A DNA stretch of 39,439 bases from Alphaproteobacteria bacterium (GTDB lineage Bacteria > Pseudomonadota > Alphaproteobacteria > GCA-2731375). Under the pieces are notes generated by a model that had not been told where the DNA came from, did not search any database, and saw nothing but the letters and a program-made list of their open reading frames with translations. The DNA lies in contig JAJFGG010000139.1 in NCBI GenBank assembly GCA_021776235.1, positions 1 to 39,439 of the forward strand, given 5' to 3'. Shown here in pieces: positions 1 to 39,439 of this stretch (the first letter of the stretch is position 1; every line of letters starts with the position of its first letter). Both the position numbers and the translations under genes were made by a program.

Positions 1-2
1 GG

Positions 3-302
3 ACCTATGAAGAGAGATCCTGGCTGCCCCATGGCAGCAGCGGCGATGGCCCGCCCGGGGAACAGCCGGTGTTTTTGACGGTGGAGGATGAAAACCCCAA
101 CGGTGCCGATGTTCTGGTTGCCGTCGATGGCCGGGCGCCGGCCATGGCCGGCGCTTTTGCGAGGGTCATCGATATGTTCGATGGCCGGGACGAGGCCATG
201 GTCGCCGCCGCCCGGCAACGCTGGCGCGGCTATCTGGATCAGGGCCTCGAGCTGACCTACTGGCAACAGACGGAAAATGGCGGATGGGAGAAAAAGCAAT
301 AA
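3..302 (+). CDS. holC: DNA polymerase III chi subunit, C-terminal part
   Basis: The reading frame is already open at the window edge, so the N-terminus lies outside. About 99 residues remain. The visible part carries the stretch that marks HolC: an FLPHG-like segment (here WLPHG), then EDENPNGADVL followed by a short acidic tail. HolC is the clamp-loader accessory subunit that links the Pol III tau/psi complex to SSB. The run VFLTVEDENPNGADV matches the strand before the NPN turn in known chi proteins. It is read on the plus strand and ends at a TAA. The gene after it is not obviously related. The assignment rests on motif memory, but the NPNGA block is distinctive. Confidence 0.85.
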   Translation, partial: TYEERSWLPHGSSGDGPPGEQPVFLTVEDENPNGADVLVAVDGRAPAMAGAFARVIDMFDGRDEAMVAAARQRWRGYLDQGLELTYWQQTENGGWEKKQ

Positions 303-404
303 TCGCCGTCCGGAAACCGGCCAACCGATACGGCGTCGCCCTTGTATGGTTGCTGGCCGCGGGTCTATGATGCCGACCCAATTCTTGGGTGAAAGGTGCA
401 TGGC

Positions 405-860
405 ATGTTGTGTCGGGCCTTGCTGACGGCCCTGTTGCCGATCGCTATGGCAAGCGGGGTTTTGGCGCAGAATGCCATCGGCGGCGCAACCATCAATTCC
501 TACCGCGCCAGCCCATACGCCGCCAAGTCGTTCTCACGTTCGTTCGGCGCCGGGCGCCCGTTCGTCCCCAATGGTCCAAACAATCGCTCCGGCGTTTACG
601 GGACCCTGCAGGGCAGTCGCGGTGCGGGCAGCCCCCCTGCCGTCAACGCCCCGCCACTGTATGATCGCCTGGGCAATTATTTGGGCCGCCCTGGCGCGGG
701 CACTGATGGCTCGAACCAGGCCTCCGATCGCATCGGGCCCCGGGCAAGTCCCTACGCCCCGGACAGCATCAGCAAGAAATACGGCCGGCCGCGGCCAATT
801 GAACCATACAGTCCGACCAGGCCGTTTGGCACCAGCATCCGGGTTTACGGCCGGCGTTAG
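405..860 (+). CDS. small secreted protein with two copies of an SPYAxxS repeat
   Basis: A 151-residue protein with a clear Sec signal peptide: a charged start, a hydrophobic core to about residue 20, and an ALA/VLA-Q type cleavage near residue 21. The mature part is low in acidic residues and rich in Gly, Pro, Ser, Tyr and Arg. It holds a twofold internal repeat: residues 34-66 and 113-149 both begin RASPYA, carry a SxSxxxG core and end in VYG. A YDRLGNYLG segment lies between them. This resembles the widespread exported YDxxGNYLG / SPYxPDSI repeat proteins of unknown function. I place the start at ATG 405, because GAAAGG lies about 8 bases upstream; an in-frame GTG at 396 would overlap that site. 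No function can be assigned. Confidence 0.7.
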   Translation: MLCRALLTALLPIAMASGVLAQNAIGGATINSYRASPYAAKSFSRSFGAGRPFVPNGPNNRSGVYGTLQGSRGAGSPPAVNAPPLYDRLGNYLGRPGAGTDGSNQASDRIGPRASPYAPDSISKKYGRPRPIEPYSPTRPFGTSIRVYGRR

Positions 861-867
861 AGCATTT

Positions 868-996
868 CTAGACCATTTTCGAGATTGACTTACCCGCCCG
901 CTCCCCCTCCCGACCACCCATTGATCATAATCCTGTGGGTGGTCGGGAGGGGGAGCGGGTGGCACGGCGACTCGATGAATATCGAAAATAGTCTAG
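868..996. repeat. 129-bp inverted repeat between convergent genes
   Basis: The inner arms 897-920 and 936-959 are a perfect 24-bp inverted repeat around a 15-base AT-rich loop. The outer arms 868-886 and 978-996 match again at 17 of 19 positions. The whole forms a cruciform or long hairpin between the plus-strand secreted-protein gene and the end of livM on the minus strand. The right outer arm includes the livM stop codon. No run of T follows either arm, so it is not a textbook intrinsic terminator. It could still act as a bidirectional transcript end or RNA-stabilising hairpin, or be a small MITE/REP-like element. Confidence 0.85.
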
Positions 997-2003
997 CTTT
1001 GCTCTGCCCGCTTGCCCCGTCCTTGCCATTTATCGATGACTGCGCCAACGACGCCCTTGGGCAGAAAGATGATGAAGAGAATCAACATGATGCCATAGAC
1101 CAACAAAGGCACGCCGGCGGCGTTGAAGCAGATTTTGTCGGTCAGGCAAATCGCTTCCGTGCCGATCCAGATACGCAACACCTCGGCCAGCAGTATGGTT
1201 ATCACGGCGCCTATGGTCGGGCCCAGCATGCTGTAAATTCCGCCCACGACAACCGCGAATACGATCTGCAACGAGATTCCGACGCCGCCGATCGTGTCCG
1301 GCGAGATGAACATCTGGTACTGGCAGTACATGGCGCCGGCGAAAGCCGTCATGACCGCGCTCAACACCGTTACCTTCAATTTCTCCTTCGTGACCTGAAC
1401 CCCCACCGCGGCGGCGGCATCCTCATCTTCCCAGATCGCCTCCAGGGCGTAGCGCGACATTGATCGGTCGACCAGGCGCCAAATCACGAGGCCGACCATC
1501 CAGAAAAACAACGCGACATAATAGAACATCATTCGGTCATCGGACTGAAATGCCACGATGGACCAGCCGTCGCCAAAGCGCTCTGGCGTATAGCCCAACG
1601 AGCCGCCGGTGGTGTCGCGGGTGGCTATAATGATCTGCCGCACAACTTCCGACAGCGCCAGGGTTACCAGGGCGAAGTAATGTCCAATGATGCGAAAGCG
1701 GAAACAGGGGTAGCCGATCAAGACCGCCAAACCGGCGGCGCAGGCCATCGCGACGGGAATGCCGATCCACGGCGTCAAGCCGACCTCGTTCCACAACAGC
1801 GCCGTAACATAGCCGCCGACAGCCATGAAGGCCCCATGTCCCAGGGAAACCAAGCCAAAGCGGCCCATGACCGACCAGCCGGTGTAGGCGAACGACCAAA
1901 TCAGGATGACAATGACCAGATGCAGGGGATAGGGACCTATCCCAAGAAAGGGCAGGGCCACCAGAACGGCGGCAACGATCGCGACTAGAAGTTTGCTATT
2001 CAT
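993..2003 (-). CDS. livM: branched-chain amino acid-type ABC transporter permease LivM
   Basis: A 336-residue polytopic membrane protein of the BPD_transp_2 family. It carries the LivM hallmarks: GRFGLVSLGHGAFMAVGGY near residue 45, TGGSLG around 130, an EAA-like segment with AAAAVGV around 195, and a GGxxxxxGPxxGA loop near 255. It forms the inner-membrane channel with LivH. The start is ATG 2003, because it overlaps the livH stop in an ATGA arrangement, which suggests translational coupling. A reading frame extends 26 residues further but lacks permease features. The stop codon lies inside the outer arm of the inverted repeat at 868-996. It is the last gene of the transporter operon. The substrate cannot be read from the permease alone; this family also moves amides, urea and aromatics. 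Confidence 0.92.
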   Translation of the reverse strand: MNSKLLVAIVAAVLVALPFLGIGPYPLHLVIVILIWSFAYTGWSVMGRFGLVSLGHGAFMAVGGYVTALLWNEVGLTPWIGIPVAMACAAGLAVLIGYPCFRFRIIGHYFALVTLALSEVVRQIIIATRDTTGGSLGYTPERFGDGWSIVAFQSDDRMMFYYVALFFWMVGLVIWRLVDRSMSRYALEAIWEDEDAAAAVGVQVTKEKLKVTVLSAVMTAFAGAMYCQYQMFISPDTIGGVGISLQIVFAVVVGGIYSMLGPTIGAVITILLAEVLRIWIGTEAICLTDKICFNAAGVPLLVYGIMLILFIIFLPKGVVGAVIDKWQGRGKRAEQS

Positions 2004-2887
2004 GACTTCCTCGCGAACAACCCTTCGGGACGTATGAACATGGCGGCGATGAAGAAGCCGAAGGCGAGCACATAGCCCCATTCAAGTTCCGCGAAATAGC
2101 CGCCAATGGTGATCAGTTCGCTAAAGACGAAGGCCGCCAGAAATCCGCCAACCATGTTACCGAGTCCGCCCATGACGCAAACCATGAAGGTTATCGGCCC
2201 GAAACTGAGGCCGATGAAGGGATGAACGTCATATTGCATTGCCAGCAAGGCGGCGGCCAGTCCGGCCAGGCCGCCGCCGATCGCCGATGTCAGCAAGTAA
2301 AGCTTCTTGGTGTTGACGCCCATCAGGACCATGATTTCGCGGTCCTGGCTGATCGCCCGGATGGCGGCGCCCAGATAACTGCGCGAGAGAAACTGAAAAA
2401 GCACGATGACAACGCCGGCAGCGATCGCGAACGACAGCAGCCGGGTCCAGGACAGATAAATGTCTTCGCTAAGCGCCAGGCTGCCGAGGCTGACGCCCAG
2501 GTTCCGGAATTCAATGCCGAAGGCGACCATGGCCAGGCCTTGAAAGAAAAACAACAGACCGCCGGTCGCCAAAAGCTGGTTGATGGGCGCGGCATCCAAC
2601 AGATAGCCAATTACCAGCCGATGGGTCAGCCAGCCCAGCAGGGCGGTGACGCCAACCCCGCCGGCCGCCGCGGCAATCAATGGCATGCCGCCATCCACAT
2701 GCAGAAAATAGATCGTATACATGCCCAGCATGATAATTTCGGCATAGCAGATCCAAACCACGTCGATGACGCCGAAAATCAGGTTCAACCCCAGCGACAA
2801 CAGAGCCAGAACGCCGCCCAGAAGAAGCCCGTTGATCAACGTTTCGACAAAGAAAATGCTGAATAACGCTTCGGTGAATTCCGCCAT
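2000..2887 (-). CDS. livH: branched-chain amino acid-type ABC transporter permease LivH
   Basis: A 295-residue permease with eight or so hydrophobic segments. The N-terminus has the LivH signature: LINGLLLGGVLALLSLGLNLIFGV, here at about residues 17-40. A RAISQDREIMVLMGVN segment (residues 177-192) fits the cytoplasmic EAA loop that contacts the ATPases. GGLGNMVGGFLAAF near residue 240 is another family landmark. It pairs with LivM to form the translocation pore. Nine bases separate it from livF upstream, and its stop overlaps the livM start by 4 bp. The order of transcription is SBP, livG, livF, livH, livM. Confidence 0.93.
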   Translation of the reverse strand: MAEFTEALFSIFFVETLINGLLLGGVLALLSLGLNLIFGVIDVVWICYAEIIMLGMYTIYFLHVDGGMPLIAAAAGGVGVTALLGWLTHRLVIGYLLDAAPINQLLATGGLLFFFQGLAMVAFGIEFRNLGVSLGSLALSEDIYLSWTRLLSFAIAAGVVIVLFQFLSRSYLGAAIRAISQDREIMVLMGVNTKKLYLLTSAIGGGLAGLAAALLAMQYDVHPFIGLSFGPITFMVCVMGGLGNMVGGFLAAFVFSELITIGGYFAELEWGYVLAFGFFIAAMFIRPEGLFARKS

Positions 2888-2896
2888 TGTTTCGAC

Positions 2897-3601
2897 TCAC
2901 ATACCCATGAATGATTTTTGAATTTCCGGGCTTTGCAGCAACTCGTCGGCCGTGCCTTCCATATGCAGGCTGCCCGATTCCAGCACGTAGGCGCGGTCGA
3001 CCACGCGCAGAACCTGTTTGACGTTCTGTTCGACGATCAATACCGTCAGGCCCTCCGCCCGGATCCGGTCAATCAGTTCGAAGACCTGCTGCACGATGAC
3101 CGGCGCCAGACCGGCCGAAGGTTCGTCCATCAACAGGATCTTCGGGTCTGACATCAAAGCGCGGCCGATCGCGCACATTTGCTGCTCACCGCCCGATAGG
3201 GTGCCGGCCAGTTGGTCGCGGCGTTCCTGCATGCGGGGAAAAAGTTCATAGACAAAGCGCTTGCGCTCCTCGAACCGGGCCCGGAACTTCGGCAAATAGC
3301 AGCCCATGCGCAGATTGTCCTCGACGCTCATGCGGGGAAACAGGCGCCTGTTTTCCGGTACGTGCGCCACGCCCATGCCGACGATTTCATAGGGCGGGGC
3401 ATCAAGGACGGAAGTGCCTTCCATTTCAATGCTTCCCGCCACGGCCGGAATGAGGCCGGAGATGACCCGCATCAAGGTCGATTTGCCGGCGCCGTTAGGT
3501 CCGATCACGGCCACGGCCTCGCCCGCGTTTACATCCAACGAGACGTCGAACAGGGCCTGAAAATCGCCATAACCGGCATTTACGTGTCTAAGGGTCAGCA
3601 T
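2897..3601 (-). CDS. livF: branched-chain amino acid-type ABC transporter ATPase LivF
   Basis: A 234-residue ABC ATPase. Walker A GPNGAGKST is at residues 34-42, the signature LSGGEQQ at 135-141, and Walker B ILLMDEP with D159/E160. A switch histidine is not obvious in the usual place: the segment reads VEQNVKQ, which is normal for LivF, where Gln replaces His. VPENRRLFPRMSVEDNL (residues 81-97) is a family signature. It couples ATP hydrolysis to transport with LivG on the cytoplasmic face. It lies 29 bases after livG and 9 bases before livH, as expected for a single operon. Confidence 0.94.
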   Translation of the reverse strand: MLTLRHVNAGYGDFQALFDVSLDVNAGEAVAVIGPNGAGKSTLMRVISGLIPAVAGSIEMEGTSVLDAPPYEIVGMGVAHVPENRRLFPRMSVEDNLRMGCYLPKFRARFEERKRFVYELFPRMQERRDQLAGTLSGGEQQMCAIGRALMSDPKILLMDEPSAGLAPVIVQQVFELIDRIRAEGLTVLIVEQNVKQVLRVVDRAYVLESGSLHMEGTADELLQSPEIQKSFMGM

Positions 3602-3630
3602 TACGCTGCAATCCTTGCAATAGGAATTAT

Positions 3631-4383
3631 TCAGGAACGGTTGGCTGCCGAGGCCGTCTCTTCCGCATCGCTGCCAAGATAGACTTCAATGACCTTGGGA
3701 TTGGTCGCCACTTCATTGGGGCCGCCATCGGCAATCTTCTCGCCATGATCCAAAACCATGACGCGATCAACGACCCGCATCAGGACGCCCATGATATGTT
3801 CGACCCAGATGATGGTGACGCCCAGTTCCTCGCGAATGTTCCGCAACATATCCGCGGCCTGGTCCATCTCATCGTGGTCCAGTCCGCCCAGACTTTCGTC
3901 CGCCAGCAGCAACGTGGGTTTGGTCGCCAGGGCCTTTGCCAGTTCCAGCTTTTTCAAGCCGGCCGCGCCCAGGGTGTCGACCGAGGCGGCCTCATCGCTG
4001 GGCAGCCCGACCAGGCGCAGGGCATCTTTCGCGCTTTTCCATGCATCTTCCCGGGATACCGCGCCGGCCTGGCCGTAGTAGCCGGCCAGCGCGGCATTCT
4101 CGAGAATTGTCAGGCGGCGGATCGGGCGCGGGATCTGAAAGGTCCGGCCCACCCCCATCAGACAAATGCGTGGTGGCGGCGCACCGGCGATTTCCTGGCC
4201 TAGCAAACGGATCGAGCCATTGTTCGGTTTCAACACGCCCGAAAGCATATTGAAAATCGTACTCTTGCCCGATCCGTTCGGTCCGATCAGACCCAGGATC
4301 TCGCCCTTTTCGAGGGAGAAGTCCACATTATCAACCGCCGTGAAGCCACCAAAATGCTTCGACAGACCTTCAACCTCAAGCAT
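3631..4383 (-). CDS. livG: branched-chain amino acid-type ABC transporter ATPase LivG
   Basis: A 250-residue ABC ATPase starting at ATG 4383 with MLEVEGLSKHFGG; the open frame upstream of that ATG has no ABC features. Walker A GPNGSGKST is at 34-42. GVGRTFQIPRPIRRLT (residues 77-92) holds the Q-loop region typical of LivG. Walker B is LLLADES with D162/E163, followed by GGLD and a switch histidine at H196 (WVEHIMG). The signature loop reads LGAAGLKKLELAKAL at about 138-152 instead of a canonical LSGGQ. LivG proteins often deviate here, but this one is far from consensus. It sits 38 bases after the substrate-binding protein gene. Confidence 0.93.
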   Translation of the reverse strand: MLEVEGLSKHFGGFTAVDNVDFSLEKGEILGLIGPNGSGKSTIFNMLSGVLKPNNGSIRLLGQEIAGAPPPRICLMGVGRTFQIPRPIRRLTILENAALAGYYGQAGAVSREDAWKSAKDALRLVGLPSDEAASVDTLGAAGLKKLELAKALATKPTLLLADESLGGLDHDEMDQAADMLRNIREELGVTIIWVEHIMGVLMRVVDRVMVLDHGEKIADGGPNEVATNPKVIEVYLGSDAEETASAANRS

Positions 4384-4421
4384 GATCAAACGCGCCTGAC
4401 CAACGCCTCTCAAGCAACAAC

Positions 4422-5738
4422 CTACTTCGCATAGGGCGAAGACTTCGGCAGCGGCAGAACCGGATCGATGGTCTGCAGCGCCTTCGGCCAGGCAATATAA
4501 ACCTTGCGCTTGACGTACTGCATGACGACGGGCGAGGCGCGGGTGTTCTGCCCCATCATATCGGATTCGCCGGCCTTGGGAAATTTGACGCCAAAGCCCA
4601 AAAGCGTACCGCCTTCCGCAATGTCCGTTTCCATGGCTGCCTTGCGCAGAGACTCGGCATCGATGCCGCCGTATTTCTTGATCGCCCGCGGCAGCACATC
4701 GGTAAAGAATACATGCGCGTTCGAGGCGGCCATGCCGACGTGGGCCGATTTCACCTTCACGTCCGGTTTGGCTTTCTCGTACTCGGCCCCAACTTTGGCG
4801 GTGACCTCCGGCAAACTGGCGGCCAGGGATTTGGGATCCAGCAACCAAATGGAAACCGGATCAACGTTGTAGATATGATCAACGTCGTTGCCGAGCGCGT
4901 CATACAGTTTGTCCGCCACGCCGTAACCGGCGCCATGGCCGATCAGGGCCTTGAAACGCAGGCCTTGTTCCTTGGCCTGGCGCAGGAACAGCGTGATGTC
5001 CGGATTGTAACCGGTGTGCAGGATCACGTCGGGGCGCTTGCGCTTCAGCTTGGTGACCAGGGAAGACAGGTCGGGCGCGGTGGCCGAATAACCTTCCTTC
5101 AGCACTAGGTTCATGCCGAGCTTTTTGGCCGCCCCGGCATTGCCGCCGGCCACGCCGGACCCATATGGGCCGTCCTCGTGGATGATCGCCACGCGCAGAT
5201 CCTTCGGCGCAATACCCATTTTTGCCTGAGAGTTGGCATTCAGAAAATCGACCGACAGTTCGCCGAACATGGCGCCATGCACCTGCGGGCGGAATACGTA
5301 CTTCAGGTTCCGGTCTTTCAGAACCGCCGGCGAGATGCAGGTCGTGATCCACATGAATTTCTTCAGGGAATCCACTTTGGCCGCCACCGGCACGCACTGT
5401 GCGCTGGAATAAAAGCCGAGCAGCATATCGACTTTTTCCTGTTCGATCAGGCGCACAGCCTCGTTGATCGCGACTTCGGGCTTGGATTGCGCATCGGCAT
5501 AGATCGGTTCGATCATATAACCTTCGACACCGCCTTTTGCATTGATGTAGTCGATCATGATCTTGGCGCCCAGCGCCTGCAGATCGGAACCACCGCCGGC
5601 CAAGGGGCCGGTATAGTCGTAGATCACGCCGATTTTGATCTTCTTGTCGGCAGCCTGGGCCCCGAAACCCATTGCCAATGCGACACATATGGTTGCAAGG
5701 CCAATAAAAAATCGCCGGGTATTGCGAAAGTCGCTCAT
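4422..5738 (-). CDS. periplasmic substrate-binding protein of a LivJ/K-type ABC transporter
   Basis: A 438-residue Peripla_BP_6 family protein. It has a signal sequence with an NTRRFF twin-arginine-like element at residues 6-11 and a hydrophobic core ending in GAQA, with cleavage near residue 29. The mature protein opens IKIGVIYDYTGPLAGGG, the family's first strand and ligand loop, and later has INAKGGVEGY and HEDGPYGSGVAGGN. Start ATG 5738 is supported by GGGAGG 7 bases upstream; an open frame extends 28 codons further but would place non-signal residues in front. It is the first gene of the transporter operon. It is longer than LivJ (about 370), like the amide/urea or aromatic-binding members. 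The ligand is not deducible. The divergent neighbour is an amidohydrolase, which hints at an amide-like substrate (inference). Confidence 0.9.
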   Translation of the reverse strand: MSDFRNTRRFFIGLATICVALAMGFGAQAADKKIKIGVIYDYTGPLAGGGSDLQALGAKIMIDYINAKGGVEGYMIEPIYADAQSKPEVAINEAVRLIEQEKVDMLLGFYSSAQCVPVAAKVDSLKKFMWITTCISPAVLKDRNLKYVFRPQVHGAMFGELSVDFLNANSQAKMGIAPKDLRVAIIHEDGPYGSGVAGGNAGAAKKLGMNLVLKEGYSATAPDLSSLVTKLKRKRPDVILHTGYNPDITLFLRQAKEQGLRFKALIGHGAGYGVADKLYDALGNDVDHIYNVDPVSIWLLDPKSLAASLPEVTAKVGAEYEKAKPDVKVKSAHVGMAASNAHVFFTDVLPRAIKKYGGIDAESLRKAAMETDIAEGGTLLGFGVKFPKAGESDMMGQNTRASPVVMQYVKRKVYIAWPKALQTIDPVLPLPKSSPYAK

Positions 5739-5946
5739 GGCTATCCTCCCAAATAAGAGCAATTTTTGATTGCCACAAGCCTCGGTCGCTGGGCGCTGCA
5801 TTGTCAAGCTTTCTTTAACCATAACCGAATTCCGCCAATTTTCTGATCTCCGCTACAGCTCACCGCGTGACGCCAACGCTTTGCCTGCGGACTTGCCTTT
5901 AGTCTTGGCGGCGCAGATCATTAAGTCGCCTATTAGGAAGTTTTCA
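5739..5946. promoter_or_regulatory. divergent control region between transporter operon and amidohydrolase
   Basis: These 208 bases separate two divergent operons, so both promoters should lie here. On the minus strand a TTGACA hexamer (5802-5807 in plus coordinates) stands about 64 bases ahead of the transporter start. I do not see a convincing -10 at 17 bases from it. On the plus strand AGGAAG at 5935-5940 serves ATG 5947. No riboswitch or clear operator palindrome was recognised. Confidence 0.4.
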
Positions 5947-7635
5947 ATGGTCCCGGGGGAGGGGAAGTTGCAGAAAATCACGGTTTATACGGCGCGGTGC
6001 ATCCATACCATGGATCCGGGCCGGCCTACGGCCAGCGCAATTGCCGTGTCAGAAGGGCGCATTGTCTCGGTTGGCAGCCTGACCTCGATGCAGCCCTGGC
6101 TGCGGCGTTTCGCGCACGAGATTGACACCCGCTTCGCTGACGATGTCCTGCTGCCCGGCTTTATCGACCCCCATACCCATCTGCGCATGTCCGGCACCTT
6201 CATGGGCCTGCATTATGTCGGGCCGATCACCTCGCAAGGACCGGCGGGTCCGATCGCCGGCCTGCCCGACCGCGAGGCCGCGCTGGCCCGACTACAGGCA
6301 TTGGTGGATGAGCAGAACGATCCTGACATTCCGGTTATCACCTGGGGCTATGACCCGGGCATGCAGGGCGGTCATCTGGATCGCGACATGCTGGACCGGA
6401 TTTCCGATCGCGTGCCGATTTGGGTGCTCTCCTACGCGCCGCATATCGTTTACACCAACAGCCCAATGCTGGAGATGACCGGCGTTACCCAGGACACCGA
6501 AGCCCATGGCATCGGCCGCTACGGCGATGGCCGGTTGAACGGCTGGTTCATCGAAAGCCCGGCGGTCGCAATGGCCTTCCGGCCGGTACGGCAGCAGGTT
6601 TACCGCCCCGGTTTCGGCCGCGAGGCGCTCTACCGTCAGGGCCAGGTGGCGGTGCGCAACGGCATCACCACGGTGGCGGATCTGTTGTTCGGTTCCGAAT
6701 CTTTTGAAACCGAATGGGCCGATCACCATCAGGCAGCCACGGATCCGGCCTTTCCATTGCGGATGCTGCTGATACCGCAGGAAAGCCGCCTTGCCGAAAA
6801 ATTTGGCGGCGGCCGTTTCGACTACCTCAAGCGCATGCGCGCCCAGGGCAACGATAAACTGGCGGTGCATGGGGTGAAATTCGTCAATGACGGCTCCTAC
6901 CCCTCGATGACCCTGCGCTTGAACTTCCCCGGTTATTTGGATGGCGAGGTCGGCCTGCGCGGCGGCACCCCCTGGGAAGACATGGTAGATTGCATGTTGC
7001 CCTATTGGCAGGCCGGCATTCAGATCCATTCCCATGCCAATGGTGATGAGACCGTGGATATGACCCTGGATACCCTGGCTGAATTGCAGCGCCGGCAGCC
7101 GCGCTTCGATCATCGTTTCACCATCGAACATTATTGCATTTCCACCGTTGCCCAGGGCCGTCGCCTGGCGGCGCTGGGGGGACTGGCCAGCGTCAATCCG
7201 TATTTTGTGCACTACCGCGCCCTCATTCATGCCGACAGCGGTTTCGGACCGGACCGGGCCGAGGCCACGGCGCGCCTGGGTACCCTGGCCGAGGCGGGGG
7301 TGACCTTTGCCCTGCATTCGGATTTCAATCTGGTGGTCGGTCCCATGGCGCCCCTGACGGCGGCCTGGGTGGCGGTGAACCGGATTGCCGCCGACGATGC
7401 CACCGTGATGGCGCCGGGCGAGCGGATCTCGGTCGACCGGGCCTTGCGGGCGGTGACCGTAGATGCCGCCTTTGTCCTGCGCCGGGACCACGAGATCGGC
7501 AGCCTGGAAGTGGGCAAGCGGGCCGACATGGCGATCCTGGGCGACGACCCCTATACCGTCGCGCCGGCACGGCTGCGCGATGTTCCGGTCAAGGGCACCC
7601 TGTTGGGTGGCGTGCCGAACCTGGCGCAGCCATGA
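5947..7635 (+). CDS. YtcJ-like metal-dependent amidohydrolase (Amidohydro_3)
   Basis: A 562-residue TIM-barrel hydrolase. The N-terminal beta-sandwich strand (ITVYTARCIHTMDP) leads to the metal motif DPHTH with H76 and H78. Later come VKFVNDGSYPS (candidate metal-bridging lysine strand), IQIHSHANGDET, FTIEHY and LHSDF, which supply the remaining metal histidines and the catalytic aspartate. The C-terminus has the GSLEVGKRADMAILGDDP strand that closes the sandwich. Such enzymes cleave amide or formamide C-N bonds; the substrate here is unknown. I chose ATG 5947 with AGGAAG 6 bases upstream. TTG 5968, preceded by GGGGGAGGGG, is a possible alternative. Its stop overlaps the COG0523 gene start by 4 bp, and it is divergent from an ABC importer, which suggests import followed by hydrolysis. 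Confidence 0.9.
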   Translation: MVPGEGKLQKITVYTARCIHTMDPGRPTASAIAVSEGRIVSVGSLTSMQPWLRRFAHEIDTRFADDVLLPGFIDPHTHLRMSGTFMGLHYVGPITSQGPAGPIAGLPDREAALARLQALVDEQNDPDIPVITWGYDPGMQGGHLDRDMLDRISDRVPIWVLSYAPHIVYTNSPMLEMTGVTQDTEAHGIGRYGDGRLNGWFIESPAVAMAFRPVRQQVYRPGFGREALYRQGQVAVRNGITTVADLLFGSESFETEWADHHQAATDPAFPLRMLLIPQESRLAEKFGGGRFDYLKRMRAQGNDKLAVHGVKFVNDGSYPSMTLRLNFPGYLDGEVGLRGGTPWEDMVDCMLPYWQAGIQIHSHANGDETVDMTLDTLAELQRRQPRFDHRFTIEHYCISTVAQGRRLAALGGLASVNPYFVHYRALIHADSGFGPDRAEATARLGTLAEAGVTFALHSDFNLVVGPMAPLTAAWVAVNRIAADDATVMAPGERISVDRALRAVTVDAAFVLRRDHEIGSLEVGKRADMAILGDDPYTVAPARLRDVPVKGTLLGGVPNLAQP

Positions 7636-8660
7636 ACGATGGGGCGCAGATGCGCCGTTTGGTGGCGGAATGGGAGTTGCTGGTGTCCAGCCTGCAGGCG
7701 CCGTCCACCTCGCCGCCGCAGGCCATGCCGGCGCGGGTTGGGGTCACTTTGCTGACCGGTTTCCTGGGCGCCGGCAAGACCAGTCTGTTGCGGCATTTGC
7801 TGCAAGGCGCCCATGGCCTGAAACTGGCTGCGGTGGTGAACGATATCGGCGCCGTCAATATTGATGCGGCCATGATCCGGGGCGGCGGCGATGCGGTCAT
7901 CGAGCTGACCAATGGCTGTAGCTGTTGCGCCCTGGGGGCGGAGCTGGGCCGCACGCTTGCGGGCCTGACCGGCCAGGACCCGGCGCCCGACGCCATCGTG
8001 ATTGAGGCCAGCGGCATTGCCGATCCGGCTGCCATGGCAGTGCTCGTCGCGGGCAGCGAGGGGGCCCGTCTGGATGGCATCGTGGCCGTGGCCGATGCCG
8101 CCGCCATGGCGCACTGGCTGGAAAATCCGGCCACGGCCGGGCTGTTCCAACGGCAACTGGAGGCGGCCCATCTGGTTTTTCTGAACAAGACGGATCTGAT
8201 CGATGCAACCGAGCTCGAGGCCTGCAAGCGAAGATTGGCGGCCCTGGCGCCCGGCCGCCCGGTCATTGCCGGGGCCGGGGGGCGTCTGGCGGCCTCGGTG
8301 GCGTTGGGCGCCGGCCTCAAAGGCGCCCGGGTCGAACCGACACAAAGGGCCCATGACCTGGACGGCTTTGCCACCCGCACCATAATGTTGCCCGGCCCGA
8401 TTGACCGGGACCGGCTTTTACGTTTCCTGGCAACGCCGCCGCCGGGCCTGCTCCGGGTCAAGGGCTTTGTGGCAACCCGCGAGGCGCCCGGCCGCTTCTG
8501 GTTGGTGCAGGCGGTCGGCCGCCTGTGGCATCTGGAACCCTGGTTGGAGAATCCCAAGCCTGACAATCCGGCCGCCGCTTCGCAGCGCCCAGAGCCAGGC
8601 CTGGTGTTGATCGGCCTGGCCGGGTCGCCGGCCCTGCGGCAGATCCCCGATTTCGGTTAA
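7632..8660 (+). CDS. COG0523 (CobW/G3E family) GTPase, putative metal chaperone
   Basis: A 342-residue P-loop GTPase. Walker A GFLGAGKTS is at 43-51, the family-defining metal motif CSCC at 96-99 inside NGCSCC, EASGIADP at 125-132, and the guanine motif NKTD at 185-188. The first 35 residues are an extra N-terminal extension. A shorter CobW C-terminal domain follows (TIMLPGPIDRDRLLRF and FWLVQAVGRLWHLEPW). COG0523 proteins load Zn, Co or Fe into client enzymes. The ATGA overlap with the amidohydrolase gene couples their translation, so that metalloenzyme is the natural client (inference). There is no long His-rich stretch, unlike many Zn-type members. Confidence 0.9.
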   Translation: MNDGAQMRRLVAEWELLVSSLQAPSTSPPQAMPARVGVTLLTGFLGAGKTSLLRHLLQGAHGLKLAAVVNDIGAVNIDAAMIRGGGDAVIELTNGCSCCALGAELGRTLAGLTGQDPAPDAIVIEASGIADPAAMAVLVAGSEGARLDGIVAVADAAAMAHWLENPATAGLFQRQLEAAHLVFLNKTDLIDATELEACKRRLAALAPGRPVIAGAGGRLAASVALGAGLKGARVEPTQRAHDLDGFATRTIMLPGPIDRDRLLRFLATPPPGLLRVKGFVATREAPGRFWLVQAVGRLWHLEPWLENPKPDNPAAASQRPEPGLVLIGLAGSPALRQIPDFG

Positions 8661-8744
8661 GCTGCGCCGGCCTGATGCGGACGACGCCGTGTCACCGTAA
8701 CCCAAACAACCAGATTTATCGGCACCCAGGGGCAGTGCCAGCTC

Positions 8745-9893
8745 TCAGTTCAAGCCGTACAGACGCGCCACGTTGTCGCGGGTGAATTTGCGCCGGACGG
8801 CAGGCGGGAAGCCGGAAAGATTCCGGTCCAGGGTTTTCTGGGATTCCGGCCACAGGCAGTCAGGATGCGGATAGTCGGCGCCCCAGATGATGTTGTCCTC
8901 GCCGATCAGCGGCACGATCGACTCCAGGTATTGGTCCTGCTGGTAGGTCACGAAACCCTGGCGGCGGAAATAGTCGCTCGGCTTCATCTTGAAGCCAAGG
9001 CTGCGGGCCCGGTCGTGGTATTCGGTGTCGAGCCGGTCGAACACATAGGGCAGCCAAGTGACACCGGACTCGCCAAGCACGAAGTTGAAGTCCGGGTACC
9101 TCTCGCAGGCACCGGAGGCCAGCAGCGAAACCAGCACTTCCATGGTGTCGAGCTGGAATAGCGCCGAGCGCACCAGCCGGTATTCGGTGAGATATTCTTT
9201 CTCCATCTCCGGCGTATCAGGCGCCCGCAGCGCCTTGAAACCGGTCGAATGGAAGGAGATCGGGAAATTGCATTCCGCCGCGGCCGCCCACAGCGCATCC
9301 CAGTCGTGATGCCAGAGCGGCAGCGACATCCCCTTGAAGGCAAGATCGCCGCCCCGCAGGCCAAGCTTGGCGCAGCGCCGCACCTCGGCCGCCGCGGCCT
9401 TTGGATCACGGTTCGGCACGATGGCCAGCGGGAATACCCGGTTTGGGTCCGCTTGCCTGGCGAAGTCCGCGACCCAGTCGTTGTAGACATGGTCGGCCCA
9501 GGTACACATCTCATTATCGCCGAGCATTTCGTTGATCATCAGACAGCCGTAAACGATCTCGGCATCAAGCCCGTCCCGGTCGAGATCGGCGACCCGAAGT
9601 TCGGGTGTGGTGGGTCTGGGTCTGGCGCCACGCCGATTGTCCCATTCAAATCCGACCTCTTTCATCTCGTCAATGTGGCCGAAAGCGCCCTGCTGGTACT
9701 TCAGAAAGCCGGGCCCGACACCGTTCCACATACCCTTTTCCTGGCCGTCGATGATCCAGTGCAGACCGTCATCGCGTTCCTCGCAGCGGGGCACCGACGC
9801 CTTCCACTTCGCAGGCGCCGCGTCCGACCACAGCTCGGGCGGGCAGTAGGTCAGGTCGATGTGGTTGTCGCCTGATATCAATTCATAGGACAT
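8745..9893 (-). CDS. amidohydrolase-family (ACMSD-like) hydrolase or decarboxylase
   Basis: A 382-residue Amidohydro_2 (PF04909-type) protein. The first metal motif is GDNHID at residues 8-13, here DxH instead of HxH as in many members of this subgroup. ISFHSTGF carries the next histidine, and WGADYPHPD near residue 343 holds the catalytic aspartate. Relatives include 2-amino-3-carboxymuconate semialdehyde decarboxylase, resorcylate decarboxylases and other non-oxidative decarboxylases or hydrolases of ring-derived acids. Start ATG 9893 has GGGAGA about 7-9 bases upstream. It converges on the COG0523 gene and is divergent from the ThDP enzyme gene, so it may belong to the catabolic locus to its right. 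The exact reaction is unknown. Confidence 0.85.
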   Translation of the reverse strand: MSYELISGDNHIDLTYCPPELWSDAAPAKWKASVPRCEERDDGLHWIIDGQEKGMWNGVGPGFLKYQQGAFGHIDEMKEVGFEWDNRRGARPRPTTPELRVADLDRDGLDAEIVYGCLMINEMLGDNEMCTWADHVYNDWVADFARQADPNRVFPLAIVPNRDPKAAAAEVRRCAKLGLRGGDLAFKGMSLPLWHHDWDALWAAAAECNFPISFHSTGFKALRAPDTPEMEKEYLTEYRLVRSALFQLDTMEVLVSLLASGACERYPDFNFVLGESGVTWLPYVFDRLDTEYHDRARSLGFKMKPSDYFRRQGFVTYQQDQYLESIVPLIGEDNIIWGADYPHPDCLWPESQKTLDRNLSGFPPAVRRKFTRDNVARLYGLN

Positions 9894-10191
9894 GGCTGGT
9901 ATCTCCCTCGTCGGTTCCGAGGGATTTTCCGTCAGATATCTCTAAACGGCAAGGATTCCCTGCGTCATGTCGAAAGTCTATTGGTTTGGGTGAGGCGAAC
10001 CATGGGTGCGGAAGACAGAGTGCGTGCTGCCCCTAAGGGCGAAATTGTCCCTATGTACGGCGCCTCACGGCATGGAATTCATAGGTTCGATAAATAGGCC
10101 TTCCAGCCGCGACAAGCAGTATTGCGACGGCCTTTCAAGTGTGCTCCGCTGAAGTATTGTCGTCGATCGGGACGGCTTCGGAGGAACGCCG
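9894..10191. promoter_or_regulatory. 298-base divergent intergenic region
   Basis: It separates the minus-strand amidohydrolase from the plus-strand ThDP enzyme and should hold both promoters. I found no convincing -35/-10 pair, operator or RNA element. GGAGGA at 10180-10185 is the ribosome site for the GTG start at 10192. Confidence 0.4.
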
Positions 10192-11946
10192 GTGCACAGG
10201 ACGCGGTTGAGTTTTGGAGAGAGGCTAATTGCCAATTTCAAGCAAGAAGGCGTCGAGGCGATATTCTCGCAAGGTGATCTTTCCATGAAAGACATCCAAC
10301 TTCATGCCGAGAAGCAAGGCCTGAAGGTGGTGGGTCCCCGGCATGAGGCATCCGCAATTTTTATGGCGATGGGCTATCACGCCCTGACTGGTCAGGTTCA
10401 AGTCGCTATTGGGGCACCGGGACCAGGACAGGCCAATCTTCTGCCGGCCGCGATCGCGGCCGCGCAGGAACATGTTCCGGTGATTATACTTGGCGCCCGG
10501 CGTCAACACGCGGTTGATACCGCCGTGCGGCGGGGGCGTTGGCTATATGCCTCCCTACTTCCCGCCTTTAAGGATATTTGCAAGTTTGCCGCCAAACTTG
10601 ACCAACTTAGCCATCTTGATGAAGTGGTACATGAAGCCTTTCGCCAGGCACTGACCGGTACGCCGGGACCGGTGTACATTGAATATGACGCGCAACTTAA
10701 CGAACAGGAAGCGGATTTCCGAACCCTGGTAACGCCCGCACGTTACCGTGTGCCGGGGCAGCCGGCACCGCAGGTTGCGATTGAAAGCGCTGTCGCGATG
10801 CTACGCGCGGCCCGAATGCCATTGTTGCTGGCTGGCGAAGGGGTCCAGAGATCGAGGGCTCAAAGCGCCTTCGTTGAACTGGCGCGTCAGCTGAAATGTC
10901 CGGTCCTAACGACACTGGGTGGTGCTGGCGCCTTTCCGGAAACCGAGCCGCAGTGGTTGCGCTATATGAGCAAGGCAGGTGGCGAAGCAATCGCCGCGGC
11001 GGATCTCATGCTGGCTGTCGGTACTTGTTTGCCCGAGACCTTGAACTATGGCCGTCTGCAGAATTTTTCGATCAACGATGAGACGCGGCAATTAATCCTT
11101 ATGGAGCCCGATGCCGCTGCCGTCGGGGTGAACCGTCCGGTGGATCTGGCACTTATCGGACAAACTGATTTGGTGCTGGCGCAATTACGCGATGCATTGA
11201 ATGAAGGCTCTCCGTTCGAAGAAAACCCGGACCTGAAAATCTGGCGAAATTCTTTCGAGACGGAAAACCGGGGACTTGGCGATGACCTGCCGAACACAAA
11301 CCGTCTGCATCCCGGGCATTTGATGATCGAGGCACGAAACGCCGTGCCCAATGACGCTGTCATTGTCGTCGATGGCGGGCTGACCATGCTCTATCAATAT
11401 GCCTTTTTCGAGAAGCGATCGAGCGAGTTTGTCTATACGGCCAACTTCGGCCACCTCGGCTCGGGACTTGGACTGGCTATCGGCGCGCAACTGGCGGCGG
11501 GGCGTGAACAGCCGGTTTGTTTGATTACGGGCGATGGCGCCCTTGGTTTCCACATCATGGACTTTGAAACGGCGGTGCGCCACGACCTTCCGATCGTCGT
11601 CGTCCTTAACGACGATCAGGCGCTCGGCGCAGAGATGGCGCAACACATGCAACATATCGGGCATGAAATCCAAGTTACCTTCAGTCCCGTAAATTACGCC
11701 GCCATGGCTGACGCGATGGGAGGCTTCGGCATTCGAGTGGAACGGCGGGAGGACATTGTACCGGCAATTGCAGAAGCGTTCGCGCTCAAGAAGCCGGCGA
11801 TCGTCCAGATATCCACCGACCAGGACGCGTCCTATACATTTCCTGTACCCTATGTCAGCGAACTTGCCGGTTGGAAGCAGGCCGATGTTCTGGGCCGCCA
11901 TCAAATGACTCACAATAGCCCCGACATACTCAAGAAGGGCGGCTAA
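10192..11946 (+). CDS. thiamine diphosphate-dependent enzyme (acetolactate synthase/oxalyl-CoA decarboxylase fold)
   Basis: A 584-residue three-domain ThDP enzyme. The pyrimidine-binding domain has the catalytic glutamate E52 in GPRHEASAIFMAMGY. IGAPGPGQANLLPAAIAAA (residues 73-91) is the loop that follows it. The middle domain spans about 195-335. The cofactor motif begins GDG at 447-449 and ends ND at 473-474. It starts at GTG 10192, with GGAGGAA ideally spaced upstream. The family includes acetolactate synthase, oxalyl-CoA decarboxylase, benzoylformate decarboxylase and sulfoacetaldehyde acetyltransferase, and I cannot choose among them. It leads a plus-strand run with an MFS carrier (16 bases downstream), a cysteine hydrolase and an MDR oxidoreductase. 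A biosynthetic IlvB is unlikely because no small subunit is nearby. Confidence 0.88.
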   Translation: MHRTRLSFGERLIANFKQEGVEAIFSQGDLSMKDIQLHAEKQGLKVVGPRHEASAIFMAMGYHALTGQVQVAIGAPGPGQANLLPAAIAAAQEHVPVIILGARRQHAVDTAVRRGRWLYASLLPAFKDICKFAAKLDQLSHLDEVVHEAFRQALTGTPGPVYIEYDAQLNEQEADFRTLVTPARYRVPGQPAPQVAIESAVAMLRAARMPLLLAGEGVQRSRAQSAFVELARQLKCPVLTTLGGAGAFPETEPQWLRYMSKAGGEAIAAADLMLAVGTCLPETLNYGRLQNFSINDETRQLILMEPDAAAVGVNRPVDLALIGQTDLVLAQLRDALNEGSPFEENPDLKIWRNSFETENRGLGDDLPNTNRLHPGHLMIEARNAVPNDAVIVVDGGLTMLYQYAFFEKRSSEFVYTANFGHLGSGLGLAIGAQLAAGREQPVCLITGDGALGFHIMDFETAVRHDLPIVVVLNDDQALGAEMAQHMQHIGHEIQVTFSPVNYAAMADAMGGFGIRVERREDIVPAIAEAFALKKPAIVQISTDQDASYTFPVPYVSELAGWKQADVLGRHQMTHNSPDILKKGG

Positions 11947-11962
11947 ACCGCATGATCTTAGA

Positions 11963-13171
11963 TTGACAGGCCGGTCTCCGGTACTGGTTACCGCTTCGTT
12001 GTCAGCGGGCCTGGTGCTTGGTCAACTGGCCATAATGGCGATCCCCGCTCTCTCCGTAGATTTGGCGGTTTTATGGGAGCTGGACGCGTCACAGATTGGC
12101 TGGCTCGGCGGCATTTACTTCGCCGGCTATGCCTTGGCATTACCTTTCCTGACTGGTGCCGCAAACCGGGCGGATGGACGCGTTGTCTATCTCGTCGCGG
12201 CACTGATCAGCGCGACCGCTTCGTTCAGCGTCGCATTGTTTGCGGACGGCTTCTGGTTGGCGTTGGTGTTACGATTTGCCGCCGGTATTGGCTTTGCCGG
12301 CCTTCATATTATCGGAATGAAGATGCTGGCGGACCGTTTGACGGGTGCCGCACAACTGCGGGCAAGTGCGTTTTACACCGCCGCATTTGCGGTCGGCAGC
12401 GGCTGCTCGTTTCTGGTCGCTGGTCTGCTTTCGAAACTGTTCGGATGGGAAGCCGTATTTGTTTCAGCAGGCATCGGGTCGCTATTATCGTTACCGGCGC
12501 TCCTTTTGATTGGCCCTCCGTTGCCTGGCAATGAAATACGGTCGAATCGAATGTTTCCTGATTTCCTGTCGGCGTTCCGGGAGGCCGAGATCATTCGTTA
12601 TGTGATCGCCTATGCCGGAAACCTTTGGGAGGTTTTCGCGATTCGTGTTTGGTTTGTGCCATTCCTGGTCTTCAATTTGGCGGCGAATGAGGGGTCCGGT
12701 TTGGGACTGGATCCGACCACCGCCGTGGGGTTGTCCGTCTTTGTCGCGGTGCCGCTAAACCTTGTTATCGCGGAGCTTGGCGTTCGTTGGGGGCGTAAAC
12801 CCGTCATCTTTGCGGTATCGCTGGCGTCCGTCGTGGTTTGCGGAATACTTGGTTGGCAGGCCTCCGGTCTCTTCATGCTCGTGCTGACCCTGCTATTGGT
12901 TCATGGCGTCACCTCTTACGGCGATGTTGGCGCAATCGCGGGCGGCGTCGTCGCCGCTACGACTGGAGACACAAGGGCAGCGGCGCTCGCTCTCTTTGGT
13001 GTGATTGGTTTTACATTCGGATTTCTTGGCCCCCTTGCCGTCGGGCTGACAATTGATTTGGCTGGTGGACGAGATGAACCAACGGCCTGGTTTTGGGCTT
13101 TCATGGTTATGGCATTGGGCTCCGTGGTCTCAGCTTCAGCGATGGCATGGAAACCAAAGCCGCATGCATGA
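11963..13171 (+). CDS. major facilitator superfamily transporter
   Basis: A 402-residue membrane protein with about twelve hydrophobic segments. The loop after TM2 reads GAANRADGR at about residues 66-74, the position of the MFS motif A, and GVRWGRKP around 273 is the second-half counterpart. GIGFAGLHIIGMKMLADR is a TM4-type segment. The start is uncertain. TTG 11963 is the earliest start in the frame, and the ATG at 11952 is out of frame and stops after four codons. The ribosome site is poor, so coupling to the ThDP gene ending 16 bases upstream is likely. The carrier probably imports the substrate of this locus or exports a product (inference). Confidence 0.85.
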   Translation: MTGRSPVLVTASLSAGLVLGQLAIMAIPALSVDLAVLWELDASQIGWLGGIYFAGYALALPFLTGAANRADGRVVYLVAALISATASFSVALFADGFWLALVLRFAAGIGFAGLHIIGMKMLADRLTGAAQLRASAFYTAAFAVGSGCSFLVAGLLSKLFGWEAVFVSAGIGSLLSLPALLLIGPPLPGNEIRSNRMFPDFLSAFREAEIIRYVIAYAGNLWEVFAIRVWFVPFLVFNLAANEGSGLGLDPTTAVGLSVFVAVPLNLVIAELGVRWGRKPVIFAVSLASVVVCGILGWQASGLFMLVLTLLLVHGVTSYGDVGAIAGGVVAATTGDTRAAALALFGVIGFTFGFLGPLAVGLTIDLAGGRDEPTAWFWAFMVMALGSVVSASAMAWKPKPHA

Positions 13172-13395
13172 AGTCATCCATGACTCATTTTTTCCGTTGG
13201 CCGGCATTCAATGAGGCAGGTGATGCCGATAGCTTCCCTCTCGCCGTGCCGCCAGAGCATTTCCAGGCTATTGTGGCGGGACCTAGACATGGACGGACGG
13301 CGATTGGTTCCGCTGACGCCGTCGGCCAGGTTTGCAGGGTTCGGCGATGGCCATCGCCAACGGCGGATTTGGAGCTTTAAAAAGGGAATCAGATA

Positions 13396-14034
13396 ATGCC
13401 AGCGCCAGGGGCCAACAAACGCAACATCATTGAAGGGCGGCCAGCCCTGATCGTCATTGATATTCTTGCGGGTGCATTTCGCGATATTGAGAAAAGGTCC
13501 ATCGACCATATGGCGGGCTATGCCGACCGGATGTTAAAGGCCCGGCCTGCCATCGATAAGGCCAGGGACAGTGACATCCCGGTGATCTTTATCCAGGAGG
13601 TGCATCGTCCCGATCTGGTGGATTTCGGCCGCGAACTCGATGGCAGTGAAACCATCCACTGTCTGGAAGACAACCCGGATACTGAAATTGCAGCAAAGCA
13701 GTTGGGCTTCAGACCCAACGACTATGTCATCAAGAAGCGCCGGTACTCGGCCTTTTTCGGAACAGACCTTGAAATTTTGTTGCGCGGTCTAAAGATTGAC
13801 ACACTCATTTTGTGTGGCGGCCTGACGGATGTCTGCGTGCACTACACTTTTGTGGACGGCCATCAATCGGATTATTTCTGCCGTGTCATAGAGGACGCCG
13901 TCGCGGGATCCGGCGAACGCGCCCACACAGCGTCATTGGAGGCAATGGAATATTTGCAAGCCGGGGCCCGCCGCTCTCTCACGGAGATCCTGGCAGGCAT
14001 GGACGCGTACCGGCGCACAAGATCAGCTGCCTGA
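13396..14034 (+). CDS. isochorismatase-family cysteine hydrolase
   Basis: A 212-residue alpha/beta hydrolase of the isochorismatase/nicotinamidase superfamily. The catalytic triad is visible: D22 in LIVIDIL, a lysine at 113/114 in VIKKRRYSAFFGT, and nucleophile C147 in CGGLTDVCVHYT. The conserved non-proline cis-peptide sits at GGLTD. Members hydrolyse N-carbamoyl compounds, amides such as nicotinamide, or vinyl ethers. AAAGGGAA lies about 10 bases before ATG 13396. A 224-base gap with nothing I recognise separates it from the MFS gene. Alongside the ThDP enzyme and oxidoreductase it fits a catabolic role on an amide or carbamoyl intermediate (inference). Confidence 0.88.
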   Translation: MPAPGANKRNIIEGRPALIVIDILAGAFRDIEKRSIDHMAGYADRMLKARPAIDKARDSDIPVIFIQEVHRPDLVDFGRELDGSETIHCLEDNPDTEIAAKQLGFRPNDYVIKKRRYSAFFGTDLEILLRGLKIDTLILCGGLTDVCVHYTFVDGHQSDYFCRVIEDAVAGSGERAHTASLEAMEYLQAGARRSLTEILAGMDAYRRTRSAA

Positions 14035-14153
14035 GCAGACAATTCTCCGGGAGACCGGGCATTATCAGCGCAGCATTGTTGGCGGTTGCCGGGCGGATTA
14101 GCATTTGGCGTAAACTACAGATAGGTCAGATTGCCGTGCGAATACCAAAAACC

Positions 14154-15224
14154 ATGATTGCGGTTCTCCTCACGAAGCATGGGGGCCTGGATGCCCTGAA
14201 ATACACCGACGGCGTGCCGACGCCTGCCGCAGGCGATGGCGAAGTCCTGATCAAGGTCGCAGCGGCGGGTGTCAACAATACAGACATCAATACCCGGACC
14301 GGCTGGTACTCAAAACGGGTCGAAGCGGCGACAGGCCCTGGCGGCGTGGCTGGATTTGCTGCCATGGAAGAAGGCGACGCCACGTGGTCCGGCATCCCGA
14401 TGGCGTTCCCCCGCATCCAGGGCGCCGATTGTTGCGGATACATCGCCGCTGTCGGCGGCGGGGTCGAGCCATCCCGCATTGGTGAGCGCGTCATCGTCCG
14501 CAACATGCTGCGTAGCTACGTGGATTACCGGCCGTTCGAATGCTGGACCCTTGGCTCGGAATGCGATGGCGCTTTCGCGCAATATGTAAAGGCGCCGGCC
14601 AGGGAAACCTACAAGGTCGACTGTGATTGGTCGGACGCCGAGCTCGCGTCGATCCCTTGCGCCTATTCGACCGCCGAGAACATGCTTCACAGAGGTTCCG
14701 TTACCGCCGAACGGGTGCTGGTGACCGGGGCGTCCGGGGGCGTCGGGTCGGCGGCCGTGCAGCTTGCCAGGCGGCGCGGCGCCTATGTCATCGCGATTGC
14801 CGGCGCGGGCAAATCCGATGCTCTGAAAAGCATCGGGGCGGACGAAGTTCACCACCGGGAGGTCGATCTGGTATCCCAGTTGGGACGGGACAGCGTCGAT
14901 GTCGTCGTCGACCTGGTCGCTGGACAGGCCTGGCCGTCACTGCTGGATGTGCTGAAGCGGGGCGGGCGCTATCTGACGGCGGGCGCGATCGCCGGGCCGT
15001 TGGTCCAATTGGACGTTCGTACCTTGTATCTCAAGGATCTGAGCCTGATCGGCTGTACCTTCCAGGACGATATCGTCTTTGAGAACCTGGTTTCCTACAT
15101 AGAGCGCGGGGAGATCCGGCCCATCGTCGCCCAGACCTTTCCCTTGCGCGAAATTGCGGCGGCGCAGGAAACCTTCCTGGCCAAGGGATACATAGGTAAG
15201 CTGGTTCTTCTCCCCCCGACGTGA
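14154..15224 (+). CDS. medium-chain (zinc-type/quinone reductase-like) dehydrogenase
   Basis: A 356-residue MDR protein. The GroES-like half has GVNNTDINTRTGWY at about 39-52 and IQGADCCGYIAAVGGGV near 89-105. The Rossmann half has VTGASGGVGSAAVQLARRRGA near 188-208, the NADP-type AxxGxxG loop of quinone reductase relatives. GADCCG replaces the GHExxG zinc signature of classical alcohol dehydrogenases, so the catalytic zinc is probably absent. ATG 14154 is preferred; GTG 14136 is in frame and would add six residues. The reading frame stays open far upstream over the hydrolase gene, but that extension has no MDR features. It closes the plus-strand run that begins at 10192. Confidence 0.88.
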   Translation: MIAVLLTKHGGLDALKYTDGVPTPAAGDGEVLIKVAAAGVNNTDINTRTGWYSKRVEAATGPGGVAGFAAMEEGDATWSGIPMAFPRIQGADCCGYIAAVGGGVEPSRIGERVIVRNMLRSYVDYRPFECWTLGSECDGAFAQYVKAPARETYKVDCDWSDAELASIPCAYSTAENMLHRGSVTAERVLVTGASGGVGSAAVQLARRRGAYVIAIAGAGKSDALKSIGADEVHHREVDLVSQLGRDSVDVVVDLVAGQAWPSLLDVLKRGGRYLTAGAIAGPLVQLDVRTLYLKDLSLIGCTFQDDIVFENLVSYIERGEIRPIVAQTFPLREIAAAQETFLAKGYIGKLVLLPPT

Positions 15225-15356
15225 TGGCATCAGCACGAAGGCTACGAAGCCGGGGCTTTTCAATTGGATGCCCCGCGCGACCTATCAAGGTTTCGATGAC
15301 GCGAATCTGCGGCTTTTGTCCGTTAGAGTATGCCGCGGCATCCGGAAGACGCGGCG

Positions 15357-16385
15357 TCAGGAAGTGCCGATGCTGAGCAGGTTCTCGACCGGCCGGTACA
15401 AGGCCTCCAGATAGGCGATATCGTCCGCTTCCAGGCTGATCTCGGTCGCCGCCACCAACTGTTCCAACTGGCTGATCTTGGAGACACCGACCACCGGGGC
15501 GGTCACTTCGGGCTTGCTCAACAGCCAGGCGACGGCGACCTGGGCCGGCGTATGCCCCAGCCTCTCCGCCACCTCGACGACACGGTCGGCGATTTCGAAA
15601 TCCATTTCGCCGCGATAGAGGCCTTCCGTGCGCTGCCGGTCCGCCCCTTGTGAGCGGGCCGTGCTGCCGGCGTCGAAGCCGCCCTTGTAGCTTCCCGTCA
15701 GGATGCCCCGGGCCAGGGGCGACCAGGGCGTCAGGGCCACGCCGGAGGCGGCGCAATAGGGGTTCATCTCGCGCTCCTCCTCCCGGTAGATCAGGTTGTA
15801 ATGGTTCTGCATCGAGACGAAGCGGGTCCAGCCATGGCGCGCGGCCGTCATCTGCAATTCGGTAAATTGCCAGGCGAACATCGAGGAGGCGCCGAGGTAA
15901 AGCGCCTTGCCGGCCTTCACAACGTCGTGCAGCGCCTCCATGCTCTCCTCGATGGGCGGCATGGCCAGGCCCGGCCGGCCATGGGGATGACGGTGAATGA
16001 TCAACTGATCGACATAGTCCAGGCCCAGCCGTTGCAGGCTGGCGTCAATGCCCTCCATCACATGTTTGCGCGACAGGCCGCCCTGATTGGGGTGCGCGCC
16101 CATGGGTCCTGAAAGCTTGGTCGAAATGACATATTGCTCGCGCGGCGCCAGTTCGCGCAGCAACTGGCCGACCACCCGCTCGCAGGCGCCCAGGCCATAG
16201 ACATCCGCGCAGTCAAAGTAAAACAGGCCCTGATCCAGGGCCGCCTTGAAGATGGGCCGGGCTTCGTCGACGGTCAGGGTCCAGTCCCCTTGATGGCCGC
16301 GCCCGGGCTCGCCGAAATTCATCGTGCCCAGGCACAGCCGCGAGACCGTCAGTCCGCAATCGCCCAGTTGCCGCGTTTCCAACAT
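15357..16385 (-). CDS. aldo/keto reductase
   Basis: A 342-residue (alpha/beta)8 NADPH-dependent reductase. The N-terminus reads LGDCGLTVSRLCLGTMNFG. The catalytic tetrad is visible: D and Y in FDCADVYG, K in VISTKLSG, and H in QLIIHRHPHG. The cofactor loop is VVGVSKISQLEQLVAA near the C-terminus. It belongs to the AKR branch with YghZ, voltage-gated K-channel beta and related reductases. Start ATG 16385 has AGGAGG 8 bases upstream, and the open frame further upstream has no homology features. It is monocistronic or first of its own unit; the DUF1989 gene on the same strand lies about 100 bases upstream. The physiological carbonyl substrate is unknown. Confidence 0.9.
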   Translation of the reverse strand: MLETRQLGDCGLTVSRLCLGTMNFGEPGRGHQGDWTLTVDEARPIFKAALDQGLFYFDCADVYGLGACERVVGQLLRELAPREQYVISTKLSGPMGAHPNQGGLSRKHVMEGIDASLQRLGLDYVDQLIIHRHPHGRPGLAMPPIEESMEALHDVVKAGKALYLGASSMFAWQFTELQMTAARHGWTRFVSMQNHYNLIYREEEREMNPYCAASGVALTPWSPLARGILTGSYKGGFDAGSTARSQGADRQRTEGLYRGEMDFEIADRVVEVAERLGHTPAQVAVAWLLSKPEVTAPVVGVSKISQLEQLVAATEISLEADDIAYLEALYRPVENLLSIGTS

Positions 16386-16490
16386 GTCGTCTCCTCCTGA
16401 TCGAACCGAGCGCGAGGGTATGGCCCGGACGCAATGGGCGCAACCTATCAATAGCAAAATCAATAGTAACCGATGCTTCAGGACCGCCGG

Positions 16491-17345
16491 TCAGCTCAGC
16501 CCATGGCTGCCGCCATAGCCATTGCGTTGGGCTGGCGTCCAGCCGGACAGAGCGCCCTCCCGCGGCCGGTGTATTTCCACCAGCAGCGGATAGCACGGCG
16601 CCACGTCATCGGAATGGCTGCTGCCGCAATCCCCGCCGGGACAGGTCGACAGCCCGGCCAGCAGATCGATCTCGGCGAAGAACTCGATAAAATCGCCGGG
16701 CCGGACGGGGCTCGCCTTCATGAAGTACTGATGCGTATCCCTGGTGAAGCCCGTGCACATGAAGACATTCAGGACATCATGGATGTGCGGTTCCGCCGCC
16801 GCCAACGAAATGCCCTTGGCCGCCGCCAGGGCCCGGGTCAGATTGGAATGGCAGCCGTGGTGATATTCATCACCGCTCAACAGGTAATTGGTATAGGGAT
16901 CACAGCGCGTGCCGATGACATCGTGCACCCCGGCGCCGTCGGCGTCCCAGCCGTACCAGTCCAGACTATCGTGGGTTATCGTCGCCATGGGGCGCAGAGC
17001 GGGCAGATTGCTCCACAGTCTGTCTCCGGTGCTGACATGGGTCGCGTGCAGGGCCCGCGTCTTGCCGCTGAAGAAGCGCTCTGAAAGATCCGCGGCATGC
17101 CACAGATTGAGATCGCCGACCTGCGGCCCCTCGGTGCTGACGATGCGGAAGAAATGACCGGCCGGCACCTTGAATGTTCGGGCCTCTCTGGGCGGCACCA
17201 ACAGCTCTTCGATCCTGGTTGTCCGCTGCCGGGCGGCGCCGTAAAAGGCCGCGTCGAAGGTGGGCACCTGGTCGACGCCGTAACAGATAACGGGCGGCGC
17301 GCCGCGGCGCTGCGCCGCGTCCTTCGGTGCATTGGTCTGGTTCAT
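16491..17345 (-). CDS. DUF1989 urea carboxylase-associated family protein
   Basis: A 284-residue member of the DUF1989/urea carboxylase-associated family. Diagnostic segments are VPAGHFFRIVSTEGPQVGDLN near residue 60, HDVIGTRCDPYTN near 141, HHGCHSNL, FMCTGFT, and the C-terminal CPGGDCGSSHSDD. Conserved Cys and His residues suggest a metal or nucleophile site. Relatives sit beside urea carboxylase or guanidine carboxylase genes. None is present here, so the role is open. ATG 17345 is chosen because AAAGGATGG lies just upstream. It is one of several genes in this window whose families act on small C-N compounds (amidohydrolases, isochorismatase type), which suggests a nitrogen-scavenging theme (inference). 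Confidence 0.85.
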   Translation of the reverse strand: MNQTNAPKDAAQRRGAPPVICYGVDQVPTFDAAFYGAARQRTTRIEELLVPPREARTFKVPAGHFFRIVSTEGPQVGDLNLWHAADLSERFFSGKTRALHATHVSTGDRLWSNLPALRPMATITHDSLDWYGWDADGAGVHDVIGTRCDPYTNYLLSGDEYHHGCHSNLTRALAAAKGISLAAAEPHIHDVLNVFMCTGFTRDTHQYFMKASPVRPGDFIEFFAEIDLLAGLSTCPGGDCGSSHSDDVAPCYPLLVEIHRPREGALSGWTPAQRNGYGGSHGLS

Positions 17346-17442
17346 TCCGCCATCCTTTATGTGCAAATGGTGCTGCGATCATTCGACGGGCCCATCCTGT
17401 CGGCGCGGCTTGGCAATCCCACAACCAGGGACACGATGGCGT

Positions 17443-18555
17443 TTAGCTCTCGGCGGAATCCGGTTGTTCGGCCGGCGCCTCGCCGGCGTCGTCGACCCAG
17501 AACATAAACAGCTGATAGCCGACCGCCAGTAGCACGGCGCCGAGAAACAGGCCGATGATGCCGCCGGTAACCATGCCGCCAAGCGCACCGATCAGAATGA
17601 CCGGCATCGGTGCGTCGACGCCGCGGCCAAGCAACAGCGGCTTCAGCACGTTGTCGGCCATGCCGGCCAGTAGCAGGTAAACCGTCCAGATGACGTTGGC
17701 CATGGCGGAGGCATCTCCGCCCCACCAGAGATAGGCGACGGCAGGCAGTGAAATCACCAAAGCGGGCAGCTGAACAATGCCGAGAATCAAGACCAGAAAG
17801 GCCAGAACGCCGGCAGCGGGAATATCGGCCAAAGCGAAGCCAACCCCCAGCAGCAACGCCTGAATGAAGGCAACACCGACAACGCCGCTGGCGACCGAGC
17901 GTATGGTCGCCGTTGAAAGGTTCTGCAACTGACCGCCGCGCGCCGGCCCGGTTACACGATTGAAGATGCGCTCAGTAACCGCGCTGCCGGCCTCGCCATA
18001 GGTCATCATGATACCTGCGATGATCAAAGAGGCGAGGAAGGCCAAAACCGAACCTGCCGCGTTGGCGGCCGCCAACAAGCCCGCGCTGGCGACTTTTTTG
18101 ATTTGCGACTGATACTGTTTCAGATATGCGGGAAGGTCGGTCGCCGCCGCATCCCACGCCTGGTACACGCGTTTGCCGATGATCGGCCAATCGGCGACCG
18201 ACGGGTCGGGTTTTTTGATCGTAATGCGGTCTTCCTGGAAGGCGGCGTAGGCATCCTCTGCGCTGCCGGCGAAGGACTCGCCGAGGATGACCGTGGGTAT
18301 GCCCACCAACAGCAGGCCGATGATGACCAGAATTGTCGCGGCCGTGGCCCGCCGGTCACGCAGAAATTTCACGAGGCGCTGATGCAGTGGATACAGCGCC
18401 ACGGCCAATACCACCGCCCACAGCATGAGGCCGGAAAACGGCGCGAACACCAGCACGCACAGATACGCCAAAAACGCGATCAGACCGACCCGGATCAATA
18501 CATCCGTCAGGTCTTTGGAACGCAATTTCCGGATGATTGAGTTTTCGACTTGCAT
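17443..18555 (-). CDS. AI-2E transporter family (PF01594) membrane protein
   Basis: A 370-residue protein with the paired hydrophobic segments of the AI-2E family: FLAYLCVLVFAPFSGLMLWA near residue 33, ILVIIGLLLVGIP near 95, LASLIIAGIMM near 190, then two long C-terminal blocks. The central LLLGVGFALADIPAAGVLAFL and ILGIVQLPALV segments, and the PLLLGRGVDAPMPVILIGALGG block near residue 310, are the family landmarks. Despite the name, members include Na+/H+ antiporters and other exporters, so the substrate is unknown. It stands alone on the minus strand, 97 bases upstream of the DUF1989 gene. Confidence 0.88.
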   Translation of the reverse strand: MQVENSIIRKLRSKDLTDVLIRVGLIAFLAYLCVLVFAPFSGLMLWAVVLAVALYPLHQRLVKFLRDRRATAATILVIIGLLLVGIPTVILGESFAGSAEDAYAAFQEDRITIKKPDPSVADWPIIGKRVYQAWDAAATDLPAYLKQYQSQIKKVASAGLLAAANAAGSVLAFLASLIIAGIMMTYGEAGSAVTERIFNRVTGPARGGQLQNLSTATIRSVASGVVGVAFIQALLLGVGFALADIPAAGVLAFLVLILGIVQLPALVISLPAVAYLWWGGDASAMANVIWTVYLLLAGMADNVLKPLLLGRGVDAPMPVILIGALGGMVTGGIIGLFLGAVLLAVGYQLFMFWVDDAGEAPAEQPDSAES

Positions 18556-18747
18556 GGGATGGCCGCCCTCCGCCAGGGATTTATCATGTTATCTAAAGTA
18601 TTGCCGGCCTTGTCAATTTGCGCAAACATCGGGACGGCACCGTAAAACATCACCAGCCTTCTTCGGCCGTCCCCGTGGGCATGCTCTTGGCCGGGGCACG
18701 GCGCCAATTGTACCGGCTGGCGGCAACAATCCCTGGAGGTATTTCCA

Positions 18748-19137
18748 TTGCCAGATCTGAACGCAGCCCAACTCAAAGGCATGGTCGAACAGAATTACTT
18801 CGGTAATGTCGATAACAAATTTATCGAATCCGTAATGGACTGCTTTCACCCGGACGCAACACTGACAATTCAGACCGCCAATTTGACCCATACAGGGGCA
18901 AGCGAAATCCGCCGCATGTTCACGGATTTTTTTCCAGCATTCCAAAAAATCTGGCACGGGGATTTCAGCCCGGTCGTCGACGTCGAAAAGCAAAAAGTGG
19001 CGATCCAGTTCGTTGCCACCAGAGATACCTTCGACGGTCAGCATCAACGCGCGGAAAACTGCAATTTCTTTAAATTCAAGGATGGAAAGATCGAGTCTAT
19101 TGTCATTTATATGAGTGACGAGAATCCATTGGTCTAG
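18748..19137 (+). CDS. NTF2-like/SnoaL-fold protein
   Basis: A 129-residue protein with the cone-shaped NTF2 fold pattern: an N-terminal helix (LKGMVEQNYFGNVDNKFIESVMDCFHPDATLTI), then strands ending GKIESIVIYMSDENPL. It starts at TTG 18748, with a perfect GGAGGT eight bases upstream and no ATG in a better position. SnoaL-like folds serve as isomerases, hydrolases or ligand pockets, and no catalytic pair can be named here. It is divergent from the AI-2E family gene and convergent with the aminotransferase gene. It is not closely similar to the NTF2-like protein at 21330. Confidence 0.75.
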   Translation: MPDLNAAQLKGMVEQNYFGNVDNKFIESVMDCFHPDATLTIQTANLTHTGASEIRRMFTDFFPAFQKIWHGDFSPVVDVEKQKVAIQFVATRDTFDGQHQRAENCNFFKFKDGKIESIVIYMSDENPLV

Positions 19138-19171
19138 CAAGGGCCGGCCGGAATGATCGCTCCACGACGGA

Positions 19172-20380
19172 TTAGGGCGCGGCGGCGTCCGCCAACCGCT
19201 GCAGGGCGTCCTCCAGGATGTAGCGGGGGCAGGCCACATTGATCCGTTCAAAGCCCGCGCCTTCCTCGCCAAAGATATAACCTTCATCCAGGTAGAGCCC
19301 GGCCTTGTGCAACATCAGCTCTTCCAACTGCGCCTTGTCCAGGCCCAGCGCCCGGCAGTCCAGCCAGGCCAGATACGTGGCTTCCGGTTTGATCATACGG
19401 ATTTGCGGCAGCTTCTCGGCCAGAAATCCGGCCATGAAATCCATATTGCCCTGGATATAGGCAAGCACCTGTTCAAGCCATTCCTCCCCCTCGTCGTAGG
19501 CCGCTTGCACGGCGGCCGCACCGAACGGGTTCATGCCGAACATGGCCGCCTTTTGCAGTCCGGCGGCGACCTGTTCCCGCAAAGCCGGGCTGGGCGTGAT
19601 GATGTGGGCCGTATGCATGCCGGCCAGGGAAAACGTCTTGGACGCAGCGCTGCAGACAATCGCGTTATCCGCGAAGGCCCGCCCCAGTGCCGCGTAGGGC
19701 GTGAACACCGATTCGTACAGCATCAGATCGGCATGCAATTCATCCGCCACCACCAGAACCCCGTGGCGGTTGCAAATCTCCCCCAGCCGGCCCAGTTCCG
19801 TTTCGCTCCAAACCCGGCCCACGGGATTGTGCGGGCTGCACAAAAGCAGCATCTTGACGGCAGGGTCGGAAGCCTTTGCCTCCAGATCGGGAAAGTCCAT
19901 TTCATAACGGCCGTCGACGAGGCGCAGGGGATTGCGCACCACGCGGGCGTCATTATTCTCGATCACCGAATAAAACGGATGATAGATCGGCGGTTGCACG
20001 ATGACCCCGTCGCCGGGCCGGGTGAAGCTGCGAACCAGCACGTTGATGGCCGGCACCACGCCGGACACAGTGGCGATCCAATCCTTTTCTATGCTCCAAC
20101 CGTGGCGGCGCTGCATCCAGGCGGTCACGGCGGAAAGGTAGGCTTCGGTCCTGGCTGTGTAGCCAAGGCTGGGTATTTTCGCCCGCGCCTCCAGGGCCCG
20201 GCGGATCGGCTCGGCAATGGCGAAATCCATATCGGCAACCCACATGGGCAACACCTGCCGCTTGCCGCCTTTCTCCTCGGTGGCGTCCCAGGCTTCAAGC
20301 CCATTGTCGCCCTTGCGGTGCTCCCATTTGACGGAACCGATGCCGCGCGGCGTGGCGATACGGTCGAAATCATATTTCAT
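19172..20380 (-). CDS. MalY/PatB-type PLP-dependent aminotransferase / cystathionine beta-lyase
   Basis: A 402-residue fold-type I PLP enzyme. It opens YDFDRIATPRGIGSVKW and has the MalY/PatB block PMWVADMDFAIAEPI (residues 45-59). The cofactor residues are visible: N185 in CSPHNPVGRVW, D213 in VADELHADL, and the Schiff-base lysine K248 in SAASKTFSLAG. PatB/MalY enzymes release sulfide or thiols and ammonia from cystathionine or cysteine conjugates; some members are aminotransferases. Start ATG 20380 gives the normal family length. The gene for a small membrane protein ends 21 bases upstream, so the two are probably co-transcribed. Confidence 0.9.
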   Translation of the reverse strand: MKYDFDRIATPRGIGSVKWEHRKGDNGLEAWDATEEKGGKRQVLPMWVADMDFAIAEPIRRALEARAKIPSLGYTARTEAYLSAVTAWMQRRHGWSIEKDWIATVSGVVPAINVLVRSFTRPGDGVIVQPPIYHPFYSVIENNDARVVRNPLRLVDGRYEMDFPDLEAKASDPAVKMLLLCSPHNPVGRVWSETELGRLGEICNRHGVLVVADELHADLMLYESVFTPYAALGRAFADNAIVCSAASKTFSLAGMHTAHIITPSPALREQVAAGLQKAAMFGMNPFGAAAVQAAYDEGEEWLEQVLAYIQGNMDFMAGFLAEKLPQIRMIKPEATYLAWLDCRALGLDKAQLEELMLHKAGLYLDEGYIFGEEGAGFERINVACPRYILEDALQRLADAAAP

Positions 20381-20401
20381 CTGACGACAACGCTTCCTTT
20401 T

Positions 20402-20929
20402 TTACTTCCAGTCCCAGCTGTCCGGATGCAGCAATTGCCACCGCGCCTCGGCGGACATAATCTCGGTCGAGCCGTAGTAGAAATGCATGAAGGCCCAGGT
20501 TGACAGATTGAGAAGCACGAAGACCGTAATCAGTAGCGAGGCAATGCGCGCCATATAGCCGAAATCGTGCAGGGCGCCCCCTTTGACGGACCGTAGTTGT
20601 TTTTCGACCTTGCGGGCATCGTCCTGGGTCTCCGACCAGGTTTTGTACGCCTCCAGGCGGGCTTTCCCGCCCGCGGCTGTGCCGCGGGGCGAACGCTCGG
20701 GAAACAGCAGGCTCTTCAAATATACCAGACCGAGAAGGGCAACGAAGGAGCCGGAGCCAATGGACAAAACGATATAGAATACCGTGTTGGCGAGTACACC
20801 GTGCTGGGGCACGGCCCACAAAGCCAGGGGAAAGACGATAACGATAAAGCCCAACAGGGTCATCACGCCCTCGAAGGCACCAAGGATCATTTGCTCGGCG
20901 AGGCTTCGCGGGCCACCAGTAGACTTCAA
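20402..20929 (-). CDS. small membrane protein of unknown function
   Basis: A 175-residue protein with three hydrophobic segments, at about residues 18-40 (GVMTLLGFIVIVFPLALWAV), 47-68 (NTVFYIVLSIGSGSFVALLGLVYL) and 127-148. A charged cytoplasmic or periplasmic loop of about 55 residues rich in Lys, Arg and Glu lies between the second and third. I do not recognise a family. It is 21 bases upstream of the PLP enzyme gene on the same strand, so a shared transcript is likely. ATG 20929 is the first start in the frame. Confidence 0.65.
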   Translation of the reverse strand: MKSTGGPRSLAEQMILGAFEGVMTLLGFIVIVFPLALWAVPQHGVLANTVFYIVLSIGSGSFVALLGLVYLKSLLFPERSPRGTAAGGKARLEAYKTWSETQDDARKVEKQLRSVKGGALHDFGYMARIASLLITVFVLLNLSTWAFMHFYYGSTEIMSAEARWQLLHPDSWDWK

Positions 20930-21329
20930 TTTGGAAACTCCAGGCTCAATCGCATTTCACATCCGGAACTTAGTTGTTCAGGCACAGGCAAAGTGCGCCT
21001 TGCCGCCGGGTACAGAGGGGCGCCAGAGGAACGCCGAAACAAATTGCCAGAGCCAACCTACATCAGTGGCGCCTGCAGGCACTCTTCGAGCATCAAGAGA
21101 ACCGAGGGTCAAGCTTTTCTTCCTGAAAACGCGGTATACGGCCTCGGATCTTCACTCGGAAATCCACCAAGAAAGGCCTGACCGCACCTGTACAAACCTT
21201 GTTCATGGATTGCCAAGGCAGCATTTCTGGCACATCGTAACCTTTGCGTGACTGCAAGCGCGAGAGTTTGTTCGGCAACCGGTCATTGCCGTTGGATGCA
21301 GCCAATAATGGCCTTCGAAAGGATATGGG
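20930..21329. other. 400-base gene-free region with one copy of a dispersed repeat
   Basis: No convincing gene lies between the divergent membrane-protein and NTF2-like genes. The region holds copy 1 of a roughly 57-base repeat (21132-21188) whose second copy is near 21935. The promoter of the NTF2-like gene should lie here, but no clear box was recognised. Confidence 0.5.
21132..21188 (+). repeat. dispersed repeat, copy 1
   Basis: This segment matches 21935-21991. In one plus-strand frame both copies spell HSEIHQERPD (21153-21182 here), and within those ten codons all four nucleotide differences are synonymous. That looks like a remnant of a coding sequence rather than a simple intergenic repeat. 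The parent gene is not recognised. Confidence 0.7.
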
Positions 21330-21752
21330 ATGGGTGGACAGGCGGAAGATTGCGAGGCCATACGGCAGCTTGTGGCCAGATACAACTGGCACCTTGACGC
21401 CGGCGAGGTCGATGACTGGGTGGCGTGCTTCACCGAGGACGGCGAATTTTCCTGTGTCGGTTTGGCCCCCAATGATCCGCGCGGCGGCATTCATAAGGGC
21501 CATGACGCCTTGCGCGCCTACGGCAAATCCCACTACGCCATTAACCAGGGCCGGGTCCGTCATTGGAACTGGAACCTGTTGATCGACGTGACCGGCGACC
21601 GCGCCACACTGCGCTGCTACATGAACGCCTTCGGCGCCGGACAGGCAAAGAGCGCGGAACTGCGCTTCACCGGCTTTTACCGCGACACCCTGCAACGAAC
21701 CGCCCACGGCTGGCGTTTCACGAGCCGGGAAGTCACCCTCGACCCGGCGTGA
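21330..21752 (+). CDS. SnoaL/NTF2-like protein
   Basis: A 140-residue protein with the SnoaL_4-like pattern: an N-terminal helix ending in RYNWHLDAGEVDDWVACFTEDGEF, a central GIHKGHDALRAY helix, and strands through HWNWNLLIDV and GFYRDTLQRTAHGWRFTSREV. In this family the Asp in the DxxxWxxCFxxDG segment and a central His often line the pocket of ring-hydroxylating dioxygenase small subunits or dehydratases. No partner subunit is nearby. A decayed second copy with an 81-base internal deletion lies at 23470-23613. ATG 21330 follows AAAGGATATGGG. Confidence 0.8.
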   Translation: MGGQAEDCEAIRQLVARYNWHLDAGEVDDWVACFTEDGEFSCVGLAPNDPRGGIHKGHDALRAYGKSHYAINQGRVRHWNWNLLIDVTGDRATLRCYMNAFGAGQAKSAELRFTGFYRDTLQRTAHGWRFTSREVTLDPA

Positions 21753-22128
21753 TGACTGCTCTCGGTTTGAGGGACTGTGGTATGTCCGTCAATCGGAGCG
21801 CATCTGATCATGGTATCGAAATTCCGTTCGATGGGGCAGGTTCGAGATAAAATGGCTATGGGATTGCCCCGGTAATTGCCAACTGTTTGCCGGCCGCGCC
21901 AGGCGGGATGTTCAGGCCCTGCATCGTGGATACTCGGTATCCGGCCTCAGCGGTTCACTCGGAAATTCACCAAGAAAGACCCGATCCCACCCCCTGCGAC
22001 TCCACCCACTTGAGCGGTGGCCAGGTCGATCCCGACACTTTCGTGGACCAAGGCGTAGTAATTTGGACTTGATCCGACACCGCCGCATCGAGACGATGTT
22101 GCGCGACGCTATGAAAAGGTGAAATCGA
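21753..22128. other. 376-base gene-free region upstream of the cytochrome gene
   Basis: It holds the second copy of the dispersed repeat and the leader of the octaheme cytochrome gene, ending in an AAAGGTG ribosome site. I found no gene, terminator or RNA structure that I could support. Confidence 0.5.
21935..21991 (+). repeat. dispersed repeat, copy 2
   Basis: Partner of 21132-21188. The HSEIHQERPD-coding core is at 21956-21985. Together the two copies bracket the NTF2-like gene at 21330-21752 in direct orientation, about 800 bases apart. Confidence 0.7.
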
Positions 22129-23298
22129 ATGCGATATCCGACGGCGACACCGCCCGCGAAAATTATCATAGGATTATTGATAGTTGCGGGCCTGATCGCT
22201 CTGGACACGTTCTACGGGGCGAATTTCGATTTATCCGTTAGCGAAAGGAATTCATATGCCGGCGCTGCAAAGTGCGCGCAATGTCACAAGGATATAAATG
22301 CCGATTACGCGCAATCTGGCCATCCCCTCAAAATTCAAAAAACCGATGGAAAACCACCCTCTTATCCAATGGATACATCGCCGGGCGTACCGGAGCCACC
22401 GAAAGGGATTGCCTGGGCGGATATCTCTTATGTCATTGGTGGCTATGGCTGGAAGGCTCGCTTCATGGACAGCGAGGGCTTTATCCTTACCGGCAAACAG
22501 AACCGGCAATACAATATTGCCAACGCAAACCTGGATCTGCCGGGGGGATGGAGCGGCTATGATGCGAGGACCGCACCGCGCAAGCCTTACACTTGCGGGT
22601 CGTGCCACACTACGGGCTGGACCAAAACCGGCGCGGACGGGCCCCATCAAGACGGATTGCCGGGCATTCACGGGACTTGGAAAGAAGCTGGAGTAACCTG
22701 CGAAGCGTGCCACGGACCGGCTGCCGCGCACGTTCAGAATCCAACGCGGGAAGAACTATCTATCGAGCCGAATTGTAAATCCTGCCACGTTCGGGGCGAC
22801 GTCAAGAAAATAGATGCCGGCGGCGGCCTGGTTCGCCACCATGAACAATATGAAGACCTGCTCGCCTCACCGCATCGGAATCTCGGTTGCCTTGCCTGTC
22901 ATGATCCTCATAAAAGCGCAAAGTACCGGCGCGACGGCTTCAAGGGCGAACAGGTGACCTGCCTGAAGTGTCACGAAAGCGAGGCCAGGGTCGTGACCGC
23001 ACCGAAGGCGCACAATGCGTGTATCGCCTGCCATATGCCCTTCGCCGGCAAGTCGGCTGTCGCGATAAAAATCGCCTACAAGGGCGGGGTGTTGCCCATG
23101 GGCGATATTCGCAGTCACATCCACCGCATCAACACCGACCCTACCTGGAACATGTTCACGGACGATGGAAAATTCGTCCGCACAGACGACTGGGGGCGAG
23201 CGTATCTGTCGCTCGACCGCGCTTGCCTCGGTTGCCATGTGCTCAAGGACAAAGGTTGGGCGGCACGCAACGCTGTGCGCATCCACGGCGATCGATAA
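22129..23298 (+). CDS. membrane-anchored octaheme c-type cytochrome
   Basis: A 389-residue protein with eight CxxCH heme-binding motifs, at residues 49-53, 156-160, 191-195, 216-220, 254-258, 278-282, 298-302 and 366-370. A hydrophobic segment at about 11-28 has no obvious cleavage site, so it probably anchors the protein with its hemes in the periplasm. The first motif is followed by a YAQSGHP element like that of cytochrome c554 relatives. CEACHGPAAAH at 191-201 resembles the CxxCHGPGxxH block of many multiheme reductase partners. A conserved-looking non-heme stretch, YVIGGYGWKARFMDSEGF, lies between hemes 1 and 2. AAGGTG precedes ATG 22129. No quinol oxidase, reductase or cytochrome maturation gene is nearby, so donor and acceptor are unknown. 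Confidence 0.9.
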   Translation: MRYPTATPPAKIIIGLLIVAGLIALDTFYGANFDLSVSERNSYAGAAKCAQCHKDINADYAQSGHPLKIQKTDGKPPSYPMDTSPGVPEPPKGIAWADISYVIGGYGWKARFMDSEGFILTGKQNRQYNIANANLDLPGGWSGYDARTAPRKPYTCGSCHTTGWTKTGADGPHQDGLPGIHGTWKEAGVTCEACHGPAAAHVQNPTREELSIEPNCKSCHVRGDVKKIDAGGGLVRHHEQYEDLLASPHRNLGCLACHDPHKSAKYRRDGFKGEQVTCLKCHESEARVVTAPKAHNACIACHMPFAGKSAVAIKIAYKGGVLPMGDIRSHIHRINTDPTWNMFTDDGKFVRTDDWGRAYLSLDRACLGCHVLKDKGWAARNAVRIHGDR

Positions 23299-23469
23299 AC
23301 TGGTTTTGCCGCGTAGTTACCCAATCGGCGCACAAAGGTCGGAAATCGGTTATGTTCCCGTGGATGTCAGTTCAATGCATGGTGTATCGTGATCGAGCTG
23401 TGCTGTAGTTCTCACCGAAAAAAGGGATAATGGACGGACACGGTGTAACTGCTTGGCACCGTACCCTCC

Positions 23470-23613
23470 AATCCCACTACGCCATTGACCACGGTCGGGT
23501 CCATCACTGGAACTGGAACCTATTGATCGACGTGACGGAAGACCGCGACACGCTGCAACGAACCGCCCACGGCTGGCGCTTCACGAGCCGGGAAGTCACC
23601 CTCGACCCGGCGT
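23470..23613 (+). pseudogene. decayed duplicate of the NTF2-like gene
   Basis: This stretch aligns with 21526-21750 of the intact NTF2-like gene from SHYAI through to DPA. One internal block is missing: 81 bases, exactly 27 codons, which would have encoded the segment from ATLRCYM to GFYR. The deletion joins two ACCGCG hexamers (21598-21603 and 21679-21684 in the intact copy) into one at 23542-23547. The N-terminal half of the gene is absent and the natural stop is lost, so the open frame runs on to about 23729 into unrelated sequence. A functional NTF2 fold is not possible. Confidence 0.85.
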
Positions 23614-23670
23614 ATTGCCTGATGTTGGTTCGAGGGGCTGAGGAAGTTCGTTTTCGACTTCGGAGACGTA

Positions 23671-24162
23671 ATGATGAACGAATTTGCAGATCTATTTGCA
23701 CCAAAGACGAATTTTCCGTTCAAGGCTAAATACCGGGCAAGCTGCCACTGCAATAGCGTTCAGTACGAAGTTTGCGCCGACCCCGTAGATGCAAAATTCT
23801 GCCACTGTCGTGTCTGCCAGAAGCTGCACGGCGCTCCCATGCAGTGGGCCGCAATATTTCACAAACACCATGTCAGATTTGTTGCGGGCATGGACCACCT
23901 TCGTTTCTACAATAGCCAACACGATAGGCATGAGCGGATTTTGCCTTGCAAGGTGAGTTGTGCTCTGTGCGGCACGCCCATCGCGGATGAAGGACGCCAT
24001 ATGTGGCTTGCGTTTCCATCGCTGTTCAATTTCGGGGCCCCGCCGAAGGTGCAAAAACCTTTCAAGCCAACCTGTCATATCTTCTACAGTATGCGGACGA
24101 TTGATATGAACGACGATCTGCCCAAGTGGTCGGGTCATAAGGATAAGTCGACCCGTCTGTAA
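23671..24162 (+). CDS. GFA/CENP-V domain zinc protein
   Basis: A 163-residue protein of the GFA (glutathione-dependent formaldehyde-activating enzyme-like)/CENP-V family. The zinc ligands follow the family pattern: C25 and C27 in SCHCNSVQYEV, C44, C46 and C49 in FCHCRVCQKLHGAP, and C97 and C100 in CALCGTPI. The formaldehyde-activating role once given to this family is doubtful for most members, so only the fold is claimed. GGAGAC precedes ATG 23671; ATG 23674 is equally possible. Its 5' end overlaps the run-on frame of the decayed NTF2-like copy, so the duplication event lies directly at its promoter. Confidence 0.88.
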   Translation: MMNEFADLFAPKTNFPFKAKYRASCHCNSVQYEVCADPVDAKFCHCRVCQKLHGAPMQWAAIFHKHHVRFVAGMDHLRFYNSQHDRHERILPCKVSCALCGTPIADEGRHMWLAFPSLFNFGAPPKVQKPFKPTCHIFYSMRTIDMNDDLPKWSGHKDKSTRL

Positions 24163-24259
24163 TCGGCGAGCCTGAAGCCGGCCCTTGGCCCGGTTATTGC
24201 TACGATGGATGCCGCTAAATACAATTATCGAAGAAAAAGGGGACACGGGATTGGCAGGG

Positions 24260-24871
24260 ATGAAAAACATGGACATGGCGGCCAGGATTGTCGCGGCATT
24301 GGCGGAACAAGGCGATGCCAGCGCCCAACTCAGCCTGGCTAAGTTGTACCGCCAGGGTGAAGGCGTCGCCAGGGATACTGATGCAGCAGCGAAATGGTGC
24401 CGCATGGCCGCCGATCAGGGTCTGGCAAAGGCGCAACATAACCTCGGTGTCATGTACGATGAGGGCGATGGCGTCGCGCAGGACCATGGAGAAGCTGCCA
24501 AGTGGTTTCAGATGGCAGCCGACCAGGGTTTCAGGCCATCACTGCATAACCTGGGAGACATGTATCTTCGAGGCCTGGGCGTGGCCGAAGATCCGGCGAA
24601 GGCAATGGCGTTATTCCGCCGTGCTGCCCTTCAAGGCTCCAGCCGTTCACAATTCTGCTTGGGCTCAATGTATGATGAAGGCCGTGGCGTAGAGCGGGAT
24701 GCCGCAGAAGCCGTGCGGTGGTACCGCAAAGCCGCGGAGCAAGGTTATGCCGACGCTCAAGTCAACCTTGGCTTAATGTATGAGGAAGGCCGAGGCGTGG
24801 CGCAAGACCATGATGAGGCGGCAAGGCTATTCCGGGCAGCCGCCGACAGGGCAACCCGCTCGCGCAGATGA
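24260..24871 (+). CDS. Sel1-like repeat protein
   Basis: About 203 residues built almost entirely of five consecutive 36-residue Sel1 repeats, with the pattern AQxxLGxMYxxGxGVxxDxxEAxxWxxxAAxQG. The repeats begin near GDASAQLSLAKLY and the last ends near FRAAADRA. Such alpha-solenoids mediate protein-protein contacts. No signal peptide is visible with this start. The start is uncertain: ATG 24209 or TTG 24251 in the same frame would add up to 17 residues, and none of the ribosome sites is strong. The gene ends directly against the remnant block to its right. Confidence 0.82.
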   Translation: MKNMDMAARIVAALAEQGDASAQLSLAKLYRQGEGVARDTDAAAKWCRMAADQGLAKAQHNLGVMYDEGDGVAQDHGEAAKWFQMAADQGFRPSLHNLGDMYLRGLGVAEDPAKAMALFRRAALQGSSRSQFCLGSMYDEGRGVERDAAEAVRWYRKAAEQGYADAQVNLGLMYEEGRGVAQDHDEAARLFRAAADRATRSRR

Positions 24872-25047
24872 ATACCGGGGTCATGAGTCTGCGGCTGAAA
24901 TGAAGCTTCGCGCTGAACGCCGGGCAAGAAAAATGCTGGAGGCGATGGCTGGGAGCGGAGAACGCGTTACTGGCGGTAAGGGTAATATTGGGTCGCAAGC
25001 TGCCACCCAATTGAAAGACCTCAAGATAACCAAATCCCAAGGCAGAT
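24872..25047 (+). pseudogene. fragment of a phage/ParB-neighbour type gene
   Basis: In one frame the stretch reads AAEMKLRAERRARKMLEAM, then TQLKDLKITKSQ. This matches the N-terminal part of a family common in prophages and near ParB-like genes, whose usual text is KLRAERRxGExL and then LxDLGITKxQSSRWQ. The match breaks off right after ITKSQ, where the IS30 remnant begins. Neither a proper start nor the C-terminal part is present. The family identification is from memory of the motif; the truncation point is seen directly. Confidence 0.6.
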
Positions 25048-25171
25048 TCAGGTTTTAAGTGCACCAGTTATGTTTTCGGTCAGGACTTCGAACGGTGTTT
25101 TGTATCTGAGGCATTTTCGCGGTCGATGATTGATGTTTTTGACGGCTCTGGCAAGCTGGTCTTCGGAGCAG
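25048..25171 (-). pseudogene. C-terminal remnant of an IS30-family transposase
   Basis: The minus strand encodes NINHRPRKCLRYKTPFEVL followed by a short tail and a TGA at 25048-25050. RPRKxLGYxTPxEV close to the C-terminus is characteristic of IS30-family DDE transposases, and the natural stop seems retained. The catalytic core is missing, cut off where the next element's end begins at about 25177. The other boundary joins the truncated phage-type gene after its ITKSQ motif. Confidence 0.75.
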
Positions 25172-25176
25172 AAAAC

Positions 25177-25191
25177 GGGGACAGTATATTA
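25177..25191 (+). repeat. end sequence of the decayed Y1 transposase element (left)
   Basis: GGGGACAGTATATTA here matches the reverse complement of 25896-25909 at 13 of 14 positions. The pair brackets the Y1 transposase pseudogene and probably marks the ends of that mobile unit. Confidence 0.75.
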
Positions 25192-25855
25192 TTAATCCGT
25201 TTCCTCGGCCTTCCTCAGTCGCCTGACCGGTAGGCCTTTGAGGCGCCGGCCAAGTTTTTCCTCCCAGGCCGCAACAAATGCGTCCGCGCCGAGAATTCGG
25301 CGGGTGCCGCCGTGCAGGCGCCGCCGGTTCAATTCCGCCTCACCCAGGTGGAGGGACAGGAAATCGTCCCAATCGCCGACCTGCTCCGCCAGACCCACAA
25401 TGCCGTCGCTCCGGCCCTGCAAATGAGCCCGCGCCGACGACCAGGGCCAGTCTTCCGCCCGCGCCACCAGGCCCGCCCGCACCGGGCTCAGCGCTACATA
25501 CCGGGCGCGCGCCAGCAGCCAGTCTTCGTCCATGGCGCAGGAATTAAAGCGCTCCTACCAGAGATGCCCGCGCCAACCCTCACGAAAGTTGACCCGCCGG
25601 GTATAGCGGCGGTGGGCCTCGTCGATGCCGGCCCACAGGCTCTCGCGTCCCGCTGGCACGGCAATGAGATGGACATGGCTTGGCTTCAGGCAATAACTCC
25701 AAAACGCCACCCTGGTCGCCCGGCGGTGCACCGCCAGCAGCGTCAGATAGGCGGCATAGTCCGCCTTGCCGAAGAAACATCACCTGCCGCCGGTTGCCCC
25801 GCTGGGTGACGCGATGGGACAAGCCTGGAAGAACAATGCGCGCCTGTCGTGCCAC
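25192..25855 (-). pseudogene. REP-associated (Y1/HUH) transposase, frameshifted with a stop
   Basis: The start (GTG 25855) gives MARQARIVLPGLSHRVTQRGNRR, the standard N-terminus of Y1_Tnp REP-associated transposases. A one-base indel near 25770 shifts the frame. In the corrected frame the HUH motif (PSHVHLIAVP) and HRRYTRRVNFREGW follow. A TAG at 25555-25557 then replaces the Gln codon in the HLWQERF segment. After it comes [21 protein letters not shown], which holds the catalytic tyrosine, and an ordinary C-terminus. One frameshift and one nonsense codon make it inactive. Its stop codon overlaps the end sequence at 25177-25191. Confidence 0.88.
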
Positions 25856-25895
25856 CTCTAAAATCTATGCCAAAGATCCATTGCTCCGAGAAAAT

Positions 25896-25909
25896 TGATA
25901 TACTGTCCC
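25896..25909 (-). repeat. end sequence of the decayed Y1 transposase element (right)
   Basis: The inverted partner of 25177-25191. It abuts the IS91-like fragment within a few bases. Confidence 0.75.
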
Positions 25910-25912
25910 ATA

Positions 25913-26155
25913 TATTTATTCGCCAACAGCCGCCGCGCCGACAACCTGGCCCTGGCCCGGCAACTCCTCAACATGCCGTCCGAGGGCCAATCCGATCAGA
26001 ACCTGAGGACCAAGAATACATCCGAGGAAGGCGCCGAAGAGACCTGCCTCGCTTATCCCTGTCCCGTCTGTGGCGGCGCCATGGTGATTAGCGAACGCTT
26101 CGAGCCGGGTCATGCACCGCGAGCCCCGCCGCACCTCAAGGCCGAGGCAGCATGA
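25913..26155 (+). pseudogene. C-terminal remnant of an IS91-like (Y2) transposase
   Basis: The frame reads LFANSRRADNLALARQLL, later PCPVCGGAMVISERFEPG, and ends in a TGA. IS91-family transposases end in just this way: a YGLFANxxRADN segment and then a CPCCGGRMxIIExFExG zinc-binding tail. The N-terminal zinc domain and both catalytic tyrosines are absent. The fragment begins where the neighbouring Y1 element ends, so the Y1 element probably inserted into it or recombined with it. Confidence 0.8.
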
Positions 26156-26633
26156 CAATCAGGCGATTGAGAAACGACCATGACGCCGGCCATCACCGGC
26201 CACGGCATCGCTTGTCTCAAGGCTTCCGCAAGTCTACAAAATCGCTCCCAGGCCCCGCCAGCGTCAAGCCAAGATCACAGCCAATCCACCTGCCCGGTGT
26301 CGCGGCAATCCAGATCCGTGTGATCCAACAGAACCCGCCAACCGCAAAAGCCGGCCCGCTGTCATCAAATCCCCATAGACCGAACAAGCCGCGCCACCGC
26401 GGATAATCCACCCGCGCTTTCCTCCCCTGAGGCTTGTCGGACACCTGACGACCGAGCCTGCAGCAACCGCATCGCCACGACAGGTGTCCGACAACCCTTA
26501 ACAATAGGCGACATTACATTTCCCTAATATACCATTCCTAAACCACAAATTTGGCAAATTGATCGTAAGGATAGGTTTTACAGGTTAGACTTAGATGGGC
26601 CGACAGCTTTGAGGCCCAAGGGAGGGCATGGCG
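26156..26633. other. 478-base gene-free stretch after the IS91-like fragment
   Basis: It probably contains the terminal region of the IS91-like element and the leader of the CoA-transferase gene. The one clear structure is the 14-bp inverted repeat at 26434-26494. No gene is supported. Confidence 0.5.
26434..26494. repeat. perfect 14-bp inverted repeat with 33-base spacer
   Basis: TTGTCGGACACCTG at 26434-26447 is the exact reverse complement of 26481-26494. It may be a terminal structure of the IS91-like remnant, a small palindromic element, or a regulatory hairpin ahead of the CoA-transferase gene. Confidence 0.75.
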
Positions 26634-27860
26634 ATGATATCTGGCAACGGTATGGAAGGCGCGCTGGCGGGTCTGCGCGTGTTGGATCTGACGCAGTTCG
26701 AGGCGGGGCCCTCGTGCACCGAGGCCATGGCCTTTCTCGGCGCCGAGGTGGTGAAGCTGGAGAACCCGACCTCGGGCGACCAGGGCCGCTTCCGCAAGCC
26801 CGGCAGCGACGAGGACAGCCATTATTTCCTCGAGTTCAACGCCAACAAGAAGAGCGTCACCTGCAACCTGAAGTCCGAGAAGGGCCTGGCGATGGCCAAG
26901 GAGATGGTCAAACAGGCGGACGTCTTCATCGAGAACTTCGCTCCCGGCGCCATCGAGCGGCTGGGGCTCGGCTACGACGTGGTCCGCGAGCTCAATCCGA
27001 AGATCATCTACGCCCAGGTGAAGGGCTTCGCCCAGGACGGGCCGCACGCCAACTACCTCTCCTTCGACATGATCGGGCAGTCGGTGGGGGGCCTGTTGTC
27101 GATCACCGGCGAGCGCGACGGCGTGCCGATCAAGCCCGGCCCGACCATCGGCGATACGGGCACCGGCATGCTGATGTGCATCTCGATCCTTTCGGCCTAC
27201 ATCCAGCGCATGCGCACGGGCAAGGGCCAGCGCATCCAGCTCGCCATGCAGGACGCGATGATCCAGTACTCCCGCATTGCCTATTCGACCATGGCGGACA
27301 CCGGCAAGCCGGGCCCGCGCACCGGCAACAAGACCATCATGGGCGGCACCGCGCCGTCGGGCATCTTCCCCTGCAAGGGCGGCGGGCCGAACGATTACGT
27401 CTACATCTTGGCCAGCCGCGCCAACGAGCAGCACTGGCACCGCATCTGTGACGTGCTGGGCCGCCCGGAGCTGAAAGACGACGAGCGCTTCAACTCACCC
27501 GACAAGCGGTTCGAGAACGAGCCGGCGTTGGACGAGATCCTGACCGAATGGTCGATGGCGCGCGGCAAGCGCGAGGCCTGGGAGGCACTGGGGCAGGCCG
27601 GCGTCCCCGCCGGCGCGGTGCTCGATACCGCGGAGCTCCATTCCGACCCCGACATGGAGGCCCGCGGCATTTTCCGCACCGTCAAGCATCCACAGAAGGG
27701 CGACGTCAAGATGCCGGCTTGGCCGGCCAAGCTGTCGGACTGCGACGTGCCGATGACCGCCGCCCCGTTGCTGGGCCAGCATTCCGAAGAGGTGCTGGGG
27801 CAGTGGCTCAACATGACGCCGTCCGACGTCGCCGCGCTGCGCGACGAAGGCGTCATCTGA
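26634..27860 (+). CDS. CaiB/BaiF (class III) CoA-transferase, formyl-CoA transferase-like
   Basis: A 408-residue class III CoA-transferase. LRVLDLTQFEAGPSCTEAMAF opens the family fold, and ADVFIENFAPGAIERLGLGY near 96-115 is a hallmark. The catalytic aspartate is D174 in GDTGTG, at the position of Asp169 in formyl-CoA transferase. IQLAMQDAMI follows. It moves CoA between carboxylic acids, and the acids are unknown here. ATG 26634 has GGAGGG 7 bases upstream; ATG 26628 would leave only 1 base. The codons stand out: GAG is used for nearly every Glu (about 4 GAA in all), unlike neighbouring genes. It lies between mobile remnants on both sides, so recent transfer is likely. Confidence 0.9.
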   Translation: MISGNGMEGALAGLRVLDLTQFEAGPSCTEAMAFLGAEVVKLENPTSGDQGRFRKPGSDEDSHYFLEFNANKKSVTCNLKSEKGLAMAKEMVKQADVFIENFAPGAIERLGLGYDVVRELNPKIIYAQVKGFAQDGPHANYLSFDMIGQSVGGLLSITGERDGVPIKPGPTIGDTGTGMLMCISILSAYIQRMRTGKGQRIQLAMQDAMIQYSRIAYSTMADTGKPGPRTGNKTIMGGTAPSGIFPCKGGGPNDYVYILASRANEQHWHRICDVLGRPELKDDERFNSPDKRFENEPALDEILTEWSMARGKREAWEALGQAGVPAGAVLDTAELHSDPDMEARGIFRTVKHPQKGDVKMPAWPAKLSDCDVPMTAAPLLGQHSEEVLGQWLNMTPSDVAALRDEGVI

Positions 27861-28006
27861 TTGACGATCAAGCCATGTGTTAGGTGACACCCTTCACATA
27901 TTTGCGCACCGTCCAGATGTAAATTCTTACGACTGCCAAGCGAACTGCTGTGGCTTACGGGACGAGCTTTGCGAGATCACGATGTTGACCAGCGCAGGGC
28001 CAGGTT

Positions 28007-28074
28007 TGAGGGGTCACATTTGAGGGGTCATCATTTGAGGGGTCAGCATTTGAGGGGTCAGGTCTTTCATTTTG
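28007..28074 (+). repeat. left array of GGGGTCA iterons and left inverted-repeat end
   Basis: Four copies of TGAGGGGTCA start at 28007, 28021, 28036 and 28051, spaced 14, 15 and 15 bases. The last is part of a 21-bp sequence (28054-28074) that recurs inverted at 28966-28986. The arm overlaps the stop codon of the Y1 transposase. Confidence 0.9.
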
Positions 28075-28933
28075 TTTTACCTGTTTCCCTGGCAACCGTG
28101 GCTTTTATAATCCGGCTGATATAGCTGTAGTGCAGGCCCGCTTCGACGGCGATTTCGGCCAAGGTGTAACCGTATTGGCGATGGGCGATCGCCATCCATA
28201 GCCGCGCCCCGTCGCCGTCGCGCCGCAACGCCGCTAACGTCGGCCGCGCCAGGCGGCGTTGGCGCGCCGGCGTCTCGGCGCTCGCCCCGCCGGCTTCGTC
28301 CGCCAGGCCGGCAAGAAACTCTTCCCCGCCCAGGGCAACGCCGCCGCGCACGGCCGCCGCCAACCCTTCGGCCAGGGGCGAGGCCGTGGCGGCCGCGCCC
28401 TCGGCGACAAAACGCCGATACGTCGCCTTCGCCTGCCGCCCGCCGAATTGGGATAGCAACCAGTCCGTCGCCAACCATGCCGGCGCCTTGGCTTCGCCCG
28501 CCGTCGCCCGATAGCTCGACCATCGCCATTCGCCCGCGGCCCGGGTCATCCGGGCGCGCACCGGGTTCAAAACCACATAGCGCGCCAGTTCCAGCAGATA
28601 AGAGTCTCTTTCCACGACAATGGCTTTGTACCGGCCCTGAAACACGTGTCCGACACGACCATGGCGGCGATTAAGGCGCTGGGTGTATACGCCGTTGAGC
28701 TGGCGCATCCCGCGCGCCAGGTTGGCTTCCGGCGTCTCGATCAGCAGGTGGTAGTGATTGTCCATCAAGCAATAGGCGTGACAGCGCCAATGAAACTGGA
28801 CCACCACATTGCCCAATGTCTCCAGAAACAGTATCCGATCGTTGTCATCGAGATAAATGTCGTCGCGACGGTTGCCGCGCGCCGTCAGATGATAAACGGC
28901 GCCGCAGTATTCGATGCGGAGAGGACGCGCCAT
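28067..28933 (-). CDS. intact REP-associated (Y1/HUH) transposase with C-terminal HTH
   Basis: A 288-residue Y1_Tnp protein. MARPLRIEYCGAVYHLTARGNRR is the family N-terminus. The HUH pair is H60 and H62 in DNHYHLLIETP, and the catalytic tyrosine is probably Y119 in ARYVVLNPVR. After residue 240 comes a helix-turn-helix, YTLAEIAVEAGLHYSYISRI, which may read the flanking repeats. There are no frameshifts or early stops, so it may be active. Such enzymes cut single strands at REP-like palindromes. Here the coding frame lies between inverted arrays of GGGGTCA units, and the stop codon falls inside the left 21-bp arm. Confidence 0.92.
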   Translation of the reverse strand: MARPLRIEYCGAVYHLTARGNRRDDIYLDDNDRILFLETLGNVVVQFHWRCHAYCLMDNHYHLLIETPEANLARGMRQLNGVYTQRLNRRHGRVGHVFQGRYKAIVVERDSYLLELARYVVLNPVRARMTRAAGEWRWSSYRATAGEAKAPAWLATDWLLSQFGGRQAKATYRRFVAEGAAATASPLAEGLAAAVRGGVALGGEEFLAGLADEAGGASAETPARQRRLARPTLAALRRDGDGARLWMAIAHRQYGYTLAEIAVEAGLHYSYISRIIKATVARETGKTK

Positions 28934-28965
28934 GGCGTCAGACTAGCACGACGCGGCGGCCTATG

Positions 28966-29030
28966 CAAAATGAAAGACCTGACCCCATTTTTTCATTTTT
29001 TGTTGTGACCCCATTTTTTGTTGACCCCAT
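28966..29030 (-). repeat. right inverted-repeat end and inverted GGGGTCA array
   Basis: 28966-28986 is the exact reverse complement of 28054-28074 (21 bp). Three TGACCCCA units begin at about 28980, 29006 and 29022, each followed by a run of T. They are the inverse of the left array, so the element is roughly symmetric around the transposase. Confidence 0.88.
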
Positions 29031-29033
29031 TTT

Positions 29034-29273
29034 TTGTGCGGCATCATCAATTTTGGTCTTGAGCGCGCAGACAGATATTTCGACGGTCTGTTCGCGCGCT
29101 TCGATCAAATCGCCGAGCAGCCTCTGCGTTACCCCGCCGTCGATGAAATCCGCCCCGGCTATCGGCGCAGCATGTATGGCGCGCATTCTATCTATTATCG
29201 GGTCGGCGACGATCGGGTCGACATCATGCGGGTCTTGGGTCGTGAAGACCCGAGCGTGTTACCTATGTCGTAG
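29034..29273 (+). pseudogene. ParE-type toxin, truncated at the N-terminus
   Basis: The frame reads FGLERADRYFDGLFARFDQIAEQPLRYP, then SIYYRVGDDRVDIMRVLGREDP, which is the C-terminal three-quarters of a RelE/ParE toxin. The first 20-25 residues are missing, replaced by the right repeat array of the Y1 element, and no ParD-like antitoxin gene remains upstream. The last residues (SVLPMS) are encoded by one copy of a 13-base direct repeat, so the tail may also be altered. Most likely a dead fragment. Confidence 0.75.
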
Positions 29274-29294
29274 GTACAATCTGTTACCTATGTC
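29257..29294 (+). repeat. 13-base direct repeat at the end of the ParE fragment
   Basis: TGTTACCTATGTC occurs at 29257-29269 and again at 29282-29294. Similar TGTTACCTATGTCTCCGG text is familiar to me from ends of IS481-like elements, so this may be an IS scar; that link is from memory only. Confidence 0.6.
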
Positions 29295-29316
29295 TCCGGG
29301 TCGGACAGAAACGAAG

Positions 29317-29393
29317 TGGTGCGCCCGGCAGGACTCGAACCTGCGACCCCTTGATTAGGAATCAAGTGCTCTATCCGGCTGAGCTACGGGCGC
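29317..29393 (-). tRNA. tRNA-Arg, anticodon CCT
   Basis: Read on the minus strand it forms a full cloverleaf. The acceptor stem GCGCCCG/CGGGCGC is perfect, the D stem is GCTC/GAGC, the anticodon stem CTTGA/TCAAG, the loop TTCCTAA gives anticodon CCT (reads AGG), and the T stem GCAGG/CCTGC has loop TTCGAGT. Discriminator A and the CCA end are encoded (29317-29320 in plus sense TGGT). Its 3' end faces the mobile block on the left, the usual arrangement for an integrase target. Confidence 0.97.
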
Positions 29394-29831
29394 TTCTGTT
29401 TGTTGCTCGCGAATACTTGCCGTATATGGCCCAAAAAGGCAAAGCGGATATCCTTTCCTGGTCACATTTTCGCTGCCCCTATGCCCAACGGATGCTGCGA
29501 AAGCGAGCAGAGGGGCTTCTAACACGTTTGCAGGCGGGACAAAAGCGTCGGGCCGGGGCGTGAGCAGACCGGGGCGATTGGCTGCGATTTTGCGAAATGC
29601 AGTGTTTGTCTTTTTGCTGTATTGTGGCCTTGGGCAGGCTGGCCTTGGCCGGGCCTGCGCTTCGGCTCGAACAGCCAAGCGCCGCACCGGTGTTTGCCAC
29701 GTTATTTTTCAGGCCAAGGAGTGCAGCCATGCCGCGACCAGCCCATCCCGCCATGCCGCAGGGCGTGCCGGCTGCGCGGGCCGAATTGGCGGACCGGCCC
29801 GGCCGCGAACGGCGATGGTAGCGGCGGGGGT
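29394..29831. other. 438-base region between tRNA-Arg and the acyltransferase gene
   Basis: No gene is supported here. Several short open frames exist, but none has a ribosome site or family resemblance. It should contain the promoters of tRNA-Arg (leftward) and of the acyltransferase gene. Confidence 0.5.
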
Positions 29832-30770
29832 ATGGCAGACACCGTCATAGGCAGGCTGGCCGGGCCCGGTGTTTTCAAGCGCTGGCTTCGCTATCCGTTG
29901 GAAGCTCTGCTGCTGGGGCTTTGTTTTGCTGTGTTTGCCGCCCTGCCCATCAGTATGGCTTCGGCCTTGGGCGGTCTGCTCGGCCGCGTCCTGGGACCGC
30001 GCCTGCCGCCCAGCGCCCGGGCGGTGAGAAACCTGCGCCTGGTTTTTCCTGGGCAGAGTGCGGCGGAACGGGCCCGTATTGTGCGCGGCATGTGGGACAA
30101 CCTGGGCCGCAATATTGCCGAGTTCACACATTTAGAGGCCATTGTTGCGCCCGGTTCGGGCCGGGTGGAGATCGTCAACGGGGACATCCTCGGTGACCTT
30201 AGGGGCCAGGGCCAGGCGGTGATCCTGGCCGGGGCGCATCTGGCGAACTGGGAAATTTCCACCGTCCTGGCGGAGTTATGCGGCGGCGAGATCGTCTCCA
30301 TCGTGCGGGAACAGAACAATCCCCTGACCCAGAGGTTCGTCGAACACTGCCGCCGCCGGGCCGGCGGCCGGCAGATCAAGAAGGGCCGTCAGGGGGCGAA
30401 AGAGGCCCTGCGCGCCCTGCGGGGCGGCGGTGTGCTGGGCCTGCTGTTCGATCAGAAAATGAACGACGGGGCCATGGTCCCGCTGTTCGGGCACGACGCC
30501 ATGACCCCCGTGGCGCCGGCGCAAATGGCCCTGCGCCTGAATTGTCCGCTGATCCCTGTTCGGGTGGAGCGGAAGGGCGGGGCCAGGTTCCGCATTACCC
30601 TGCATCCGCCGGTGGAGATCGCAGCTTCCGGCGACCGGCATGGGGATGCCATGGCGGTGATGGCCCGTTTGAACCAGCAGCTTGAAGGGTGGATCCGGGA
30701 GCGGCCGGAAGACTGGATGTGGCTGCACCGCCGCTGGGCCGAGAGCACATACCGCGAAGCCGGTGTTTGA
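29832..30770 (+). CDS. LpxL/HtrB-like lysophospholipid or lipid A acyltransferase
   Basis: A 312-residue inner-membrane acyltransferase. A hydrophobic N-terminal segment (residues 24-48) is followed by VRNLRLVFPGQSAAERARIVRGMWDNLGRNIAEF, the LpxL/HtrB landmark. The catalytic motif is HLANWE with H136 and E141. GLLFDQKMNDGAMVPLFG and the C-terminal WIRERPEDWMWLHRRW block complete the family pattern. Such enzymes add a secondary fatty acid to lipid A on the cytoplasmic face. ATG 29832 is chosen; the upstream open frame is not homologous. The gene downstream is an acyl-CoA ligase 154 bases away. Confidence 0.9.
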   Translation: MADTVIGRLAGPGVFKRWLRYPLEALLLGLCFAVFAALPISMASALGGLLGRVLGPRLPPSARAVRNLRLVFPGQSAAERARIVRGMWDNLGRNIAEFTHLEAIVAPGSGRVEIVNGDILGDLRGQGQAVILAGAHLANWEISTVLAELCGGEIVSIVREQNNPLTQRFVEHCRRRAGGRQIKKGRQGAKEALRALRGGGVLGLLFDQKMNDGAMVPLFGHDAMTPVAPAQMALRLNCPLIPVRVERKGGARFRITLHPPVEIAASGDRHGDAMAVMARLNQQLEGWIRERPEDWMWLHRRWAESTYREAGV

Positions 30771-30924
30771 GGGCATTTCCAGACCTGCCGGTGGCACATC
30801 CGGCCCGGGCCATGAAAGTGCCCCTCCCGTACCTCGCCCCACTTGTACCGTGCTTGTACCATGGCGGGGCAAACGATAAATTGCCCCCAGCTTTCGCCCA
30901 GACAACGTAGCCGAGGAACCGGAC

Positions 30925-32556
30925 ATGAGCGCCAATCCATTCGAGACCGATCTGCCGATTACGGCGGCCAACTATCAAGCGCTGTCGCCGTTGAGCTTTC
31001 TGGCCAAGACCGCCTTTACCTATCCTGACCACCCCTCGGTCATCGATGGCGCGGCGCGCTATACCTGGAGCCAGACCCACCGCCGCTGTCTGCGCCTGGC
31101 CTCGGCCCTGGCCAAGCGCGGCATCGGCAAGGGCGATACGGTGGCGGTGATGGCGCCCAATGTTACGGCGGCCTTCGAGGCGACCTTTGGCGTGCCCATG
31201 CAGGGCGCCGTGCTGAATGCCCTGAACTATCGCCTGAACGCGGTCGAGATCGCCTTTATTCTGGATCACGGCGAGGCCAAGCTGCTGCTCACCGATACGG
31301 AATTCAGCCCGGTCATCGAAGAGGCGCTGACCCTGGTCAAGCACCGCCCCGTGGTCATCGACATTGAAGACCCGGCCGGACCCGGGGGTAAAAGCCTGGG
31401 CGAGATGAACTACGAGGCGTTCCTGGAAAGCGGTGACGAGGATCATGTCTGGCAGCTGCCGGAGGATGAATGGGAAGCCATATCGTTGAACTATACTTCG
31501 GGCACCACGGGCAATCCCAAGGGCGTGGTCTATAGCCACCGGGGCACCTATCTGAACTCCGTGGGCAACATCATGGCCTGGAATCTGCCGGCCCATCCGG
31601 TCTATTTGTGGACCCTGCCCATGTTCCACTGCAACGGCTGGTGCTTTGCCTGGTGCATCACCGCCATCGCCGGCACCCACGTCTGCCTGCGCGCCGTCGC
31701 TCCCGGCCCGATCTATGACGCCATCGCCGATCACGGCGTCACCCATATGTGCGGCGCGCCCATCGTCATGCAGGTCATCGCCGGGGCAACGGCGGCGGAA
31801 AAACGCCAACTGCCGCACAGCGTCAACATGTTCACCGCCGCCGCCCCGCCGCCGGCGGCGGTGCTGGAGGACATGGCGCGCCAGGGTTTCAACGTCACCC
31901 ACGTTTATGGCCTGACGGAAGTCTATGGCCCCTGCGTGGTCAGCGCCTGGAAGCGCGAGTGGGACGACCTGCCCATCGCCGAACAGTCCCGCCTGAAGGC
32001 GCGCCAGGGCGTGGCCTATCAGGTGCAGGAAGGTCTGATGGTGGCCGACCCCGATAGCCTGGAACCGGTGCCCAGGGACGGCGAAACCATGGGCGAGGTG
32101 TTCATGCGGGGCAACATCACCATGAAGGGATACTTGAAAAACCCCAAGGCCACCAAGGAGGCCTTCGCTGGTGGCTGGTTCCATTCCGGCGATCTGGGGG
32201 TCTGGCATCCGGACGGCTATGTGGAACTGAAGGACCGCTCCAAGGACATCATCATCTCGGGGGGCGAGAACATCTCCTCCATCGAGGTCGAGGATACCCT
32301 GTACAAACACCCGATGGTGGCGGCGGTGGCGGTGGTCGCCAAGCCGGACGAAAAATGGGGCGAAACCCCGACGGCCTTTATCGAGTTGAAACCGGGGCAG
32401 GAAACCAGCGCCCAGGAAATCATCGATTTCTGCCGCGAGAACATGGCCCATTACAAGTGCCCGCGCGAAGTGATCTTCGCTGAACTGCCGAAAACCTCGA
32501 CCGGCAAAATTCAGAAGTTCGTGCTGCGCGACCAGGCCAAGGCGGCGGCGTCATAG
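30925..32556 (+). CDS. acyl-CoA synthetase (AMP-forming, medium/long-chain type)
   Basis: A 543-residue ANL-superfamily ligase. The P-loop-like motif YTSGTTGNPKG is at 190-200. VYGLTEVYGP is the A5 core, and HSGDLGVWHPDGYVELKDRSKDIIISGGENISS holds the A7/A8 hinge. The adenylation lysine is K528 in KTSTGKIQKF. It activates a carboxylic acid as acyl-AMP and then makes the CoA thioester. The sequence layout resembles the 3-methylmercaptopropionyl-CoA ligase (DmdB)/medium-chain group, but the substrate is not fixed. GAGGAA lies about 9 bases before ATG 30925. The FAD/Fe-S dehydrogenase gene follows at once on the same strand. Confidence 0.93.
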   Translation: MSANPFETDLPITAANYQALSPLSFLAKTAFTYPDHPSVIDGAARYTWSQTHRRCLRLASALAKRGIGKGDTVAVMAPNVTAAFEATFGVPMQGAVLNALNYRLNAVEIAFILDHGEAKLLLTDTEFSPVIEEALTLVKHRPVVIDIEDPAGPGGKSLGEMNYEAFLESGDEDHVWQLPEDEWEAISLNYTSGTTGNPKGVVYSHRGTYLNSVGNIMAWNLPAHPVYLWTLPMFHCNGWCFAWCITAIAGTHVCLRAVAPGPIYDAIADHGVTHMCGAPIVMQVIAGATAAEKRQLPHSVNMFTAAAPPPAAVLEDMARQGFNVTHVYGLTEVYGPCVVSAWKREWDDLPIAEQSRLKARQGVAYQVQEGLMVADPDSLEPVPRDGETMGEVFMRGNITMKGYLKNPKATKEAFAGGWFHSGDLGVWHPDGYVELKDRSKDIIISGGENISSIEVEDTLYKHPMVAAVAVVAKPDEKWGETPTAFIELKPGQETSAQEIIDFCRENMAHYKCPREVIFAELPKTSTGKIQKFVLRDQAKAAAS

Positions 32557-32663
32557 CCTCCCCCGGCACCGGCGCCGCCAGCACTGGTCCCGCCTATACC
32601 GGTACGGGGCGCATCGGCGACAGCAAGCTGGCGGCCCGCCTGGGCCGGGAACTGCGGGGCCAG

Positions 32664-35516
32664 GTGCTGTTCGACGGCGCCTCCCGCGGCCGCTATTCCA
32701 CGGATGCCTCGATCTATCAGATCGAGCCCATCGGCGTGGTGGTGCCCCATGACGAGGCGGACGTGGTCCGCGCCATCCAGATCGCCGGGGACGAGGGCAT
32801 TCCCATTCTGGCCAGAGGCGGCGGCACCTCGCAATGCGGCCAGACCGTGGCCGAGGCCCTGGTGCTGGATGTCAGCAAAAACCTTGCCGGCGTTATTGCC
32901 CTGGATGTGGAAAACCGCCGGGTCACGGTCCAGCCGGGCCTGGTGCTGGATCAATTGAACGCCTATTTGCGGCCCCATGGCCTGTACTTTCCCGTCGATG
33001 TCTCGACCTCGTCCCGGGCCACCATCGGCGGCATGACAGGCAATAATTCCTGCGGCGCGCGCTCCATCCGCTATGGCCGCATGGTCGAGAACGTGCACGC
33101 CATCGATGCCCTGCTGGCGGATGGTGAAAAGCTGCATTTCGGCCCCTTGCCCGGGGATTTTCAGGCCGGCGATATATCTCCGCGGTTCCGCGATGTGGCC
33201 ACGCCGCTGTTGGATCTGGGCCGGCGCGAGGCGGCCGAGATCGCGGCCCGCTTTCCGGACGTGCAGCGGCGGGTGGGCGGCTACAACATCGACGCCCTGG
33301 TGCCGGGGGTCGGGTCCGAGAACCTGGCGCATCTGCTGGTCGGTTCGGAAGGCACCCTGGCCTTTTCCACGGCGATTGAATTGAAACTGGCGCCGATCCC
33401 GCCCAACAAGGTTCTGGGCATCTGCCATTTTCCCGACTTTTACGCGGCCATGGACGCGACCCGGCATATCGTTACCCTGGGACCGGCGGCGGTTGAGCTG
33501 GTGGACCGCACCATGATCGATCTGGCCCGCGAGATCGAGATCTTCCGTCCCACCATCGAACGCTTCGTCGACGGCCAGCCGGCGGCCCTGCTGCTGGTCG
33601 AGTTTGCCGGCGAGGACGGGGCCGAGCAGCTGCGCAAGCTGGCCCAGCTGGTGGAGCTGATGGGCGATCTGGGTTTTCCCGGCGCTGTGGTCGAGGCGAC
33701 CGATCCCGGCTTTCAGCGCGACGTCTGGGAGGTGCGCAAATCCGGCCTGAACATCATGATGTCCATGAAAGGCGACGGCAAACCGATCTCCTTTATCGAG
33801 GACTGCGCCGTGCGTCTGGAGGACCTGGCCGAATATACCGACCGCCTGACCAGGGTCTTCACCAGGCACGGCACCACGGGCACCTGGTACGCCCATGCCT
33901 CGGTCGGCTGCCTGCACGTCCGTCCCGTGGTCAACCTGAAGGAAGCGGACGGCGCCGTGAAAATGCGCGCCATGGCCGAGGAAGCCTTCGCCATGGTGCG
34001 GGAATACAAGGGCTCCCATTCCGGCGAACATGGTGACGGCCTGGTCCGTTCCGAGTTCCATCTGCCCATGTTCGGCCAGCGCATGGTGGACAATTTCGCC
34101 GAGGTGAAACAGATCCTTGATCCCAAGGGGCTGTTCAATCCCGGCAAGATTGTCGACCCGCCGAAGATGGACGACCGCCGCCTGTTCCGTTTCAAACCGG
34201 ACTACCGGACCGAGTCGTTGGAGACCGGCCTGGACTGGTCGGCCTGGGGCGGTTTCGCCGGCGCGGTGGAGATGTGCAACAACAACGGCGCCTGCCGCAA
34301 ACTGGGCCTGGCCGGGGTCATGTGCCCCTCGTTTCAGGTCACCAGGGACGAGGCCCATGTCACCCGCGGCCGGGCCAATCTATTGCGCCTTGGCATCTCG
34401 GGGCAGTTGGGCCCGGATGCCCTGCATTCGGACGCCATGGCAGAGGCCATGGCACTGTGCGTCGGCTGCAAGGGCTGCAAACGGGAATGCCCGGTGGGCG
34501 TCGACATGGCGGCCATGAAAATCGAAGTGCAGTACCAGCGCGCCAAACGCACGGGCATTTCCTGGCACGACCGCCTGGTCGCCTATCTGCCGCGCTATGC
34601 GCCCTGGGCCCGGCATCTCGCGCCGCTGTTGAACCTGCGTGACCGGCTGCCGGGTCTGGCCTGGGTGAGCGAGAAGCTGTTTGGTTTCACGGCCCGGCGG
34701 TCCCTGCCGAAATGGCGGGGCGATGTTTTCCAGCCGGCCCAGGCGTACGGTCCGGACGACGGCCCGGAGGTGGTTCTGTTCGCCGATACCTTCAATAGGG
34801 CGTTCGAGGCGGAAAACCTGCAGGCCGCCATTGCCGTCCTGGTGGCGGCAGGCCGGCGTGTGCATATTGCCGGGGCCGGCCGGTCCGGCGGCGGCCGGCC
34901 TCTTTGTTGCGGCCGTACGTTTCTCTCGGCCGGCCTGGTCGATCAGGCCAGGGAAGAAATGGCCCGCACGGTGGCCGCCCTGGCGCCCTTTGTCGCCCGT
35001 GGCCTGCCGGTGCTGGGGCTGGAGCCGTCCTGCCTGTTGACCCTGCGCGACGAACTGCTGGCCGTGCTGCCGGGCCTGGAGTCCGAGGCCCTGGCCAACA
35101 AGGCCATGTTGCTGGAAGAATACCTGGCGGCGGAAGCGCAGGCGGGCCGCCTGGATTTGAAACTGGGTGGGGGCCGCGACCGCGCCACCGGCAAGGTGCT
35201 GGTGCATGGCCATTGCCACCAGAAAGCGCACCAGACCATGGCGGCCATGACCACGGCCTTGGCACTGTTACCGGATGTGGAAGTAGAAACCGTATCGTCC
35301 AGCTGTTGCGGCATGGCCGGCGCTTTCGGGTATGGCGCCGATACCTACGATACCTCCGTCGCCATGGCCGAGGCGGCGCTGTTACCGGCGGTTCGGGCGG
35401 CGGCCCCGGCCACGGCGATCATCGCCAACGGCACCTCCTGCCGCCAGCAGATCAAACATGGCAGCGGACAGGAGGCGGTGCATATGGTGCAGGTGTTGCG
35501 CCGGGCCCTGGGATAA
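32664..35516 (+). CDS. fused FAD-binding oxidase and Fe-S/CCG-domain dehydrogenase (YdiJ/D-2-hydroxyacid type)
   Basis: A 950-residue fusion. Residues 1-500 form the GlcD/VAO-type FAD part (ARGGGTSQCGQT, SRATIGGMTGNNSCGARS, GSEGTLAF, HSGEHGDGLVRSE). Two 4Fe-4S sets follow: C538, C544 and C554, then C599, C602, C605 and C609 (CVGCKGCKREC). The C-terminal third has cysteine-rich CCG elements (LCCGRTFLSAG, GHCHQKAH, SSCCGMAGAFG). It oxidises a D-2-hydroxy acid such as D-lactate or D-2-hydroxyglutarate, probably at the membrane face. The start is doubtful. GTG 32664 trims about 15 residues that look like the family N-terminus (LAARLGRELRGQ), and no ATG, GTG or TTG lies between it and the ligase stop. 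Confidence 0.9.
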   Translation: MLFDGASRGRYSTDASIYQIEPIGVVVPHDEADVVRAIQIAGDEGIPILARGGGTSQCGQTVAEALVLDVSKNLAGVIALDVENRRVTVQPGLVLDQLNAYLRPHGLYFPVDVSTSSRATIGGMTGNNSCGARSIRYGRMVENVHAIDALLADGEKLHFGPLPGDFQAGDISPRFRDVATPLLDLGRREAAEIAARFPDVQRRVGGYNIDALVPGVGSENLAHLLVGSEGTLAFSTAIELKLAPIPPNKVLGICHFPDFYAAMDATRHIVTLGPAAVELVDRTMIDLAREIEIFRPTIERFVDGQPAALLLVEFAGEDGAEQLRKLAQLVELMGDLGFPGAVVEATDPGFQRDVWEVRKSGLNIMMSMKGDGKPISFIEDCAVRLEDLAEYTDRLTRVFTRHGTTGTWYAHASVGCLHVRPVVNLKEADGAVKMRAMAEEAFAMVREYKGSHSGEHGDGLVRSEFHLPMFGQRMVDNFAEVKQILDPKGLFNPGKIVDPPKMDDRRLFRFKPDYRTESLETGLDWSAWGGFAGAVEMCNNNGACRKLGLAGVMCPSFQVTRDEAHVTRGRANLLRLGISGQLGPDALHSDAMAEAMALCVGCKGCKRECPVGVDMAAMKIEVQYQRAKRTGISWHDRLVAYLPRYAPWARHLAPLLNLRDRLPGLAWVSEKLFGFTARRSLPKWRGDVFQPAQAYGPDDGPEVVLFADTFNRAFEAENLQAAIAVLVAAGRRVHIAGAGRSGGGRPLCCGRTFLSAGLVDQAREEMARTVAALAPFVARGLPVLGLEPSCLLTLRDELLAVLPGLESEALANKAMLLEEYLAAEAQAGRLDLKLGGGRDRATGKVLVHGHCHQKAHQTMAAMTTALALLPDVEVETVSSSCCGMAGAFGYGADTYDTSVAMAEAALLPAVRAAAPATAIIANGTSCRQQIKHGSGQEAVHMVQVLRRALG

Positions 35517-35642
35517 TATCAATGACCATTGGTATAAGCCGCCGCATCGCTGGGACGGCGCCGGCAGAGGCTTCCATTAGTAGTATTTCAATGGCCATAA
35601 GATTAGGGTAACGTCGCCCCGGAGCTGAAGGAAGCCGGTGAA

Positions 35643-38225
35643 ATGCGGGGAAAGCGTTACTACTATATAAAGCTGTATGGTTTCCTGTTCGCCGTCGCGT
35701 TCGTCAGTGGAACCATTGTCTCCGCCATGGCTGTCGTCGTGCAGGGACAGGCCTTCGGCTTCCGGAATGTCACAATCCTGACTGTTATGCCGGCCTTTTT
35801 ATTCGGCGGCTTAACGGCATTGATCATTTCGTACCTTATCGTCAGGAACCGGGAAAACCTGCTGAAACGCCTAAGAGTTGAAACTTCGATTTCCACGAAA
35901 CTGCGTGAAGAAATAGAGGAACGCGCGCGCGTCGATCTGGCCCTGAAGAAGAGCGAACAGAGCTATCGGCGAATTCTGGAGAATATGCAGGATACCTACT
36001 ATCGAACGGATTTGGACGGTCTGGTTCTAATGGCCTCGCCCGCCGTATCCGATCTTCTGGGCTATGATGCCGACGAACTTGTTGGCACCAAACTCAACGA
36101 TCTTTATGCCGATCCAGCCAGACGCGGGGCCTTTCGCCAGCAGCTCGAGGCGCATGGCGAGAAGGTCGAGCAATTCGAAACGGCCTTGCGGCGCAAGGAC
36201 GGCGAAGAGGTCCTGGTTTCGAGCAACGGCCAGTATTGGCGGGACGAGGATGGCAACATAGCCGGTATCGAAGGGACCGTTCGCGACATTACCGCGCGCA
36301 GGCGGGCCGAGGATGCCCTGCGCGACCGCCAGGAACAGCTTGTTGAAGCCCAGCGGATCGCACGCATTGGGTCGTGGGAGCGTAACCTGACGGACAATGT
36401 CCTGACCTGGTCCGACGAAGTCTACCGGCTATTGGAAGTCGACCCGGTGTCATTCACCGTTTCGAATGTCGCTTTCCTGGCTGCGGTGCATCCCGAGGAC
36501 CGGGAAGTGGTCGCCAAGGCCTATACGGACTCGCTGGCCAACCGGTCGCCCTATGAGATCACCCACCGCTTCCGAATGAAGGACGGCCGTGTCAAATGGG
36601 TGCAGGCGCGCTACGAAATGGATTTCGACGGCAACGGTGAGCCGTTGCGGTCGCGGGGCACGGTGCAGGATATTACCGAGAGCATCCGGGCCGAAGAAGC
36701 GGTGCGGACCCGTGATGCCTGGCTGCGCGCGATCCTGGACAACGCACCGATCAAGATCGTCCTCAAGGACCTTGACGGCCGGATCCTCGCCGTTGGCCGC
36801 AATGTGTCGGATATCCTGGGCCTTGAACGGGACGACCTGATCGGCCGCAGCACCGCCGATTTTCTGCCCGGCGATATCGCGGCGCTGGACATGGCCGCCG
36901 ACGGCAAGGTGGTGGAAACCGGCGAACCGATGCAACAGGAAATCGGCGAAGAGATCGATGGCGCCATGCGTTATTCGCTGAACGCCAAATTCCCGTTGCG
37001 GGGCGAAGACGGCAAGATCATCGGTGTCTGCAGCATGACCAGCGACATCACCGAGATGAAGCAGGCAGAAGAACAACTGCGTCAAGCCCAGAAAATGGAA
37101 GCGATCGGCCAGCTTACCGGCGGCGTGGCCCATGATTTCAATAATATGCTGGCCGCCATCATCGGCAATCTCGATCTCATCGAAGAGGGCAGCGTGACGG
37201 CCGAGTTCGACAGGGAAAGCATCGCCACCGCCCTGCGCGCGGCCCTTAGGGGTGCCGAGCTGACCCATCGCCTGCTGGCCTTCTCGCGGCAACAGGAACT
37301 GGACGCCAAGGTCACCGAGATCAACGAAATGTTGCCGCAATTCAGCCAACTGGCCCAGCGCACCATCGGCGAAGACATCGATATCGAGATGACCCTGGCG
37401 GCCAATCTGTGGCCGACCATGGTTGACGCAGGACAGCTGGAAAATGCCCTTCTGAACCTTGCCATCAATGCCCGCGACGCCATGCCCGATGGCGGACGGC
37501 TGACCATTGAAACCGCCAACCGGGTTCTCGAACAGGACGACACCGCGCGCTACGAGGATCTGGCGCCCGGCGCCTATGTCATGATCGCCGTCGGGGACAA
37601 CGGCACCGGCATGCCGGCGGAAGTGCGGCAGCGGGTCTTCGAACCTTTTTTCACAACCAAGGAAATCGGCAAGGGCAGCGGTCTGGGTTTAAGCATGGTC
37701 TTCGGCTTTGCCAAGCAATCGGGCGGCCATGTTTCGATCTACAGCAAGGAAGGCGAGGGCACGACGGTCCGGATCTACCTGCCCAGGGCGGCCGAGGCGG
37801 TTAACGCCGAAAGTACGCCAGAGCAGGCCCAGAAAGACAGACCGACGGGCGATGAAACGATCCTGGTGGTCGAGGATGACGAGGCGGTCCGGGATTATCT
37901 TGTGACCGTTCTGCGCCGCCTCGGCTATGACGTCCTCGAAGCGGAGGACGGACCGGCGGCATTGGACGTCATGGCGGCTGCCAGGGGCGTCGACCTGCTG
38001 TTGACCGACGTGATCCTGCCCCGGGGCATGAGCGGCCGGGATGTCGCCATCGCCTTTCGCGAACGCTATCCGGCGGCGGGCGTCCTATATTCATCGGGCT
38101 ACACCCGGGAAATCCTCAGCCGCCGCGGCCAGCTGGAGGAAGGCGTGGCACTGATGAACAAGCCGTTTCAGACCCCGACCCTGGCGCAGCGGGTGCGCGA
38201 GGTTCTGGATGATCAGGTCGCATGA
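35643..38225 (+). CDS. membrane-bound hybrid histidine kinase with three PAS domains
   Basis: An 860-residue sensor. Two membrane segments lie at about 10-34 and 44-66, then a short coiled coil (residues 70-105). Three PAS units follow: about 105-220, 235-350 and 360-475, each of the last two ending in a DIT signature. The dimerisation and phosphoacceptor box has H497 in GGVAHDFNNML. ATP-binding boxes are NLAINARDAM, VGDNGTGM, FEPFFTTK and GKGSGLGLSMV. A C-terminal receiver has ILVVEDDEAVRDYL, phosphoacceptor D789 and NKPF. There is little periplasmic sequence, so the PAS domains probably sense a cytoplasmic signal. A single-domain response regulator follows 46 bases on. Start ATG 35643 has GAAGGAAGCC upstream. 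Confidence 0.93.
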   Translation: MRGKRYYYIKLYGFLFAVAFVSGTIVSAMAVVVQGQAFGFRNVTILTVMPAFLFGGLTALIISYLIVRNRENLLKRLRVETSISTKLREEIEERARVDLALKKSEQSYRRILENMQDTYYRTDLDGLVLMASPAVSDLLGYDADELVGTKLNDLYADPARRGAFRQQLEAHGEKVEQFETALRRKDGEEVLVSSNGQYWRDEDGNIAGIEGTVRDITARRRAEDALRDRQEQLVEAQRIARIGSWERNLTDNVLTWSDEVYRLLEVDPVSFTVSNVAFLAAVHPEDREVVAKAYTDSLANRSPYEITHRFRMKDGRVKWVQARYEMDFDGNGEPLRSRGTVQDITESIRAEEAVRTRDAWLRAILDNAPIKIVLKDLDGRILAVGRNVSDILGLERDDLIGRSTADFLPGDIAALDMAADGKVVETGEPMQQEIGEEIDGAMRYSLNAKFPLRGEDGKIIGVCSMTSDITEMKQAEEQLRQAQKMEAIGQLTGGVAHDFNNMLAAIIGNLDLIEEGSVTAEFDRESIATALRAALRGAELTHRLLAFSRQQELDAKVTEINEMLPQFSQLAQRTIGEDIDIEMTLAANLWPTMVDAGQLENALLNLAINARDAMPDGGRLTIETANRVLEQDDTARYEDLAPGAYVMIAVGDNGTGMPAEVRQRVFEPFFTTKEIGKGSGLGLSMVFGFAKQSGGHVSIYSKEGEGTTVRIYLPRAAEAVNAESTPEQAQKDRPTGDETILVVEDDEAVRDYLVTVLRRLGYDVLEAEDGPAALDVMAAARGVDLLLTDVILPRGMSGRDVAIAFRERYPAAGVLYSSGYTREILSRRGQLEEGVALMNKPFQTPTLAQRVREVLDDQVA

Positions 38226-38271
38226 ACATGGGACATTCTCTTCCGGGCAGGCCGCTGCAAGCAGGGGACAG

Positions 38272-38643
38272 ATGAAGATGCGCGTTCTGATCATAGATGA
38301 CGACGATCTGGTGCGTACCACGCTTTCCCGTACGCTCATGACCGTGGGCTACGAGGTGATCGAGGCCATTGACGGCAACGATGGCCTGGGCAAGTTCCGC
38401 GGCGGCGGCATCGATCTGGTGATTACCGATATCCTGATGCCGGAAAAGGAAGGGCTGGAAACCATCCGGGAACTGCGCCAGTCCGGTGGCGGGGTGAAGA
38501 TCATTGCGATTTCCGGCGGTGACCGTACCGGCAGCCTAAGGTACCTTGAGATGGCGGCCGCGTTTGGGGCGGACGATACCCTGGCGAAGCCGTATCGGCG
38601 GCAGGATTTGCTGGCCAAAATCGAGGCCGTCATGAAAGCCTGA
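38272..38643 (+). CDS. stand-alone CheY-like response regulator
   Basis: A 123-residue receiver with no output domain. The acidic pocket is D9-D12 in IIDDDDLVR, the phosphoacceptor is D53 in VITDILMP, the switch Ser/Thr is in AISGGDR, and the lysine is K106 in LAKPYRR. It is preceded by AGGGGACAG and starts at ATG 38272, 46 bases after the hybrid kinase, whose own receiver suggests a phosphorelay or branching design. Single-domain receivers act by protein contact or as phosphate sinks. ATG 38272 is preferred to an earlier frame extension of 21 residues. Confidence 0.93.
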   Translation: MKMRVLIIDDDDLVRTTLSRTLMTVGYEVIEAIDGNDGLGKFRGGGIDLVITDILMPEKEGLETIRELRQSGGGVKIIAISGGDRTGSLRYLEMAAAFGADDTLAKPYRRQDLLAKIEAVMKA

Positions 38644-38854
38644 AAAGATCCGAATTGACCGGCCGGGGCGCCAGTTCCAAGCCGCGCCGATTATCGGGAG
38701 GCTGGCTGCCGGGGTTCGATATTGGCGGCGAAAACCGGATCTATTGATTGATTTCAGTCCCTACACGACGTGCTCGCGAGAATGTCATTACCGCGCAATC
38801 ACGAATTCGTTCAAGCTTGGCGCATCGGCACTTACAAAATCAGGATCCTTGACT

Positions 38855-39298
38855 ATGCAGCGAACATTGATGCGGGCCATGATGGCCGGACTATTCGGTC
38901 TTGCCGTCTTCTCCCAGGTCGCGGCTTCGGCGGCGACGGCGCCAAAGCGTGTCAGCGTGACCGGAGAGATCGTTGATACCTGGTGCTATGTGACCGAGAT
39001 TATGTACGCCGTGGGGACGGCCCATCATCAATGCGCCGTTTGGTGTGCGGCGGGCGGAATTCCGGTCAGTATTCTCGGCGATGACGGCAAGGTCTATGTC
39101 GTCCTCAAACTGGAAGGTGACGCCACCAGCGTGGCCAATCCCGCGATCCTCAAAATCCAGACCCATAAGGTGACGGTCAATGGCGATCTTTTTGAGCGTG
39201 ACGGCGTCAGATACCTGTTCGTCACCCAGGTGGCCGATGACAAAGGCATCGTCAACCTGACCCATGCCGAGAACGGCATACAGCCGTTTGGAGAATAG
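38855..39298 (+). CDS. small exported protein with conserved Cys motif
   Basis: A 147-residue exported protein. Residues 1-27 form a Sec signal (RTLMRAMMAGLFGLAVFSQVAASA). The mature part starts with VSVTGEIVDTWCY, then GTAHHQCAVWCAAGGIPVSILGDDGKVYVV, with C44, C60 and C64 and a His pair. The pattern GxIVDxxCY...HxxCAxxCAxxGxP recurs in small periplasmic proteins of many environmental bacteria, and may bind a metal or form a disulfide pair; no function is established to my knowledge. AGGATCC precedes ATG 38855. The next gene starts 2 bases after its stop, so they form one operon. Confidence 0.8.
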   Translation: MQRTLMRAMMAGLFGLAVFSQVAASAATAPKRVSVTGEIVDTWCYVTEIMYAVGTAHHQCAVWCAAGGIPVSILGDDGKVYVVLKLEGDATSVANPAILKIQTHKVTVNGDLFERDGVRYLFVTQVADDKGIVNLTHAENGIQPFGE

Positions 39299-39300
39299 CC

Positions 39301-39439
39301 ATGAGAACAATTGCAATGATCGTCGCGGCGGCCTTTCTGGCAGCCGCGCCGGGCGCGGTGGCGGGCGAGGAGTGGGGGAAAAAAGGCGAAAAGAAAGTAC
39401 CCATAGAGGGCCAGGTGGTGGACAAAGCCAGCGAACAAT
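39301..39439 (+). CDS. exported protein, 5' part only
   Basis: Starts at ATG 39301, two bases after the previous stop, and runs off the window. A signal peptide (AMIVAAAFLAAAPGAVA) is followed by a lysine-rich start and VPIEGQVVDKAS, the same VxxxGxVVD strand as in the protein upstream. It may be a paralogue or partner. The remainder is not visible. Confidence 0.7.
   Translation, partial: MRTIAMIVAAAFLAAAPGAVAGEEWGKKGEKKVPIEGQVVDKASEQ

Follow-up and report, generated by a model that had tools for sequence, protein, structure and literature searches.

Short tandem duplications of flank and element tip at the ends of a TIR-type Y1 transposase unit and its relatives

A Y1 transposase gene on an alphaproteobacterial contig is bordered on both sides by repeated GGGGTCA units, which raises the question of whether these are dedicated sites that the transposase reads or a by-product of how its unit interacts with DNA. 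The window, meaning the whole stretch of DNA that was analyzed, comprises 39,439 nucleotides (contig JAJFGG010000139.1). The original prediction, made from the sequence alone, had described an intact gene framed by symmetric arrays of iterons, which the C-terminal helix-turn-helix (HTH) of the protein might read to give a self-regulated mobile unit. Exact GGGGTCA was found on the + strand at 28010, 28024, 28039, and 28054 (spacings of 14, 15, and 15) and on the - strand at 28980, 29006, and 29022 (spacings of 26 and 16), in agreement with the predicted four direct copies on the left and three inverted copies on the right. The perfect 21-bp terminal inverted repeat (TIR) reported around the gene was likewise confirmed (Table 1); it starts GGGGTCAG, and its left arm is partly coding, as had been stated, since the last 8 bases of the gene fall within it. 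Over the whole window, GGGGTCA occurs 12 times vs 6.1 expected, a total that is only mildly unusual (3 of 100 shuffles reached 12), and chance clustering was ruled out for the 7 copies within 1,019 bp (Poisson P = 4e-10 from the window rate). The description of the arrays as symmetric holds for the orientation and the heptamer and fails for the spacers, which read, from outside to inside, CATTTGA on the left vs AAAAAAT on the right. The left array is a period-15 tandem duplication of 7 to 8 nt of flank plus GGGGTCA. The right array has a period-16 duplication (9 + 7) between its outer two copies and also an 8-nt duplication of flank only (CATTTTTT twice, + strand, 28986 to 29001).

Table 1. 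Features of the transposase unit and its flanks (positions in the window)
Feature	Position	Strand	Details
Left flank, 3' remnant of a gene	27859..28004	-	Last codons and downstream DNA; longer homologue at G000:C107
Left array	28005..28060	+	Four GGGGTCA; 7-8 nt (n)CATTTGA spacers
Left 21-bp TIR	28054..28074	+	Downstream end of the gene; 100% complementary to 28966-28986
Y1 (HUH) transposase gene, TIRYT type	28067..28933	-	Open frame, 288 aa
Right 21-bp TIR	28966..28986	-	Upstream end of the gene
Right array	28980..29033	-	Three GGGGTCA; A-rich spacers
Right flank, 79-aa ParE-like ORF	29034..29273	+	PF05016, 42.1 bits

The transposase gene proved to be intact, and its product matched PF01797 (Y1_Tnp) at 44.7 bits. 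The NCBIfam model NF047646 (REP-associated tyrosine transposases) matched all 45 of 45 aligned sequences at E values up to 0.001 and scored 78.3 bits in the window protein, below the cutoff of 80. Residues H60, H62, and Y119 were invariant across the 45 aligned sequences; by analogy, H60 and H62 would form the HxH pair and Y119 is the candidate catalytic tyrosine. The AlphaFold model of the protein (pLDDT of 90.1) ends in three C-terminal helices, and the best PDB fold match was the REP transposase 4er8, followed by the ISDra2 and IS608 transposases. The predicted C-terminal HTH, at about residues 253 to 279, was matched weakly by HTH_3 in the window protein itself (E = 0.015), with HTH_23 present in 43 and HTH_28 in 29 of the 45 aligned relatives (E up to 1).

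RAYT-like enzymes with terminal inverted repeats have been named TIRYTs and their units TIRtrons, and the motif GGGGWSAS was noted in TIRtron repeats (Di Nocera et al. 2013, PMC3733652, in its accessible portions). Twenty of these 26 TIRYTs were later assigned to TnpAREP subclass 2.1, which the available text describes as long Y1 proteins with a C-terminal HTH (HTH_23, HTH_28, or Bac_DnaA_C) and without REPs, flanked by inverted repeats that carry GGGG[AT][CG]A[CG] (Quentin et al. 2018, PMC6006769). The window unit is almost certainly a TIRtron, with one Y1 HUH transposase gene between TIRs beginning GGGGTCAGGTCTT. Its enzyme is a RAYT-like Y1 protein with HUH and Tyr motifs (PF01797, the invariant residues, and the 4er8 fold), long TIRs (21 bp, 100%) take the place of REPs, and GGGGWSAS is present in the window TIR and in a profile over 168 ends. 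The unit also fits the features of subclass 2.1, including the C-terminal HTH (the weak HTH_3 match, HTH_23 in the relatives, and the three modeled helices), an assignment made by features and not by a tree with the published reference set.

The surroundings of the gene are unlike REP palindromes, as had been noted. No GTAG- or GTGG-tagged hairpin was found beside the gene among inverted repeats with arms of at least 7 nt (27861 to 28080 and 28920 to 29120). The first interval contained none of these repeats and the second contained 2, one within the ParE-like ORF and the other AT-rich and made of TIR and array spacer, neither of them tagged. Classical REP hairpins, as beside a RAYT gene, were therefore not seen in these intervals, and the NF047646 score lies under the cutoff. 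An IS200/IS605 insertion sequence was rejected on the perfect 21-bp TIR. The transposases of that family (IS608 and ISDra2) share the same HUH/Tyr fold but recognize subterminal secondary structures (PMC6006769), and its known members have no terminal inverted repeats (PMC2817692), according to the portions of these two sources that were available.

Short tandem duplications recurred at the ends of related elements. The first set comprised the window element and 79 relatives, taken as the best 80 matches listed in a scan of bacterial genomes; among these best matches, the relatives were 48 to 59% identical and came from many phyla, and 75 of the 79 yielded an ATG-to-stop frame of 240 to 340 aa. 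A tandem duplication was defined as an exact run of at least 11 nt covering at least 0.6 of the period, and end zones were 200 nt. Duplications were present in 39 of 144 end zones vs 6 of 656 control zones (P = 3e-25), the controls being gene interiors (0 of 240) and flanks 300 to 1000 nt away (6 of 416), and arrays are thus not absent around all related transposases, the outcome that would have refuted the original prediction. Intergenic location as the cause was rejected, with duplications in only 4 of 113 intergenic-like control windows (end zones vs these windows, P = 1.5e-7). One of these 4 windows, at locus L095, is itself a TIR-like end with a GGGGTCA duplication. Upstream of the gene at this locus (L095:1490-1590) stand two more GGGGTCAGGTCTTTCC ends with no transposase match; the outer end carries a GGGGTCA duplication, with an A-rich flank that is similar to the window's right array.

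When 398 genomes of the phylum were searched for a second sample, duplications were present in 15 of 52 end zones vs 3 of 225 controls (P = 1e-9). Here, 28 of 29 loci were usable (L193 was dropped, as no gene was found), and 3 loci repeat first-set records. Among the repeats, L173 (the L026 record) was left out of the breakpoint, composition, and intergenic-control analyses, and L181 and L192 (the L038 and L089 records) were dropped from the profile, composition, conservation, and near-perfect sets and kept in the second-sample and 171-end denominators, where they show no duplication. The positive zones of the two samples and of a sister group described below (39, 15, and 8) include some duplications without the tip heptamer (e.g., L023, L033, L037, L176, L182, and L217). 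The samples consist of best-scoring relatives, most of them in metagenome assemblies; an assembly artifact was rejected, since arrays were also found in isolates (L068, L071, and L096) and on a complete Legionella plasmid. A class-wide search for the array pattern matched 3 of 385 genomes, namely the window's genome and two others of its genus, and near-identical elements were not found in plasmid and phage searches. With few exceptions, copies read GGGGTCA upstream of the gene and TGACCCC downstream of it, an orientation fixed relative to the gene. At the 149 ends with enough sequence, exact GGGGTCA was absent from 59, single at 60, and present in two or more copies at 30, with a maximum of 13.

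The composition of the duplicated units bears directly on what the arrays are. A typical unit consists of about 8 nt of locus-specific flank plus the first 0 to 3, 7 to 9, or 14 or more bases of the element, and its length varies between loci from 8 to over 40 nt. In 53 of 70 adjacent pairs, L036 alone contributing 13 of the 70, the copies matched outward for 5 nt or more, vs 0.4% between loci, and dedicated iterons were rejected on this match between neighboring spacers. The heptamer was kept in 49 of 87 cases and the adjacent flank in 49 of 88; with the heptamer no better conserved, no sign of selection on it was seen.

Breakpoints were placed at 198 ends of 107 loci, 171 of them with and 27 without a recognizable TIR. 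The duplication spans the element boundary at 46 of the 171 recognizable ends, its inner copy being the TIR itself, and the remaining 125 have no boundary-spanning duplication. Among the 46, the inner edge lies at +7 to +9, just past GGGGTCA, in 23, and the duplicated flank measures 7 to 10 nt in 25. A near-perfect set retained 40 of 45 rows (L036_U [two rows], L023_D, L086_D, and L077_U were left out). In it, inner edges of ≤3, 7 to 9, and ≥14 nt (n = 12, 21, and 7) went with median outer edges of 7, 8, and 8 nt, respectively; the outer edge therefore stays near -8 while the inner edge moves. For inner edges of at least 7 nt, 18 of 28 outer edges fell at 6 to 10 nt (P = 6e-6 against a uniform 0-20 null). 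Instead of a single position, the outer breakpoints form a peak, with a range of 0 to 14 nt in the 40 near-perfect duplications. Flank-only duplications made up 12 of the 40, a class in which the required run of at least 7 favors outer values of at least 5. Junction homology was 0 in 22 of 40 and near random expectation (over 40 junctions only and without a formal test), evidence against simple slippage of preexisting repeats as the first step. The window arrays fit this family pattern, with a left period of 15 (7 + 8), a right period of 16 (9 + 7), and the 8-nt flank-only duplication.

Base composition outside the tip was also biased. Over 168 ends, T was depleted outside GGGGTCA at positions -8 (18 T; P = 1e-5), -7 (22 T; P = 3e-4), -6 (13 T; P = 3.5e-8), and -5 (24 T; P = 1e-3), and this depletion was not seen at -9 to -12; something therefore probably reads positions -8 to -5. 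At L177, homology with three further copies of the flanking sequence breaks off 8 nt short of the TIR, and the left-flank homology of the window element (to G000:C107, G000 being the window's genome) reaches to within 5 nt of the outermost GGGGTCA. GAWGCT just outside the right-end TGACCCC/T is shared by L255, L256, and L257, which are near-identical elements located at different sites, either as a target preference or as carried-over flank. From these two homology stops and the shared GAWGCT, the 8 nt may belong to the mobile unit. No clear target-site duplication was found over 68 two-ended loci (396, 1955, 803, and 86 of 2000 shuffles at 4, 6, 8, and 10 nt, respectively), and only the match at 10 nt was borderline. 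In inverted orientation, the flanks of a given element were slightly more alike than those of different elements (8 of 2000 shuffles reached the match at 6 nt). Clean empty sites were not found with flanks in the window's genus or with joined flanks in the family of G416, both of which gave one-sided matches only.

The timing of the arrays was evident from copies that are otherwise nearly the same. Three copies of one element, 98 to 99% identical, carry 13 + 2, 1 + 2, and no exact heptamers at their left and right ends; the third, which terminates in TGACCCT, is without its left tip. A fourth, partial copy (L258; the first 223 nt, 96%) has a left end only, with a single GGGGTCA, and a candidate right end 736 nt upstream of that left end was rejected as belonging to something else. 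Similarly, the window element and a relative in another species of the genus differ in their arrays while being 90% identical in protein and 89.7% identical in DNA. Because near-identical copies have different boundaries, the arrays arise after insertion. The window's genome also contains elements with TIRs only, without a transposase gene between the ends. One of these (L015) has an exact period-15 duplication of 8 nt of flank plus tip, its right end being interrupted, and another (L014) has period-15 duplications of 8 nt of flank plus a degenerate tip, which points to action in trans.

A sister group of transposases separated the arrays from the HTH. The window's genome encodes a 226-aa Y1 protein (L006) that had no HTH match on a scan, which covered L006 itself; its relatives were judged to be of the HTH-less type by their similar short length. 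This second TIR-type group (L006 and L202 to L231) has GGGGACGCTACCC or GGGGACA(GTATA) ends. The relatives L203 to L231 are 43 to 67% identical, with GGGGACA, GGGGACG, or AGGGAC tips at the 42 ends with a tip. Duplications were present in 8 of 53 end zones vs 4 of 197 controls (P = 6e-4). This count used 28 of 30 loci, L210 and L226 having been dropped with no gene found. Of 12 near-perfect duplications near tips, 9 reach the tip, and 8 of these start 6 to 9 nt outside it, with inner edges at 1, 5, 6, 7, 8, 11, 17, and 27; the remaining one is a 50-nt unit. Since sisters of the HTH-less type follow the same rule, the HTH seems unnecessary for array formation, and the sister-group sequences point to the shared catalytic domain and weaken the iteron reading.

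How the duplications form was considered in light of this geometry. We give about an even chance to the account in which the arrays are postinsertion tandem duplications at element ends, made by a nick, a short strand-displacing extension, and resealing by the transposase. The geometry itself was observed in the sequences; the nick, its polarity, and the reseal we infer by analogy with the HUH family. The transposase would nick a single strand some 8 nt outside GGGGTCA and remain attached to the 5' end. Strand-displacing synthesis from the free 3'-OH would then add a few to about 40 nt, and the transposase would join the new 3' end to the 5' end that it carries, so that flank plus element tip is present once more. 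The array would then be a stutter product, and the extra GGGGTCA copies may in turn add transposase binding sites. Long arrays, such as that of L036 with 13 copies of a 9-mer, are likely to have grown later by slippage.

Slippage could also account for more than this growth. Replication slippage or unequal recombination where replication stalls, at bound transposase or at a TIR cruciform, would make the transposase a roadblock only, and we regard this as somewhat unlikely. Short tandem duplications of such size are a usual product of slippage, multicopy arrays of the L036 type very likely grew by it once two copies existed, and the L095 control window shows the same kind of duplication at a TIR-like end. 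The near-random junction homology, an outer edge that stays near 8 nt whatever the inner edge, and the absence of duplications from all 240 gene interior zones count against it, however. An origin before the element, with preexisting tandem repeats as insertion targets or the arrays as relics of repeated nested insertions, is very improbable. Several left-end copies do stand in a row at L022 and L175, and the 12 of 40 flank-only duplications could in principle predate insertion, but near-identical copies differ in their arrays, no clear target-site duplication was found over 68 loci, and most units cannot predate the first insertion because they contain the element's own tip.

The reading as selected iterons, in which the C-terminal HTH reads the copies as binding sites for control of transposase expression or for assembly of a synaptic complex, is improbable, if less so than preexisting repeats. 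In its favor, nearly all aligned relatives have the HTH, and the copies nearly always stand in direct orientation upstream of the gene and inverted downstream of it. In many relatives, about 46 nt separate the upstream TIR from the start codon, and in several the inner TIR reads CTTGACAT, which resembles the -35 box of a putative promoter. Yet the HTH-less-type sisters carry the same duplications, the heptamer is conserved no better than the adjacent flank, the unit length is inconstant between loci (8 to over 40 nt), and 119 of 149 ends have a single exact GGGGTCA or none. The claim of dedicated iterons read by the HTH was not supported, the spacers being locus-specific and looking like copies of the flank; the HTH may nevertheless bind the repeats, and the unit may regulate itself.

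TIRYTs are widespread Y1 transposases, and the duplications record where these enzymes may act on DNA, some 8 nt beyond the tip, with a purine-leaning stretch from -8 to -5; the geometry yields a precise prediction of the cleavage site. That the same rule operates in the HTH-less-type sisters separates catalysis from DNA reading. More broadly, and only tentatively, with a chance somewhat below even, TIR-type Y1 HUH transposases may nick, extend, and reseal at a set distance outside their ends, also in trans at TIR-only elements, and so place tandem arrays of the recognition tip plus 8 nt of host DNA in the chromosome, acting as an insertion sequence-encoded minisatellite generator in at least two Y1 groups with different tips, a possible explanation for REP and REPIN clusters.

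The nearest precedent for the rule is the tandem REPIN and REP clusters that include flanking DNA. Tandem REPIN clusters include flanking sequence, and a second mechanism for clusters was inferred from them (Bertels and Rainey 2011, PMC3116915); large clusters of GTAG REPs repeat in tandem and take varying lengths of flanking DNA with them (Di Nocera et al. 2013, PMC3733652). In the accessible portions of both papers, Y1-associated repeats are thus repeated in tandem along with their flanks, as in the arrays described here, and the array rule offers a mechanism for these clusters. The unit there is a REPIN or REP plus flank, whereas here it is the element tip plus about 8 nt, and the arrays differ further in having a preferred outer edge, a small unit, and a location at the ends of intact transposase genes. 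TIRtrons themselves are already known, with GGGGWSAS in TIRs at a similar distance from the gene and with some TIRs forming dispersed families, dimers, or clusters, but the available text of PMC3733652 gives these without fixed flank-plus-tip duplications at the gene's own ends, and terminal array duplications are likewise absent from the account of subclass 2.1 in the portions of PMC6006769 consulted. What these published accounts lack, as far as their accessible text goes, is therefore the array rule at element ends. Among the papers listed in open-access searches, neither a duplication of flank plus tip nor a tie between the heptamer GGGGTCA and such elements was reported, and the accessible parts of the literature covered contain no report of demonstrated TIRYT activity.

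The window element lies between two gene remnants (27859 to 29273) that each retain the 3' part only, which suggests a rearrangement or deletion at the element. The left remnant is 87% identical over 146 nt to its longer homologue, which presumably resembles a thiamine-diphosphate enzyme such as oxalyl-CoA decarboxylase. The ParE-like ORF on the right matches positions 20 to 86 of 89 of the ParE toxin, its N terminus apparently missing at the array edge. Farther right, at 29257 to 29294, TGTTACCTATGTC occurs twice, 25 bp apart, and adjoins a tRNA-Arg gene (29317 to 29393); stretches similar to this one were found at G000:C60 and C70, and the repeats are probably the end of another mobile element.

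The elements with TIRs only form a family of about 60 to 85 bp with GGGGTCAGGTCTTTCTTCTTG-like ends, found on contigs C26, C56, C70, C72, and C142 of the window's genome (L013 to L015, L017, and L020), with single ends on C80, C139, and C147, and they are analogous to REPINs. Their TIR was absent, within one mismatch, from all four Y1 genes found in that genome; a similar TIR was, however, seen around a transposase (L117) of another species in the genus. In the copies on C72 (L015) and C56 (L013), one and the same sequence interrupts the TIR at an identical position, and both contigs end within about 200 nt; the reading frame in the interrupting sequence resembles, we presume, the start of an IS110-type transposase. 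REPs are insertion hot spots for some insertion sequences, and the TIR of L013 and L015 may be such a hot spot.
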